Shown piece by piece: positions 1-64,000 of a stretch of 64,000 nucleotides of DNA (within the stretch, counting starts at the first letter, position 1; the number at the start of each line of letters is the position of its first letter). The notes beneath the pieces were generated by a model. It was not told the origin of the DNA. It did not search any database and worked only from the letters and a program-made list of their open reading frames with translations. The stretch spans positions 186,001 through 250,000 of the forward strand of contig NZ_AP018341.1 in NCBI RefSeq assembly GCF_003574135.1. Direction: 5' to 3'. The stretch comes from a cyanobacterium endosymbiont of Rhopalodia gibberula (lineage in GTDB: Bacteria > Cyanobacteriota > Cyanobacteriia > Cyanobacteriales > Microcystaceae). The translations under genes were made by a program, and so were the position numbers.

Positions 1-1480
1 AGTTCAAACATTTTATATGCAGCATTTTTTTTTAGTTAAAAACATTATTCTATTTTTTTATTGTGAATTAGATCTGCTTTAATGCTTCCATTAGATAATT
101 TTAGTTTCCTCAATGTATATGCTACTCCATAAATAGAATTGGCCATTCCCATTCCCTATAACTTTAGGTATAAAAACTACATAAATTTAAATTTCAGGCT
201 AATAAAGTGAAGAAAAGGATTGTATCTAAAATTATTCCCGAGATAAACGCTCTAGCGTTAGAAAATTCTATATATTTCAAGATAACGTTAGATTAAAATA
301 TCAACATGGTTACTAACAATAAATAAGATGGTATTAGAACAGTGTTTTACCAGATTACTAAAGATTATTTTAAATAAATTAACACTGTGTTCCCTAATTC
401 TAAACTACTTTTTCCTGGTTTTTGAGTCTCCTTTACTGTAATACTTGTTATATCAGCATCTTTTCCCTTAAAGTATATCTAAATAATAGTCTATCGGAGA
501 TAAAAAAAGTATTCTGTACACTAAGTAAATGACTTCTTCTTAGACTTTTTCTTCATCAATATCTCTTAAAATCAATTCATCAAAGTAGTTTTGACTAAAA
601 GGTAGAATTCAGTATATACTATTTCCATCTGTCTACGGAGAAAAATTTCTTTCCAAAGGCGCACGAGAACGAAGTTTCTCTCACTAAGGACAGAAATAAA
701 AAACTGATTAAACATAATTCTTTCTGTAGAGAATTTAATATTAAAATTTAATATCAATTTTAAAGATTAAACTAACATAGTTTAACAGTCTATGATCTAA
801 TGGGCTACGACTAAAATCCAGTCAGCATTGACCCACCACTAAGTCTATCTTAAAAATTTACTGCATCTCATTATTTTATAAAGATCAAAGAATTAAGTTG
901 AAGTTCTCTTTCAAGACATTAAGTATGGTTTGTTAGATAAACTTTCGTTCTCAAACACAAACTAGAATTTTTCTCATACTATGTCTTCTAATCAAGAATC
1001 TCTCAACTACACTATGCTAATCTACTCTGTAACTGTTTTAGGATAAACTTTATGAGGAATCTCTAAAATTAAATGGATAAAAGATTATAGTTATGGTTGA
1101 TTAGACAAATAGCTTAAAATCAAGTAAATTGATGTTAAGCTATTCGACTCGTTTTATATACAACAAAAAAATTCTTAAAAGAGATTATACTCAGAAAATT
1201 TCTTATATATAGACAAAGAAGATGATTTTGCAGTTTAAAGACCGTAATTTTGAGATTTTTTGTGTTGAGGAGTTAAATGAATTAGGACAAATAGCTATTT
1301 GAAATAGTCGAAGTAAAAAAGTCATGAAAGTTATTCAAAATTGCTTAAGGGACTGAATATCTTAACTTTTGTATATTTACCTTTGAGACGTTATTGTGAT
1401 GAGGAGTTTTTTGAAAATCTACGAAAGAGTTCAGGGTACAATAAAAAACAGGCACATGAATAAAATAGTAGAAGTTCTCT
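1..1480. other. Gene-poor AT-rich stretch before leuB
   Basis: No intact gene is supported here. A possible coding scrap lies at 1222-1356 (+): it opens with ATG, reads ILQFKDRNFEIF then VEELNELGQIAI, meets TGA at 1300-1302 and stays in frame to a second TGA. A second scrap on the minus strand near 75-160 reads GMGMANSIYGVAYTLRKLK before TAA. Neither is recognised. The 61-codon minus-strand reading at 572-757 has no ribosome-binding site or recognisable motif and was not accepted as a gene. Confidence 0.5.
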
Positions 1481-2566
1481 ATGACGCGGCAATATACAAT
1501 TACCCTTCTTCCTGGTGATGGCATTGGGTCCGAAATCTTGACGGTTGCTGTAAAGATTCTACATGTCATTGGAAAACAGTTTAATATCAAATTTAACTTT
1601 AAAGAAGCCCTCATTGGAGGATCAGCAATCGATGCAACGGGGAAGCCCCTTCCTGAGGAAACCTTAACATGCTGTCGCAACAGTGATGCTGTTTTATTAG
1701 CTGCCATTGGGGGGTATAAATGGGATAATCTCCCTCGTTATCAACGTCCTGAAACAGGATTATTAGCTATTCGTGCCGGACTTGACCTTTTTGCCAACTT
1801 GCGTCCTGCAACCATTTTTCCCCAACTAATTGACGCTTCCTCTCTTAAACGAGAAGTGATAAGAGGAGTTGATATCATGGTAGTTCGAGAACTGACAGGG
1901 GGCATTTATTTTGGACAGCCTAAAGGCATTTTTAAGACGGAAATAGGAGAAAAACGAGGAGTTAACACGATGGCTTATATAGAGTCAGAAATTGACCGTA
2001 TTGCCAAAGTTGCTTTTGAAATAGCCCAAAAACGAAGCGGTAAGTTATGTTCCGTTGACAAAGCTAACGTCTTGGATGTTTCTCAATTGTGGCGTGACCG
2101 TGTCAATTATATAGCATCCCAATATTCTGACGTGGAAGTTTCTCACCTTTATGTTGACAACGCAGTTATGCAGTTAGTTCGCGCTCCTAAACAGTTTGAT
2201 ACTATCTTAACAGGTAACTTATTCGGGGACATTCTCTCCGATGCGGCGGCAATGTTAACGGGTAGTATTGGGATGTTACCCTCAGCTAGTCTAGGTTTAG
2301 AAAAACCAGGGTTATTTGAACCTGTTCACGGTTCAGCCCCTGATATTGCCGGACAAGATAAGGCTAACCCTCTCGCCCAGGTACTGAGTGCAGCCATGAT
2401 GTTACGGTATGGGTTAGATGAGCCTGACGCAGCAAGTAAAATTGAACAAGGGGTATTAGAAGTGTTAGCTCAGGGCTATCGGACAAGAGATATCATGTCC
2501 CCGCAGATGAAAGCGGTGGGGTGTCAGGAAATGGGAGATGTATTACTTAAAGTATTAGAATCTTAA
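1481..2566 (+). CDS. leuB: 3-isopropylmalate dehydrogenase
   Basis: This enzyme oxidises and decarboxylates 3-isopropylmalate with NAD in leucine biosynthesis, in the cytoplasm. The 361-residue product has the family's usual length. It begins with the [11 protein letters not shown] motif near residues 8-18, has the substrate-binding arginines in the middle ([13 protein letters not shown]), and carries the NAD-binding C-terminal motif [15 protein letters not shown] near residues 276-290. The ATG at 1481 gives the standard N-terminus, so the start is secure. It stands alone, with a desert upstream and a small unknown gene 83 bp downstream. It is intact, so leucine synthesis seems to be kept while neighbouring DNA decays. 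Confidence 0.97.
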
Positions 2567-2649
2567 CATCTAAGATATCCGTCTTCATAGTAGGTATTGA
2601 CTAGGATGAGACATAACAAAAGTTAAGTTAAATTATAGGGGATAAAACA

Positions 2650-2910
2650 GTGAGATATGCACGTCAAACACCAGATACCAGACAACACGAGGTACAATTG
2701 CCTATTACTATTGATTGCGCTGTTTTAAGGGCGGCACAGCGTATTTACAGAACTTATTGTGTTTTACAGCCAAAACACAATAGGCGACCTTCTGGTATTG
2801 CCATTAATCGCAAAAGTAAACGAGGACAACTAATTTTTCGAGAAAACCCTGTTCTCTTACCTGGAGAAAGCTTTGTCTCAACCAATCAACTTGAAGTTGA
2901 AATTCATTAA
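2650..2910 (+). CDS. small hypothetical protein (86 aa, GTG start)
   Basis: An 86-residue reading frame starts at GTG 2650 and follows leuB by 83 bp on the same strand. It is basic, with a run rich in Arg/Lys and Pro in the middle (QPKHNRRPSG) and an acidic end. There is no signal peptide, membrane segment or motif I recognise. The upstream AAATTATAGGGGATAAAACA contains AGGGG about eight bases before the GTG, which supports translation. Base composition is clearly richer in G and C than the desert on its right, so I believe it is a real gene or a very recent remnant. Function unknown. Confidence 0.55.
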   Translation: MRYARQTPDTRQHEVQLPITIDCAVLRAAQRIYRTYCVLQPKHNRRPSGIAINRKSKRGQLIFRENPVLLPGESFVSTNQLEVEIH

Positions 2911-4094
2911 CTTTACAATTTTACACAAACTGAAATTTATGGAGTCCATAAATCAGTTACTTGAGTATTTAAATCGTAAATTGCTAAGAATTCATAACAG
3001 CCTTGTGATGATAATCGAAACTATGACTTTATGAGAATTTTTGATTTAAAGTAGTTTAGTATTTTTTCTAGTTAGAAGGATAGTTTTCTCTAAATAGAGA
3101 ATACCAAATAAACATTGAGAGCGTAAATCATTTTGTATTTCTAATGTTTAGACAATCACAGTTTGATTTAAATTACCTCAGTTGATTTTTTTTAAGCAAC
3201 ATTTTGTTTAATTGTCTTATTTAAACCATATTTATTTTCGGACATTATTCTTGTAATTTGATCAGCTTTTATATCGGATTAAATTTTCCTTCTCTTATCT
3301 TCAGTTCTGGAATATAAGTCAGTAAACAGAATGAATATAATGCTTTTTATTTCTATCACTTAAATTTCCCTTTTAAATTTTTATATCTTTTTAAGATTTG
3401 CTTATTAATAAATCGTAATTAAAACTTTTATTTTGTTGGTATATCATTATTATATTTAATAATATTTTTTTATCTTGTAGAACTATTTTTTATTTCCTGA
3501 CTTGTATATAAGTCTAATTTACTAATTTTTATAGACTAAAATCTGGTTTATCTCAGTAAGATAGCCATATATATACTCTCACTTTTAAAAAAATACAGTA
3601 TTCACCGCTCTGCTTGCTTAGATTATCCTCCTTTAGGATATAGATTAATTTTTATACTCACTATTTTTTATTTTTAATTATTTTTTCAGCAAATAATTGT
3701 TATAGAATTTGCTCTATTTTTTCTTATTTTAAGAGCTTAAATAGTTATCGACTACTGTAAGTTATTTTATTCTCTTTTGACAACTATTTACGATATTTTA
3801 TGTTTTCTTTTTTTAAGTTACTTTATTAAAAGTACTAGAAATTTTATTTTTAATTATTTTTTTTAAAAAATTATTTAATTTGACTTTATGTCCTCATTTT
3901 TGTTATCGTTTTGAAGTTTAATTTCAATTAATAGTAATCTTTAATAGTTTTTTTATTATAATTGTGTTAGTCTGATCTTTGGGTGAGCTGGTGTCTAGTA
4001 ATTGCTCTTTTTAAAAAGCTTTTCTATTTCAGACTTATTTTTAATTTACCTATTTATTAGGTATAGAATAATCGTAGTAACTTTTTAGGAGATA
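2911..4094. other. AT-rich non-coding desert
   Basis: About 1.2 kb of very AT-rich DNA with stops in all frames. I see no gene, RNA or convincing repeat. It looks like long-decayed sequence. Confidence 0.6.
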
Positions 4095-4235
4095 TTATCG
4101 GTTAATATTGGTGATATAATCGGGTGCCGTGTGTCCATTAAATAGCTGTTGATGACAACGACATAACGAACAATAGGCCTCTAATTGACAGTTATTTGTT
4201 TTTGAGCAGTTGGTGTAAGCCAAAACTCTCATCAT
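4095..4235 (-). CDS. possible 46-aa cysteine-rich small protein
   Basis: A short minus-strand frame starts at ATG 4235 (a second ATG follows directly) and ends at TAA 4095-4097. The 46-residue product has six cysteines clustered in the middle: TNCSK, then NNCQLEAYCSLCRCHQQLF. This suggests metal or redox chemistry, but no family is recognised. GGAAGA lies about six bases before the first ATG, a plausible Shine-Dalgarno sequence. The patch 4095-4297 is much richer in G+C than the desert to its left, as expected if coding. It is divergent from the alpha-glucosidase gene, with about 75 bp between the two starts. It could also be the tail of a truncated gene, because the frame stays open upstream. 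Confidence 0.45.
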   Translation of the reverse strand: MMRVLAYTNCSKTNNCQLEAYCSLCRCHQQLFNGHTAPDYITNINR

Positions 4236-4309
4236 CAAAGGTCTTCCAATTTGCCCCTCGATTTCAACTCTGTTTTTTTTAACCTTCGTTTTTTGAGGTG
4301 ACTACTCTG

Positions 4310-5980
4310 ATGTCTAGTTTCCAATCAAAATATCCATGGTGGTATGGATGCGTAATTTATGAAATTTATATCCGTAGCTTTTACGATAGCAATGGTGATG
4401 GTGTAGGAGATTTACAAGGAATCATCAAAAAGCTCGATTATTTAGCATCTCTTCCCATTGATGCTCTTTGGATCACGCCTTTTTACCAATCCCCTATGAA
4501 GGATTATGGATATGATATTTCAGATTATTATGCGGTTGATCCTCTATTTGGAACCTTAGAAGATTTTGAGGAATTAATTGAGAAAGCCCACGCCCGCAAT
4601 CTTAAAATTGTAGTTGATCAGGTATGGAGTCATACTTCTGATGTTCATCCTTGGTTTATTGAAAGTTGTTCTAATCGCTATAATTCCAAAGCAGATTGGT
4701 ATATTTGGGCTGATTCTAACCATGGAGATGTTCCAAATAATTGGTTGTCAATTTTCGGGGGAACTGCTTGGAAATGGTGCGAATCTCGCCAACAATATTA
4801 CCTCCATAATTTTATTGATGGCCAACCTGATCTCAACTGGCATAACCCTGATGTCGTTAGAGAAATTATGAAAGTGGTAGAATTTTGGCTAGAAAAAGGG
4901 GTTGATGGGGTACGTCTCGATGCTTGTAATTATTACATGCATGATCAAAATCTACTAGATAATCCGACTCGTACCAAAGGAATGCCAAATCAAGATGGAG
5001 TTTCTCCTCTTAATCCGTACTCTAACTTTATTAACCTCCACAATATGAATGAGGTTAAAAACATCAAATCTTTAAGACGCATCCGCAAAACTCTGAATAA
5101 ATACCCCGGAACCTTTGCTATTGGAGAAATTGTGGCGGCTGATGATCCCATGCGACAAACGGTTGAGTATATTCGGGGAGCAAATCGATTACACTCAGCG
5201 TACAATAGTGCTTTGTTAGTTAATGACAAACTAACACCCAAATTGATTGCCGAGGCGATCGAAGATTTATCTCTTTATCTCGAAGCGGATGAGGAAGAAA
5301 TGATCTGTATCACTATGAGTACTCATGACTTTCCTCGTGCTAGGTCGAGGTGGCAACCGGACGATGTTCGCCTAATACCAGCTTTTGAGAAAATGCTCAT
5401 TTCTTTGTTACCTACTCTACGGGGTATCATTTGTTTTTATCAAGGGGAAGAATTAGGACTAACAGAAACCAATGTCTCTAAAGAGAAGATGAAAGATCCT
5501 TTTGGGATTTTCTTCTATCCTTATTTTGCAGGACGCGATGGCTGTCGAACTCCTATGCCTTGGGAATCAGACGCAAACAATTTTGGGTTTACAGATAATG
5601 AGGAACCCTGGCTTCCTGTCGATGAACGATACCGGTCTCTTGCAGTTTCGGCTCAAGAAGAACGGGAAGATTCTATGCTTAACTATTTTCGATTTTTCCT
5701 AAAATGGCGTAATCGTCAGCCGGCTTTAAAATATGGGTCAGTGGAATTGATTGAAGCCGGAGATAGTGTCTTATCCTTCTTACGAAAAACCCCTGATCAA
5801 GAACTTCTTTGTGTCTTTAACATTAGTGAACAAACCAATTCCTATCTTATTTCTTTTCGATATGGAAAGGAACTTGTCGGGTCTAATATTATAAGTTTCC
5901 CCGCAACTAATTTGGGCAATGGACAAAGAACCGTCGAAATGGAACCTTTTGGCTTTGGTATCTTTGAACGAGAGTCGTAA
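4310..5980 (+). CDS. GH13 alpha-glucosidase / alpha-amylase family glycosidase
   Basis: A cytoplasmic GH13 enzyme acting on alpha-glucosidic bonds in short glucans or disaccharides. The (beta/alpha)8 signatures are in order: WWYGCVIYEIYIRSF at the N-terminus, region I DQVWSHTSD, region II GVRLDA with the nucleophile Asp (about residue 204), region III IGEI with the acid/base Glu (about 273), and region IV THDFPR with the transition-state Asp (about 340). Length (556 aa) matches oligo-1,6-glucosidase and trehalose-synthase-like members. ATG 4310 is preferred over GTG 4298 because GAGG at 4295-4298 sits 11 bases before the ATG, while no Shine-Dalgarno precedes the GTG. Substrate cannot be set from sequence alone. 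With glgC elsewhere in the window it fits glycogen or host-sugar metabolism (inference). Confidence 0.88.
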   Translation: MSSFQSKYPWWYGCVIYEIYIRSFYDSNGDGVGDLQGIIKKLDYLASLPIDALWITPFYQSPMKDYGYDISDYYAVDPLFGTLEDFEELIEKAHARNLKIVVDQVWSHTSDVHPWFIESCSNRYNSKADWYIWADSNHGDVPNNWLSIFGGTAWKWCESRQQYYLHNFIDGQPDLNWHNPDVVREIMKVVEFWLEKGVDGVRLDACNYYMHDQNLLDNPTRTKGMPNQDGVSPLNPYSNFINLHNMNEVKNIKSLRRIRKTLNKYPGTFAIGEIVAADDPMRQTVEYIRGANRLHSAYNSALLVNDKLTPKLIAEAIEDLSLYLEADEEEMICITMSTHDFPRARSRWQPDDVRLIPAFEKMLISLLPTLRGIICFYQGEELGLTETNVSKEKMKDPFGIFFYPYFAGRDGCRTPMPWESDANNFGFTDNEEPWLPVDERYRSLAVSAQEEREDSMLNYFRFFLKWRNRQPALKYGSVELIEAGDSVLSFLRKTPDQELLCVFNISEQTNSYLISFRYGKELVGSNIISFPATNLGNGQRTVEMEPFGFGIFERES

Positions 5981-6112
5981 TTAGGCATTATCATTTGATG
6001 CTTCTTCTACGATTGCTAGCAGGAGCGTCAAAAAAGGGAATCATATTGACTTTTAGGTTTGTCAAAAAGATAATATGATAGCCAGCCTATTTATTCAAGA
6101 ATTCCCAGTAAA

Positions 6113-6250
6113 TCAAAATGACTTAGCTAGTTTTCCAAAAATAAACACGATCAGAACAACTAAATAAGTCGCAACAATGCGTTTCTGATCCAATGTATCT
6201 GTTTAAAAATTTTCTAGTTTTCGGTTGATTTCCGTTTGATTCCTATCCAT
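6113..6250 (-). pseudogene. broken small coiled-coil/membrane protein gene
   Basis: On the minus strand a frame opens at ATG 6250, reads MDRNQTEINRKLENF, meets TAA at 6203-6205, and continues without a shift as TDTLDQKRIVATYLVVLIVF followed by IFGKLAKSF and TGA. A polar, helix-prone head followed by one hydrophobic membrane helix is a coherent small-protein design, so I read it as a gene with a nonsense mutation; a CAA-to-TAA change would fit. It lies 57 bp downstream of ktrA on the same strand. Family not recognised; chance similarity to coding DNA is possible. Confidence 0.4.
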
Positions 6251-6307
6251 TCTATCCTCAATAGATTTATTCGTCGGGTAGACTGCTAATTAGCGGATTT
6301 ATTACCA

Positions 6308-6997
6308 TTAAATTGGCAATTGTTGAATATCCCTATTGGAACCAATAATGACCATAACTAAGTTTTTATCAAGTTTTTCTTGGGGACTAGGGTTTATTTT
6401 AAATTTATCTTCTTTTCCAGTAGCCAAAACGTTGATTTTATAACGATTTCGAAGATTTAATTCCTCGATTGTTTTTCCGTGAAACTCCTCAGGAACCCAA
6501 ATTTCTACAATACTGTGATCAGGATCAAGATCAAACCGTTCAAGAATAGCTGGTTTTGTTAGAGTATAAGCTAATTCACATCCTGCATGATATTCAGGAA
6601 AGACCACTAAATCTGCTCCTACTCGTTCCAATAACTTTCCATGAACCTTAGAAGATGCTTTAGCAACAACCCATTCAACACCACCTTCTTTTACGTTGAG
6701 GGCCGTAACAATACTTTCTTCTAGATAGTTTCCAATAGCCACGATTACTGTATCAAATTCAAAAATTCCAGCCTCTTTTAAAGCATTAGGTTGAGTTGAG
6801 TCTAATTGAATAGCACTAGAAGCAATTTTCTCATTTAAAACTTGTGCTACTAGGGATTCTTTAATGTCAGTTCCTAACACTTCATAGCCCAGTTTATACA
6901 GTGTTCCAGAGACAGCTCGTCCAAAACGACCTAAACCAATAACCGCAAATTGACGAGTTTCTCTACGAAGATTATTCAAAAAGTTTAAGGATTTCAA
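6308..6997 (-). CDS. ktrA: Ktr/Trk potassium uptake system, NAD-binding regulatory subunit
   Basis: Cytoplasmic RCK subunit that gates the KtrB potassium channel in response to nucleotides. An N-terminal Rossmann domain (TrkA-N) shows AVIGLGRFGRAV at about residues 18-29, followed by the conserved acidic residue after strand 2 (GTDIKE). The C-terminal half is a TrkA-C domain ending near IGSNRD. At 229 residues it has the usual KtrA length. The start is TTG 6997, supported by the strong Shine-Dalgarno GGGGGAG about five bases upstream; no ATG fits the family's N-terminus better. It follows ktrB by about 98 bp in the same direction, so the two are probably co-transcribed. Confidence 0.93.
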   Translation of the reverse strand: MKSLNFLNNLRRETRQFAVIGLGRFGRAVSGTLYKLGYEVLGTDIKESLVAQVLNEKIASSAIQLDSTQPNALKEAGIFEFDTVIVAIGNYLEESIVTALNVKEGGVEWVVAKASSKVHGKLLERVGADLVVFPEYHAGCELAYTLTKPAILERFDLDPDHSIVEIWVPEEFHGKTIEELNLRNRYKINVLATGKEDKFKINPSPQEKLDKNLVMVIIGSNRDIQQLPI

Positions 6998-7095
6998 TGT
7001 TCTCCCCCTATTCTTTTGTTATTCAAAAGGTGCAGTTCTTCACTCCTTATCTTACCTTTTCGGATTGAAAATCATGAGATAACTTAACCCATTCC

Positions 7096-8460
7096 TTATC
7101 CAACTAACAAACGTTCTTCAGGGTATTGAACAACCCTAGGATTGATTTCACCGACAATAGCTGCCATAAATACAAGAATACCTACTCTTCCAGTATACAT
7201 AGCTAGAATTATTAAAAGTTGTGACAGGGGAGAAAGGCTGGCGGTAATTCCGGTGGAAAGTCCTACCGTAGTAAAGGCTGAAATTACCTCAAATAAAACT
7301 TGAAATGAACTGACCTCAGTATCAAAGAAAGCCGGGTGAAAACTAATCTCAATAAAGGAAATAAGAAAAGTAATAGAAATTACCATAATGGTTGAACCAA
7401 AAACAACAGCTACTGCTTTTAAAATTAGAGAAACTGGAATCTCACGCTTATACATCACCACTTGATCGTTACCCCGTAGAACTGAACGGGTGCAGTTAGT
7501 TAAGATACGAAGCGTTGTGGTTTTAATTCCCCCTCCTGTTCCACTTGGACTCGCCCCAACAAACATAAAACCCATCGTTAAGAATAGTCCAGAGATTGTC
7601 ATTCCTCCAATATCAATACTGTTAAATCCTGCAGTTCTAGTTGTTACAGATTGAAACCATGCCCCTAATAATTTACTTCTAAAATCTAGTGATGCTAAGG
7701 TGTTCTGATTCTTATATTCAACTAATAGAAACATGATTGTTCCCAGTATCAGTAAAAAGGCTGTGGTACTAATAACCACTTTGAAGTTAAGAGATAAAAA
7801 AACCCTTTCTCTACGCTTTTTAATTTTGTGTAAAATCCACAGATAAAGTTCAATAATAACTGAATAACCAATACCTCCAAAAATGATTAAAAAAGCGATA
7901 ACAAAATTAATTATAAGAGAATCTTGAAAACCAACTAAACTATCTAGAAAAAGACTAAATCCCGCATTATTCCAGGCACTGATACTATGAAAGATAGATA
8001 TCCATAGTGCACCGATTTCCCCGTATTTTTCTTTAAAAAAATTAAATAATAGTAAAGCTCCTACAATCTCAAAAAGAAGGGTCATTCCAATGATAGAACG
8101 AATAATTGTTTTGCTATTTTCTTGGCGAAGAGGACGATCTAAAGATTCTTGAATAGCTAATTTTTGTCGAAGATCAAATCGCCGACCAGTTAATAATATT
8201 AAAAAAGTTGTTGTTGTCATATATCCTAATCCTCCTATTTGAATTAATAGCAAGATAATTAATTGTCCCCAAAAAGAAAAATAGCTCCCTGTATCAACTA
8301 CGATCAAGCCAGTTACACAAACAGCAGAAGTTGCCGTAAATAAGGCGATGATTGGGTTATTCCAGTGATAATCATAAGTAGAAAATGGTAAAATTAACAG
8401 GAAAGTCCCCACTGAAATGACAGCCAAAAACCCTAAACAAATAGTACGAGCAATAGTCAT
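7096..8460 (-). CDS. ktrB: Ktr potassium uptake channel subunit
   Basis: Membrane-embedded potassium translocating subunit of the Trk/Ktr/HKT superfamily, working with KtrA below it. About 454 residues. The four channel-like repeats each carry the filter glycine in context: TSAVCVTGLIV, SAWNNAGFSLF, TTRTAGFNSI and SAFTTVGLSTG. Hydrophobic helices flank each pore loop. I chose ATG 8460 (MTIARTICLGFLAV) rather than TTG 8475, because the extra five residues add nothing and neither start has a clear Shine-Dalgarno. A third cyanobacterial subunit (KtrE) is not present in the window. Retention suggests that potassium and osmotic balance are still handled by the cell itself (inference). Confidence 0.93.
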   Translation of the reverse strand: MTIARTICLGFLAVISVGTFLLILPFSTYDYHWNNPIIALFTATSAVCVTGLIVVDTGSYFSFWGQLIILLLIQIGGLGYMTTTTFLILLTGRRFDLRQKLAIQESLDRPLRQENSKTIIRSIIGMTLLFEIVGALLLFNFFKEKYGEIGALWISIFHSISAWNNAGFSLFLDSLVGFQDSLIINFVIAFLIIFGGIGYSVIIELYLWILHKIKKRRERVFLSLNFKVVISTTAFLLILGTIMFLLVEYKNQNTLASLDFRSKLLGAWFQSVTTRTAGFNSIDIGGMTISGLFLTMGFMFVGASPSGTGGGIKTTTLRILTNCTRSVLRGNDQVVMYKREIPVSLILKAVAVVFGSTIMVISITFLISFIEISFHPAFFDTEVSSFQVLFEVISAFTTVGLSTGITASLSPLSQLLIILAMYTGRVGILVFMAAIVGEINPRVVQYPEERLLVG

Positions 8461-8475
8461 AAAAAAAGATAGCAA

Positions 8476-8851
8476 GTAACGGGGAAAACCAAGAAAATAT
8501 AACTTTTTAGACTGTCTTTGACAACTTTATAATAAAAAAATCTGAAAGTTTTGCGTTGCAAGACTCTCAAGCCCCCAAGACTTGATCTTTATCGAGATTC
8601 AATTTTCGGAGTGACATAATACAGTCAGGACTTTTGTTCTGACTGTATTATGTCACTAATTTATCATACTAAGTCTAGAAGAGCCAAGAATATTACTGAT
8701 GAGTCTGAGAACTAATTTTACTATTAAGTAAGGGCACGACATACTGTCCCTTCACTCCCGGCTGAAAGCCCAGTATTGATTCGGTAACTTCGTCAATAAA
8801 AAAAGTTCAATTTGGAATTTATCTACCTTTGATTTAAGTAGTCTTGATTAT
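8476..8851. other. spacer between SpoIID gene and ktrB with a coding-like scrap
   Basis: The 376-bp spacer holds a perfect inverted repeat (listed separately) and a G+C-richer patch at 8693-8806. Read on the minus strand, that patch gives IDEVTESILGFQPGVKGQYV then VPLLNSKISSQTHQ and TAA, with no start codon. This looks like the C-terminal end of a lost protein that I do not recognise. Confidence 0.45.
8611..8656. terminator. perfect 18-bp inverted repeat, 10-base loop
   Basis: Left arm 8611-8628 (GTGACATAATACAGTCAG) pairs exactly with right arm 8639-8656, with loop 8629-8638. It lies downstream of the SpoIID gene and upstream of ktrB. No strong T-run follows on the minus strand, so a terminator role is plausible but not proven. 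Confidence 0.6.
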
Positions 8852-10465
8852 TTATTCTTGTGATCGCCAAAAAACAATTGATTCATTAAGGGGCTCAATT
8901 GTTGCTCCTGGATAATAAAAAGAAAGGATTTTTTCGGCATTCCAACCTAATTTAGCTAAATTGTAAGATCCGTATTGACTCATCCCTACACCATGGCCAA
9001 ATCCCCCTCCAACAAAGGCGAACCCTCTTAATTGTTTCTGATTATTGTAGATAGGTTTTAGATAAAATAATGTACTGCGAGGTGGATGAAAAGCACTACG
9101 AACCTCATTCTTATGTAACTCTAAAGAACCTTTATCTGTTTCTACTTTCATGGTCAAAATGCGCCCAGATTCCGATCTTTCAATAACTTCCATCCATTGA
9201 ATCATTTTTAAGTCTGCTAATGGATGTTTGCGTTTTTCAAGATACTTTTTCAAATCCTGACTCAAACTTTCAAGAGTTGCTTGTCGATTCCAACGGAAAA
9301 CATTTCTTCCTGTTTCATTAAAGCCATTTTCTAAACTAATAAAATCACGGAAGTTTTGTTCTTTAGCTAAGGATATTTTTGATAAGTCCCAAAGTTTTTT
9401 AGGAGAGTCAATAACCGCCTTAAGATAAGGTCTTTCTTCTCCATTCCAAACATCACTAAACTTAGCCGTAACTCCTCCTGTAGTGGAGGAATAGAGAGCA
9501 TCTACTAACTCATTTTCATAAGTTAATACTAAGCCTTTAGTCGCTGCGATCGCCTGATCAGCTTTAGGACTAGTTCCACTTAGTCCATAATAAACTTGAC
9601 AGTGAATCGTAGCACATAATTGATAGTTATCCGCTTGAAACCGTCGTACATTCCGTAAGGCATAAGTACGGGCGATAATTGTTTGAGCTTTCGTTGCATT
9701 GAGGGGGGCAGATGATCCGATTTCGTGAGGGACAACTCCCCTGAGATAAGTTTCAAGGGGAATATTGTTAACTAAAGTATAAGTTCCATAGGCGTTAGGT
9801 TGTAGCCGCAAACTCCCCCCATAATAACGGGCTTTCCCTTGACTCAGACTAACTTGAACAGGATTTTTTCCTGGGATTATCTCTAAATAATCAGGACTAT
9901 AGATTTTACCAGCTACGGTAAAAGTTGCTCGGGGGGTTGCCGCTAAAATTTCTAATTCAAGATGGACATCTCTAAATCCTTTAGTTTTGAGATTTTCTAG
10001 TAACCAACGACGTAATAAAGGGGTTTCATAAACATCACGCTTTGCCCAAACTTGCCACTGTTCAGGTTGAGTAACCTCTACTTTAATTCCTCTTTCTTTC
10101 CATTTGTTTGCACTGTCTTCCGCGGTTTCAAAAGTAGCATGATTACTCAAAATCACTTTCTCTCGTAGCACAGGTGTCGATAAAGGTTGTTTAACTACTT
10201 CAATAGTAAATTGGTTGGTTTGGATGATTTGTTGTTGACTATCATCGTCGTTAAATTTTAGAGTTAGGATATCCTCACTAGTAGCCGCAATGACCAATTT
10301 TTCTTTCTCTTCTTTCCCAAACCGTTGAACTACTCCTACATCTAGCTCAACATCTGTTGCTGTTACAGGAGAAGTACAAACCCCTCCAAGTAAAATAGGG
10401 AGGAAAAATAAACTGATACATAGACGTTTGCCCCTGACTGGGTGATGAGTCTTGGTAATTTCCAT
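8852..10465 (-). CDS. SpoIID/LytB domain protein
   Basis: An exported protein of the SpoIID/LytB group, whose SpoIID member is a peptidoglycan lytic transglycosylase. The N-terminus has a basic start and hydrophobic core (LCISLFFLPILLGGVC), a likely signal or lipoprotein-type peptide. The SpoIID domain is in the second half: YLRGVVPHEIGSS near residue 240, then KAQTIIARTYALRN, the YGLSG segment and the end motif GHGVGMSQYG near residue 490. Length 537 aa is normal for cyanobacterial members, which carry a long N-terminal region. ATG 10465 is the only start that gives the signal peptide. One HIP1 octamer (GCGATCGC) lies inside at 9546-9553. Role in wall remodelling is inferred from the family. 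Confidence 0.88.
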   Translation of the reverse strand: MEITKTHHPVRGKRLCISLFFLPILLGGVCTSPVTATDVELDVGVVQRFGKEEKEKLVIAATSEDILTLKFNDDDSQQQIIQTNQFTIEVVKQPLSTPVLREKVILSNHATFETAEDSANKWKERGIKVEVTQPEQWQVWAKRDVYETPLLRRWLLENLKTKGFRDVHLELEILAATPRATFTVAGKIYSPDYLEIIPGKNPVQVSLSQGKARYYGGSLRLQPNAYGTYTLVNNIPLETYLRGVVPHEIGSSAPLNATKAQTIIARTYALRNVRRFQADNYQLCATIHCQVYYGLSGTSPKADQAIAATKGLVLTYENELVDALYSSTTGGVTAKFSDVWNGEERPYLKAVIDSPKKLWDLSKISLAKEQNFRDFISLENGFNETGRNVFRWNRQATLESLSQDLKKYLEKRKHPLADLKMIQWMEVIERSESGRILTMKVETDKGSLELHKNEVRSAFHPPRSTLFYLKPIYNNQKQLRGFAFVGGGFGHGVGMSQYGSYNLAKLGWNAEKILSFYYPGATIEPLNESIVFWRSQE

Positions 10466-10886
10466 ATTGAGCTAGATTTATAGTTTTTCTATTTTATGCT
10501 TTGTCTTTTTTTATATCAAAATTATGGGAAATTCACATTTCTTCATCAGTAAACACGAGCCAACTCATTGCCTAGACGGAATCTTATTAAAAATTGTTGC
10601 TAGCCGTATTGAAGAAAATTTTGCTACTCTCTAACACTTAAATTCATAAGTTTTGTAGTATCACATCAATTATGGTAAAATATTACAAATGATCGACTTA
10701 ATACTCTACAAAGTAGAATTATACAAAGTATTACAATAGCAACTATAAAGAATTCACGACACCACTTGGAAGGCTCAAACTAGCTATTTATTGAAACTGA
10801 TAAGCACAATAAGTTGGAAAGGTAAACTTAATTAATATTGACTATCTAAAAGTATTTATGATCTTTGAAAACATTTATATTTCAAC
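10466..10886. other. intergenic spacer with a possible 36-codon frame
   Basis: Mostly AT-rich. A plus-strand frame at 10524-10634 opens with ATG and reads MGNSHFFISKHEPTHCLDGI, continuing LLKIVASRIEENFATL to TAA. Its composition is coding-like, but there is no Shine-Dalgarno sequence and no recognised family. It may be a remnant. Confidence 0.35.
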
Positions 10887-11594
10887 TTAAAAAAGTTGTA
10901 CATCAGTCATCAATTTTGAAATGGATTGCCAATCAATGATATCTCTTAACAAAGATTTATAACCGACAACATTAGGATGGAGTCCATCGGAGGTTAACCT
11001 TGATTGCAACCAATCTTCTCCGCGTCCTAACCATAAATCAAAAATATCTAGATAAGGAATATTGAAATTATTACAGGCTTTTTTAGTAGTTTCTTTATAG
11101 CGATACTGATCAAAATGATTAAAGTAAAAACAACCTAGAAATGGCATTTTTTCTTCACAAACTGGAACCATTCCTATAAAAATAGCCGGACACAATTGTT
11201 GCGCTTGGTGTAATAAATGGTTAATTTGCTGCTCAAATACTGTAAAGTCCGTAAATGAGCGCCCATTAGGTTGCCCTAGCCTAGGAGAATCATTAACTCC
11301 CACCGAAAGGATAATTAAATCAGGGACTTGGTTACGCAACTCCCCACGATATCGAAATTCTCCTTCTAACCGCTCAGTCACCTGAGACACGCAATTGCCC
11401 CTAATTCCTAAGTTATACAAGACATGACCAGTTTGTAAATCCCTCATCCACTGACGACGCAGTCTTTCTGTCCAACCTCCACCAACTGGATCACCATATC
11501 CATAAACCAAACTATCTCCCAAAGCGACTATTTTTAAAGGTCGAGACCTAACAGGCGATTTTAAAAGTCTAGCGGGTTTCTTAACAGTTTGCAT
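10887..11594 (-). CDS. SGNH/GDSL-type esterase/lipase
   Basis: A hydrolase of the SGNH superfamily (esterase, lipase or acyl-hydrolase; exact substrate unknown). The four family blocks are present: block I VALGDSLVYG with the nucleophile Ser, block II LGIRGN with the oxyanion Gly, block III SVGVNDS with the Asn, and block V SDGLHPNVVG with the catalytic Asp and His. The 235-residue protein has no clear signal peptide, so it probably acts in the cytoplasm. ATG 11594 is preceded by GGAG. It is divergent from rpoZ, with about 170 bp between the starts. Confidence 0.88.
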   Translation of the reverse strand: MQTVKKPARLLKSPVRSRPLKIVALGDSLVYGYGDPVGGGWTERLRRQWMRDLQTGHVLYNLGIRGNCVSQVTERLEGEFRYRGELRNQVPDLIILSVGVNDSPRLGQPNGRSFTDFTVFEQQINHLLHQAQQLCPAIFIGMVPVCEEKMPFLGCFYFNHFDQYRYKETTKKACNNFNIPYLDIFDLWLGRGEDWLQSRLTSDGLHPNVVGYKSLLRDIIDWQSISKLMTDVQLF

Positions 11595-11763
11595 TACAAG
11601 GATATCTCCTCAAGCGAATCTCTGAACAGCTTTATGTTTCTGTACGAAGGTTGATTGTAACTTAACATAGTAATCATTTTTAGTGTTGGACTATACAGTC
11701 GTTCTAACGACTGTTAAACTAGATAAACCTTGGTTAGCCTGTTACCCGGACTACATAACATTC

Positions 11764-11994
11764 ATGCAAAAAAGACTTGCTTTTGATTCATCTGAGGTTA
11801 TATATCACGCTCAAGAACTCCTCGATGCTGCGACTAACCGCTATCGAATTACGGTACAAGTAGCTAACCGTGCTAAACGTCGTCGTTATGAAGAATTTGA
11901 TAGCATTGACGATCCTTTAATGAAACCGGCTATTCGTGCCATCATTGAAATGTCGGATGAACTCACCCAACCTGAAATTATTAGTGATAATTGA
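11764..11994 (+). CDS. rpoZ: DNA-directed RNA polymerase omega subunit
   Basis: Small subunit that helps assemble RNA polymerase by holding the beta-prime C-terminus. The product is 76 residues and begins [11 protein letters not shown], with the conserved core [20 protein letters not shown] and the typical cyanobacterial end [12 protein letters not shown]. The frame stays open for 27 more codons to a TTG at 11683, but the known N-terminus and length support ATG 11764. The stop TGA 11992-11994 is followed by an exported unknown and DUF1818 on the same strand, a likely short transcription unit. Confidence 0.93.
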
Positions 11995-12143
11995 ACATTA
12001 AAATCTATGGTAGGCTTACCAAGCCTATCTATATAGACCATAGAAATGGGAAAGAAAATATATATAAACCATATTCAATATTGTCAGTTATGATTTGGAA
12101 ACCCCTTCAGCCTCGAAATTCTAGCTCATATCTCCAGCGAAAC

Positions 12144-12728
12144 ATGAGACTACTGATCATTTTTTTTCTGAGCGCTAGTCTAGTTATAGGGGGGGGAATG
12201 TTTAAATTCTCTCGAGATGATAGTTTTAGAATTCAATCTGTTAGCGCTCAAACCCTGCGACCTGAAGAAGCTGCCGCTATGGTTTATGAAAAATTATCCT
12301 ATCTTCCCAGAGAAAATCGATATATCCGTAAAGATACAGGAGCAATTGATCCTCTTCAAACTTTAATCAGTCGTTTTATACGCTATCATCGGGATTTAAA
12401 ACGTCGGGAACCTAGTGTTCCTCTTGATTGGAAAATTACCCTGGCTGACTATTTAGGAGTGAATGAATCAATGAAAGAGAGTCGCTATCCAGGAAGTTCC
12501 ACTTTGCAAAGTAACCCACTAACTTCTGATGTTGAGGCAATTCAAGGTTTAAACCGCCATCAACGTCAGGAGTTAGTGGATTTATTGGTTAGTATTTATG
12601 CTCCTAGACAGAAAAAACTAAAACTTCCTACAATTCAGACAGAATCCACACCTGAACTTTCCCAACCAACTCCTACTATAGGTCCTGGACTTTCTAAGCC
12701 GGGGGATGCTGACTTATTAAAGTTATGA
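12144..12728 (+). CDS. exported/membrane-anchored hypothetical protein
   Basis: About 194 residues from ATG 12144, beginning with a classic signal or anchor (MRLLIIFFLSASLVIGGGMF). The rest is soluble and partly helical, with a repeated Glu/Arg-rich pattern around EEAAAMVYEKLSYLPREN, then LDWKITLADYLG and a proline-rich C-terminus. ATG 12090 and TTG 11991 are possible upstream starts but bury the signal peptide behind a basic tail. I believe homologues occur in other cyanobacteria, without known function. It lies between rpoZ and DUF1818 and overlaps the latter by four bases (ATGA), so translation of the two is probably coupled. Confidence 0.7.
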   Translation: MRLLIIFFLSASLVIGGGMFKFSRDDSFRIQSVSAQTLRPEEAAAMVYEKLSYLPRENRYIRKDTGAIDPLQTLISRFIRYHRDLKRREPSVPLDWKITLADYLGVNESMKESRYPGSSTLQSNPLTSDVEAIQGLNRHQRQELVDLLVSIYAPRQKKLKLPTIQTESTPELSQPTPTIGPGLSKPGDADLLKL

Positions 12729-13093
12729 AGGACCGTATACTTAAAAAAGGAGCAGGATGGCGTATTGGCTGGAATCCTAACGCTGTTTCTTATCAAGGGT
12801 TAATTGGTGGCAAAGATTGGGCAATAGAATTGACCGAAACTGAATTCAAGGATTTTTGCCGTTTGTTTAAACAGTTAGCCGAGACAATGGAAATGATGTC
12901 TCAGGAGTTAATGGACGCTGAAAAAATTGCCTGTGAAGCAGAAAGCGACTTATTGTGGTTAGAAGTAGAAGGATATCCCCATGCTTATTCCTTACGTCTT
13001 ATTCTCAACCAGGGTCGTTGTTGCGAAGGAAACTGGTCTGAAGAGATGGTAAGAGAATTATTTCAGGTAGTAAAAATATTCGAAGTATCTTGA
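12725..13093 (+). CDS. DUF1818 family protein
   Basis: A 122-residue protein of the cyanobacterial DUF1818 family, a small soluble fold of unknown function. Visible family features are the GAGWRIGWNP start, IGGKDWAIELTETE near residue 35, and the C-terminal CCEGNWSEEMVRELFQVV. The ATG at 12725 overlaps the stop of the preceding gene as ATGA, which fixes the start and argues for coupled translation. An A-rich decayed stretch follows. Identification rests on recognised sequence pattern; function cannot be inferred. Confidence 0.82.
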   Translation: MKDRILKKGAGWRIGWNPNAVSYQGLIGGKDWAIELTETEFKDFCRLFKQLAETMEMMSQELMDAEKIACEAESDLLWLEVEGYPHAYSLRLILNQGRCCEGNWSEEMVRELFQVVKIFEVS

Positions 13094-13400
13094 TTTTTTT
13101 AGAAAAAACAATAATAAAAATAATTTTTAGGTAAATTACTTAATAAAAATAAGAATTGTAAGATTCTCCGATAAATGACGAAAGAGAATTCTAGAAAAAA
13201 GAAAAAACTCATAATAGCTAATAACTTTTTACAGGTTTTAAAAAATAGAAAAATTAGATTAACTTACAGCATAATTTATAAAATCTTGAGAGAAAAGACT
13301 AGAAATAAGGACAAAAAAGCGAGAATAAGAGATTATCTATGTCTCAAAAAAAGAACTAAAAAAAGTAGAAAAATTTTAGACGAATAAGTATATAAAGTAG

Positions 13401-13592
13401 AGCCAGAAAGTACTTAAAAAAGGATTCTACTTATTCTTTCTATCAACTTATAAGCCAGAAATAAATTTAATAGAACGGGAATTATGTAAAAAAACTAATA
13501 AAATTGATATAAATACGTTTGAGCATAAATATTATTTATATAAGGTAGTTAAACAAAGTTTTCATCAAATGATTTCTAATCTAATCAATTGA
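13401..13592 (+). pseudogene. remnant of an IS630-type transposase C-terminus
   Basis: The frame from 13401 to the TGA at 13590-13592 contains LFFLSTYKPEINLIERE then LCKKTNKIDINTF. This matches the C-terminal DDE-domain signature of IS630-family transposases (YSPELNxIExxW), including the catalytic Glu. No start codon or upstream Asp motifs are readable in this frame. The Lys-rich 70-codon frame just upstream (13175-13387) could be further debris of the same element but shows no transposase motif. No terminal inverted repeats were found. This is the only mobile-element trace I see in the window. Confidence 0.6.
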
Positions 13593-13677
13593 AGCTTGAT
13601 ATTATCCACCTATATAAAGACAAAACAGCAAACAGAATAAACACTGTTCACTGTTTTTGATTTACGAATATCTAGAT

Positions 13678-13953
13678 TTAACCCCCAGCAACCGCCGGAA
13701 CAATACTAACTTCATCCCCATCACTGAGAATAGTGTTTGTATTATCTAAAAAGCGAATATCTTCACTATTCACATAAAAATTTAGAAAACGACGGGGAGC
13801 TCCAGTTTCATCACATAAACGTGCTTTAATTCCAGGAAAAGTCTCTTCAAGGGAGTCAAGGAGTTCGTTAAAGTTACTCGCTGTACATTCACAGTCTTTT
13901 CGATTGTTCGTAAACTTTTGTAAAGGTGTAGGAATTAATACTTTAACAGCCAT
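13678..13953 (-). CDS. MoaD/ThiS-family ubiquitin-like sulfur carrier protein
   Basis: A 91-residue beta-grasp protein ending in the diagnostic Gly-Gly (VPAVAGG), the tail that is adenylated and thiocarboxylated in ThiS and MoaD. Other family signs are [11 protein letters not shown] at the start, [14 protein letters not shown] in the middle helix and [11 protein letters not shown] before the tail. It lies 101 bp downstream of thrC on the same strand, so co-transcription is likely. The pairing hints at a sulfur-carrier role linked to threonine/homoserine-derived amino acids, as for CysO-type carriers, but that is inference; molybdopterin or thiamine synthesis is the alternative. Confidence 0.85.
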
Positions 13954-14054
13954 AGTTGTTTAGCAATAACTAATAATTACCAATTATCTAGTGTAGTAAG
14001 AAAGTGTAGCCATCAGGTATAAGAAGTGAGGAAATCCTGACGACTACGCAGAGA

Positions 14055-15347
14055 CTAAACTAAAACTTGTTGCCATTCAAGACGTTCCAAGGTCCGAGAA
14101 CGTTCCAGAGCACGTTCAAAACTATCAAGTTTTGGTTCAATAGTCAGAGGTTCACCGATATATCCTTGAACCGCTTCTTGAGTTTTTAGTCCATTTCCAG
14201 TGATGTAGACCACGGTAGTTTCTTCAGGCTCAATTTTTCGAGCTTCTACCAGTTTCTTTAAGACGGCAATGGTGGTTCCCCCTGCAGTTTCGGTAAAGAT
14301 ACCTTCGGTTTCCGCTAGAAGTTTAATTCCTTCAACAATTTCTGCATCGGTGACACTTTCAATATTTCCATTAGTTTTACGGGCAATATCGAGAGAATAG
14401 CACCCATCAGCTGGATTTCCAATCGCTATAGATTTGGCAATAGTATTCGGTTTAACGGGAGTTATAAAGTCCCGTCCTTCTTTAAAGGCGGTGGCGATAG
14501 GAGAACAGCCTTTTGCCTGTGCGCCACTAAAGCGGACAAGTTTATCTTCCACTAGTCCTGTTTTTATGAATTCTTGGAACCCTTTGTAAATTTTAGTATA
14601 GAGGGAACCAGAAGCTAAAGGAGCGACTACATGATCGGGCAGTTTCCAGCCAAGCTGTTCAGCTACTTCAAACCCTAGAGTTTTGGAACCTTCAGAATAG
14701 TAGGGACGTAAATTAATATTAACAAATCCCCATTCGTAGCTATTACTTACTTCGCAACAAAGACGATTAACCTGATCATAGTTTCCTTTAACCGCCATTA
14801 CTGTGGGGTTGTAGATAAGAGTTCCGAGAACTTTACCTGCTTCTAAATCGGCTGGGATGAAGACACAACAATCTAACCCAGCATGAGCAGCTATAGCTGC
14901 GGTAGAGTTGGCTAAATTTCCTGTACTGGCACAAGAAACCGTTGTAAAGCCCAATTCTCTAGCACGAGTCATAGCCACGGAAACCACTCTATCCTTAAAA
15001 CTGAGAGTCGGCATATTCACCGCATCGTTTTTAATGTAGAGATCTTTCAGACCCAAGCGACGAGCTAAGCGCTTTGATTTCACCAAAGGAGTCATCCCAG
15101 TGCCAACATCAATAGGACTTTCGCTTTCCACGGGTAAAAATACTTTATAACGCCAAATGGAATTGGGTCCTGCTTCGATGATTTCACGACTAACTTGAGC
15201 GCGAATAGCATCGTAATCATAAGCTACTTCTAGAGGAGAAAATGTTTCTTCACACACATGAAGAGCTTTTAGGGGATATTTCACACCACCTTCCTTGGAA
15301 ACAAGATGGGTGAAAGTGGCGGTTTTGGTTTGTGCTGCCTGGGTCAT
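14055..15347 (-). CDS. thrC: threonine synthase
   Basis: PLP enzyme converting O-phosphohomoserine to threonine. The 430-residue protein shows the PLP lysine motif LSFKDRVVSVA near residue 118, the phosphate-binding SCASTGNLANSTAA near 138-151, and the C-terminal TAGGTT and ITGNGLK segments. The extra N-terminal section (LHVCEETFSPLEVAYD) is typical of the plant/cyanobacterial form. ATG 15347 gives the full N-terminus. The ubiquitin-like sulfur carrier follows on the same strand. A desert of 1 kb lies upstream. The gene is intact. Confidence 0.95.
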   Translation of the reverse strand: MTQAAQTKTATFTHLVSKEGGVKYPLKALHVCEETFSPLEVAYDYDAIRAQVSREIIEAGPNSIWRYKVFLPVESESPIDVGTGMTPLVKSKRLARRLGLKDLYIKNDAVNMPTLSFKDRVVSVAMTRARELGFTTVSCASTGNLANSTAAIAAHAGLDCCVFIPADLEAGKVLGTLIYNPTVMAVKGNYDQVNRLCCEVSNSYEWGFVNINLRPYYSEGSKTLGFEVAEQLGWKLPDHVVAPLASGSLYTKIYKGFQEFIKTGLVEDKLVRFSGAQAKGCSPIATAFKEGRDFITPVKPNTIAKSIAIGNPADGCYSLDIARKTNGNIESVTDAEIVEGIKLLAETEGIFTETAGGTTIAVLKKLVEARKIEPEETTVVYITGNGLKTQEAVQGYIGEPLTIEPKLDSFERALERSRTLERLEWQQVLV

Positions 15348-16349
15348 GGGTTTCGATCCTGATTTCTCGTGAATCTTTTACTGAAAAATTTTGTAATCTT
15401 CCGTAAATTTCTTACTCGCTTTTGAGCATACTATCATGGTCAACTTATTTCGTCAAACATACCCGACTGTTTTTGTCGGCATTAATGGTTAGATGGTTTT
15501 GTATGTTCTTTTTATGCGAAAACAGATCTTCTCAAAGTCCTTAAAAAAAGACTATAGAAAATAAAAAAATATTAATGCATTATCAGGTCAATTATTGAAA
15601 TGCAGTCAACTCAGTGTAATAAGACTCACAATCTTAATTTTGATCGATTACAATCAGATAAGACTTTCTATGGTTATTTATACTCAATTATGACAATATC
15701 GTAGTATATCTATATTTATATAGAATATTAGTCAACAGATTCTAAAGCAATTATTGATCAGGTAATTTGGACAATGTGCTTAAATCGACTTAAATACATT
15801 GTCCATAATTGAATGTCATCGAAAACAAAGTGTAAAAATTAAATTTTGTGCCAATGATAAGATTCTTTATTGATTAAAATAATTAAACTAAATTAAAGCA
15901 AAGATATTGGCAGTTTTCTTTTAAATTTAAAATAAATTTAAAAGAAAACTACCAGGCTTTAACAAAATTTTATTTAACATCATTAAATAATTAAGTCCAG
16001 TATAATCTTTCTTTGTCATCCTTATTTTTAAAAGATAAAGTATTAAATCATAAATATTATTTTTTGATACTGCTAGCCCATTTACTCTTCATCGAGAGAA
16101 AGTCTGGAAACCAATTCCACTCCCAGAATAACTAAAGGTAGATTACCTTCAAGACATTCTTAAGTTTCTTAAAATGGTTTCATAAGAAAAAAATTTAATT
16201 TTGGCAGACTATCTGCTTATTCTAATATTTTACTTAAACTTTCCCGCATTCATGGATAATATATGGAGATAATTTTATTATACTTAATCTTAGAGTTTTA
16301 TTTTCTAAATACTCCAAGTTATAATAGACGATTTCTCAAATAAACTATC
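15348..16349. other. AT-rich spacer with inverted repeat and a coding scrap
   Basis: Holds a perfect 18-bp inverted repeat at 15912-15950 (listed separately). A minus-strand scrap at 16082-16156 reads CLEGNLPLVILGVELVSRLS then LDEE and TAA, without a start; it looks like a protein tail and is not recognised. Nothing else is supported. Confidence 0.5.
15912..15950. repeat. perfect 18-bp inverted repeat with 3-base loop
   Basis: Left arm 15912-15929 (AGTTTTCTTTTAAATTTA) is the exact reverse complement of 15933-15950. After one C/A mismatch, TGG/CCA extends the stem by three more pairs. It is about 400 bp from the nearest gene on either side, so it is not an obvious terminator of an intact gene. 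Confidence 0.7.
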
Positions 16350-17534
16350 ATGCTCAAAAAGCAGGTATTATTCATTAGCAATGGAACAGGAGAAGACCTT
16401 AATGCAAGTCTAATTCTCCAATCATTAGTTAGAATTGCTCCCCAAATGAACATTGTGGCAATGGCGTTAGTAGGGTCAGGAAACGCTTACCAGCGTTTGG
16501 GAATTCCTCTCGTTGGACCAAGACAAATGCTACCATCTGGGGGGATTTTTTACACCCATTTATTTAATTTAGTCAAAGATTTAGCATCAGGGCTAGTGGG
16601 ATTGACATTACGTCAAATTCAATTTCTGTTTAATTATCGTCATAATTGTGATTTTTGTATCGCTGTAGGTGATATTTTTCCTGTTACCATGGCCTATCTC
16701 ACTAAACGTCCCTTCGTAGCTTTTCTTGTATCTACTTCTAGCTATTATGAGGGCAAATTGCGGCTACCTGGGTTAACTCAATGGTGTTTACAATCAAATA
16801 GATGTCTAGCAGTATTTACCCGCGATGCGTTCACCGCCGAAGATTTACAACAGCAGGGTATGACTAAAGCTGTGTTTGCGGGTTATCCTATTTTAGATGT
16901 CTTATCCCCTACAGGTAACGATTTAAACCTAGATCCCAAGATACCAACAATTGCTTTACTACCAGGAAGTCGTCTCCCTGAAGCTCTTCATAACCTAACA
17001 TTACAATTGAAGGTATGTGAGGCAATTAGTGAACTGGAAATAGTACAATTCCGAGTTCCTTTAGTGTCTAGTTTTAGAGAAAAAGATCTACAAACTACTG
17101 CAAAAAAACAGGGATGGCAATATAAATCACCAGGAATATTCAGTAAAACTAAACATAATAAAACAATCGTTGTACAGTGTTACTGGAATGCTTTCGCCGA
17201 TATCCTACAACATTGCGATTTAGTTGTGGGGATGGCAGGAACAGCAGTAGAGCAGGCAGTCGGTTTAGGGAAACCTATTGTACAGCTTCCAGGCTATGGC
17301 CCCCAATTCACTTATGGTTTTGCTGATGCACAAATGCGATTATTAGGGATTTCTGTACAAACTATCGGGAAAACTCCAAATAATCCCACTCTATTCACGG
17401 ATGCGGCTCACACTATTCAAACTATTCTTAAAGATTCCCAATATCTAGAGAAATGTCTAGAAAATGGACGGCAACGGGTAGGACAAAAAGGAGGCTCTGA
17501 TAGCCTAGCAAATGCGATTGCTCAATTATTGTGA
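16350..17534 (+). CDS. lipid-A-disaccharide synthase-related protein (cyanobacterial LpxB-like)
   Basis: A GT-B-like protein of the cyanobacterial family annotated as lipid-A-disaccharide synthase-related. Its 394 residues begin LFISNGTGEDLNA, a nucleotide-sugar or acceptor-binding loop, and the second half has ALLPGSRLPEAL near 207-218 and the UDP-binding-like GMAGTAVEQAVGLGKPIVQLPG near 294-315. True LpxB acts in lipid A synthesis; this group is sequence-related but its reaction is unproven. ATG 16350 gives the family N-terminus. APS kinase follows 124 bp downstream on the same strand. Confidence 0.82.
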   Translation: MLKKQVLFISNGTGEDLNASLILQSLVRIAPQMNIVAMALVGSGNAYQRLGIPLVGPRQMLPSGGIFYTHLFNLVKDLASGLVGLTLRQIQFLFNYRHNCDFCIAVGDIFPVTMAYLTKRPFVAFLVSTSSYYEGKLRLPGLTQWCLQSNRCLAVFTRDAFTAEDLQQQGMTKAVFAGYPILDVLSPTGNDLNLDPKIPTIALLPGSRLPEALHNLTLQLKVCEAISELEIVQFRVPLVSSFREKDLQTTAKKQGWQYKSPGIFSKTKHNKTIVVQCYWNAFADILQHCDLVVGMAGTAVEQAVGLGKPIVQLPGYGPQFTYGFADAQMRLLGISVQTIGKTPNNPTLFTDAAHTIQTILKDSQYLEKCLENGRQRVGQKGGSDSLANAIAQLL

Positions 17535-17658
17535 CCTCAACACTTGACCTTAGCTAACAAAATATAGCCTATATGTATTGCCATCTGTCCTTATTCAGGT
17601 TATTCTTCTCAGGATTGTATATAAATTACGACATCTTAGTTAGGATTATGATGCCACT

Positions 17659-18198
17659 ATGGAAAAACGGGGCGTAACTATCTGGTTTACTGGATTAAGT
17701 GGTGCTGGAAAAAGTACCATCACTCAGGTTTTAGGAAAAAAATTGAGTGATGAAGGCTATTCTGTAGAGGTTCTTGATGGAGATATTGTTAGAACAAATT
17801 TGACAAAAGGGTTAGGTTTTTCTAAGAAGGATCGTGATACAAACATTCGTCGTATTGGTTTTGTAGCAAGTTTATTAACACGTCATGGAGTAATCGTTCT
17901 TGTCTCCGCTATTTCTCCCTATCGTGACATCCGAAATGAAGTTAGAGCTAAAGTTGGAAACTTTGTAGAAGTTTTTGTAAATGCTCCCTTAGATGTGTGT
18001 GAAAATCGTGATGTCAAAGGATTGTACAAACGCGCTCGCTCGGGAGAGATCAAGTCTTTTACAGGAATTGATGACCCGTATGAATGTCCATTAAACCCTG
18101 AAATAGAATGTCGTACTGATTTAGAATCACTCGAAGAAAGTGTCAGTAAAATTTGGCAAAAACTTAAAGAGATGGGATACCTGACTGAATCTATTTAA
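17659..18198 (+). CDS. cysC: adenylylsulfate (APS) kinase
   Basis: Phosphorylates adenylylsulfate to PAPS with ATP in sulfate assimilation, in the cytoplasm. The 179-residue protein is full length: P-loop GLSGAGKST at residues 12-20, the substrate loop [25 protein letters not shown], and the lid region [12 protein letters not shown] 17659 leaves the usual short tail before the P-loop. Intactness argues that sulfate reduction is still carried out by this cell. It is followed by a spacer containing scraps and then transketolase. Confidence 0.95.
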
Positions 18199-18476
18199 AA
18201 TATTTGATTATTATCAAAAAATCTTGAATTAGTATAGATACCATAGTGGTCGATTTGTCTATTTCGGGAGACACGTATTTGACACAATCTGTTAATGTCT
18301 AATTCCTATAGACGACTGTAAAATTTGATCACAAAGGAAATTGTAGGACTATCTCTTCCCATCGTTACGGAAGAGTGGGATGATAAAGACAAACCTTGGG
18401 GCAGCCTAAAGCTAGCAGTTATCAAACTCAGTACCCATTGTTGTCTTATCGTCGTAAGTTTATTCCAGGAAAAGTT
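18199..18476 (+). other. spacer with coding-like scraps upstream of transketolase
   Basis: At 18325-18400 the plus strand reads [20 protein letters not shown] and then WGS; after a frame change it continues [24 protein letters not shown], which runs into the transketolase start. Composition and pattern look like the end of a small frameshifted gene rather than an N-terminal extension of transketolase. Not recognised. Confidence 0.4.
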
Positions 18477-20483
18477 ATGGTCGTTGCCACCCAGTCACTC
18501 GAAGAACTGTGCATTAATTCTATTCGTTTTTTGGCTATTGATGCTGTTGAAAAAGCTAACTCTGGACACCCAGGATTGCCGATGGGGGCGGCTCCAATGG
18601 CGTTTGTCCTTTGGGATAAGTTCATGCGGCACAACCCTAAAAATCCTAGATGGTTGAACCGTGATCGTTTTGTCCTCTCAGCTGGACATGGCTGTATGCT
18701 TCACTATGCCCTGTTGTGTCTAACCGGATATGACAGTGTTTCCATCGATGACATTAAGCAATTCCGTCAATGGGGTTCACAGACCCCCGGACACCCTGAA
18801 AACCACGTTACTGAAGGAATTGAAGTTACCACCGGACCTTTGGGACAAGGGATTGCTAACGGAGTTGGTTTAGCCTTAGCTGAAGCTCATTTAGCCGCCA
18901 GATTCAATAAACCAGATTGTAAGCTCATCGATCAATATACCTATGTAATTTTAGGTGATGGCTGCAATATGGAGGGAATTTCCGGAGAAGCTTGTTCTTT
19001 AGCTGGACATTGGGGCTTAGGTAAGTTGATCGCCTTATATGACGATAACCATATCTCCATTGATGGATCCACAGATATTGCCTTTACTGAAGATGTCTCT
19101 AAACGGTTTGAGGCTTATGGTTGGCACGTTCAGCACGTCGAAGATGGCAATACAGACTTAGATAGTATTGCTAGAGCTATTGAGATAGCCAAAGCAGTTA
19201 CCGACAAGCCCTCTTTAATCAAAGTTACCACTACTATTGGTTATGGTTCTCCTAACAAGGCTAACAGTCATGACGTCCACGGGGCAGCTTTAGGGGCTGA
19301 TGAGGTTAAAGCCACCCGTGAGCACTTAGGATGGAAATATGCTCCATTTGATCTCCCGTCTGATGCTTTAGACCACTTTCGCAAAGCTGTTGATCGCGGC
19401 GCTAGCTACGAAGCAGAATGGAATAAGTTATTTGCTCAGTACAAAACTAAATATCCTAAAGATGCTGTTCTCCTAGAACGGATGGTCAGTGGTGATTTAC
19501 CTGATGGATGGGATAAAGCTCTTCCTGTTTATACACCCGAGAGTAAAAAGGACGCTACCCGTAACCAATCGGGCGTAACCTTGAATGCGATTGCAGGCGT
19601 ACTACCCGAACTAATTGGTGGATCAGCTGATTTAGCCCCCTCTAATAAAACCTTGCTTAAAGGTCTTGGAGATTTCCAAAAAGGGCAATACCAAAATCGT
19701 AACATCCGTTTTGGAGTACGCGAACACGGCATGGGAGCTATTTGTAATGGAATAGCGGCACATGGATCCGGGTTAATTCCTTACGGTGCAACTTTCCTCG
19801 TTTTTACAGACTACATGCGTAATGCTATTCGTCTCTCTGCTTTAGCTGAAGCAGGAGTGATTTGGGTAATGACTCATGACTCTGTGGCTTTAGGAGAGGA
19901 TGGACCTACTCACCAACCCGTTGAGCATATTGCCTCTTTACGGTTAATTCCTAACTTGGTCGTGATTCGTCCTGCGGATGGTAATGAAACTTCTGGTGCT
20001 TACAAAGTTGCAATAGAAAATCGTCATCGCCCCACTTTGTTAGCGTTATCTCGCCAAGGATTACCCAACTTAGCTGGAAGTTCTATCGATGCAGTAGCGA
20101 AAGGTGCTTACATCGTTAGCGACTGTGATGGAACTCCTGATATCATCCTCATCGGAACTGGCAGTGAAGTAGAACTCTGTCTTAATGCAGCAGGAGTGTT
20201 AACCGATGAAGGTAAAAAGGTTCGAGTTATTTCTATGCCTACCTGGGAATTATTTGAAGAACAAGATGCAGCTTATAAAGAGTCTGTTCTTCCTAAGGCA
20301 ATTAAGAAACGCCTCGCTGTTGAAGCAGGAGTCAGCTTTGGATGGCATCGTTATGTCGGGGATGAAGGCGCAAGTGTCAGCATTGATACTTTTGGTGCTT
20401 CTGCCCCTGGTGATGTCGTCCTTAAGAAATTTGGCTATACTGTTGAGAACGTCGTTGCTAAGGCAAAAGAAATCTTAAGTTAA
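18477..20483 (+). CDS. tkt: transketolase
   Basis: Thiamine-diphosphate enzyme moving two-carbon units between sugar phosphates in the pentose-phosphate and Calvin pathways. From ATG 18477 it is 668 residues, the family's normal size. Signatures: the N-terminal [19 protein letters not shown], the TPP-binding [20 protein letters not shown], the second-domain FGVREHGMG and [17 protein letters not shown]. The frame is open to an ATG at 18396, but AGGA at 18467-18470 sits just before 18477 and the family starts there. It is intact; with glgC it supports continued sugar-phosphate metabolism, probably oxidative in a non-photosynthetic cell (inference). Confidence 0.96.
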
Positions 20484-20508
20484 TTCACATTTCTGTCATT
20501 AACTCAAC

Positions 20509-20540
20509 TAATAGCCTTCTAAAATTTTAGAGGGCTATTA
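20509..20540 (+). terminator. stem-loop after transketolase
   Basis: Left arm 20509-20524 (TAATAGCCTTCTAAAA) pairs with 20525-20540 through 15 Watson-Crick pairs and one G-T pair, 26 bases after the transketolase stop. The tail is only weakly T-rich. Likely terminator. Confidence 0.6.
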
Positions 20541-22347
20541 TGTTTATCGGCATTCATAAAATTTCGTTATAAATTATCACAAATAACTATATCATGCTCA
20601 TTAATATACAGTAAGAAATACTCTTAAATGAGAAGATGATATTAGTTAATCAGAGTTCTTATAACTAACTCTGATAACCTACTTTTAGGTTTGTTTATAG
20701 CTCTAACTTTTAACTACATAACATACATTTAGATGGTGTTTTTTATTGATGTTCAACCACTTAATTTACTCTCCTTCTTCTGCTTAAGCTTGGCACACTA
20801 TTTAATATAAGTTTTTTCATAAAAAATCTTGTCACAGAATACATAAATAGGCATAAATTAGTTTGTAGTTGATTTAACAAATACTTTATTAAAGTAAAAT
20901 GTGCTTATCACAGCTAAACGGAATTATCTTATTTCTTACTTTTGTTAAGTAATATTTATTTTTTTGCTATATAAATTAATATATCAAGATAAAAAGATAT
21001 ATCAAAACTAGTAAATTTTAAATCTAAAATATAGCAATTTTAAATTACGTTAAAACAACGATCAAGTAACCAAATAAATGAAAAGTAACTTTGGCAAAGT
21101 AACAATACCTCAAACTGAGAATCATACATTGTCTAAATAAGAAAACAAATCAGCTCAAGACAACACTAATGTCTCCCTAGCGGTCGATAAGAAGATTAAC
21201 TAAATATGATTATTTTCTTCTAAAAGTAGGTGCATTCAATAACGCAGCAGTTACTCCAACGAAATAAGTATGATAATCCCGAGAATATCCCTAACCCGAC
21301 AGCTAACTTATCACTTAAGACTATAATATTAGGTAATCGCCCCAATAAACAAGTCCCAATTTAAGACTAGTACAATATAGGTATTAGTGGTATTAACTTC
21401 TGTCCATCTTTGTCTGTTGAAATTGCTAACAATCTAATTTAAAGTTTCTTGCATTACCTTGAGACAAGATTCTAGATACTCCTAATGTTTCTCCCACAAC
21501 TAAAACAGCAAAAATACGGGGAAGGTGTAATTGTCAAAACATGGTTTCACTAATAAGGTTGCTCTGGTTAAGTAATTTTTGCCAGAACTAAGTAAAACTC
21601 AGAGAATATTTATAAAAACAGAATACGAAGCACATTTTATAAGTAAATACTCATTTATTAATGTAATTGCCAAAACAATCCGATAATTTTTGAGTATCAA
21701 TCTCGTATCGACCTAAGTTATAAATTTCTAAATTTAGGATATAGTGTCCGTCCCATCTGAACCCATCTTAACCCATCTTAACCACAATCCACATTCTAAT
21801 CATAAATATTTGGGCGTGGTTTCTCCATCCAGATTATAAACTACGGATATAGTGTTTTAAATGAAAAGCATCGTCTAGTTCACCTTCATGATGATCCAAC
21901 CAGTAACAACCCAAGCTATAAATTTCTTTTTCCAAAAAACGACTATAGAAAAATTATTTTCTCCCCTATGGGGTATAAAAATGAAACGGAATGAGAAACT
22001 TCTAGCCACATCAATCGTTTAGCTGTTTCTATTATCGTAGATAAACCCAACTCAACAGTGTCTGGTCAATCTATAAGTGAAAGAGTAGACGATTTCTCTA
22101 GTAAAACGTAACAGAAGTTTCAAATACAGGAAAAATAAGTAAATCGGTTAAGATTAAAGCCAAAAAGATAAGATAGCGGTTATGAGTAAGCATAAAAGAC
22201 GAGGGTTGAAATTAGGTATGTTTCTACGATAAAGTCCTAAGATCACAATCTACAACGTCCTAGACAGCGGAGATTATCATGAAATATTCATTGAGGGGTT
22301 GCTAAATTTACAGATTTTTTGTTAGAATCTGCAATGGCAAGGAGCAA
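20541..22347. other. 1.8-kb gene graveyard
   Basis: No intact gene. Minus-strand scraps are readable. Around 22100-22190 a hydrophobic stretch MLTHNRYLIFLALILTDLLI occurs; near 21960-22060 TVELGLSTIIETAKRLMWLE; and near 21750-21960 (one frame shift later) YSRFLEKEIYSLGCYWLDHH then EGELDDAFHLKHYIRSL. They are collinear and could be one decayed membrane-protein gene. A separate scrap at about 21230-21350 reads LPNIIVLSDKLAVGLGIFSG then, after a shift, VGVTAALLNAPTFRRK and TAA. A short imperfect tandem repeat (AACCCATCTT) lies near 21763-21782. None of these is assigned to a family. Confidence 0.45.
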
Positions 22348-22419
22348 TCCTCAGTAGCTCAGCGGTAGAGCGGTCGACTGTTAATCGATTGGTCGTAGGT
22401 TCGAATCCTACCTGGGGAG
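22348..22419 (+). tRNA. trnN: tRNA-Asn (GUU)
   Basis: A complete cloverleaf of 72 bases. The acceptor stem TCCTCAG pairs with CTGGGGA (one G-T pair), the D arm is AGCTCAGCGGTAGAGC, the anticodon loop CTGTTAA has GTT at 22380-22382, and the T arm is TAGGTTCGAATCCTA. The discriminator base is G and no CCA is encoded. It sits alone between a graveyard and the broken sdhA. Confidence 0.95.
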
Positions 22420-22672
22420 TTTATGTAAGGTTATGTACGACTTTTTCATTGGTGATGTGTTGATTTGATTGGTTATTGAGTTTTGAACTTAGGATGAGCA
22501 GTAATATTATCAAAATCTGCTTCACTTAAAAATGAACAACTCATTTTCCTAAAACTTTCACAAGTTGTTTTTTTGCATTCTGATATTCAAATTTGATACC
22601 GATTATAAATTTCGCTTCACTGGTCTGGTTTTAAGTCACCATAGAAAATAAAGAATCATAATCTAATGCAAG

Positions 22673-24397
22673 ATGTTACAACACGATGTTGTTATTGTTG
22701 GCGGCGGGTTAGCTGGATGTCGTGCCGCCCTAGAAATTAAAAACCTCATCCCCACAGTTGATGTAGCTGTTGTGTCCAAAACTCATCCTATTCGATCACA
22801 CTCCATAGCGGCTCAAGGAGGGATTGCTGCCAGTTTAAAAAATGTTGATCCTAAAGACAGTTGGCAGTCTCATGCCTTTGATACCGTCAAAGGTTCAGAC
22901 TACCTAGCCTATCAAGACGCAGTTATCTTATTGACCAAAGAAGCTCCTGATGTAATTATCGATTTAGAACATTTGGGAGTACTATTTTCTCGTTTAGAAA
23001 ATGGCAAAATTTCTCAACGAGCTTTTGGTGGTCATACCTACAATCGCACTTGTTACGCTGCCGATAATGGCTATGCCATTCTCCACGAATTAGTTAATAA
23101 CCTCCATCGTAATGATGTTACTATTTATGATGAATGGTATGTGATGCAATTGATTCTTGAAGAAGGGGATGCGAAAGGGATCATCATGTATCGCATCGAA
23201 GATGGCAAACTTTAAATTGTCCAAAGTAAAGTAATCATGTTTGCTACAGGGGGTTATGGACGAGTATTCAATACAACCTCTAATGATTATGCGTCTACGG
23301 GGGACAGGTTAGCTATGTCTGCGATGGCGGGTATCCCCTTAGAAGATATGGAATTTGTTCAGTTTCACCCTACCGGATTGTATCCCGTTGGGGTTTTGAT
23401 TTCCGAGGCGGTAAAAGGAGAGGGAGGCTATCTCATCAACAGCGAAGGAAGGCGGTTTATGGAAGATTATGCCCGCTCTGATCTGGAATTGGCTCCCCGT
23501 GATATTACTTCTCGTGCTATTAACTGTGAAATTCTGGCAGGACGAGGAGTCTATCCTGATGGCAATCCGGGTGGACCTTGTATTTATTTGGACTTGCGTC
23601 ATATGGGAAAGGAAATGATCATGAGTCGAGTTCCATTTTGTTGGGAAGAAGCATACCGACTTGTGGGAGTAGACGCAGTCCATGAACCCATACCGGTCCG
23701 TCCCACTGCTCATTATTGCATGGGAGGAATCCCCGTAAATACTCAAGGCCGTGTACGCCTGAGTGAAACCAAATTAACAGAAGGGCTCTTTGCGGCTGGA
23801 GAATGTGCTTGTGTCTCAGTTCATGGGGCAAACCGTTTAGGTAGTAATTCCTTATTAGAATCTGTTGTTTATGGACGCATCACAGGTAGAAATATTGCTG
23901 AATATGTCCAAGGTCGCAAGTTTTCTGAGATTAAGTCCCACGCTTATTTAGACACAGTAGAAAACCGAATCCAGACTCTTTTAAATAAAAAAGGAACTAT
24001 TAGGTTAGGAGTATTACAGAAGCAATTTTAAGATTGTATGAGTGAATATTGTGGAGTGTTTCGTAACGAAAAGAAAATGAAAGAGGGATTAACAAAAATT
24101 CAGCAATTTAAACAACAGTATAAGCAAGTTTATCTTGATAACAAGGATTATTTTTGGAATACGGAATTAATTGAGGCGATGGAGTTACAAAATATCATGA
24201 CGGTAGGAGAAATTATTCTCACTTCTGCTTTAAGTCGTCAAGAAAGTCGAGGTGCGTATTCACGAGAGGACTATACTCAAAGAGATGATGTCAATTTCTT
24301 CAAACATACTTTAGCCTATTATTCTTCTGCAAAAATTGATATTCAACATATTCTTGTGGTCATTAATATGTTCGAATTTAAGGAAAGAAAGTATTGA
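22673..24397 (+). pseudogene. sdhA: succinate dehydrogenase flavoprotein subunit, two in-frame stops
   Basis: The gene spans 575 codons, the normal length of cyanobacterial SdhA, in a single frame, but TAA occurs at 23213-23215 (after MYRIEDGKL) and at 24029-24031 (after GVLQKQF). All else reads through: FAD motif [17 protein letters not shown], the FAD-linking His in SHSIAAQGG, the active-site segment DMEFVQFHPTGL, the arginine in PVRPTAHYCMGGIP, and GANRLGSNSLLESVVYG. The downstream start codons would give only headless fragments. CAA (Gln) fits both stop positions, so each probably arose by a C-to-T change. The inactivation seems recent. Loss would break the TCA cycle and succinate entry into the respiratory chain unless another copy exists. 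Confidence 0.92.
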
Positions 24398-24521
24398 CTC
24401 TTAGGGTGGGCATCTCCCATCTATTGTAAACTAATTAAATTGATCAACCTGATTGTGATTTCTAAGATTGATAAAGAAAGACAGCTTTTTATAAGTTCAC
24501 CAAGATTTGACAAGGTTACTC

Positions 24522-25715
24522 TTAGTCAATCTCTGTAACTCGCCAACTTAATTTAAGATTAAACCAAAAATTCCAAAGAGTCACCAGGATAATCGCTAGT
24601 AAGTTTGCTATATATTTATTATAGTTAAAAATCCTAACAAACATATTCAAAAAAAATACATTGAGAACTAATCCTGCTAAACAAATTAAATTAAATTTAA
24701 TTAAGCGTTTTAATCTTTGTCTTTTTTCTGGTTGTCGGCGGGAAATATCTCCAAATGTCCAACAATCATTCCAGAGAAAATTATTAATAACAGCCAACTC
24801 AGCCGCAATAATTTTACTGCGTGTTAAAGGCAATTCTGGTCCGATTTTATCACTTAATAAGTAAAGAAATCCCATATCAACAACAACACCAGTCAATCCG
24901 ACTAAACTAAACTTAATAAATCGGGCTGAAATTGATAAGCGTAATCCCAATAAATGCTGAATATATTCTATATATTGTTTCCAAGTGACCTTACTCTCTC
25001 CATCCTGACGTTCTCGAAACACATAACCTACCTCAGCAATCCAACTAATACAACCTCTTGCAGCCACTTCAATAAGAATTTTGTATCCTACTGGACTCAA
25101 AGTCTTACAGGCTATAGCATTACGGCGCACCATAAAATAGCCGCTCATGGGGTCAGAAAGGCGACTAATAACTTCTGGGAGAATTATCAATCCTAATATT
25201 TGCGCCCCACGGGAGAGAACGCGACGTAAAATACTCCATTCACTAACACCTCCTCCTTCAACATGACGACTAGCAACAGCTAAATCAGCCCCTCTTTCCA
25301 TTTCTTCCAATAGTTTTTCTAACACTTCTGGGGGATGCTGTAAGTCTGCATCAATGACACCTAAAATTTCTCCTTGCGCCACTTGCCACCCCCGGATAAC
25401 CGCTGTTGATAAACCCTTTTCCTCAACACGGCGCATCACGTGCAGTTGGGGATAGTTAGAGGTTAATTCTAGAGCTAATTTCCAAGTATAATCAGGACTG
25501 TTATCATCAACAATGATTATTTCATAACGTTCTGGAATATATTGATCTAGCAACTGACTTAAAATTTCAATGATATCCTTAATATTCCCAGCTTCGTTAT
25601 AAGTTGGGAGAATGAGAGATAATTTAGGAAGACAATCGCAAGCAATTTCTCTAGTTGTACAAAAGTAAGGGATTTTCAAAGTCCCAGAGGGAGTAGAGAG
25701 AAGGGATTGATTCAT
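24522..25715 (-). CDS. GT2 glycosyltransferase (DPM1-like) fused to a GtrA-like membrane domain
   Basis: A membrane-anchored polyprenyl-phosphate sugar transferase. Residues about 30-270 form a family-2 glycosyltransferase: LSLILPTYNEAGNIKDII, the DDNSPD nucleotide-binding motif, GVIDADLQHPPE (the DxD-like site) and the DPMSGYFMVRR motif typical of dolichyl-phosphate mannose synthases. Residues about 275-397 form a GtrA-like four-helix membrane domain (FIKFSLVGLTGVVVDMGFLY). This fusion is common in bacteria and makes lipid-linked mannose or glucose. ATG 25715 gives a full catalytic domain. It survives beside a dead flippase gene, so the pathway it served may be partly lost (inference). Confidence 0.9.
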   Translation of the reverse strand: MNQSLLSTPSGTLKIPYFCTTREIACDCLPKLSLILPTYNEAGNIKDIIEILSQLLDQYIPERYEIIIVDDNSPDYTWKLALELTSNYPQLHVMRRVEEKGLSTAVIRGWQVAQGEILGVIDADLQHPPEVLEKLLEEMERGADLAVASRHVEGGGVSEWSILRRVLSRGAQILGLIILPEVISRLSDPMSGYFMVRRNAIACKTLSPVGYKILIEVAARGCISWIAEVGYVFRERQDGESKVTWKQYIEYIQHLLGLRLSISARFIKFSLVGLTGVVVDMGFLYLLSDKIGPELPLTRSKIIAAELAVINNFLWNDCWTFGDISRRQPEKRQRLKRLIKFNLICLAGLVLNVFFLNMFVRIFNYNKYIANLLAIILVTLWNFWFNLKLSWRVTEID

Positions 25716-26053
25716 TAGTTGTTAAACTTTAATAAAAGTTGTTTAAGAATAGCTTGACAATATTACTAATTGTCGATTGGGTTGTAGAACAAGTAACAGA
25801 AATTAGTTAAATATAGCGATCTTTAGTCAAAGATATGCTTATTTTACTTGACTTGTTTCAATTTAATTTTACTAACTCAATAAATTGGCACAGGTACTTA
25901 AAATAAAAAGGATTATGGAAGAAAACTATAAACAAAATAGTTTCAGGTTCATATCATACATCCTAATTTATGTAAAAACTCTGAATTTATATTCCAACTC
26001 TATAGAGAAATAATTCAGTTATTTTTCTAAAAAAAACCTGATTTCCATCGTCT
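25716..26053. other. spacer between divergent glycosyltransferase gene and dead flippase gene
   Basis: AT-rich, no gene or structured element that I can support. Confidence 0.5.
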
Positions 26054-27112
26054 ATGTCATCTGAATAAAAAACTCGCGGTTTAGAGTGCGATTTTGACAA
26101 TAGCGGGCTACGGGGGAAGTTAAGCCTTACGTCTTGATGGCAATATCATCCTGACTTGTCTACTGGTTCCAGAGTTATTTGGTTTGATGGCATTGATTAA
26201 TACCTTTGTTTAAAGTATTAACCTATTCTAGGATTTAGGTATTAAAACTAGTATTATTTGCGGTTTAAGGGTAAAAAAAAATCTAGTTTTTCTTAGCACA
26301 GCTTGTACTGTACAAGTCGTTCATAGTTTTGTCTTATAATTAAGTCATTGCTTAATAGACTAGCCTATCGTCCAATTTTATGATAGTTTTCAAGTCTTAT
26401 GGCTAATGCGGATCGTTGGTTGAACTACCATTATTAATGGAGCTAACTTTATTTCTTTAGCTACTCTTCTCAATCGTAAGATGGAATTATGTATCTTAAA
26501 CAGATTTGAGTTTGTGGTTCAGTTTTCAGCAATAGCTACGAGAGTTACCTGTGCTTATTTTCAAGGAACGATTTGGGCTTTAGTTGGTGAAGGTTTATTT
26601 AGTAAAATATTCAAATTAACCGGAAGTTATCTCTTAAAACTAAATTTACTCAGGCATTTTGTTTTTTTAAAAAAGTCGATTAAAGAATTAGTTTTTTTTG
26701 TCGTTGGATCTTCATTTATGCGGCAATATTTTTGTTGGATAGCCAAGTTGATAAACTCCTTTTATGAAAATTATTGTCTTTAGAGATTTTAAATATTTAT
26801 ATAGTTGCTTTTTTACTTGCTAACTTACCTAAGTAAGTAGTAGAAAGAATAAGTCATTAGGTAATTTTCTCCTTGATGGTTCATAACAATGAAATTTCCA
26901 AGCACCGGCAGCAGTTTTATCGGTTGTGCTTGCCCTCTATTAGATTAGATAATAAGCTAAGTGCTATATTTAACCCGGTTTTTACAGCAATTTATGGAGA
27001 GATTATCGATCTAATTATACAAGCGCCACGAACAAAACTACAACAAAAATTAATCTCAGTTCTACCAAACTCATTATGTAAAACCGAGACTTTAAGAGGA
27101 GGAAATAAGTAA
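26054..27112 (+). pseudogene. decayed Wzx-type polysaccharide flippase (MATE/PST family)
   Basis: Starts at ATG 26054 (MSSE, TAA, KTRGLE), then shifts frame and reads SAILTIAGYGGS, stop at 26121, ALRLDGNIILTCLLVPELFG, LMALINTFV, stop, SINLF, stop, DLGIKTSII. In the same frame it continues FLSTACTVQVVHSFVL, RKMELCILNRFEFVVQ, YFQGTIWALVGEGLFSKIFK and KSIKELVFF. After another shift FLLDSQVDKLLL, TGA, KLLSLEI and IVAFLLANLPK follow, and the end is NEISKHRQQFYRLCLPSI. The order matches oligosaccharide flippases of the Wzx/PST type (LLxPELFGLMAL, LNTAWTVQV, FLANQxDRLILGKLLS). At least six stops and two frameshifts make it dead. The C-terminal quarter is not readable. Confidence 0.85.
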
Positions 27113-27896
27113 CAGAAAATAGAGAACAAGTTTCAATTTTTTATTTTTTTGATTAAACTACCAACTAGTCTACTTTCTTTTTACAATAAAGTAAAAATTA
27201 TTTACACTTTTTTTTGAGTATAGTCTTACTCTTTCAGATAAAACTGGACAAGTTTTGTTTTTTATTCACCGAGTCTTACATCATATTCAAAAATTTGATA
27301 CATTCTTTTCTACATCGTATTTAGCATTTTTTTACTATGAGAGCTCAAATTAAGGCAGTACTTTTTTTAATCTGTTGAACCATACTATATGGTAGTATAT
27401 CTATACTTAGAGTAAATAGCTAAAAAATGGCACTTTTGGGTAAAAAATATATTTTTAGCTAAATTATTAAGCTCATAAAATGATTAATATCTGATATTTT
27501 TTTGTTTTCTTTTCTTAACTGTTTCCCGTTCCCTGATTTCTTATTCCTTATTTTTGACTATTAATTTACTTTCCAAAATTTTATGAAACCCAAATTTTAG
27601 ATAAATACACAAGTAAACAAATAAGCTTATCTAAAATTAAATTTAAAAAATTTTATAATTTCTGAGATTGAACATAGTATGGCTGCTATACTTAAATCTA
27701 ATACAATGTTTCTATTTTTTAAAATTATATATTATACAAACTGTAAGTTATCTTTCTGCAAGCATTGGAAATTATAGTGTTTAGATGCATTAAAACTTGA
27801 ATTACTAAGTACTAATTAGATCTTAACTTTGTATGTAGAAGTCGCAAAAGAGTACTAGTGATCAAAATATAGTTAGTTTAACTTTTATAACAAAAA
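27113..27896. other. AT-rich spacer
   Basis: Probably includes the decayed 3' end of the flippase gene, but nothing is readable in any frame. Confidence 0.5.
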
Positions 27897-29966
27897 TTAC
27901 TGTAAGCTAAGTAAATCGGACTTTTGTATTTGTTTTAATAATTCTTCTAGAGTTTTGGCTGGTTCTAAACAAACTAATCCTTGACAAAGTAGCCCGATAG
28001 AATTAATAGGAAGATTATTGTCAACGCGATAAACTGTAGTAGGAAAATATTGGGAACTTAATTGTTTTACAACTCCTGGGTTAGTTCTTACTAAACGGCT
28101 AAAGCGGTACCAATCTAAGGCTAAAAATAAACTTGGACAAGCTTTAGGTGATTGACTCAGAACACAACTAAACGCCTGTAGTCCTTGTTCGGCGCGATTA
28201 AGATATTCTAAATTGTCTGTAAGTCGGGCTAAGCGCACTAAATTACTTAAAGCAATACCATTAGCGGAAGGAGTAGCATTGTCAATATAATTCCGTTCTC
28301 GGACTAATAAATCTCCACTATTATCAGAAGCGTTATTAAAGTAACCTCCCATTTCTATACTCCAGAAAAACTTGTCGAATTCTTGTTGAACAATGATAGC
28401 TTTTTCTAGCCATTTAGTTTGGCAAGGATTTACCGTTTGCAAGTCCAATAATGCTTTGATGAACAAAGCATAATCTTCTGACTGAGCTAATACAGAGGAG
28501 TCACCACTATAATTGAGACGATTTAATCGTTTTTCTTTCCATTGTTCATTGAGAATAAACTCAGTAGCCTTGATAGCTAATTCTAAATACAAAAGTTCTC
28601 CAAAAACCCCATAAGCCCTAGCTAACCCTGAAATCATTAAACTATTCCAGGCAACAATCATTTTAGTATCTGTTACAGGAGGAATACGTCCTGTCCAAGA
28701 TTTTATTTTGACTTCTTCGTTATTTTTTGCTGGAGGAAAAATAGTTAAATCTTTTCTAGAATTTCCATAACGTAATGCGAATAATTTATCTAAAATTGTT
28801 TCTAAATCTTTTGATAATACCCCTTTCTGACAACATTGTAAAACATTTTTTCCCTCAAAATTTCCTTGAGGAGTGATGGAAAATACTTTTGCTAACGCTT
28901 CTAATTCACCTGAAGTTAAACTGTCCTGTAACTGTTGATAACTCCAGACATAGAATGCTCCTTCTTCTGGTTTTTGGTCTTGGGGGGTAATGAAATTGTC
29001 TGCATCTTGAGATGCATAGAAATAGCCTTGGGGAGCAGTCATTTCTCGTTGTAACCATTCCACCGTGCGTGTAATTGCTCGTTTAAACGCTGGTTCGGTT
29101 TGGCCTTGACTCCAAAGATTAGCTAAATATTCGATAATTTGCCCATTGTCATAGAGCATTTTTTCAAAATGGGGAACTGTCCAAGTTGGATCTACGGTAT
29201 AACGATGGAAGCCACCTCCTACATGGTCAAAAATTCCTCCTAGGGCTAAATCTTCTCCCCTTTGATTAGCAAGGGCTTTACTCTCTGCTTGAGAATCCAA
29301 AGCAAACCGACTCCCTTGTAAAGCAATATTTGCATAAGGAATCATTGGAAAACAGGGATGGTTAACATTTTGGGAACTAACTTTAATAATTTCCGTATTT
29401 ATAATAATTCCCTTACAAAAAAGCTCATTGTTTAGTAATTCGGTTTCGGTTGACGGAAGAAGAGCTGATTTTTGTAAGGTAGTTAGAACTTCCTGTTTGA
29501 AATTATTCAGTTTTTCGGTTTCTGTATCATAAAAACGGCGAATTGACTGTAAAACCTGCAAAAAACCGGGGCGGCCGTAACGAGGCTCCAGCGGAAAATA
29601 AGTCCCTCCATAGAAAGGAATCATATCTCCCGGAGTTAAAAAAATATTGAGCGGCCATCCTCCTTGTAACCCCATCATCTGAACTGCTTGCATGTAAATA
29701 TTGTCGAGATCAGGACGTTCTTCTCGATCTACTTTGATAGGCAGAAAGTTGATGTTAAGGTAATCTGCGATCACTTGATCATCAAAGGCTTCCCCTTCCA
29801 TCACCGTACACCAGTGACAGCTAGAATAGCCTATTGAAAGAAAAATAGGTTTGTCCTGTTTTTTTGCTGTTGAGAGGGCTTCCTCACACCAATACCACCA
29901 GTCTATAGGGTTATCAGCATGTTTACGTAAGTAAAGACTTTGAGCTGTGGACAGACGATTAGACAT
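27897..29966 (-). CDS. thioredoxin-domain protein of the DUF255/YyaL family
   Basis: A 689-residue protein with an N-terminal thioredoxin-like domain and a long (alpha/alpha)-barrel related to glycoside hydrolases and cellobiose epimerases. The redox pair is C50-H-W-C53 in GYSSCHWCTVMEGEAF. Other family motifs: HADNPIDWWYW near residue 16, KVDREERPDLD, GGWPLNIFLTP and PHFEKMLYDNG. Eukaryotic SPATA20 and bacterial YyaL are relatives; the biochemical function is not settled. Start ATG 29966 gives the standard N-terminus. The gene is long and unbroken in a decaying neighbourhood, which implies selection. Confidence 0.9.
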   Translation of the reverse strand: MSNRLSTAQSLYLRKHADNPIDWWYWCEEALSTAKKQDKPIFLSIGYSSCHWCTVMEGEAFDDQVIADYLNINFLPIKVDREERPDLDNIYMQAVQMMGLQGGWPLNIFLTPGDMIPFYGGTYFPLEPRYGRPGFLQVLQSIRRFYDTETEKLNNFKQEVLTTLQKSALLPSTETELLNNELFCKGIIINTEIIKVSSQNVNHPCFPMIPYANIALQGSRFALDSQAESKALANQRGEDLALGGIFDHVGGGFHRYTVDPTWTVPHFEKMLYDNGQIIEYLANLWSQGQTEPAFKRAITRTVEWLQREMTAPQGYFYASQDADNFITPQDQKPEEGAFYVWSYQQLQDSLTSGELEALAKVFSITPQGNFEGKNVLQCCQKGVLSKDLETILDKLFALRYGNSRKDLTIFPPAKNNEEVKIKSWTGRIPPVTDTKMIVAWNSLMISGLARAYGVFGELLYLELAIKATEFILNEQWKEKRLNRLNYSGDSSVLAQSEDYALFIKALLDLQTVNPCQTKWLEKAIIVQQEFDKFFWSIEMGGYFNNASDNSGDLLVRERNYIDNATPSANGIALSNLVRLARLTDNLEYLNRAEQGLQAFSCVLSQSPKACPSLFLALDWYRFSRLVRTNPGVVKQLSSQYFPTTVYRVDNNLPINSIGLLCQGLVCLEPAKTLEELLKQIQKSDLLSLQ

Positions 29967-30262
29967 AAAAATTAAATAACCGCGAGTTTTTCCCTCAACA
30001 GTTTAACCGAAATTTTAGGAGAGATCCTTGCCTGAAATATAGTCAGCTTGAAATATGTTCAATCTAGTTTAGATAAAGGGATTTCAAAAAGTCAATTTAT
30101 CAAAATTCATTTCGATAATCTCTATTCATGCTAACTTTGTGGTACTCCTATAAGAAACGGAACTTGATACTCCTTAATAAGGTCAACGAATTATGTTGAG
30201 TGTTATCGCCCGATCTAAATTGTTCAAACAGCCATATTAACAATAGGTTATTTTAAAAAGCC

Positions 30263-31522
30263 ATGAAAAAACTGAACTTACTCCTAGGACTTGCAACTCT
30301 AGCAAGCGTTACTTTTCCCAGTCTGATACCTTTTAATATCTCCGTTCAAGCTTCAACATTTGAAGAACAAGCTGTTCGACAAAATAACGTTGTTGCGATT
30401 GCTAGACCTTATGGACAGGGAAAATACGATTTATTAATTATCGAACAAATCCCAGACAAACAGGCTTGTTGGACTGAAAGTGGCTCTAATCCTGTTCTAG
30501 TAGAACCTCTCTTGTTGACTTTTGACTTTACAGGGATTTGTCGTCGCGCTACCGATAGTAACGGCTACTCCATTCGTGTCGACGGAAACGACTTAGGATT
30601 GGATTACCTCTTGCGTTTAGTTCCTCGTGATGGCGAGTTAGTACTAGTAGGAACCCCAAGAGGTGGTAATTACCAAGAAATAGTTGTCGGTAGCACGAAA
30701 GGACTTGCTTCTGGGTTTATGAAAGTGCTTCTGAATCCCGGATGGCAATTTTCCAAACGGGCTTATCAAGGGAAAGTATTAGGTCATTTTTATTTAAGCG
30801 GATCTCAAGCAGCGATAAATGGAGAAACAAAAGAAACTGAAACTGCAATTAATCCTGGACAAAGAACGACTTCAGCAGCAAATACCAACTTGGAAAGTAT
30901 CTTCACAGATATTAACGATAATGTCTATAAGCCTGAGGTTGAACAAGCAGCAGCAATGAGAATTGTGACTGGTTTTGAAGACAATACCTTCCGTCCTCGA
31001 GAGGCTATTACCCGTGAACAACTGATTGTAATGGCTGTTGACGCTCTTGGGAAAGTGTCTAATGTAGATTTGGAGACACAACCTCAACGGGACATTATCA
31101 CTTTTAAAGACGTATCAGGTGATCGCTGGAGTGCGAGGAAAATCAAATGGGCGCAGGGAAATTTCCTAAATGTTGGTAATTCTAATAATTCTCTTCGACC
31201 AACCGAGTCCGTCACGCGCGCTGAGTTAATTGATACTATGCGTCGTGTAACCATTTACCTAAAAAAACAACTTAATTTATCCTTAGATATCCAACAAAAG
31301 CAAAAACCAGTTAAATTTTCTGATATTTCTGGTAATTGGGCAGAAAGTGTGATTAGCCAAATGTCGGGTTATTGTGGTGTTGCTAGTCCTCTCAACGAAG
31401 AGGGAATCGAGTTTGCTCCTGATCGTAAAGCCACCCGTGATTATACGGCGGCGGTTCTAGTGCGGGTACTTGAGTGTATCCAGTCCGAATCAAAACAAGC
31501 TAATAACACCACTAAAAAATAA
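30263..31522 (+). CDS. DUF3747 and SLH-domain exported protein
   Basis: A 419-residue exported protein. A signal peptide (MKKLNLLLGLATLASVTFPS) is followed by the cyanobacterial DUF3747 domain (about residues 36-175: VVAIARPYGQGKYDLLIIEQ, DFTGICRRATDSNGYSIRVD) and then S-layer-homology repeats: FTDINDNVYKPEVEQAAAMR with FRPREAITREQ, FKDVSGDRWSARKIKWAQ with LRPTESVTRAEL, and FSDISGNWAESVI with FAPDRKATRDY. SLH domains bind peptidoglycan-linked polymers, so it probably sits at the outer face of the cell wall. It converges with glgC; two stem-loops separate them. Confidence 0.9.
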   Translation: MKKLNLLLGLATLASVTFPSLIPFNISVQASTFEEQAVRQNNVVAIARPYGQGKYDLLIIEQIPDKQACWTESGSNPVLVEPLLLTFDFTGICRRATDSNGYSIRVDGNDLGLDYLLRLVPRDGELVLVGTPRGGNYQEIVVGSTKGLASGFMKVLLNPGWQFSKRAYQGKVLGHFYLSGSQAAINGETKETETAINPGQRTTSAANTNLESIFTDINDNVYKPEVEQAAAMRIVTGFEDNTFRPREAITREQLIVMAVDALGKVSNVDLETQPQRDIITFKDVSGDRWSARKIKWAQGNFLNVGNSNNSLRPTESVTRAELIDTMRRVTIYLKKQLNLSLDIQQKQKPVKFSDISGNWAESVISQMSGYCGVASPLNEEGIEFAPDRKATRDYTAAVLVRVLECIQSESKQANNTTKK

Positions 31523-31549
31523 AAATTCTTGTTTTAATTTAATGTTAAA

Positions 31550-31578
31550 GAGGAAAAGATTCTCTTTTTCTTTTCCTC
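31550..31578 (+). terminator. stem-loop after SLH-protein gene
   Basis: Ten-base arms GAGGAAAAGA (31550-31559) and TCTTTTCCTC (31569-31578) around a T-rich loop, 28 bases after the SLH gene stop. Plausible terminator. Confidence 0.55.
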
Positions 31579-31634
31579 CGATAGTTTATCTCTAAATTAA
31601 AAAAGGGACTGGGTTTAATATTGTGTGTTTTAGT

Positions 31635-31680
31635 TTTCACCTTTAAAGGGTAAGAAATCTCTTACTCTTTAAAGGTGAAA
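31635..31680. terminator. 20-bp stem-loop between converging genes
   Basis: Left arm 31635-31654 (TTTCACCTTTAAAGGGTAAG) pairs with 31661-31680 through 19 Watson-Crick pairs and one G-T pair, with loop AAATCT. It lies 13 bases beyond the glgC stop and serves both strands; a likely bidirectional terminator. Confidence 0.75.
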
Positions 31681-31692
31681 GCCTATTAACTA

Positions 31693-32982
31693 TTAGATAA
31701 CTTTTCCGTCGGGAATAGTAGCATTTTTAAGAATAACTACAATACCATTACGAATATAGAAACCCTCGTCTTCACAATTAGATTCTTCAACTTGTTCTTT
31801 ATTGACAATAGTGACATTGCGGCCAATCCGCGCATTTTTATCCACAATTGCCCGTCTGATGGTACTATATTCTCCAACACCTATAGGAATTTCGCCTTGC
31901 TGTTTTTGAGTTTGTCTAATTTCTGGAGACTCATAATAATCTGCTCCCATAACCATCGTATCTTCTACCGTACAATTGGATTCGATTCTTGAACGAATTC
32001 CTAAGATGGAATTATGAATACGACAGTTTTTGATAATACAGCCTTCACTAATCATTGATTCAGTTATGTTAGAATCAAGAATTTTTGTTGGTGGTAAAGA
32101 ACGTCCGCGGGTATAAACTGGAGATTTTTCATGATAAAAGCTAAAAGATGGGTTTGGTTGGCGGTTAAGAGACAAATTAGCCTCATAAAATGCTTCAATA
32201 GTTCCAATATCTTCCCAATATCCCTTAAATAAATAAGCCTGTAAATTATAATCTTTAGCAGAGAAGGGAATAATTTCCTTTCCGAAATCCGTTTGTTCTG
32301 GATTTTCCTGTAAAAGTGTAGCTAAGACCTCTTTTTTAAAGACATAAATTCCCATGGAGGCAATATATGGACTTTCTTCGGCTTGTTTTGCGTCCAAACC
32401 AAGAACGGTTGTATTGACTGCCATCTGTTTTAGTTTTTCCCCTTTGGGTTTCTCACTGAAATCAACCACGCGGCCGTAATCATCGATTTTCATCAACCCA
32501 AAACTGGAAGCCCGTTTCTTGTCAATGGGAACTACCGAAAGGGTAATATCAGCGTTAGTATCCCGATGTCGTTGGATAAAATCACTGTAATCCATCCGAT
32601 AAAGATGGTCTCCAGATAGAATTAAATACTCATCAACATCCCATTCTTGAAATGCCCAAATATACTGACGTACCGCATCAGCGGTTCCTTGGAACCATTT
32701 AGGGTTTTTTGGAGTTTGTTGTGCAGCTAATACTTCCACAAATCCATTACTAAATCCTGAAAAACTGTAAGTTCGGGTGATATGACGGTTGAGAGAAGCA
32801 GAGTTAAATTGGGTTAAAACATAGATTTTAAGAATTTCCGAGTTAATACAATTGCTCACTGGAATATCAATTAGACGGTATTTACCTGCTAAGGGAACAG
32901 CAGGTTTAGCTCGTAGCTTAGTGAGGGGATAAAGCCGTGTACCTGCTCCGCCACCAAGTATAATTGCTAAAACTTTTTTCAC
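31693..32982 (-). CDS. glgC: glucose-1-phosphate adenylyltransferase
   Basis: Makes ADP-glucose from glucose-1-phosphate and ATP, the committed step of glycogen synthesis. The 429-residue protein is full length. It has the N-terminal nucleotide loop [33 protein letters not shown], the catalytic [11 protein letters not shown], substrate-binding FSEKPKG, and a left-handed beta-helix C-terminus ending in the [16 protein letters not shown] effector region. The start is GTG 32982, with GAGG about nine bases upstream. It shares a bidirectional terminator with the SLH gene. Intactness means storage-glycogen synthesis is probably retained. Confidence 0.96.
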
Positions 32983-33238
32983 AACAAAACCTCGCTATTG
33001 CCTGTGACACTTCTTTTAGTAAAGTGTAGGACTGTAGGGGACATCTGGGAAGCGAACTTTAGATATCCATTCACAATGGGTAATCTACCCGCTCTCATTA
33101 CTAGGATTAAGAGCTAACTAAAACCTTAAAATATAAGCTTTCGCCATATTTTTAGTAGACAGTATATGAGTTTTATCAAGTAATAGAAATTACGGCTAGC
33201 CACTATAACCCAACATCAAACACCATAAATTTGTCTAT

Positions 33239-34120
33239 CTACTCACAAGGTTGAGTAATACTAAGTTGAAGAACAATTCTATCAATAGCATGAACTAAAG
33301 AATAACCAGAAACCTGAGGATTGTTGACAAGAATGCTAAAAACTACCTTTCCAAAATCGGGGTGGTTCATATAACCTGACAAAGCCCTAACCCCTCGTAA
33401 AGTCCCTGTTTTGGCATAAACTTTGCCTTGGGCGGGGGTTCCTTTCATACGATTTTTTAAGGTTCCACTTATTCCAGCAATAGGTAAAGAGGAATAAAAA
33501 ACATCCTTATCTGGAGTATAATACATTGCTCGCAGAGTCATTATTAATGATCTAGGGGTGGCAACATTGCGTCGAGATAATCCTGACCCATCAGCTTGAC
33601 GGAAACTATTAGGATTAACCCCCATTTGCGCCAAGGCTGATTTCGCAGCGGCTGCCCCTCCAATGTGACTCAAAAGTGTATCAGCATAATAATTATTACT
33701 TCTGACGTTGGTAACCTTAATCCAATCTTGTAGAGATTTAGACTGAATTTTAGATTGAGGATTTAATTTTTGCAGGGCAGCAGCAGTGGTAAACAATTTA
33801 ATATTAGAGGCAGGAATAAAAAATTTATCAGCGTTATGACTGTATAAAGTAGTTCCTTCTTCGAGTTTTTCCACTAGAATCCCCCAGTTAGCCTGATAGC
33901 TACCCATAATACTAGTGATGGCTGGTTCAATTAAAGTTGCACAGGTCCACGAGGTTCTTGGTTCAGGTTGGGGAACATGAATTTCAATAGACTGTTGCCC
34001 CTGAAAATAATCGGTTGTGGTGATGGGGTTAGTTTCGTCAGCAACAGATGAAGTTCCCCAAGCAAGGGAAATCGTCGCCAAAGTAGCGAGATACTGAGAG
34101 TAAAAACCAATTCGTTTCAT
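33239..34120 (-). CDS. dacB: D-Ala-D-Ala carboxypeptidase of the PBP4 (S13) family, internally shortened
   Basis: A periplasmic DD-peptidase trimming peptidoglycan. A signal peptide (about residues 1-27) is followed by SxxK as S105-N-I-K108, SxN as S141-N-N143 and KTG at 237-239, all intact. In E. coli PBP4 the SxxK and SxN motifs are about 240 residues apart; here they are 36 apart, with the join at PQSKIQ/SKSLQDWIKV. The domains normally inserted between them have therefore gone, without breaking the frame, giving 293 residues instead of more than 400. It may still fold as a minimal serine peptidase or be on the way out. ATG 34120 fits the signal peptide. Confidence 0.85.
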   Translation of the reverse strand: MKRIGFYSQYLATLATISLAWGTSSVADETNPITTTDYFQGQQSIEIHVPQPEPRTSWTCATLIEPAITSIMGSYQANWGILVEKLEEGTTLYSHNADKFFIPASNIKLFTTAAALQKLNPQSKIQSKSLQDWIKVTNVRSNNYYADTLLSHIGGAAAAKSALAQMGVNPNSFRQADGSGLSRRNVATPRSLIMTLRAMYYTPDKDVFYSSLPIAGISGTLKNRMKGTPAQGKVYAKTGTLRGVRALSGYMNHPDFGKVVFSILVNNPQVSGYSLVHAIDRIVLQLSITQPCE

Positions 34121-34459
34121 GAGTTTATCGTTGTTTGTTAACTACCTGTTACACCAATATCGATGTTGATTGATCGTTTAACCAATCAATTTAAGTTAAT
34201 AGTTAATCAAAATATGATCAAGATAAGATATTTTTTGATCAAAATAAGATACTTTTCATTTAGTCGGTATTACCAAAACTAGGTAAACCACAGCACTTTT
34301 TACCCCAATAAATATATATATAGGGTTACTCCACTTAACGCAGAAAATGTCGGCGAAAGTCTGAATAATTTTAGCCCGATTAGTTAGGGTTAAGCTTCAA
34401 AAAACTTGCATCATTGGACTTTCTTTCTATTCATATATTTTGGAAGTACTGAACTCAAG
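34121..34459. other. intergenic spacer
   Basis: AT-rich, 339 bp between acyl-ACP reductase and the DD-peptidase gene. I see no gene, RNA or strong hairpin. Confidence 0.5.
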
Positions 34460-35479
34460 TCAGCCTAAAAGAGGTCGAAACCCGTGTTTCACAGAAGCTT
34501 GTCCAATTTGTTCCATTTTACTAACAGTGATTTGATTACGACCCCAAGAAAAATTAGTATGCCAGCCTTCAAACTCCAGTAAAATACCCTCAGCAAAACA
34601 GGCAAACATTTGACGAGAAGGAATATCCATGTTGACAATTTCCATTATTTTCCAGTTGATATCAAGAGAATGTTCAACAATTCCTCCCTTAAGGATATGA
34701 ACATCAGGATGTTTAATTTTAGTCCCCAAATTTTTGGGATAGCCACCATCTATGACAATAGCGGGCTTTTTCAAGATTTCTGGGTCTATTTCCACCCCTT
34801 TAGGCATACTGGCTACCCAAACAATGATGTCAGCTTGGGGCAATGCTTCTTCTAGCCCCACAATTTTACCTCGTCCCAATTCTTCTCGTAGTGTTTGTAA
34901 TCGTTTTTGATTTCGAGCAATTAACAATAATTCGGCTACATCAGTTTTTCTATCTAACCAACGACAGACTGCACTTCCAATGTCACCTGTTGCCCCACAC
35001 ACAGCAACTGTTGCCCGAGATAAGTCAATGCCAAGTTGGGCTGATGCTTGTTCAAGCTGGCGACAAACAATATAGGCGGTGTGAGTATTGCCTGTGGTAA
35101 AGCGTTCGAATTCTAACTCTACATTGCGGACTTGCTTGTTATCTTTAAGGTTGAATTCTTCAAAAATAATCGAAGAAAATCCTCCCAATGCAGTGATATT
35201 AATATCTGACTTTTGGGCTAGGGCCATGGCATTTAGAATTTTACGAATAGCGGCTTTAATCCGTCTATTCATCAGCATTTCTGGCAGAAAACAAGATTCT
35301 ATATATTTTCCCTCGATGGTTTGTCGCGTAAGACTAGTGACATGAAAATTATCAACAATTTGTGGTGGAGCTGAACACCAAAAATCAAGACTTTGATTGG
35401 CGTATTCAGAGTAGCCGAGAGCATGGGCAACGGCTTGGGCGTGTTCTAAACTGGTAAGATGACCGATCAGACCAAACAT
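34460..35479 (-). CDS. aar: long-chain acyl-[acyl-carrier-protein] reductase
   Basis: Reduces fatty acyl-ACP to fatty aldehyde with NADPH, the first step of cyanobacterial alkane synthesis. The 339-residue sequence begins [18 protein letters not shown], has the NADPH loop [16 protein letters not shown], and holds the acyl-carrying Cys294 in [10 protein letters not shown], the position known from the Synechococcus enzyme. The end [17 protein letters not shown] is typical. In free-living relatives the aldehyde-deformylating oxygenase gene usually lies just upstream on the same strand; here that place is a 3.9-kb desert with no recognisable oxygenase. Aldehyde may be handled by a distant oxygenase copy, or the gene may serve another purpose. 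Confidence 0.95.
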
Positions 35480-38101
35480 TGATTGTTTTTAGGTTAAACT
35501 ATGCTTACGAGAAGCAGAAAATAAAGAGGACAGGATTTAGATAATATTAAGACTGTTAACAATATTACATAAAAATACCCCTCTTGGAGAGGAACGACTT
35601 ATTGAAATCTTTTGTGAGAAAGGAAATTTAAGATCGCAAAGTGTTGTGTGTAGTGTCTAAATTCCCGTAGTTTTCCGTTTAATCAGCTATCTAACAAAAG
35701 TTTTAGTGCTGGTATGTCTGTAAATAATTCTTGGTTGTGTCCACAAAAGCAGCGGAATAATCTAATTTATTCTCTGAATATTCAATAAAATGACTCAACT
35801 TATGAAATAAGTATTAAGGAGTTAATGAGTCTCGTTATTCGATAAATTTTGATATCCATCTTTTAACCGAATCAAAGCGACTCCCAATAAAATCAAGTTG
35901 ATTGCCGATTTTATATCTCATTATTATTGAGTTCTTTCAAGTACAGATCATCTAAATTATGTTAAATATTAATAATAAAATTAAGCTCTAGGCGAATTAA
36001 AGTATAAACATAGACTGATGGTACCACTCGTATTAATGATTTACCACTATATTTTCCTAAATACACGACAAAAACCTCAATACTATTAATCTAAAAAAAG
36101 TCCACTAATTTCAGTTACTGATTTTAACTCTAAATCCAAAGTTTAGTTTTTATCTAAATTTGGAATAATTCAGATTGAAAAGTTCAGAAATAAAACTTTT
36201 TCTTAACTTTGTTGTATAAGGTACTCGCTCCTAACATACTATCAGTTCGATTAACATTTTAATGTAGTAAAACAGCTTAATAGTCTTGGGATTTATAATT
36301 AAATAGCTAACTCAACAGTGCGATAGCCAATTTACTAAATCATATCCTTATTAGTTTCTTCTGTAAGATGATAGATTGTATCCTCAAATACTACTATATT
36401 CTTCCATTCCCTAGAACGAAAAAATAAAGAGTTTTTAGTACTTTAATAGTTAAATTATTGATTGATACTCACTAACTAATTTATGTATGGGTAATTCATC
36501 AATATTAAATTTCTATAGTCGAGTCCATCAATCACTTTTTATAAAGAATAGATCACAAAACAACACTTTTATTTGTAAATAATTAACTACTAAAATTGCT
36601 ATCGCACTATTTCTTTATTTAACTATAAGATAAATATTAATTTTTTAGAAACTCTGCTTAAATTTAATAATAGTACTGGGATTATTCAGAATATCTAAAA
36701 TCACTGTCACTGCTATTTCTTTACTATCTTTCTTGGATTTTGTCTCAGCAAAGTCTTTTTTATTTTTGGTATGTATCCTCTAGTAACTGTTATCAGTAAA
36801 AAAAAATTGATTTAAGTTTCTTCTACTGATAGATTTAGGTACAATAGCACTTACCTTCCATTAACTACCTTCTTAATTATGCTATATCAAATCTTAGGAG
36901 AGCTTGAGTAGTAGAAGTCGTTAGAAAGAGAAACGTGGAGATTAATAAAATAACGATTTTTTTACAAAATTGTAGAAATATTTTATCTTTCTTTTTTTAG
37001 CCCTAAAAATATTCTCTTTATTATTTTTTATTTAAAGGTATTTTTTCATTAAAACTTGAGTTAAAAAGAAGGTAGAATAAATATTTATAAAAAAGACTAA
37101 ATATTTATTTTACTTATAGATAAGCTATTAAAATAATTGATAATTTAAGATTATTAGAATTCTAAATAGAATTTTAAATTCTATTTTTATTCATAGTTAT
37201 TTTTTTAAAAAAAAGTCAATGCTTTAGTAAAGTATGTTTATATATTAGTCCAAATTCAAAATTTATACAATAAATAATTTTGATTATAAATAGCAAAATA
37301 CATTAATTAGTTTAATTAGTTACATATTCAACTCTAAAAAATAATATGTTTGATAATTATATTTTTATAAGCTATAAACACTATAATTTAATAGTAAATT
37401 ATAGTGTTTTATTTCTTGATAAGAAGAATAAAATAAATTGCTATCCTCAACTCAAGTATCTTTTTTTTAAAAAATTGATAAAAGAATAAATAAAACCTGT
37501 TATCGTATGAGTTCTTTGTGGATAAGACGACTAAATTCAGTCTATCTTGGTTCAAGAAAAATATTTTTTTATTTCAATAAGGAAAAGTATCGAAGAATAT
37601 GTACGGATGTTAGTATAATTTTAGCAAGAAACAGTGAGTACTAATATAACGTAACGATAGTTGAAGATAATTCACTCTTGATCTCTGCAAAATCTCGATT
37701 GGAAATAATCCATATTTAATGATCATACGATCTTCTCTCATTCAATTATTCTCTAACTTAATATTTTTATCTATTGTAATACAAAAAGCAATCAAACATA
37801 CTAAAATTTATTTTTTTTAGTAAAAAATATTATTATAACCACATTGATGGCTTCACCACAGCTTAAATATTGATATGTATGAACACAATTACTGATATTT
37901 TTTATATGCACACTACAAGTGTAACTTTTCGTTTTCTAGTCCTTAATTTATATTTCTTTTTTAGCTAAAAATAATAATTTTAAAAGATAAAAAAAAAGTA
38001 GTATATAAAAATTAAAATCTTTCTTTTACTACTCTTTAAAAAAGAATTATAAAGTAATAATAGCGTATAACTAAAACTTTTTAAAAAGAAAAAATAATAT
38101 T
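35480..38101. other. 2.6-kb desert upstream of acyl-ACP reductase
   Basis: Very AT-rich and without an intact gene. One minus-strand scrap ends at TAA 35703-35705: HKLSHFIEYSENKLDYSAAF then VDTTKNYLQTYQH. Further upstream in the same direction, to about 35925, other shifted pieces occur (GVALIRLKDGYQNLSNNE). These are not aldehyde-deformylating oxygenase and are not recognised. A hairpin at 37376-37409 is listed separately. Confidence 0.5.
37376..37409. repeat. perfect 15-bp inverted repeat, orphan hairpin
   Basis: Arms AAACACTATAATTTA (37376-37390) and its exact reverse complement (37395-37409) around loop ATAG, followed by TTTATTTC on the plus strand. It is terminator-like, but no gene lies within 1.8 kb. 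Confidence 0.6.
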
Positions 38102-38377
38102 TTATATGCTATCAAATTTCTCCAATGAAGTTCCTCTTTCAAAGAAATTAATCTCTTGAGCTGTTCCTATCTAATCCAACACCCTTATCATTCCTTGTTT
38201 AAAGTTTATGGAAGTAGCTAGAGACTTTAGCCTGATGAATAGGTTCTTTGCTGCTTAACTATCTTCTGTTAATCCTAAGGATAGGATAGCCTGTTGATAA
38301 ACTTCTTTATTTATATTCTGGAACAAGGGCTTAATTTAATTAACTAGGTCAAATTTATTCTCAAATTGAAATTGTAT
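38102..38377 (-). pseudogene. unassigned protein remnant with in-frame nonsense codons only
   Basis: About 92 codons on the minus strand stay in one frame: IQFQFENKFDLVN, TAA, IKPLFQNINKEVYQQAILSL, GLTEDS, TAA, AAKNLFIRLKSLATSINFKQ, GMIRVLD, TAG, IGTAQEINFFERGTSLEKFD, SI, then TAA at 38102-38104. The helical, charged pattern and the absence of frameshifts show a real former gene. Each internal stop could be a glutamine codon changed by C-to-T. I do not recognise the family; it has the look of a soluble, all-helical cyanobacterial protein. The start is lost. Confidence 0.6.
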
Positions 38378-39399
38378 TTATATCGTAATTATGGCTTATT
38401 TACGGACAGTTGAGACAGTTTTTTTAAAAGCTCTTACAAAGAAGTAAGTTAAATGTTTTTCCTTAAAGTTATCAAAAATTTTTGTTATTATTTTGTTATA
38501 ATTACGTGAACTCCAGAAAGATGATCATTAATCCCATAAATTACCTTTAAAGTGAGTATAGTTGTCAAAAAAAGCAGATTTTTCTCATGAGTAAACTATC
38601 GGCAGTCATAATTTAATTAATAACTCAGTTAAAGCTGTAATATACATATAGTTTCTTATTAGTTAAATTTGCGAGCTTTTCTAGAAATAAAGTTCTTCTT
38701 CTCTGATAGTTTGGAGTACCTCGGATAAGTTCTAGACATTAACAAATTTCAAGATCAGTATTTTTACCTTCAAAAGGATTAAGTAGAAAGACAATTGCTC
38801 TTTTGTCTAGTTTTGAGAAAAGTTAAGTTATTTCTTTTTTTTGTTCAAGTCTCTTTTTTAGAAAAACTTATGCGATTAAATTTAATTTTTTGTTGTTAAT
38901 CTCTCTTAATACCTGCTGCTAGAGACTCTAGCTCTTAAAAAGAATCTACTGTAAATATTAATTAATCCAAGTTGTTTTCATCGCATTAAAAATAACAAAT
39001 TGAGTTCTTAATTGATTCATTAGAATACATATAAGAGTCAATAATAAAAATATTTTTTTAGGAAAAATTTTAGTAAGGAGATAGTACTTTTCAGTAATGT
39101 TCATATTTTTTCACAAAATTATGTATATTTAAATATATTTAAATATTAACTATATCAAGAGAAACTTTGATTTTTTAAAAAATCAAAGTTTCTCTTGATA
39201 ACTTTTACTGCGATATTTTTATATCCATAAAATAAATATAAAAATCATTAATCATAAATAATGATTAATAAACAATGAATTTTCCTATATATTTTATTCA
39301 AAGTTAGTTATAAATTTATTAAATTAAAGATAGATAGGTTTCTTGTCTATCTTCTCGAAATCACTGATAATTAATAATCAGTCTTTCATTAAAAGTCCC
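38378..39399. other. AT-rich spacer before murJ
   Basis: No readable gene. It contains the 48-bp perfect palindrome at 39153-39200. Confidence 0.5.
39153..39200. repeat. 48-bp perfect gapless palindrome
   Basis: Bases 39153-39176 (TATCAAGAGAAACTTTGAT then TTTTT) are the exact reverse complement of 39177-39200, with no spacer; the centre is TTTTTT/AAAAAA. It lies about 200 bp upstream of murJ in otherwise decaying DNA. No T-run follows, so it is a poor classical terminator. Confidence 0.85.
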
Positions 39400-41001
39400 G
39401 TGTCTAACCAGAAAAAAGTCTCTCGTTCCATATTCGGCATTGCAAGTATTGTTGCCCTAGCCACCCTCATTAGTAAAGTCTTTGGTTTAGTCCGAGAACA
39501 AGTGATCGCCGCAGCCTTTGGAGTAAGTTCGGTAGTTAATGCCTATGCCTATGCCTACGTTATTCCAGGTTTTCTCTTAATTCTTTTAGGAGGGATCAAT
39601 GGACCGTTTCATAGTGCCTTAGTTAGTGTTCTTGCTAAACGAAATAAGTCTGAAGCCGCGTCTCTTGTAGAGACGGTAACTACCTTAGTAAGCATTATTT
39701 TGCTAGTGACTACCATCATCTTGATTATTTTTGCGGGGACATTTATTGACATCCTAGCCCCAGGGTTAGAAGAACAAACTAGGGCGATTGCAGTTCAACA
39801 ATTACAGATTATGGCTCCTTTAGCCCTCTTAGCCGGACTTATCGGTATTGGGTTTGGCACCCTTAATGCGGCCAATCACTATTGGCTACCCAGTATTAGT
39901 CCTCTGTTTTCTAGTTTAGCAATTGTGATTAGTGTAGAGATTTTTGCTTGGTCAGTGGGGACCCAAATCAACTCCCCCCAATATATTCAGTTAGGGGGGA
40001 TGATTTTAGCTGGAGGAACTCTCGTCGGCGGGACTTTACAGTGGGTTGTTCAATCAATCACCCAAAGTCGTGCCGGAATGGGAAAGCTGCGCTTGCGTTT
40101 TGATTGGCGTACTCCAGGGGTGATGGATGTGATACGGGTTATAGGACCTGCTACCCTCTCATCAGGAATGTTGCATGTTAATGTTTATACTGATCTCTTT
40201 TTTGCGTCGTTTATTCACAATGCAGCAGCTGCCATGCGGTATGCTAACTTTGTTGCCTTAACGCCGTTGGGAATTATTTCTAACATGATTTTAGTTCCCT
40301 TTTTACCTGTTTTTTCTCGTTTAACAACTCCGGAAAATTGGACAGAATTAAAGTTAAGAATCCGTCAAGGACTATTACTAGCTGCTATAACGATGCTTCC
40401 TTTGACAGCTATTTTTATTGCTCTTGCTCCTTTAATTATTAAAGTTATTTATCAACGGGGAGCTTTCAAATCAACTGATGTAGATATTGTTGTTCCTGTT
40501 TTGATGTCCTATGGATTGGGAATGTTCTTTTACTTAGGTAGAGACATTTTAGTTAGGGTATTTTATGCTCTAGGAGATGGGGAAACTCCTTTTAAGGTGA
40601 GTACTTTTAATATTTTCCTCAACGGATTACTTGATTTCTTATTATATAAACCGCTTTCTACTTCAGGGTTAGTGTTAGCTACGATGGGAGTGAATGTTAT
40701 ATCGATGATGATATTTTTATGGATTTTAAATCGCCGTCTTCATGGTTTACCATTAAAAGAATGGGGATTTTTATTATTGGGATTAACGGCAATTAGTTGT
40801 ATAGCCGGCGCAGGAAGTTGGGTAATTAGTTCAGCTTGGGAACAATTATTGGGAAGTAATAATCTATTGCTGCAATTGTTACAATTAACTCTATCGTTGG
40901 GAGTCGCTCTTGGTCTTTTTGTTGTTCTGTCTATGCAATTAAAACTACCTGAAGTTGACATCTTGCTCTCTCGCATTCGTCATAAGTTTAATAAAGCTTA
41001 A
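39400..41001 (+). CDS. murJ: lipid II flippase MurJ (MviN family)
   Basis: Flips lipid II across the plasma membrane for peptidoglycan synthesis. About 533 residues with some fourteen hydrophobic helices. Family marks are SKVFGLVREQVIAAAFG near the N-terminus, GGINGPFHSALVSVLAK in the next helices and KVIYQRGAFKSTDVD in the middle. The frame is open to TTG 39343, but GTG 39400 gives MSNQKKVSRSIFG, which resembles the usual cyanobacterial N-terminus, so I prefer it; neither has a good Shine-Dalgarno. With the SpoIID, PBP4-like and NlpC/P60 genes in the window, it shows that the cell still makes a wall. Confidence 0.92.
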   Translation: MSNQKKVSRSIFGIASIVALATLISKVFGLVREQVIAAAFGVSSVVNAYAYAYVIPGFLLILLGGINGPFHSALVSVLAKRNKSEAASLVETVTTLVSIILLVTTIILIIFAGTFIDILAPGLEEQTRAIAVQQLQIMAPLALLAGLIGIGFGTLNAANHYWLPSISPLFSSLAIVISVEIFAWSVGTQINSPQYIQLGGMILAGGTLVGGTLQWVVQSITQSRAGMGKLRLRFDWRTPGVMDVIRVIGPATLSSGMLHVNVYTDLFFASFIHNAAAAMRYANFVALTPLGIISNMILVPFLPVFSRLTTPENWTELKLRIRQGLLLAAITMLPLTAIFIALAPLIIKVIYQRGAFKSTDVDIVVPVLMSYGLGMFFYLGRDILVRVFYALGDGETPFKVSTFNIFLNGLLDFLLYKPLSTSGLVLATMGVNVISMMIFLWILNRRLHGLPLKEWGFLLLGLTAISCIAGAGSWVISSAWEQLLGSNNLLLQLLQLTLSLGVALGLFVVLSMQLKLPEVDILLSRIRHKFNKA

Positions 41002-41233
41002 GGGTAGACTAAAAAATACCTAATACACTCAGTTTTTTTAAAAGGTTAAAAAAATTTCTTCAATTTTGGAAAGATTTTAAGAGCTTAAGCCAATACGCCT
41101 CAAAAAATCTTTGATAACCTGGGTGGGCTATGTTAACTTTTGTAATCAACTAAATAATTACTAGTTTCAAAAAATATCAGCCCACCTAAATATTTGCTAA
41201 ACCAAAAGAAAACTTAGTGTTCTATTCATAAGT

Positions 41234-41392
41234 TTACTCATCTTTATCTTGACTCTCGTTACTATTGCTGTTCTGATTACCAGCATGGTTTCTACCTCGA
41301 GACGAAAATCTAGAAGATTTCTGACGAAATTGACGAGCATAAGCTTGATTTCGTTCAGCTTTCTCTTTTTTTAGATTACGACGCTTAGCCAC
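41234..41392 (-). CDS. small basic conserved-looking protein (52 aa)
   Basis: A minus-strand frame starts at GTG 41392 and ends at TAA 41234-41236. The start is well supported: GAGGAAA lies seven bases upstream. The product opens VAKRRNLKKEKAERNQAYAR (GTG read as Met), continues QFRQKSSRFSSRGRN and ends in an acidic tail (NESQDKDE). The Lys/Arg-rich helix followed by an RG-rich linker suggests an RNA- or ribosome-binding small protein. I have an impression of similar small proteins in other cyanobacteria but cannot verify it. It lies 60 bp downstream of the dead RNA-binding-protein gene on the same strand. Confidence 0.7.
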   Translation of the reverse strand: MAKRRNLKKEKAERNQAYARQFRQKSSRFSSRGRNHAGNQNSNSNESQDKDE

Positions 41393-41452
41393 TATGATTT
41401 CCTCAGTAAGTTAGATAGGATGGCCATAAAAAAGCAGCTCTAAAGATTAACT

Positions 41453-41793
41453 CTAGTTGACTTCGACCAAGTGTTGATGGATTAAAGATAGAAAATTTAG
41501 ATCTGAATAATTTCTGCGACCTCTCCCGCCATATAAGCTTTTGCTGTTTTCATTAGGTCCAGTTTTATTCACCTTAAGTTGTTGCCCCACCCACTCAGCC
41601 CCATCAAGCCGAGTGCTCATAGCATCTTCTTTTCCTTAACAATTAGCTATTTTAAAAAGCTGACCCCCTGCATTCTTTGAGTTCCACAGTCTGTGAGAAG
41701 ATAAGTTCGATTCACGGTTTCACACTCAGTGAAGAACTCCCCTAAGTTTTCCTAAGTAATCTCGAAGAAGAGATTACTTAGGAAAACTGACAT
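41453..41793 (-). pseudogene. RRM-type RNA-binding protein (Rbp), broken
   Basis: Starts at ATG 41793 and reads MSVFLSNLFFEIT, TAG, ENLGEFFTECETVNRTYLLT, DCGTQRMQGVSFLK, TAG. After a frame shift it reads EDAMSTRLDGAEWVGQQLKV, NKTGPNENSKSLYGGRGRRN, Y and runs to TAG 41453-41455. This is the cyanobacterial single-RRM design: RNP2-like VGNLSYxVTEEDL, RNP1-like RGFxFVEM, LDGAEWMGRxLKVNKA and a glycine/arginine-rich tail. At least two stops and one frameshift kill it. Such proteins are cold-responsive RNA binders in free-living relatives and are usually multi-copy, so loss of one is tolerable. Confidence 0.85.
41745..41788. repeat. perfect 19-bp inverted repeat inside the dead rbp gene
   Basis: Left arm 41745-41763 (AGTTTTCCTAAGTAATCTC) is the exact reverse complement of 41770-41788, with loop GAAGAA. 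It lies within the former coding region for the first beta-strand and helix of the RRM, so it is not an original terminator. Confidence 0.85.
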
Positions 41794-42372
41794 TAGGATA
41801 ATCTCTTTAATCAGATATTATGCATAAATATCAAGACAAGACTCCGGGGAACAGTTTGCCAACGATTAATCTAGAAGAAACCTAACCAATAATAACAACA
41901 AACTTAATCACCGATCTTTATTTCCATTACTAGGCTATATCCTAGCACTTTCTGCTGACTTAAAGCAAGTTTTTAATGTCTCCTTATATATCCCTCGAGT
42001 TCTTATTATTCGGTGTTATGATTGTTTCTAACACTATAACAAATTTTTAAAAAAAATCATTAAAATTATCTTATATAAATGAAATTTATTTCTATTTTAG
42101 AGATATCTAATAAATATAGAAATAAGGTAATTAATTAGATTTTTAAATTCTGAAAAATAGCTTATTTCTTAATTAAGAAATAAGTACAATAGGTGGTTAA
42201 AAAAAGTGAAGAAAACAATAAAGTTAAAAACTGTTAATTGAGTATTTCTACACTTTTTACCCTTAGAAAGTTTGGTTTTACCATCAAGGTAGTGTTTATG
42301 ATACAATAAGACTGGCTGAGTATATTCAAGTAATATAACTTGAGACTAACAAAAATACAATACAAATGCCAA
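41794..42372. other. AT-rich spacer, divergent promoter region
   Basis: Separates the dead rbp gene (minus) from the membrane-protein gene (plus). No feature is supported beyond general AT-richness. Confidence 0.5.
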
Positions 42373-43254
42373 ATGCCAGAAAATGAATTATCCAAAGAAC
42401 AGTTGATTTTTTTATTAGAAACAACTGCTCAACAACTAAATAAAGTTGTAGAAATACTCAAGAGAGTATCCCCTGACAAATTTCCGACAACAAACACTGT
42501 AGAAATTCTAGTAAAGACAACTCAGACCATTATGGAAGATATTGACCCTTCCTCTATTTCTGGAGTTGTACTTCCAACCTCAAATAAAGAAACTACCCCA
42601 AAATGGGACAAATTGGCTGGGTCTGAGTTCTCAAAACCATCATCGATTCCTGCCGCTGATTTTGGAGATTTTGCTGGATTTAGAACTTGGTGGGATAGCT
42701 TCTTAAGAGCATTTCGCTTAGTTTTGCCCTCTAGTTGGAATAATAACCTATCCAATTGGGCAATTATTACAATAATAGCTGGTATACTAGGTTTAATTTT
42801 ATTCACCTCAATTCTACTATTTCCTCGACTCTTAACCTCTTTAGCTGAAAGTCATCCCGTAACCTCTGAACCAAAAATTGTGACCATCTCCCCCTCATTA
42901 AAATCGCCCGAAACATCTCGATCTATAGAAGTGTTGTCACCTACTGAACCTGGATTTACTCCAGAACAGAATTTAATCGAAGCAATTCGACATGACATCG
43001 TTGATTTAACGAATCAATATCCAGAAGAGTTAATAGGTCTAATTGAAGCTAATTTTGAAGTAAGTCGTTTAATGGTAACATTAAAGGAACAATGGTATCA
43101 ATTAACACCAAAAAGACAAGATACATTAGCCAATAATATTTTTAGAAATTCTCAACATTTAAATTTTCGTAAGTTAGAGATGATTGATTCTCAAGGAAAT
43201 TTAATTGCCCGTAGTCCAGTGGTAGGAGATAAAATCGTTGTTTTTCGTCGATAA
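42373..43254 (+). CDS. single-span membrane protein of unknown function
   Basis: A 293-residue protein from ATG 42373 (MPENELSKEQLIFLLETT). The N-terminal 110 residues are a predicted helical, possibly coiled region (LETTAQQLNKVVEILKRVS). One membrane helix follows near residues 133-155 (WAIITIIAGILGLILFTSIL). A Pro/Ser-rich linker leads to a C-terminal helical domain (IEAIRHDIVDLTNQYPEELI, LMVTLKEQWYQLTPKRQDTL). TTG 42340 would add 11 residues with no support. The same strand continues with CRR7 57 bp later. I think cyanobacterial homologues exist; function is unknown. Confidence 0.72.
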   Translation: MPENELSKEQLIFLLETTAQQLNKVVEILKRVSPDKFPTTNTVEILVKTTQTIMEDIDPSSISGVVLPTSNKETTPKWDKLAGSEFSKPSSIPAADFGDFAGFRTWWDSFLRAFRLVLPSSWNNNLSNWAIITIIAGILGLILFTSILLFPRLLTSLAESHPVTSEPKIVTISPSLKSPETSRSIEVLSPTEPGFTPEQNLIEAIRHDIVDLTNQYPEELIGLIEANFEVSRLMVTLKEQWYQLTPKRQDTLANNIFRNSQHLNFRKLEMIDSQGNLIARSPVVGDKIVVFRR

Positions 43255-43311
43255 ATTGGACTAATTAATTTAAATCTTACGATTCAGCTTAATTGAGGAA
43301 CTTAAACACTG

Positions 43312-43569
43312 ATGGTAGACTCAATCTTATATCAAGATGATAATTTTATTGTTCTTGAAGCAGATCAATCAGAACAAATTTTTACTACCCAAGAACTTTT
43401 AGAAAAACTAAAGAAAATTTTGTTAACTCGCCAAGATAATTTACCTAAAGAATTGAGAACATTACCATTGATTAATGAACAAGCAGAGTATCTAAAAAAT
43501 AACTTTTGTGAGCTTGATATAGGACCTAACACCTATTTACAATGGTATGCGATTCGCTTAGAAAAATAA
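43312..43569 (+). CDS. CRR7-like protein (chlororespiratory reduction 7)
   Basis: An 85-residue protein matching the small CRR7 family of cyanobacteria and plants. Signs are the N-terminal DNFIVLEADQSEQIFT, the helix TQELLEKLKKILLTRQDNLP and the C-terminal ELDIGPNTYLQWYAIRLEK, the best-conserved part. In plants CRR7 is needed to assemble the chloroplast NDH-1 complex; in cyanobacteria its role is less clear, presumably also NDH-1-related. It is intact with ATG 43312. Retention fits a cell that keeps NDH-1 and cytochrome b6f for respiratory electron flow (inference). Confidence 0.75.
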   Translation: MVDSILYQDDNFIVLEADQSEQIFTTQELLEKLKKILLTRQDNLPKELRTLPLINEQAEYLKNNFCELDIGPNTYLQWYAIRLEK

Positions 43570-43668
43570 TTATGCTGATTATTCCCTCGAGCAAATTTAT
43601 GATCAGGAAACAAAAATTCATCAGATTCAGTCCCAAGATTTTAGTCATTGTTAATCAATAACGAATCA

Positions 43669-45066
43669 ATGCATGTTTCGGATAAGTTTTTACTATTTAC
43701 AGTCTTTTTCACGAGTTCTTTTGTCATTCCTCCTGTAATCATTCATGATGGATGTTATGACATAGTTTGGTCCGCTGATGTTAAGTCCTTTGGTGAAGAT
43801 GGACAAAATGGTCAATCTGGAGAAGCCGGTCAAAACAATAAAAATAGTGATGACCTCACTCTATTTGCTGATGGGTCCCCTCTCACTTTAGACTTGGCTG
43901 GTCTTGACGGGGAAAAGGGAAAGGATGGTCAAGATGGAGAAGCTGCTAATTGTGAGTCCCAACCAGTTGATGTCTCCTATAATCTTCGAGCACCTAGTGG
44001 CGGTAATGGTGGTAATGGTGGTAACGGAGGGGATGGCGGTAACGGAGGGTCTTTAACCATCTACACTACGGATATTAATAATCTTGAGCAAATTTATGTC
44101 AATGCGGCAGGAGGTAAAGGAGGAGAATCCGGACTTGGTGGTAGAGGTGGTAAAGCTTGTCAGTGCAACAATTCCTATTGGAGTCTAGAAACTTGTACAG
44201 GAACCCCTGGTGATTCTGATTATCGTTGTACAACCCGTGAGTTTCGCTGTCAAGATGGAAGACAAGGGTCCAATGGTATAAGTGGGCTTAAAGGACGCGA
44301 TGGAATTGTTGGAAAGTTAACTTTAATTAATTTTGACAAGCCTTTAGAACCAGATGAATCTGCTGCAACTGTAACAATGGCTACACTAAAGAAAAAGGGT
44401 TATCTTCTCTCAAAAAATAAATGGGAAACTCGTAACGGCGCAATGGCTTTATTTTCTCCTGGTTCAATTATTGATAACCAATATTTAGCTCTTACTGAGC
44501 GTATAGAACGGTCATTCCTGTTGGTATGGAATGCTCCCCAACGGTTTTCTAAGTTTGCTAACCAAAAAATAACTTTAGGATTAGAAGAAGATCAAAAAAT
44601 CAAGGTTGATATTCCTGATGATCTTTGGATTGAAGCAACAACTCAACAACGGAATAACCTGACTCAATTTATTATTTATAATGCAATTCGTGCTGAAGAT
44701 ACGACACAATTAGGGAACGCAAAATTATCCGGTAGTAAGAGCAATCTTCAGCTAACTTTAATCGATAAAGGACAACAATCTGATTTGATTGCCACTAAGT
44801 TTAAAATCATTTACAGAACAACTCGCTCCGATGCTCGTTTTCGCTCTGTTTCTGATTATATCACTCGATATGAAGGAGAAATTCCTGAAGAATTGGTAAC
44901 ACTCGATGGAAATAAATTTATTATCCAAATTGGACAGCTACCTATTAAACCTAATGATTTTCAATCGGGGTTAGGAGTAGAAATTAAAGTCTTAGCTTTT
45001 CGTTCTTTTGCAGGTTATTCTGCCAAACAAGTCATTACAGTCAAGGATATACTTAAACCGTTTTAA
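43669..45066 (+). CDS. exported collagen-like Gly-X-Y repeat protein
   Basis: About 465 residues. A hydrophobic N-terminus (FLLFTVFFTSSFVIPPVII) suggests export. Residues roughly 40-230 hold clusters of Gly-X-Y or Gly-Gly-X triplets: GEDGQNGQSGEAGQ, GLDGEKGKDGQDGEA, GGNGGNGGNGGDGGNGG, GGKGGESGLGGRGGK and GSNGISGLKGRDGIVG. A cysteine-rich patch (KACQCNN, LETCTGTPGD) lies between the last clusters. The C-terminal half is globular with beta-rich character and no motif I know. It is probably a surface structural or adhesive protein. The start at ATG 43669 is chosen for the signal peptide; TTG 43648 is possible. Composition is like its neighbours, with no sign of recent transfer. Confidence 0.8.
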   Translation: MHVSDKFLLFTVFFTSSFVIPPVIIHDGCYDIVWSADVKSFGEDGQNGQSGEAGQNNKNSDDLTLFADGSPLTLDLAGLDGEKGKDGQDGEAANCESQPVDVSYNLRAPSGGNGGNGGNGGDGGNGGSLTIYTTDINNLEQIYVNAAGGKGGESGLGGRGGKACQCNNSYWSLETCTGTPGDSDYRCTTREFRCQDGRQGSNGISGLKGRDGIVGKLTLINFDKPLEPDESAATVTMATLKKKGYLLSKNKWETRNGAMALFSPGSIIDNQYLALTERIERSFLLVWNAPQRFSKFANQKITLGLEEDQKIKVDIPDDLWIEATTQQRNNLTQFIIYNAIRAEDTTQLGNAKLSGSKSNLQLTLIDKGQQSDLIATKFKIIYRTTRSDARFRSVSDYITRYEGEIPEELVTLDGNKFIIQIGQLPIKPNDFQSGLGVEIKVLAFRSFAGYSAKQVITVKDILKPF

Positions 45067-45403
45067 TACACAGAACTTAAAAAGAACTATTACCTAATCG
45101 TAATCAAGAATATTATTGTTAAATTTAAAGAAAAAAAGAGAGAAAATAGTAACTACTGAATATTTTAATTTCAATAATATTCGTTGCTATAAACACGTTA
45201 CAGACGTACAATAGAAACGGTAACTAGCAAAAGGTTTTAGATTAGTATTGAGAGTCTCTGCCCAGTTTAAATTGCTTTAATCACTCAAAATTTATTTCTT
45301 AATTTGATGAAAGTAACCAAAGAAAATCATTAATAACTAGAAAAATAGATTTAAAGTCAACTAGACTTTTTAGTATCTTACTTAGATAATTTAAAAAATA
45401 TTT
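45067..45403. other. spacer before SNF2 gene
   Basis: AT-rich, 337 bp, no supported gene or hairpin. Confidence 0.5.
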
Positions 45404-48400
45404 ATGCCTACTCTACATGGAAGTTGGATTAACAAACTAGATGAAAGTTTTTTGTTTATTTGGGGAGAAACTTGGCGAAGTAATTATCCTGATAGAGCTC
45501 TAAATAAATCAGTTAATTTACATCTTTTTCTTCTAAATAAATTAGAGTTAATTGATTTATTAAAATCTAAAAACTTAGAATTTTCTCCTAAAATAGAAGA
45601 AACATGGACTAGTCAAATTATTAATCTACCTAGTACTACAATTCAAAGTAAAAATATCGATGTTCCTTATCTATCTTCTCAATTGGAGTCGAGTGATTTT
45701 AACATTTCTAAAAATTCTCTTTTTCTAAAAAATTGGAAAATACAAGGTTTTTGTTTGAAGGATATAGAAATTATCAACTTTTTTAGACAATTGCCCTTAG
45801 GGTTTTCAGATAATCATGAAAATTATTTAGGTGAAGATTTAAAATTTTGGTCTCATATTTATCGATGGAGTCTCGATTTATTAACCAGGGGAAAGTTTTT
45901 GCCAGGACTTACTTCTCTAAAAGAGAAAAATCCTCAAAGTCAGTGGTATTTAATCCTAGATAGTACTATCGATCAAACTCGACTTTCTAAATTTAGTAAA
46001 CTAATGCCAATTGGATGCTTAGCTTATCTTAAAGGGACTGAATCTGAGGTAGATATCAAAACAAATTTCTTAGAATCACAACAATTAATTTTAGATTTTC
46101 TCAGAAATATCATTAATATTTATATACGTTCATTTTCTCAGTCTAGTTCTCTGCTTAATCAAGATTTATTAATTCAACGATGGTTAAAATCTTTAACGGA
46201 AATAGATCCTAGTTTTACCGCTTATCAAAATACTCTTAAAAGGCTAGAAAATGCTTTATATAACTGGAGTTTATCTATTCAAGAATACTTAGTTACTTCA
46301 ACCAATATAACCTTAGGAGTTAATCAATTTAGAGTATGTTTTTATCTAGAATCTCCTAACTCAAAAGCTATCAATTTGGCCGATACTTACTGGAATCTAA
46401 AGTATTATTTACAAGCCCTAGATGATAAAGAAATTTTAGTTGATTCTCAGACTATTTGGGAAAATCCTGTTGAACAATTATCATGGGGAGAGAGAACTAT
46501 TGAAAAGCCCCAAGAAACTTTATTAAAAGGATTAGGATTAGCCTCCCGCCTTTATTCCCCTATCGCAGAAAGTTTACAAGAAAGTCAACCTTTATGTTGT
46601 AAACTTAATCCCATTCAAGTCTATGAATTTATTAAATCGAGTGCGACAATCTTAGAAGATAATGGATTGGGTGTTATCTTACCTTCTAGTTTAGCCAGAG
46701 AAAAAGAAGAAACCCGATTAGGAATTAGTATTGAAGCTGAAGTTAAATCGAAAAAAGATGAACGTTTAAGCCTGCAAAGTTTACTAAATTACAAACTACA
46801 ACTAGTAATTGGTCGACAGATAATTTCCCAAAAGGAGTTTGAAAGATTGTTGTATCAAAAATCTCCTTTAGTAGAAATTAATGGGGAATGGATAACCTTA
46901 CAACCGTCTGACATTCAGGCAGTAAAGACAGTTTTTAATGACTCCTGCAATCAACTAAAATTCTCAGTTGAAGATGCTTTGCGCCTCAGTATAGGGGATA
47001 ACAAAATGATTGCTAAACTTCCTGTTATTAATTTCAAAACATCTGGAGTTTTACAAAAATTAATCAATAATTTTACAAATAATCAATCAATTGAAATAAT
47101 CAATAATCCTCCAGGATTTGAAGGAGAATTGCGTCCTTATCAAAAAAGAGGTGTTAGTTGGTTAGTTTTTCTTGAACAATGGGGATTAGGAGCTTGTTTA
47201 GCGGATGATATGGGACTAGGAAAAACTCCTCAATTGCTTGCATTTTTACTCCATTTAAAAGCACAAGAGATGTTAAGAGAACCAGTATTATTAGTTTGTC
47301 CCACCTCCGTATTAAATAACTGGGAGCGAGAAGTTAAGAAATTTTCTCCTACCTTATCAACTTTAATTCATCATGGAGAAAAACGAAAGAAAGGAAAGTC
47401 CTTTACTAAAATAGTAAAGAGTAAACATTTAGTGATTACAAGTTATCCTCTCGTTTATCGAGACACTGAAATCTTAGAACAAGTTGAGTGGAAAGGACTA
47501 GTTTTAGACGAAGCTCAAAATATTAAAAATCCCCAAGCTAAACAGTCTCAGGCAGTTCGTAGATTAAAAACAGAATTTCGAGTTGCTTTGACAGGAACAC
47601 CTGTGGAGAATCGCTTGTCAGAATTATGGTCAATTTTGGATTTTTTAAACCCAGGATTTTTAGGAAACCAGCGATTTTTTCAGCGTCGTTTTGCTGAACC
47701 TATTGAAAAATATGGAGATCGGGAGTCTGTACAAATCTTACGGTCACTAGTGCGTCCTTTTATTTTAAGACGCTTAAAAAGCGACCAAAATATTATACAA
47801 GATTTGCCTGAAAAACAAGAAATAAATGTATTTTGTGGGTTATCCCCTGAACAAGGTAGACTCTATCAAGAATTAGTAGATAATTCTCTTTATGAACTTG
47901 AGAGTAAAACCGGAATTCAACGTCAAGGAATAATTTTTTCATTATTAATAAAACTTAAGCAAATTTGTAATCATCCAGCACAATTCTTAAAAGAGAAACA
48001 ACTGAGAATACCTGAGCGTTCTGGTAAACTGATGAGGTTAGAAGCGATGTTAGAGGAATTGATCGAAGAAGATGATCGCGCTTTAATTTTTACCCAATTT
48101 TCTGAGTGGGGAAAACTATTACAATCTTATTTGCAAAAAAGATTTTCTCAAGATGTTCTATTTTTATATGGTGCAACTCGTCGAGAGAAACGACAAGAAA
48201 TGATTGATCGCTTTCAAAATGATCCTAATGGGCCTGCCATTTTTATTCTTTCCTTAAAAGCAGGGGGAACCGGATTAAATTTAACTCGTGCTAATCATGT
48301 CTTTCATGTTGATCGTTGGTGGAATCCTGCAGTAGAAAATCAAGCAACAGATAGAGCATTTCGTATCGGACAAAAACGAAATGTTCAAATTCATAAATTT

Positions 48401-48568
48401 ATTTGTACAGGAACGTTAGAAGAAAAAATTAATGATTTACTAGAAAATAAAAAACAATTAGCGGAACAAACTGTTGACGCAGGAGAAAATTGGCTAACTA
48501 AGTTAGACACTGAACAATTAAGAACTTTATTATTGCTTGATCGTAAAGCAATTATTGATGAAGAGTAG
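45404..48568 (+). CDS. SNF2/HepA-type DNA translocase ATPase
   Basis: A 1054-residue SWI2/SNF2-family ATPase that moves on DNA or remodels protein-DNA complexes. Residues 1-580 are a poorly conserved family-specific N-terminal region. The motor follows: RPYQKRGVSWL, Walker A ADDMGLGKT near 602-608, the DEAQ box (Walker B) at 702, TGTPVENRLSELWS, then the C-terminal lobe LIFTQFSEWGKLL near 895 and the VI motif ENQATDRAFRIGQ near 978-990. All motor motifs are intact. Bacterial relatives act in transcription recycling or DNA repair; the exact role is unknown. The ATG at 45404 gives the family start. It is unbroken although very long, so it is under selection. Confidence 0.9.
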   Translation: MPTLHGSWINKLDESFLFIWGETWRSNYPDRALNKSVNLHLFLLNKLELIDLLKSKNLEFSPKIEETWTSQIINLPSTTIQSKNIDVPYLSSQLESSDFNISKNSLFLKNWKIQGFCLKDIEIINFFRQLPLGFSDNHENYLGEDLKFWSHIYRWSLDLLTRGKFLPGLTSLKEKNPQSQWYLILDSTIDQTRLSKFSKLMPIGCLAYLKGTESEVDIKTNFLESQQLILDFLRNIINIYIRSFSQSSSLLNQDLLIQRWLKSLTEIDPSFTAYQNTLKRLENALYNWSLSIQEYLVTSTNITLGVNQFRVCFYLESPNSKAINLADTYWNLKYYLQALDDKEILVDSQTIWENPVEQLSWGERTIEKPQETLLKGLGLASRLYSPIAESLQESQPLCCKLNPIQVYEFIKSSATILEDNGLGVILPSSLAREKEETRLGISIEAEVKSKKDERLSLQSLLNYKLQLVIGRQIISQKEFERLLYQKSPLVEINGEWITLQPSDIQAVKTVFNDSCNQLKFSVEDALRLSIGDNKMIAKLPVINFKTSGVLQKLINNFTNNQSIEIINNPPGFEGELRPYQKRGVSWLVFLEQWGLGACLADDMGLGKTPQLLAFLLHLKAQEMLREPVLLVCPTSVLNNWEREVKKFSPTLSTLIHHGEKRKKGKSFTKIVKSKHLVITSYPLVYRDTEILEQVEWKGLVLDEAQNIKNPQAKQSQAVRRLKTEFRVALTGTPVENRLSELWSILDFLNPGFLGNQRFFQRRFAEPIEKYGDRESVQILRSLVRPFILRRLKSDQNIIQDLPEKQEINVFCGLSPEQGRLYQELVDNSLYELESKTGIQRQGIIFSLLIKLKQICNHPAQFLKEKQLRIPERSGKLMRLEAMLEELIEEDDRALIFTQFSEWGKLLQSYLQKRFSQDVLFLYGATRREKRQEMIDRFQNDPNGPAIFILSLKAGGTGLNLTRANHVFHVDRWWNPAVENQATDRAFRIGQKRNVQIHKFICTGTLEEKINDLLENKKQLAEQTVDAGENWLTKLDTEQLRTLLLLDRKAIIDEE

Positions 48569-50602
48569 ATAGCAAATAATTCCATGCATATTTCCGTATC
48601 TATAAAATGTAGATTTTATTTAATTAAAGCTAAGATTTTTTTTGATAAACTAATTATGTAAAAGCTAAAAGTATTTTTTAGTAAAGGTTACTTTTTTCAG
48701 CAATTTAATTTTTTAAAAAACCAAATTTCTAGATTTATAGAATACAGTCAAAATAGAAGTTTTAAAAATTATCTTAAGTCCGATAAACATACTCTCTCTC
48801 AAAAAAATCATAAAAAATTTACTATTTTTAGTTGAATTTTATTTTTTATGGTTTCTTTTTTATCTTATTTTTTTAAATAATCATTTGAGTTAGTAAACAT
48901 TTTATGGTAATTATTTTAAGATTCTTTTTAAGATGAAACTATCTACCATAATCTTCTATCAACCAAACTTATTTTAAATAACCTTACTTTTTAGCTAAGT
49001 ATTCACTAATTAAATTTAGCTGCTTTGTACTTATTTTTGAGTTTAATCCCATAAGGTTTCTTTTATCAAGAGTTTTATAAATCCATAGATGTATTGCTAT
49101 TCATAACTCTAGATTATTAGAGCAATTAATTTTTTTTCTAAAGAAACTTAAATTTTAAGTGTAATAGATAAGCTTTTAAAAATTAAATAGTATGATTTAA
49201 ATACATCCATTTTTGGTATACGGGGTTTCCATTTTTCAGGACTTATATTCTCTGAAAATAAAATTTCAATAAAATTATATTTTTGTTTTTAGCTAAGAAA
49301 TACTTACCTTTATTTAAGGTAAACTTTATCACAGGAGAGATTCTGTAAAATTATATTTTTTAAACTCTTTAGTTTCTTAATTACTAGTTTGTTAAATTAA
49401 TTTAATTGAGTATTAACCCATTCGGGTATATAAAATATATCTGCTATTTCTTAAGCTTAAAATATTAATCAATCGATAGTATTATAATAGAGGGTTTCAA
49501 AACTTATACTAGCCTCTTCGATATTGATTATAATCTACTTTTTCTGAGTTATTAACTATTTTACTATTGATTTATATTTTTTTATTTCTCTAACTTATAA
49601 AGTTACTTCTTAATATAAATTTATTAACATTAGATAATATTTTTTTGTTATTATTTTAGAAATAAAAGGAGTTTTATAAATTATTAGTTATTTTAATTTA
49701 TCTGTGATTTTATACGTAAATTTTACCGCATATATTTTTATATTCTATATAGATCTATTTTAATATTTATTACATGTTCTTTAACAGTACATTTATCTTT
49801 GACATATAATCTTATCTACTCAAAGTAAATTTCTAATAATTAACTTATTTTCTATAAATTTTGCTAGTAATTGAATGACAATAAATTACAGAAAATATCA
49901 ATTTTTATTGAGTATTTTCTAAAATGATTAAAATTACTATTTTAGCTACTTAAGATACTTTTTAAAGTAAGCCAACTAAAAATTTATTCATGAGTTAGAG
50001 TACTTGTATTGTCTTATTTTTTCAGATAAAATAAAAAATTTTTTACTTTAAATAAAATTTAAAAATACGTCTTAGGTTACACTAAAAAATTAACAATAAT
50101 ACTAAACAACTCCCTTTAGTTTAATTTTTCTAAATGATAATTTACATCTTTAGAAGTGTCTTTAACAAACTAAAGTTCCTAAACTAGAGTAGAATTATCT
50201 ATCTAAGTGATTGTTTGAACACAATAATCTTACCAGTTGACATTATAAAAATAAATAGTCAGGAATATGAGTATAGTTAAAGCTAGTATATAGTTGATAA
50301 TTTACTTGAAAACAGCAGATTTTCGTAAATCATAATTCACTCAAAAACCTATTGTCTCCGACTAGTAGAATAACTATTGAACTTGGACTTAATAACACAA
50401 GTTAGATAATTAAGTACTACATAAGTAACACTAATAACTTGGGGTAAAATTTTGGTTTATTTTTACCTAAAATTTAGATTTTATCAAAAAATCTTTTATT
50501 CATTATTTTTTAATAGAACCAATTTTTTTACTAATTTAAAGTTATGCTACATAATTGACTAATCCCTCAACAACCTTAATTAGGGAAAGTTCGAGCTAAC
50601 CT
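48569..50602. other. 2-kb AT-rich desert
   Basis: Extremely AT-rich with stops in all frames. I could not read any pseudogene, tRNA or strong hairpin. Confidence 0.6.
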
Positions 50603-51757
50603 ATGAAAACTTGGATTAAAAACAAAATTCCTCGAGTTTCACCAGAAGCTTTATATAAATTGCGCCAGGAACTTCTAGAAGAAGCCAAACTCGAGACTAA
50701 TTTTCTAGTTTTGACCTTCAGTTCTTGTATTATTGCTAGTTTGGGACTATTGATGGATAGTGCTGCCGTAATTATAGGAGCGATGTTGATTGCACCACTA
50801 ATGTTACCACTAAGAGCATTGGCACTCGGTGCACTGGATACAAACGGGAAACTTTTAGAGACTAGCTTATTAACCCTAAGTGTAGGCACTCTGATGTCGA
50901 TCCTCATATCAGGACTAGTGGGGGGATTGTTCGGGGTTCCTGCGGCTTCTTTTGGAGGAGAAATCTTAGCACGGACCCAACCCAACCTAGCGGATTTAGG
51001 AGTAGCAGTGATGGCGGGAGGGATTAGTGGGTTTGCTAAAATTCAACGTAAAATCAGCGACGCGTTGGCGGGAACTGCGATTTCAGTAGCCTTAATGCCT
51101 CCATTATGTGTTGTAGGTATTGCTTTATCTCAACAAGACTGGCAACTCAGTAGTGGCTCCTTTCTTCTCTATTTAACCAATTTATTAGGGATTACCCTTT
51201 CTTCTCTATTTATTTTTACTTTGGGGGGATATTACCTCAATTATAGCCGTACAGGGAAAGCGTTGGGAGGATTTTTCGTCATGACAGGACTTTTAATTTT
51301 TCCTTTGTTTATAAGTTTTTGGAATCTTATTCAAGAAGAACGATTTGAAGCTGATATTAAAAAAATTCTTCAGAATAAAACAATTACCGTCGGTCAACAA
51401 ACGGAACTAATTAAATTTGAGGTTCAATGGCCTCGAGCTCCTTGGAGTAAGAAAAGGCCTACTGTATTTTTAACCGTTCAAGAAAATGCGGACAACCCCG
51501 TTACACCGAATCAAGTCCGCTTAGTAGAAACTTTACTTGAACGCTCCTTGGGAAAAAAATTTAAGCTAGTTTTTCTGGCGAGTGAATTACGAGAAGTTCG
51601 TGCTGATCAAGAAGAGGAACTCTCTCCCTATTTTCTTTTTAATCCCCTTCCTCCTCCATTAATGCCTCGAAATGAACGTAATTCATCATCCTCTTCTTTG
51701 ACTCCTTCGTTTCAAGTTGAAGAGAATCTCAAAACGCCGCTATTTCCTTCGGATTAG
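50603..51757 (+). CDS. DUF389 membrane protein
   Basis: A 384-residue integral membrane protein of the DUF389 family. Six to seven hydrophobic helices follow a short basic start; the family signature is DSAAVIIGAMLIAPLMLPLRALALG near residues 52-76, then AGGISGFAKI and the helix pair ISVALMPPLCVVGIAL. The C-terminal hundred residues are soluble (TVGQQTELIKFEVQWPRAPW) and end in a Ser/Pro-rich tail. Function in bacteria is not established; transport is often assumed. The start is ATG 50603. ahcY follows 192 bp later. Confidence 0.88.
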   Translation: MKTWIKNKIPRVSPEALYKLRQELLEEAKLETNFLVLTFSSCIIASLGLLMDSAAVIIGAMLIAPLMLPLRALALGALDTNGKLLETSLLTLSVGTLMSILISGLVGGLFGVPAASFGGEILARTQPNLADLGVAVMAGGISGFAKIQRKISDALAGTAISVALMPPLCVVGIALSQQDWQLSSGSFLLYLTNLLGITLSSLFIFTLGGYYLNYSRTGKALGGFFVMTGLLIFPLFISFWNLIQEERFEADIKKILQNKTITVGQQTELIKFEVQWPRAPWSKKRPTVFLTVQENADNPVTPNQVRLVETLLERSLGKKFKLVFLASELREVRADQEEELSPYFLFNPLPPPLMPRNERNSSSSSLTPSFQVEENLKTPLFPSD

Positions 51758-51888
51758 CGAACTAGTCAAGGCGTAAAGTGTCACAGAACCTTAATCTATT
51801 AGTTGAAGTCAGTAGAGTAAATAAAACAGAATTTAAATCTTAACTATCCCGATTGCAGTTTTTTTATGTTAGAAAAGTTCTGAGAAAG

Positions 51889-53227
<1,339 letters not shown>

Positions 53228-53239
53228 TCAGCTGAAGAT

Positions 53240-53258
53240 GGGTGGGTTATTCCCGCCC
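53240..53258 (+). terminator. GC-rich stem-loop after ahcY
   Basis: GGGTGGG (53240-53246) pairs with CCCGCCC (53252-53258) with one G-T pair and a five-base loop, 13 bases after the stop. There is no T-run, so termination may be partial. Confidence 0.5.
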
Positions 53259-53317
53259 GTAGTGATTTACGGTAAATAATCAATAGTTACCTTCCAAGAG
53301 GATCAATGTGATATAGC

Positions 53318-53941
53318 ATGACAAAACTTTCAGTAGAATTAGAACGCTATTTTTTTGAAGAAGAAAGAGCTTCAGATGTTAAACTTGCCGATATTTTATC
53401 TTTAGCTGGAGAGCGAATATTTGGATTTTTATTTATTATTTTAGCTTTACCTTCTGCTTTACCGGTTCCTGCTCCAGGTTACTCTGTTCCGTTTGGGATT
53501 TTAATGTTTATCTTGGCCATTCAACTGGCTGCAGGGTATAAAGTTCTCTGGTTTCCTGAAAGGATAATGAAGGGGTCAATTAAACTAGAGACAGTGCAGA
53601 AGTTTCTAGAAAAAGGACTTCCTTGGTTAAAAAAAATTGAGACATTGACTCGCCCTCGTATGACTTATATTTGTACGAGTTTACCAGGAAGAGTTGTGAT
53701 CGGTGTGGCGATTGCTTTAATGTCTATTTTTATGATGATTCCTATTCCCGGAACTAATACTCTACCTGCAATTGGAATTTTTGTAACTGCTTTTGGGTTA
53801 CAAGAAGATGATGGATTTATTAGTCTAGGAGGACTAGTTATTTGTCTGATTGCTGGTACTATGTCAACCTTAATTATCTTTTTAGGAAAAGAAGTTATTG
53901 GAGAGATTTTTAGGTTTATAAAATGGTTTTTAGGCAGTTGA
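53318..53941 (+). CDS. ExoD-family exopolysaccharide synthesis membrane protein
   Basis: A 207-residue membrane protein of the ExoD family. The conserved start (LADILSLAGERIFGFLFIIL) is followed by ALPSALPVPAPGYSVPFGIL, a Pro/Gly-rich membrane loop, and a second similar hairpin (MMIPIPGTNTLPAIGIFVTA, then FGLQEDDGFIS). In rhizobia ExoD affects exopolysaccharide production; the biochemical role is unknown. ATG 53318. The radical-SAM/DUF512 gene begins 38 bp after its stop, so the pair is likely co-transcribed. Confidence 0.85.
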   Translation: MTKLSVELERYFFEEERASDVKLADILSLAGERIFGFLFIILALPSALPVPAPGYSVPFGILMFILAIQLAAGYKVLWFPERIMKGSIKLETVQKFLEKGLPWLKKIETLTRPRMTYICTSLPGRVVIGVAIALMSIFMMIPIPGTNTLPAIGIFVTAFGLQEDDGFISLGGLVICLIAGTMSTLIIFLGKEVIGEIFRFIKWFLGS

Positions 53942-53979
53942 AATTTATACGATTACCTATTAACTTAGATACTTAGATC

Positions 53980-55341
53980 ATGACTCACTCTTCAATTCGC
54001 CCCGCTAAAATTAGCTTTGTTATCCCCGATTCTATCGCTGAGGAAGTTGGTTTTGAAGTGGGGGACTCTTTGATTGCCATTAATGATTTTCCCCTGCGGG
54101 ATTTAATAGACTATCAGTTTTTATGTGCTGATGAATATCTAGAATTAGATGTAATTGATAATAAGGGACAAACTCATCGTGTAGAAATTAAAAAAAACTA
54201 TGATGATGATTTAGGATTAGAGTTTGAAAATGCTTTATTTGATGGGTTAATTCAATGTAATAATCATTGTCCTTTCTGTTTTATTGATCAACAGCCTCCA
54301 GGAAAACGAGATAGTCTTTACTTAAAAGATGATGATTATCGTTTGAGTTTCCTTTATGGCAGTTATTTGACTTTGACTAATTTATCTAAGAAGGAATGGG
54401 AACGTATTGAAAGAATGCGTCTTTCTCCTTTGTATGTTTCAGTTCACTCAACAGAAGCTAATATACGAATTCGCTTACTGAAAAATCCCCGTGCTGGACA
54501 AATCATAGAACAGTTTAAATGGTTTCAGGAACGACAGTTACAAATTCATGCTCAAGTGGTTGTTTGCCCAGGAATTAATGATAGTTTTCATTTGGAAAAA
54601 ACCTTAACTGATTTAGCTTTATTTCATCAAGGAGACATCCCGACAATTATTTCTGCTGCGGTGGTTCCAGTAGGATTAACTCGCTTTCGTCCTTTAGAAG
54701 ATGAATTAATTCCGGTCACTAAAACTAAAGCCAAAGAAGTTATTAAACAAGTTCGATCTTTACAAGAAAAATTTTATCACAGATTTAACAGTAATTTTGC
54801 TTGGTTAGCTGATGAATGGTTCTTAATTGGACAAGAAGAATTGCCTCCAGAATCTCACTATGAAGATTATCCACAAAGTGATAATGGAGTCGGTTCAATT
54901 CGTCAATTTTGCCAGGAATTTAAAACGACAGCAAAACGGTTGTTACCAGCTAAAGTTGATAAGTCGGTTAAGCTAACTTGGGTCGTCGGAAATGCAGTGA
55001 AAAAGGCTTTTCAACCCCTGGTTCAAGAATTAAATAAAGTAGATGGATTGACAATTAATTTGGAAGCATTGCAGAGTCATTATTGGGGGCAAGAAACAAC
55101 AGTAACAGGATTATTGACAGGAGAAGATTTATTGACCCAATTACAAGGAAAAGATTTAGGTGATGGGATTTTATTACCTTCAATTATGCTTAAACACAAT
55201 GATATTTGTTTTTTAGACGATATGACAGTTAAAGAATTAGCTAAACAATTAAATGTTAAAATTTTTCCTGTTACTGGAATTGAAGAACTTATCGGAATTT
55301 GTTTACATAGTTCCACTTCGTCTACTATGTCAAACCGATAG
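53980..55341 (+). CDS. cyanobacterial radical SAM/DUF512 iron-sulfur protein
   Basis: A 453-residue putative Fe-S oxidoreductase of the cyanobacterial radical-SAM group carrying DUF512. Residues 1-70 form a PDZ-like domain (SIAEEVGFEVGDSLIAINDF). The cluster motif is CNNHCPFCF near residues 92-100, the CxxxCxxC type that binds a 4Fe-4S cluster. The motif QPPGKRDSLYLKDDDYRLSF follows, and the DUF512 C-terminal domain includes AWLADEWFLIGQEELPPESH. Substrate unknown. ATG 53980. Retained intact behind exoD. Confidence 0.88.
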   Translation: MTHSSIRPAKISFVIPDSIAEEVGFEVGDSLIAINDFPLRDLIDYQFLCADEYLELDVIDNKGQTHRVEIKKNYDDDLGLEFENALFDGLIQCNNHCPFCFIDQQPPGKRDSLYLKDDDYRLSFLYGSYLTLTNLSKKEWERIERMRLSPLYVSVHSTEANIRIRLLKNPRAGQIIEQFKWFQERQLQIHAQVVVCPGINDSFHLEKTLTDLALFHQGDIPTIISAAVVPVGLTRFRPLEDELIPVTKTKAKEVIKQVRSLQEKFYHRFNSNFAWLADEWFLIGQEELPPESHYEDYPQSDNGVGSIRQFCQEFKTTAKRLLPAKVDKSVKLTWVVGNAVKKAFQPLVQELNKVDGLTINLEALQSHYWGQETTVTGLLTGEDLLTQLQGKDLGDGILLPSIMLKHNDICFLDDMTVKELAKQLNVKIFPVTGIEELIGICLHSSTSSTMSNR

Positions 55342-55476
55342 AGAAATGAAGTATTTTTATACAAAAAAAGCCCACCCTTGCGGATTTACTTGATAAGTAA
55401 CTACACTTTTTTTGTTTCTTTATTTAGAATTTAAATCTATTTTTTAGACTCAACTAGTATTGAAAAATATAGCAAA

Positions 55477-55501
55477 ATGGACAGGTTAATGTCCTGTCCA
55501 T
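55477..55501. terminator. stem-loop between the converging radical-SAM and petA genes
   Basis: ATGGACAGG (55477-55485) pairs with CCTGTCCAT (55493-55501). It lies 38 bases after the petA stop. On the minus strand the stem is followed by a T-rich stretch, so it probably ends petC-petA transcription. Confidence 0.65.
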
Positions 55502-55539
55502 CTAGATTTATGAAACTTTTGAAAAAGTTGCAAAAAAGC

Positions 55540-56526
55540 TTAGAACTTCATTTCAGCTGCTTGAACTCTTTCGACTTGTTTCTTCTTAAGAACTAACAGG
55601 ATTTGAGCTAACATAATCCCTGCTAAGAAAATCAATAACCACTTAACTCGTGTGGGACTTTGTAAAACAATTTCCGTGTCTTTTTGCCCAAAACCACCAA
55701 TATTAGGATTATTAGTAAGGGCTTCTCCTGCTGCAACTTGTTGTCCTTTAGAAACAATCAGCTGAGGACCTGCAGGAATTGTATTTACTACGTCACCATC
55801 AGTCGTCTCTAATGTCACAGTATAACCGCCAGTCTCATTTTGATTAATGGCGGAAACTTTTCCAGCTTGGGATGCTTTAAAAACGTTATTATTGCTAGAT
55901 TGTCCGTTGGGATATATTTGTCCTCGACCGCGGTTAGCCCCTAAGTGAACAGGATATTTACCAAAGTTCACGGTTTTGTCCGTGGAAGGATCAGGAGATA
56001 AAACAGGAAAAATAATCTCTTGATATTGGTCTCCAGGTAAAGGTCCAACAAGAACTACGTTTTCTTGGTCTTCACGGTAGGGTTGAAAGTAGATTTCTCC
56101 GATCTTTTCTTGCATTTCTTCAGGAATACGATCAGATGGAGCAATCTTAAAGCCCTCGGGTAACATGAGGACAGCCCCCACATTTAGACCCCCTTTGGAT
56201 CCATCTCCTAACACTTGTTGGGAATTAGGATCGTATGGAATTTTTACCACTGCCTCGAAAACCGTATCGGGTAGAACCGACTGAGGAATTTCTACTTCAG
56301 CAGCCTTTTCTGCTAAATGACAGTTGGCACAAACAATACGTCCAGTTGCTTCTCTGGGGGTTTCTGGAGCTGTTTCTTGCGCCCAGAAAGGATAGGCAGC
56401 AGCCCCTTGGGGAAAAGCAACATCGTTAAAAATATAGAGGGCAAAAGTAGCACAAGCAATCAAGATGATCTGCATTGTAACCTGCTTACTTACTTGCCAA
56501 ATTGCCGAGAAATCGGGTGTTCTCAT
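55540..56526 (-). CDS. petA: apocytochrome f
   Basis: c-type cytochrome subunit of the b6f complex, passing electrons from the Rieske protein to plastocyanin or cytochrome c6 in the thylakoid lumen. A presequence of 44 residues ends at AAA before YPFWAQ, whose Tyr45 is the mature N-terminus and haem ligand. The haem site is C66-A-N-C-H70. The lumenal domain is complete and a C-terminal membrane anchor (WLLIFLAGIMLAQILLVLKK) follows. Length 328 is normal. It lies 64 bp downstream of petC in the usual cyanobacterial petC-petA operon. In a cell without photosystems, b6f can still act in respiration (inference). Confidence 0.97.
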   Translation of the reverse strand: MRTPDFSAIWQVSKQVTMQIILIACATFALYIFNDVAFPQGAAAYPFWAQETAPETPREATGRIVCANCHLAEKAAEVEIPQSVLPDTVFEAVVKIPYDPNSQQVLGDGSKGGLNVGAVLMLPEGFKIAPSDRIPEEMQEKIGEIYFQPYREDQENVVLVGPLPGDQYQEIIFPVLSPDPSTDKTVNFGKYPVHLGANRGRGQIYPNGQSSNNNVFKASQAGKVSAINQNETGGYTVTLETTDGDVVNTIPAGPQLIVSKGQQVAAGEALTNNPNIGGFGQKDTEIVLQSPTRVKWLLIFLAGIMLAQILLVLKKKQVERVQAAEMKF

Positions 56527-56590
56527 TGCTAAGTCAAACCACTCAAATCTTAAATGTTAACATTACCAAGGATCGAGACAATTGACCGAA

Positions 56591-57133
56591 TTATACCCAC
56601 CAGGGGTTTTCATCAGTTCGAAAATCCGTTTCTGTCCAAGTGCTAAAAACTACTTTGTCGTTGTCATCAACATTGACATGAGCCAACATTAATGATTGAG
56701 GAGCAGGTCCGCGCGTGACCTTTCCCTGGGCATCATATTGGGAGCCATGACATGGACAGATAAATTTTTCTTCGCTAGTGTTCCAAGGAACAACACAACC
56801 TAAATGGGTGCAAACAGCATTAATTCCATAATCACTTAGAGTTTTATCTCCCTCAACTACGATATAAGTAGGATCGCCCTTTAACCCTTGGGTTAGAACG
56901 TGATCACCTGGATTGTGAGTCGCTAAAAATTCGCTGGCAATAACATCATTACCAAGAGCATCTTTAGCCGTTACACCACCACTAGCCCCACCACTAGAAG
57001 AAGGAATGAAATATTTAACCACCGGATATAATGCCCCAGCTGCTATGCCGGTAATCGTTCCGAAGGTCAATAAATTCATGAATTGGCGACGTCCCATATC
57101 GGGGACATCGGACGAACCAGATACTTGAGTCAT
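56591..57133 (-). CDS. petC: cytochrome b6f Rieske iron-sulfur subunit
   Basis: The 2Fe-2S subunit of b6f, accepting electrons from plastoquinol. From ATG 57133 it is 180 residues. A single membrane helix (residues about 20-42) follows [10 protein letters not shown] with its Tat-like twin arginine. Cluster ligands are in C108-T-H-L-G-C113 and C126-P-C-H129. The frame extends two codons to TTG 57139, but the family begins MTQVSG, so ATG 57133 is correct. petA follows in the same operon. The gene is intact. Confidence 0.97.
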
Positions 57134-57394
57134 AACCAATTGTTATTTGTCTACGTTTGCTGATACTTCTGATCACTAAGAATCAGGAGTTACTCGTCTG
57201 TGCTGCTTAGAAAGGGTATAATAACAACCTTGAGTCAAATTGAGGACACTTTCACAAAAAACTCAAGTTGCATCATCAAGCCATGCAGTTGTATTCTTGC
57301 TCTGAAAACAGATTACAGGTCCGTTTTAAATTATGGCAGAAATTTGCTCAGAAAAATTAGTAAGTTTGGCCGTCAAGTAATTAAGACCAATACA

Positions 57395-58798
57395 ATGAAT
57401 TCTCTTGATTTAGCTTTTACCCCTGCTTTAGAATTAGCAAAATTAATTCGTGATCGTCAAATTTCTCCTTTAGAATTAACCCAAGTTTACCTTAATCGGA
57501 TTCAACAATATGATTCCCAATTAGGCAGTTTTTTCGCTATAGCAGGGGACATGGCTATGTCCGATGCTAAAGCTAAAACGGAACAATTGGCCCAGACTTC
57601 AGATATTAATGCTCTTCCTCCTTTTTTTGGAGTTCCTACAGCGATTAAAGATCTTAACGCCGTTGCACAAATGCCTTTAAGCTATGGAATTTCCGTCTTT
57701 AGAGATAACGTCGCAAATTATGATGATACAGTAGTAACGCGAATCAAAAAGGCAGGATTTATTGTCCTAGGTAAAACAGCGACTTCTCAATTAGGTTCTT
57801 TTCCCTATACAGAACCTCCAGGGTTTCCTCCAACTCGTAACCCTTGGCATAGAGATTATGTAGCAGGAGGATCGAGTGGTGGAGCGGCTGCTGCTGTAGC
57901 AGCAGGATTATGCCCCATTGCACAAGGATCGGATGGAGGAGGATCGATTCGTATCCCAGCTGCTTGTTGTGGGTTGGTAGGGATTAAGCCTTCTAGAGGT
58001 CGGATATCTAATGCTCCCGTAGGAGACTTTCAAAGTGGGATCTCAACCCACGGACCATTAGGGCGAACAGTGGCTGATGCAGCAGCGTTATTGGACGTGA
58101 TGGCCGGCTATGTTACAGGAGATCCTTATTGGTTAGTATCCCCTGAAATTTCTTTTTTAGAGGCTACTCGTCAATCTTCAATTCCTCTTAAAATTGCCTT
58201 TTCCACTCAAATCTACCCGTTTCCTGAACCTGAAATAGTTATCAAAGAAGCAGTTTATAAGACAGCTAAATTATTAGCAGAAATGGGACATGAGGTGGAA
58301 CCTGACTGTCCTGATTTTCAGGAACTAATCAATCCTTTTAAGCAAATTTGGCAAGCAGGAATTTTAGCGGCTGGGGTTCCTTTAAAAGTATTAAGTCCTA
58401 TTAACCAGTGGTTAGGAGAACAGGCAAAAATGACAGGTAAATATTTACAGGCAGTTCATCAAATGCAAATTATTTCACGGCAAATTGTTGCTTTTTTTGA
58501 TCGCTTTGATTTGTTGGTTCTACCTGTTTATCTACAACAACCGATTAAAGTAGGAGAATGGGCTAATTTATCTCCAGAAGAAGTCGTAGAGAATATTATT
58601 AAATGGATTGCTCCTTGTCCTCCTTGTAATGCGAGTGGTTTACCGGGGATTACTTTATCGATGGGACAAGATGAAAAAGGGTTACCAGTGGGGGTTCAAT
58701 TAATTGGAAAACCTGCTGACGAATTAACATTAATTCGGGTGGCAGCACAGTTAGAACAAATGACTGATCGTCTTTCATTTAAAATGAACCAATTATAA
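57395..58798 (+). CDS. amidase signature family hydrolase
   Basis: A 467-residue amidase of the Ser-cisSer-Lys type, hydrolysing carbon-nitrogen amide bonds. The catalytic lysine is in [10 protein letters not shown] near residue 83, the serines in [14 protein letters not shown] and [12 protein letters not shown], and FGVPTA and [10 protein letters not shown] complete the signature. It resembles but need not be GatA, the glutamyl-tRNA amidotransferase subunit. The frame is open to TTG 57200, but ATG 57395 ([20 protein letters not shown]) gives the family start. It is divergent from petC. Confidence 0.87.
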
Positions 58799-58904
58799 TC
58801 TTAACGATCCATCCAATTTGCCTACTAACTAGCAACTTGGTTCACCAAGGTAAACGTTCTTTTTGTATGAGTTTTTGTATAAAAGGGATTGAGTTTTTAA
58901 AAAA

Positions 58905-59591
58905 TTAACTATAACTTTTCATAACGCGCCCACAACTCCAGAAATTATTATAATATGCTTGGCTGATTTCATCACCTTGTTCTGAAAAAGAATCTATCGC
59001 AATACCATTTCTGCCTGTTTCTTTACCAGAACTGTGAATATAGTTTCCATCTCCTAGATAAAGAGCAACATGGTTGACTTGCCTTTGCCCAAAAAAAATT
59101 AAATCTCCAGCTAAAAGGTCTTCTTTCTCAATTCTTTGGGTAAAAACTTCTTGTTCATGAGAATCTCTTGGTAGCCAGATTCCTGATACCGCAAAAGCTC
59201 TTTGTATTAATCCTGAACAATCATAATTTGGCCCAATAGTTCCCCCCCATAAATAATAATTAGGTTGTTCCATAGCCGCCTTTGTAAAGGCAATAACTTT
59301 TCCTAAACGAGGTGAAATGTCATTACGGTTAAAAATGATAGGATTATAAGGTTTACTCACAGGTTTTAATGCTGATAGTTGAGTGAGAGGTAGCCATGCT
59401 AAATAGTCGTCTTCCTTTAGACAAACTTGGACAGCTTTCTCAGTGGCAGTATTCAATAAAACGGTAAAATTTCTTCCAGTAGCTGCTTGAGTCGCTAATT
59501 CTTGGCATTGAGAAGAATTAAATAAATTTAAAGGAATATGATTACAATATTCACCGCAAACTGAAGGAAGTAGAGAGTTAAGAAAAGTCAT
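58905..59591 (-). CDS. NlpC/P60 cell-wall peptidase
   Basis: A cysteine peptidase of the NlpC/P60 family that cuts peptidoglycan stem peptides. The 228 residues comprise an N-terminal SH3-like region (about 20-95: LNTATEKAVQVCLKEDDYLA) and a C-terminal catalytic domain with Cys in GPNYDCSGLIQRAF, the DLIFFGQRQVNHVALYLGDG segment with the catalytic His, and a second His in YIHSSG. No clear signal peptide is seen. ATG 59591. The structure resembles AvPCP-type cyanobacterial enzymes with SH3b plus NlpC/P60. It is intact. Confidence 0.9.
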   Translation of the reverse strand: MTFLNSLLPSVCGEYCNHIPLNLFNSSQCQELATQAATGRNFTVLLNTATEKAVQVCLKEDDYLAWLPLTQLSALKPVSKPYNPIIFNRNDISPRLGKVIAFTKAAMEQPNYYLWGGTIGPNYDCSGLIQRAFAVSGIWLPRDSHEQEVFTQRIEKEDLLAGDLIFFGQRQVNHVALYLGDGNYIHSSGKETGRNGIAIDSFSEQGDEISQAYYNNFWSCGRVMKSYS

Positions 59592-59899
59592 AATTTTAGA
59601 CCAATAACAAAGGGCAATTTATTTAAAAAATAAATTAGACATCATTCAAGTTGAAGGTAAAGCAAAGCAACGGGCAATGGTAAAAATTTTAGTTTTTTAA
59701 ATAAGACTTTTTAACACAAAGCCATGTATTTATCCACAGACTACTTATGTCAAGAGATGAAAACAATAAATAGCTTATTTTTTAAAAAAATTCGCTACGA
59801 TTTATTGTGTGTATCAAAAAAGAGTTAAGTACATTCTAAGCATGTCTATGACTTTTTACTTCAAATTAATCTCCAAATACCTGTTAGGAATTATTCAAG
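59592..59899. other. divergent intergenic region
   Basis: 308 bp between the NlpC/P60 (minus) and GNAT (plus) genes. AT-rich; no gene or distinct regulatory site that I can support. Confidence 0.45.
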
Positions 59900-60388
59900 A
59901 TGGATTGTCGCCACATTAAGTTTTCTGTCGACAAAGCTGAAGTTGATCTTATACAACTTCAAGCATTATTCAATGAGGTAGCATTTTGGGCAAGAGAAAG
60001 AACTCTTGAAGACTTAAGGATTGCACTTGCAAACAGTAATCCAATCGTTACTGTTTGGGATACAACCAGAATGATTGGTTTTTGTCGGGGGATATCTGAT
60101 GGAATTTATCGAGGAACTATCTGGGATGTTCTCGTTTGCCCAGAATACCAAGGATTAGGTTTAGGACGCAAGTTAGTAGAAACAGCCTTAAGTCACCCAT
60201 TAATGTGTCGGGTTGAACGAGTTTATTTAATGACGACTTACCAACGAAAGTTTTATGAACGCATTGGCTTTCAAGAAAATCAGTCAACTACTATGGTATT
60301 ACAAAACACCTATGAAATTAATTCTCTGCCTCTGAGTGGAGAATCTTTTGAATATATGCTGAAGGAATCGGAACAGGTATTTGGGTAA
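59900..60388 (+). CDS. GNAT-family N-acetyltransferase
   Basis: A 162-residue acetyltransferase of the GNAT fold. Motif A, the acetyl-CoA pyrophosphate loop, reads VCPEYQGLGLGRKLVE near residues 80-95; motif B is YLMTTYQRKFYERIGF near 114-129. The N-terminal segment FSVDKAEVDLIQLQALFNEV is compatible with the family. Substrate is unknown: protein, amino acid or small amine. ATG 59900. It is isolated, with a 1.7-kb desert downstream. Confidence 0.88.
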   Translation: MDCRHIKFSVDKAEVDLIQLQALFNEVAFWARERTLEDLRIALANSNPIVTVWDTTRMIGFCRGISDGIYRGTIWDVLVCPEYQGLGLGRKLVETALSHPLMCRVERVYLMTTYQRKFYERIGFQENQSTTMVLQNTYEINSLPLSGESFEYMLKESEQVFG

Positions 60389-62098
60389 TTTTTTCCAAAA
60401 CCTTTAAGACAGGGGTTTCTTACTTTTAGTATTCCTCATTTTACAACAAAAATTCACATATTGACTATGATAACAAGTGCTTGTAATAAATATTGTTCAT
60501 TAACTACTGAGTAGGTAATATTAAATGAATATAGAGTAGGAAAGCAGTTAAGAAATCGCAATTACTAAATAGCAAATTGCCTACAAATTTAGTTAACAGA
60601 ATTGGATGAGCAAGCACTACCAAGGTTAGCTTGCAATCAAAAAATTTTCTTTAGAATAAGAATAAAAACATAAGTTTTATGTTCAAACCCAAAAATGGCA
60701 AGTTAAAGATATTGCCAATTAAATGGAACTGTAACAGAATATAATTAGAAAAAATCTAGATAAATTTTGTTATAAAGAAAGGTACTGTAGTTTTACATGA
60801 TGAGTAAAAGATAAATAAATTGGAGTATAAAAAAATTTTAAATATTTAAAATTATTCTTATAAAAAGAAAAAGAAATTATTATAGTAGATTATTATCTAA
60901 TAACTTAAAAAGAGAAAAATAAAATTAATTTCCGAAAAATATTTGATTATATTTAAAAGAATAGACACAGCAATCATCGAAAATAATCGCAGTTATGACA
61001 ATAATGTAAAATTTACCACTAAAATACCAAGTAAATATTTTATATCTAAAAAATTAGATATTTTGTAAGTTTATAAATTATCCTTCTAGTTAACTTATTT
61101 TTATTTTTAACACTCCTGCTATTTTCTCTAAAAGTAGGCTGTTAAATCGAAATTATTACCTGAATTAAAATTTTTTTGTATAAAAAATAATCTTTTTGAT
61201 ATACATTAGCTGATTTTAATAGTCTTAATACTCAGTCTTAGGTTTTTTAAAAAATTATTAAAAATTTCTTTTTTAATAAAACTGGGTATATAAAATATAA
61301 ACATTTTATATACCCAGTTTTATTTTTTACAAATTATTTATCTTCTAATTTAAAGTTTTTAATTAAGTATCAATTTATTGTTTTAAACTTTTCAATTCTG
61401 ATTAAAAATTCTTGTCCTTATTCTATAATTATTTTACTATTATTTTTAGAATTGTTATCTTTATAATGCTTATGATCACTTCTCTATCTAAATAGACTTA
61501 CATTAGAAAATAACTTTTTTATATTTCAATAATAGCAATTTTATTGATTATAAATTATTTCAATTTCTAAAATTTTTTAGTATAAATTTTTAACTTATTA
61601 TTTGAATATTGTTTTTATTTCTTGTTCACTTACTCCATTTATTATGGACATAATTTAAATTTAACTATTAAAGATATCTTTAATAATTTTTATTTTAAAT
61701 TTTCCCTAAAAAGTTATTTTTTAATAGTAATTTAATTTTAAATTTGCTTTCATATTAATTAAATCTATGATAACAAACTCTCTTGAGATAGATGGTTTCT
61801 TCTACTCAAGGCAAATCTCTTATAGTTAATTCATCATTCAGGCAAAATTTTCCAGTGCTTGATCAATTACAAATATAAGTTAATGTTTAGTATATTTTTA
61901 AGAACAATCAAGCTATTAATCAATAACAATAAATTTTTTAAATTAAATTAAACCAAACTTAATTTAAAAAATTTACTTGCTATACATAGTAATTATAGCT
62001 TTTAACAAGCCCATTAATAATATTAATGTGTCTTTATATATTAAATTATTACATAATTAGTTTATCAAAACTAAGATCTGTTTAAGCTATTTGAAAAT
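60389..62098. other. 1.7-kb AT-rich desert
   Basis: No intact or readable broken gene. The only structure is the long inverted repeat at 61275-61324. Confidence 0.55.
61275..61324. repeat. perfect 22-bp inverted repeat, orphan terminator-like hairpin
   Basis: Left arm 61275-61296 starts AATAAAACTGGGTATATAAA and is the exact reverse complement of 61303-61324; the loop is ATAAAC. The plus-strand side runs into TATTTTTTAC. The nearest genes are about 0.8-0.9 kb away. Confidence 0.8.
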
Positions 62099-62695
62099 TT
62101 ATTTGTCTTTAATAAAGACATTTCCTTGACGTAAGATAATCCACCCTTTTTTTGTCCATTTTGCAACAGTTGAGGGAATTCCACTTACATATTTTTCTTC
62201 AGAAGTTAAGTCACTATCATCTAGGGTATAAACATCAAGAAAAGTTGCCGCAATCGCTCTCATAGTTTCTAATGGAGGATGTCCTGATAAATTAGAACTA
62301 GTAGTAGCTAAACATCCTGTTTTTGCTAAGATTGCTTGGGCAATTTTATGGTTGGGAATACGAAGACCAATAGTACCTGAATTAGTAGGATTTATTGTTG
62401 TTGGAACCAGGGGCGAAGCAGGTAAAACTAACGTTAATGCTCCAGGCCAATAACGTTGAGCTGTTTGTTGCCAAATATCCAATTCTTGAAGAGTTCCTTT
62501 AACGTATTGCCAAAGATCTTCAGGATATGCTCCCATTAAAATTAAGGGTTTGTCGGGAGAGCGTTTTTTAAGAGAAAATATCAGGAAAGCACTTTTAGGT
62601 AAGACCCCCAGAGCAGGAACAGTATCTGTAGGAAAACTTACCACTTGACCAGTTTTTGCGACTTTAATTAATTGAGATTGACAAACTTTAGGCAT
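62099..62695 (-). CDS. tsaC: threonylcarbamoyl-AMP synthase (Sua5/YciO/YrdC family)
   Basis: Makes threonylcarbamoyl-AMP for the t6A modification at position 37 of ANN-decoding tRNAs. The 198-residue protein shows the nucleotide-binding KTGQVVSFPTDTVPALG near residues 12-28, SLKKRSPDKPLILMG near 41-55, WPGALTLVLPA, GTIGLRIPNHK and TTSSNLSGHPP near 130-140. The N-terminal KxR-type residues are present. ATG 62695. Family members sometimes lack the activity, so tsaC is the likely but not certain name. Confidence 0.85.
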   Translation of the reverse strand: MPKVCQSQLIKVAKTGQVVSFPTDTVPALGVLPKSAFLIFSLKKRSPDKPLILMGAYPEDLWQYVKGTLQELDIWQQTAQRYWPGALTLVLPASPLVPTTINPTNSGTIGLRIPNHKIAQAILAKTGCLATTSSNLSGHPPLETMRAIAATFLDVYTLDDSDLTSEEKYVSGIPSTVAKWTKKGWIILRQGNVFIKDK

Positions 62696-62735
62696 TTTTT
62701 TTAAAAGTAATTACTATAAATTTGTTTAAATTCTT

Positions 62736-62993
62736 TTAAAGAACTCCCCTATTAAGTAGAATTGCTCTATGTAAAATAGTCCTTGTTAACTTTACCATAA
62801 CGTAATTTTTTATTTCTGCTTTTAAACCTAGTAAATTTACTCCTAATAAATCTATCCTAATTAAATTAACTTGTTTTAAATTTACTTTACGTAAAAAAAT
62901 ATCATTTAAGTCTACGTAGTTTAAATTGGCATGGATTAATTTATGTCTTAATAAATCCTTTTTTTTTATATCAACACCTTGTAAATTAACCAT
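62736..62993 (-). CDS. short, degenerate pentapeptide-repeat protein
   Basis: An 85-residue frame begins at ATG 62993 with VNLQGVDIKKKDLL and holds A(N/D)LxX-like repeats: HANLNYVDLNDIFLRKVNLK, QVNLIRIDLLGVNLLGLK. Beyond that the pattern is lost. Pentapeptide proteins fold as right-handed beta-helices and are numerous in cyanobacteria. Here the repeat spacing is irregular and the Leu/Phe at the centre is often replaced, so I think it is a truncated or decaying gene. It lies 40 bp upstream of tsaC on the same strand. Confidence 0.5.
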   Translation of the reverse strand: MVNLQGVDIKKKDLLRHKLIHANLNYVDLNDIFLRKVNLKQVNLIRIDLLGVNLLGLKAEIKNYVMVKLTRTILHRAILLNRGVL

Positions 62994-64000
62994 TATTAAG
63001 TCACGATAATAGAAGTATTGAAAGAACTAAAGTAAAGTACAATAATGTGCTGCTGTAATTTTCATGACTATGAACATAGGAGTTTTGTGGATAATAATTA
63101 TGGGGATGAGTATAAGGTTTTTTTTACTTTACGATAGTAAAATTAGCATGTTTAGAAAAATGTCTATCAAATTGACGAGACTTATGCTGCTTAAAAGCGT
63201 AATTAGATTCTCGGAGTCCAGCTACTGTTCTAGCCATTAACTGTTTATTATTTTTCCGAAGGAAAATACCAAATAAATGCTAAATCTTGATAAAACTGGT
63301 TAATCCTGTTAAAGGATACACTTCTTTGTAATCTCAACACTCTGTAAGAGTATTCTACTCATTTCATTAATACATAAAGAAACTAATTAAATAATAACAC
63401 CAGTTTACAGAACTATCATAGTGGATTAGGTATTGACTTAAAATAATCAATGAACTAGCTGCATCAATTAGGATAAATCCTAATTGATAGGAAATGAGAA
63501 TTAAAATACGAAAAAAAAATTAAGTCTGTATTCAGACAGTGAGGAAATGGGGATTAAAGATGAATAAATTAGTTTCTCTATGAATAACTAATCAGAAAAA
63601 CTAACTTAATTTGTTGATAATTTATCTTTGATTTCTTTTTGTTTGAAAGTTAACGTCCAATTGTTAGTGATTATAAAGAATAAAAATACCAATCGAAAGC
63701 CAGATATTAACTAAACAACCTTGATATTAAAATAGTTTATAGATAAAAAATGTAGAAGACAATATAGTATATGACCTATCGAACTATTGATAATATAACA
63801 AAGTTAATTTAGTAAGAAATAAAACTCATATGAGTATATCTAAAAAGTGGAACTATACTCAAAAAAACTGATATAAATAATTCTTACTTTATTAAAAGAG
63901 GAAAGTAGACTGACTATTAATATTGTCAAAAAAACTGAAAGTTAAAATATATTCTTTATTTCCTTCTCTTTAAAGATTCGTTTTACATGAAATATCTAAA
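62994..64000. other. AT-rich right end of the window
   Basis: No confident gene. A 37-codon minus-strand frame at 63124-63237 is listed separately. The rest is AT-rich with stops in all frames. Confidence 0.5.
63124..63237 (-). CDS. possible 37-aa basic small protein
   Basis: Starts at ATG 63237 and reads MARTVAGLRESNYAFKQHKS then RQFDRHFSKHANFTIVK to TAA 63124-63126. It is basic and rich in His/Phe with regular spacing, and its G+C content is above its surroundings. There is no good Shine-Dalgarno within ten bases. It may be a real small protein or the head of a lost gene. Not recognised. Confidence 0.35.
   Translation of the reverse strand: MARTVAGLRESNYAFKQHKSRQFDRHFSKHANFTIVK

Follow-up and report, generated by a model that had tools for sequence, protein, structure and literature searches.

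The DNA analyzed here (the window) is a stretch of 64,000 nucleotides, bases 186001-250000 of a single 3,020,309-base contig, from the spheroid body or diazoplast of Rhopalodia gibberula (genome G000). It carries what appears to be a gene for the flavoprotein of succinate dehydrogenase (SDH), sdhA, interrupted by two stop codons in a frame that is otherwise open. The locus therefore raises the question of whether a working SDH is still made in this endosymbiont and, if it is not, when and why the enzyme was given up. For comparison we used three further spheroid bodies, namely G003 (2,794,318 bases), taken as that of E. turgida, and G001 (3,072,807 bases) and G004 (2,483,960 bases), taken as further rhopalodiacean endosymbionts whose hosts are perhaps E. 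clementina and E. pelagica. The free-living relatives were Rippkaea orientalis PCC 8801 (G006, one contig of 4,679,413 bases) and a 5.2 Mb relative taken as free-living (G002); two genomes of 1.4-1.5 Mb (G013 and G021) were taken as UCYN-A.

The frame opens with an ATG at 22673 and closes with a TGA at 24395-24397, giving 574 codons plus the terminal stop, not the 575 codons of an earlier note on this DNA, and it contains exactly two internal TAA codons (Table 1). The claim of that note that a full-length sdhA is interrupted here holds: the best match of all three open pieces is NF004613 (cyanobacterial SdhA, PRK05945), at consecutive model positions and with scores of 345.1, 505.5 and 188 bits. 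As the three pieces lie in register on the model, this is not a chance frame. No single piece reaches the family cut-off of 824 bits, while the three together span the whole model; membership of the family presupposes an uninterrupted frame, which the two in-frame TAA codons break. Alignment with the SdhA of relatives covered 29 loci from 28 genomes (G005 twice), G000 and G004 having been dropped from the 31 loci entered because neither has a frame of >400 aa. Both stop columns are sense codons in all 29 loci, showing that the lesions are absent from functional relatives. Both stops had been placed at probable glutamine codons, which is correct for stop 2 (Gln in 29/29) but not for stop 1, where the relatives have mostly Glu (25/29; Asp 2, Val 1, Ala 1). 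Likewise, the absence of frameshifts from sdhA was read correctly, but a deletion had been overlooked, as one codon, reference Lys132, is missing relative to the relatives. Among 308 invariant SdhA columns, 21 are altered in G000, counting the deleted codon and one stop. A search of the whole G000 genome found no second sdhA; the sole other SdhA-like match, at C1:2184821, is a paralogue with 37-38% identity that we take, from its length and this identity, to be NadB.

Table 1. Position of sdhA, its lesions and the remnants of its partner genes (window positions; C1, contig positions).
Feature	Position	Strand	Basis
Pseudogene of sdhA for the succinate dehydrogenase flavoprotein, from the ATG through the terminal TGA	22673..24397	+	ORF reading, NF004613 match and alignment
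Conserved block directly 5' of the sdhA start, bounds approximate	22629..22672	+	alignment with free-living relatives
Open piece 1, 180 codons, NF004613 model positions 1-181	22673..23212	+	profile match
In-frame 3-nt deletion relative to G002, G006, G001, G003 and G004, site approximate	23067..23068	+	alignment
Stop 1, in-frame TAA, codon 181 (reference codon 182)	23213..23215	+	reading frame and alignment
Open piece 2, 271 codons, model positions 183-453	23216..24028	+	profile match
Stop 2, in-frame TAA, codon 453 (reference codon 454)	24029..24031	+	reading frame and alignment
Open piece 3, 121 codons, model positions 455-575	24032..24394	+	profile match
sdhB remnant, two stops and a 1-nt deletion	C1:718922-719604	minus	
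sdhE/HdrB remnant, three stops, an insertion of 1 nt and deletions of 1 and 4 nt	~C1:919.8-920.7 kb	minus	

According to PMC11014987, the SDH of cyanobacteria consists of SdhA, SdhB and HdrB (SdhE) and lacks SdhC and SdhD. A functional complex II would need these partners intact, and in G000 the genes for SdhB (compared over all but about its last 50 nt, which fall outside the compared slices) and SdhE/HdrB both carry stops and frameshifts. We use the name SdhE because the G004 protein, which is intact, scores best among NCBIfam models against the 8-methylmenaquinol:fumarate reductase anchor SdhE (225.9 bits, under the cut-off of 500). G002 and G006 also have a GlcF-sized CCG-domain protein of ~450 aa; all four spheroid bodies lack a match to it, and matches there are confined to the SdhE-type gene or what remains of it. 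Judged from its genes, G000 has lost the capacity to make a working succinate dehydrogenase, since SdhA, SdhB and SdhE/HdrB are all broken, and this strengthens the proposal already made from sdhA that succinate has been lost as an electron donor. The open TCA cycle proposed with it is in line with the partial cycle in print for these endosymbionts (PMC12903740, PMC11070190).

None of the four spheroid bodies has an intact sdhA or sdhB. The sdhA lesions are a single stop at reference codon 64 in G004, five internal stops and three 1-nt deletions in G001, and four stops, an 895-nt deletion and several frameshifts in G003; no sdhA lesion is shared in the alignment between any two of the four genomes. 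Stop 1 of G000 is absent from G001, G003, G004 and the free-living relatives, and stop 2 from G001, G004 and the free-living relatives, its site being deleted in G003. In sdhB, G001 has one stop, G003 has seven stops and indels, and G004 lacks one nucleotide of a G run, at a position that coincides with a deletion in G003. The sdhE gene is intact in G004 and carries three stops and a 1-nt deletion in G001 and three stops and four insertions in G003, again with no lesion shared among the endosymbionts in the alignment. The loss in G004 is either the most recent or, with just one lesion in sdhA and one in sdhB, the most open to sequence error.

In a broader search the middle SdhA piece was matched in 52 of 59 genomes, G000 included (E <= 1e-60); for the other seven genomes the search was repeated with the read-through SdhA protein. 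This returned nothing in G013 and G021, the sdhA remnants of G003, only a NadB-like match in G050, and distant SdhA-like frames together with a NadB-like one in G042, G046 and G053. The misses outside the endosymbionts indicate that SDH of this type is not universal in this order.

The history of constraint was followed with a branch-specific codon model on the tree (((G000,G003),G001),G004) with G002 and G006. Bootstrap support for the two inner endosymbiont splits is weak: 87 and 77 in the tree of the control genes and 56 and 97 in that of the SDH genes. The SDH set was the concatenation of sdhA, sdhB and sdhE (1174 codons); fumC, prfA and nadB served as controls (1288 codons, of which the 454 of nadB are not the whole gene in every genome). 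On the shared endosymbiont branches omega was 0.101 for SDH (about 0.064-0.145) and 0.106 for the controls. On the terminal branches SDH and control values were 0.288 (about 0.18-0.50) and 0.079 in G000, 0.357 and 0.098 in G001, 0.653 and 0.130 in G003, and 0.096 and 0.080 on the long branch of G004. Constraining the terminal to equal the shared value cost a 2dlnL of 17.7, 26.1, 67.0 and 0.04 for SDH in G000, G001, G003 and G004, and of 1.1, 0.07, 0.69 and 1.6 for the controls. Thus, SDH constraint was normal on the shared branches and was relaxed later on three of the four terminal branches, including that of G000, which shows the relaxed selection expected of a pseudogene (0.288 against 0.101). 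The G000 value remains at 0.27-0.28 under two alternative groupings of G000, G001 and G003, and is 0.215 (control 0.059) when G003 is left out. The per-subunit values in G000 (0.276, 0.236 and 0.308 in the sdhA, sdhB and sdhE set) agree roughly, in keeping with the complex having been given up as a whole. A value of 2.376 for sdhA alone on the shared branches rests on near-zero branches and was left out.

These estimates also bear on timing. For sdhA, omega in G000 is well below 1 (2dlnL 18.4 against omega = 1), so constraint must have lasted over much of this branch. Assuming a change in omega from ~0.09 to 1, the unconstrained share of the G000 terminal branch is ~0.22 (0.10-0.45); the loss had been called very recent, which is too strong given that the raised omega of the three genes leaves ~10-45% of the branch unconstrained. 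Over the three genes 7 nonsense changes are observed in G000 against 4.8 expected (2.3-9.9), and the expected and observed numbers are 6.1 and 9 in G001, 16.3 and 14 in G003, and 0.6 and 1 in G004. The sdhA frame is nearly perfect because only a handful of nonsense changes are expected over the inferred unconstrained time. SDH was probably abandoned lineage by lineage and, in G000, during about the final fifth of its terminal branch, making the loss recent but not brand new.

A different history would have SDH silenced once in the common ancestor, for example at a promoter, with the coding genes then decaying separately in each host lineage. The breakage of sdhA and sdhB in all four genomes would fit this, and a match to Dri1 (DUF2470) is lacking from all four (see below), so that a related change may be common to them; the 1-nt deletion that G003 and G004 have at one position in an sdhB G run is the one candidate for a single ancestral lesion, sdhA and sdhE having yielded none. 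That deletion, however, falls in a homopolymer and does not fit the tree. In addition, G004 retains an unbroken sdhE, the shared-branch omega matches that of the controls, and the long G004 terminal branch still stands at 0.096. We consider a single ancestral silencing improbable.

Taken together, these results make it highly probable that sdhA is the decaying pseudogene of a complex II flavoprotein, that the whole complex is broken, and that constraint was lost later, lineage by lineage. The metabolic setting suggests why. In published accounts the TCA cycle of rhopalodiacean endosymbionts is partial, and weight is placed on the oxidative pentose phosphate route (PMC12903740, PMC11070190); three core TCA proteins are counted as missing from all rhopalodian endosymbionts (PMC12903740, Table 1), and many TCA genes as missing from those of E. 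clementina, E. turgida and R. gibberula (PMC11070190). In a heterotrophic, host-fed and N2-fixing endosymbiont, the respiratory chain would be fed mainly through NDH-1, by NAD(P)H that the oxidative pentose phosphate route supplies, and this entry is the likely cause of succinate oxidation becoming dispensable. The frames for fumC, malic enzyme, the NadB-like protein and an NdhB-type NDH-1 subunit have no stops in any of the four endosymbionts, so fumarate can reach malate and pyruvate, while succinate is not oxidizable by SDH. Fumarase and malic enzyme may thus still carry fumarate by way of malate to pyruvate, whereas succinate would be an end product that leaves the cell or is used in small amounts. 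For the alpha subunit of succinyl-CoA synthetase, one match below the cut-off was found in each of the four endosymbionts and in both free-living relatives.

The function of SDH might instead have been replaced, by an enzyme imported from the host or by a second quinone-linked enzyme. Import of host proteins is known for UCYN-A (PMC12903740), which lends this some plausibility; yet G000 has no SdhA-like gene besides the NadB-like one, and its own SdhB and anchor are broken, which makes replacement very improbable.

The earlier note had also allowed that the stops might somehow be tolerated. Working flavoprotein could still be made if they were read through or if the three pieces reassociated, and in favor of this the frame is open except for the stops, with ATG codons shortly 3' of both (ORFs begin at 23237 and 24038). 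The anticodons UUA, CUA and UCA are, however, absent from all 39 typed tRNA matches of G000 (150 of 234 first-look candidates were scored, a search that an intron-split tRNA would escape); prfA scores above its family cut-off, and a further open frame that resembles a release-factor gene is taken as prfB. Recoding and a suppressor tRNA were rejected on these grounds. The relatives lack the stops, and omega is raised in all three genes. As sdhB and SdhE/HdrB have lesions of their own and no tRNA match reads a stop, sdhA is a pseudogene rather than a gene with tolerated stops, and continued production of the flavoprotein is scarcely credible. Equally remote is a sequencing or assembly error in a functional gene: single-base calls are all that separates the stops from sense codons, but two bad calls do not explain the excess of nonsynonymous change over three genes, the sdhB and sdhE lesions are independent of the sdhA stops, the TCA cycle is incomplete in published accounts of this group (PMC12903740, PMC11070190), and, although a single stop might be an assembly error, error as the sole cause of seven stops and several indels at three separate loci is unlikely.

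In Synechocystis, Dri1 (DUF2470) is a heme-dependent repressor of SDH (PMC11014987). Among seven genomes searched, one Dri1 match was found in each of G002 and G006 and none in G000, G001, G003, G004 or G013. Within 80 kb around the malic enzyme gene in each of the four endosymbionts, the place examined as the dri1 site, nothing matched any gene of the G002 dri1 region. Given that SDH was constrained on the shared branches, the Dri1 brake may have gone before the enzyme. A more speculative extension, which we regard as rather unlikely as a whole, is that diatom endosymbionts repeatedly discarded complex II, with all its subunits and in one lineage after another, following a shared, earlier loss of Dri1, that an unregulated SDH was kept for a while but lost its use or even became harmful when NDH-1 came to be fed from host sugar by way of NADPH, and that succinate is released to the host. 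By eye, dri1 of G002 lies near ORFs resembling dihydroorotate dehydrogenase and phosphofructokinase. Phosphofructokinase and a copy of dihydroorotate dehydrogenase are reported as lost in these endosymbionts (PMC12903740).

An incomplete TCA cycle is already known in these endosymbionts, that of R. gibberula being named, and the published accounts, which concern the same group of organisms, record missing TCA genes (PMC12903740, PMC11070190); the passages of them compared here mention neither SDH lesions nor the timing or independence of the loss. Among the literature matches listed, no text was found that names these SDH lesions, their independence or their timing. What is added here is the complex-wide, parallel loss of SDH, together with a Dri1 that is unmatched in all four genomes. 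By kind the R. gibberula sdhA is an ordinary pseudogene; the pattern of parallel, complex-wide loss is of more interest. In an earlier comparison of the R. gibberula and E. turgida spheroid bodies, pseudogenization was reported to be slower in R. gibberula (PMC5638926), and the SDH omegas fall in the same order (0.288 against 0.653). The B12 genes were described there as showing no dysfunction in R. gibberula; SDH, by contrast, is broken in both. The genomes taken by size as UCYN-A, the nitroplast, G013 and G021, likewise have no SdhA or SdhB match, and the CCG-domain (SdhE-type) match is absent from G013, the sole UCYN-A-type genome searched for it. Unlike the spheroid bodies with their decaying genes, these two genomes contain no matched remnant, and fumC and malic enzyme are also unmatched in both. 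The subunit set described in Synechocystis (SdhA, SdhB and HdrB; PMC11014987) is the one still recognizable here as remnants; in contrast to that cyanobacterium with its SDH and Dri1, all three subunits are broken in the R. gibberula spheroid body and Dri1 is unmatched.

Diatom endosymbionts are models for how a nitrogen-fixing organelle begins, and four genomes in which one respiratory complex has decayed to different degrees allow the order in which metabolic modules are lost to be worked out. The pattern also raises the question of why a cell that must respire hard to feed and protect its nitrogenase can do without succinate oxidation. The reading favored here, lineage-by-lineage loss of the whole complex, predicts that succinate is an end product and that NAD(P)H is the main entry to the respiratory chain.

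Some minor observations concern the surroundings of the gene. The block directly upstream of sdhA (~22629-22672) is kept in free-living and endosymbiont genomes. Near the start codon, a TATAAT-like hexamer, a putative promoter element, is present in G002 and G001 and differs by one base in G000 and G003, and also in G006. Downstream, an intact glycosyltransferase-like ORF at 24522-25715 is adjoined by a gene remnant at 26067-26908, which matches a 451-aa ORF of G002 in two frames with 47% and 35% identity.
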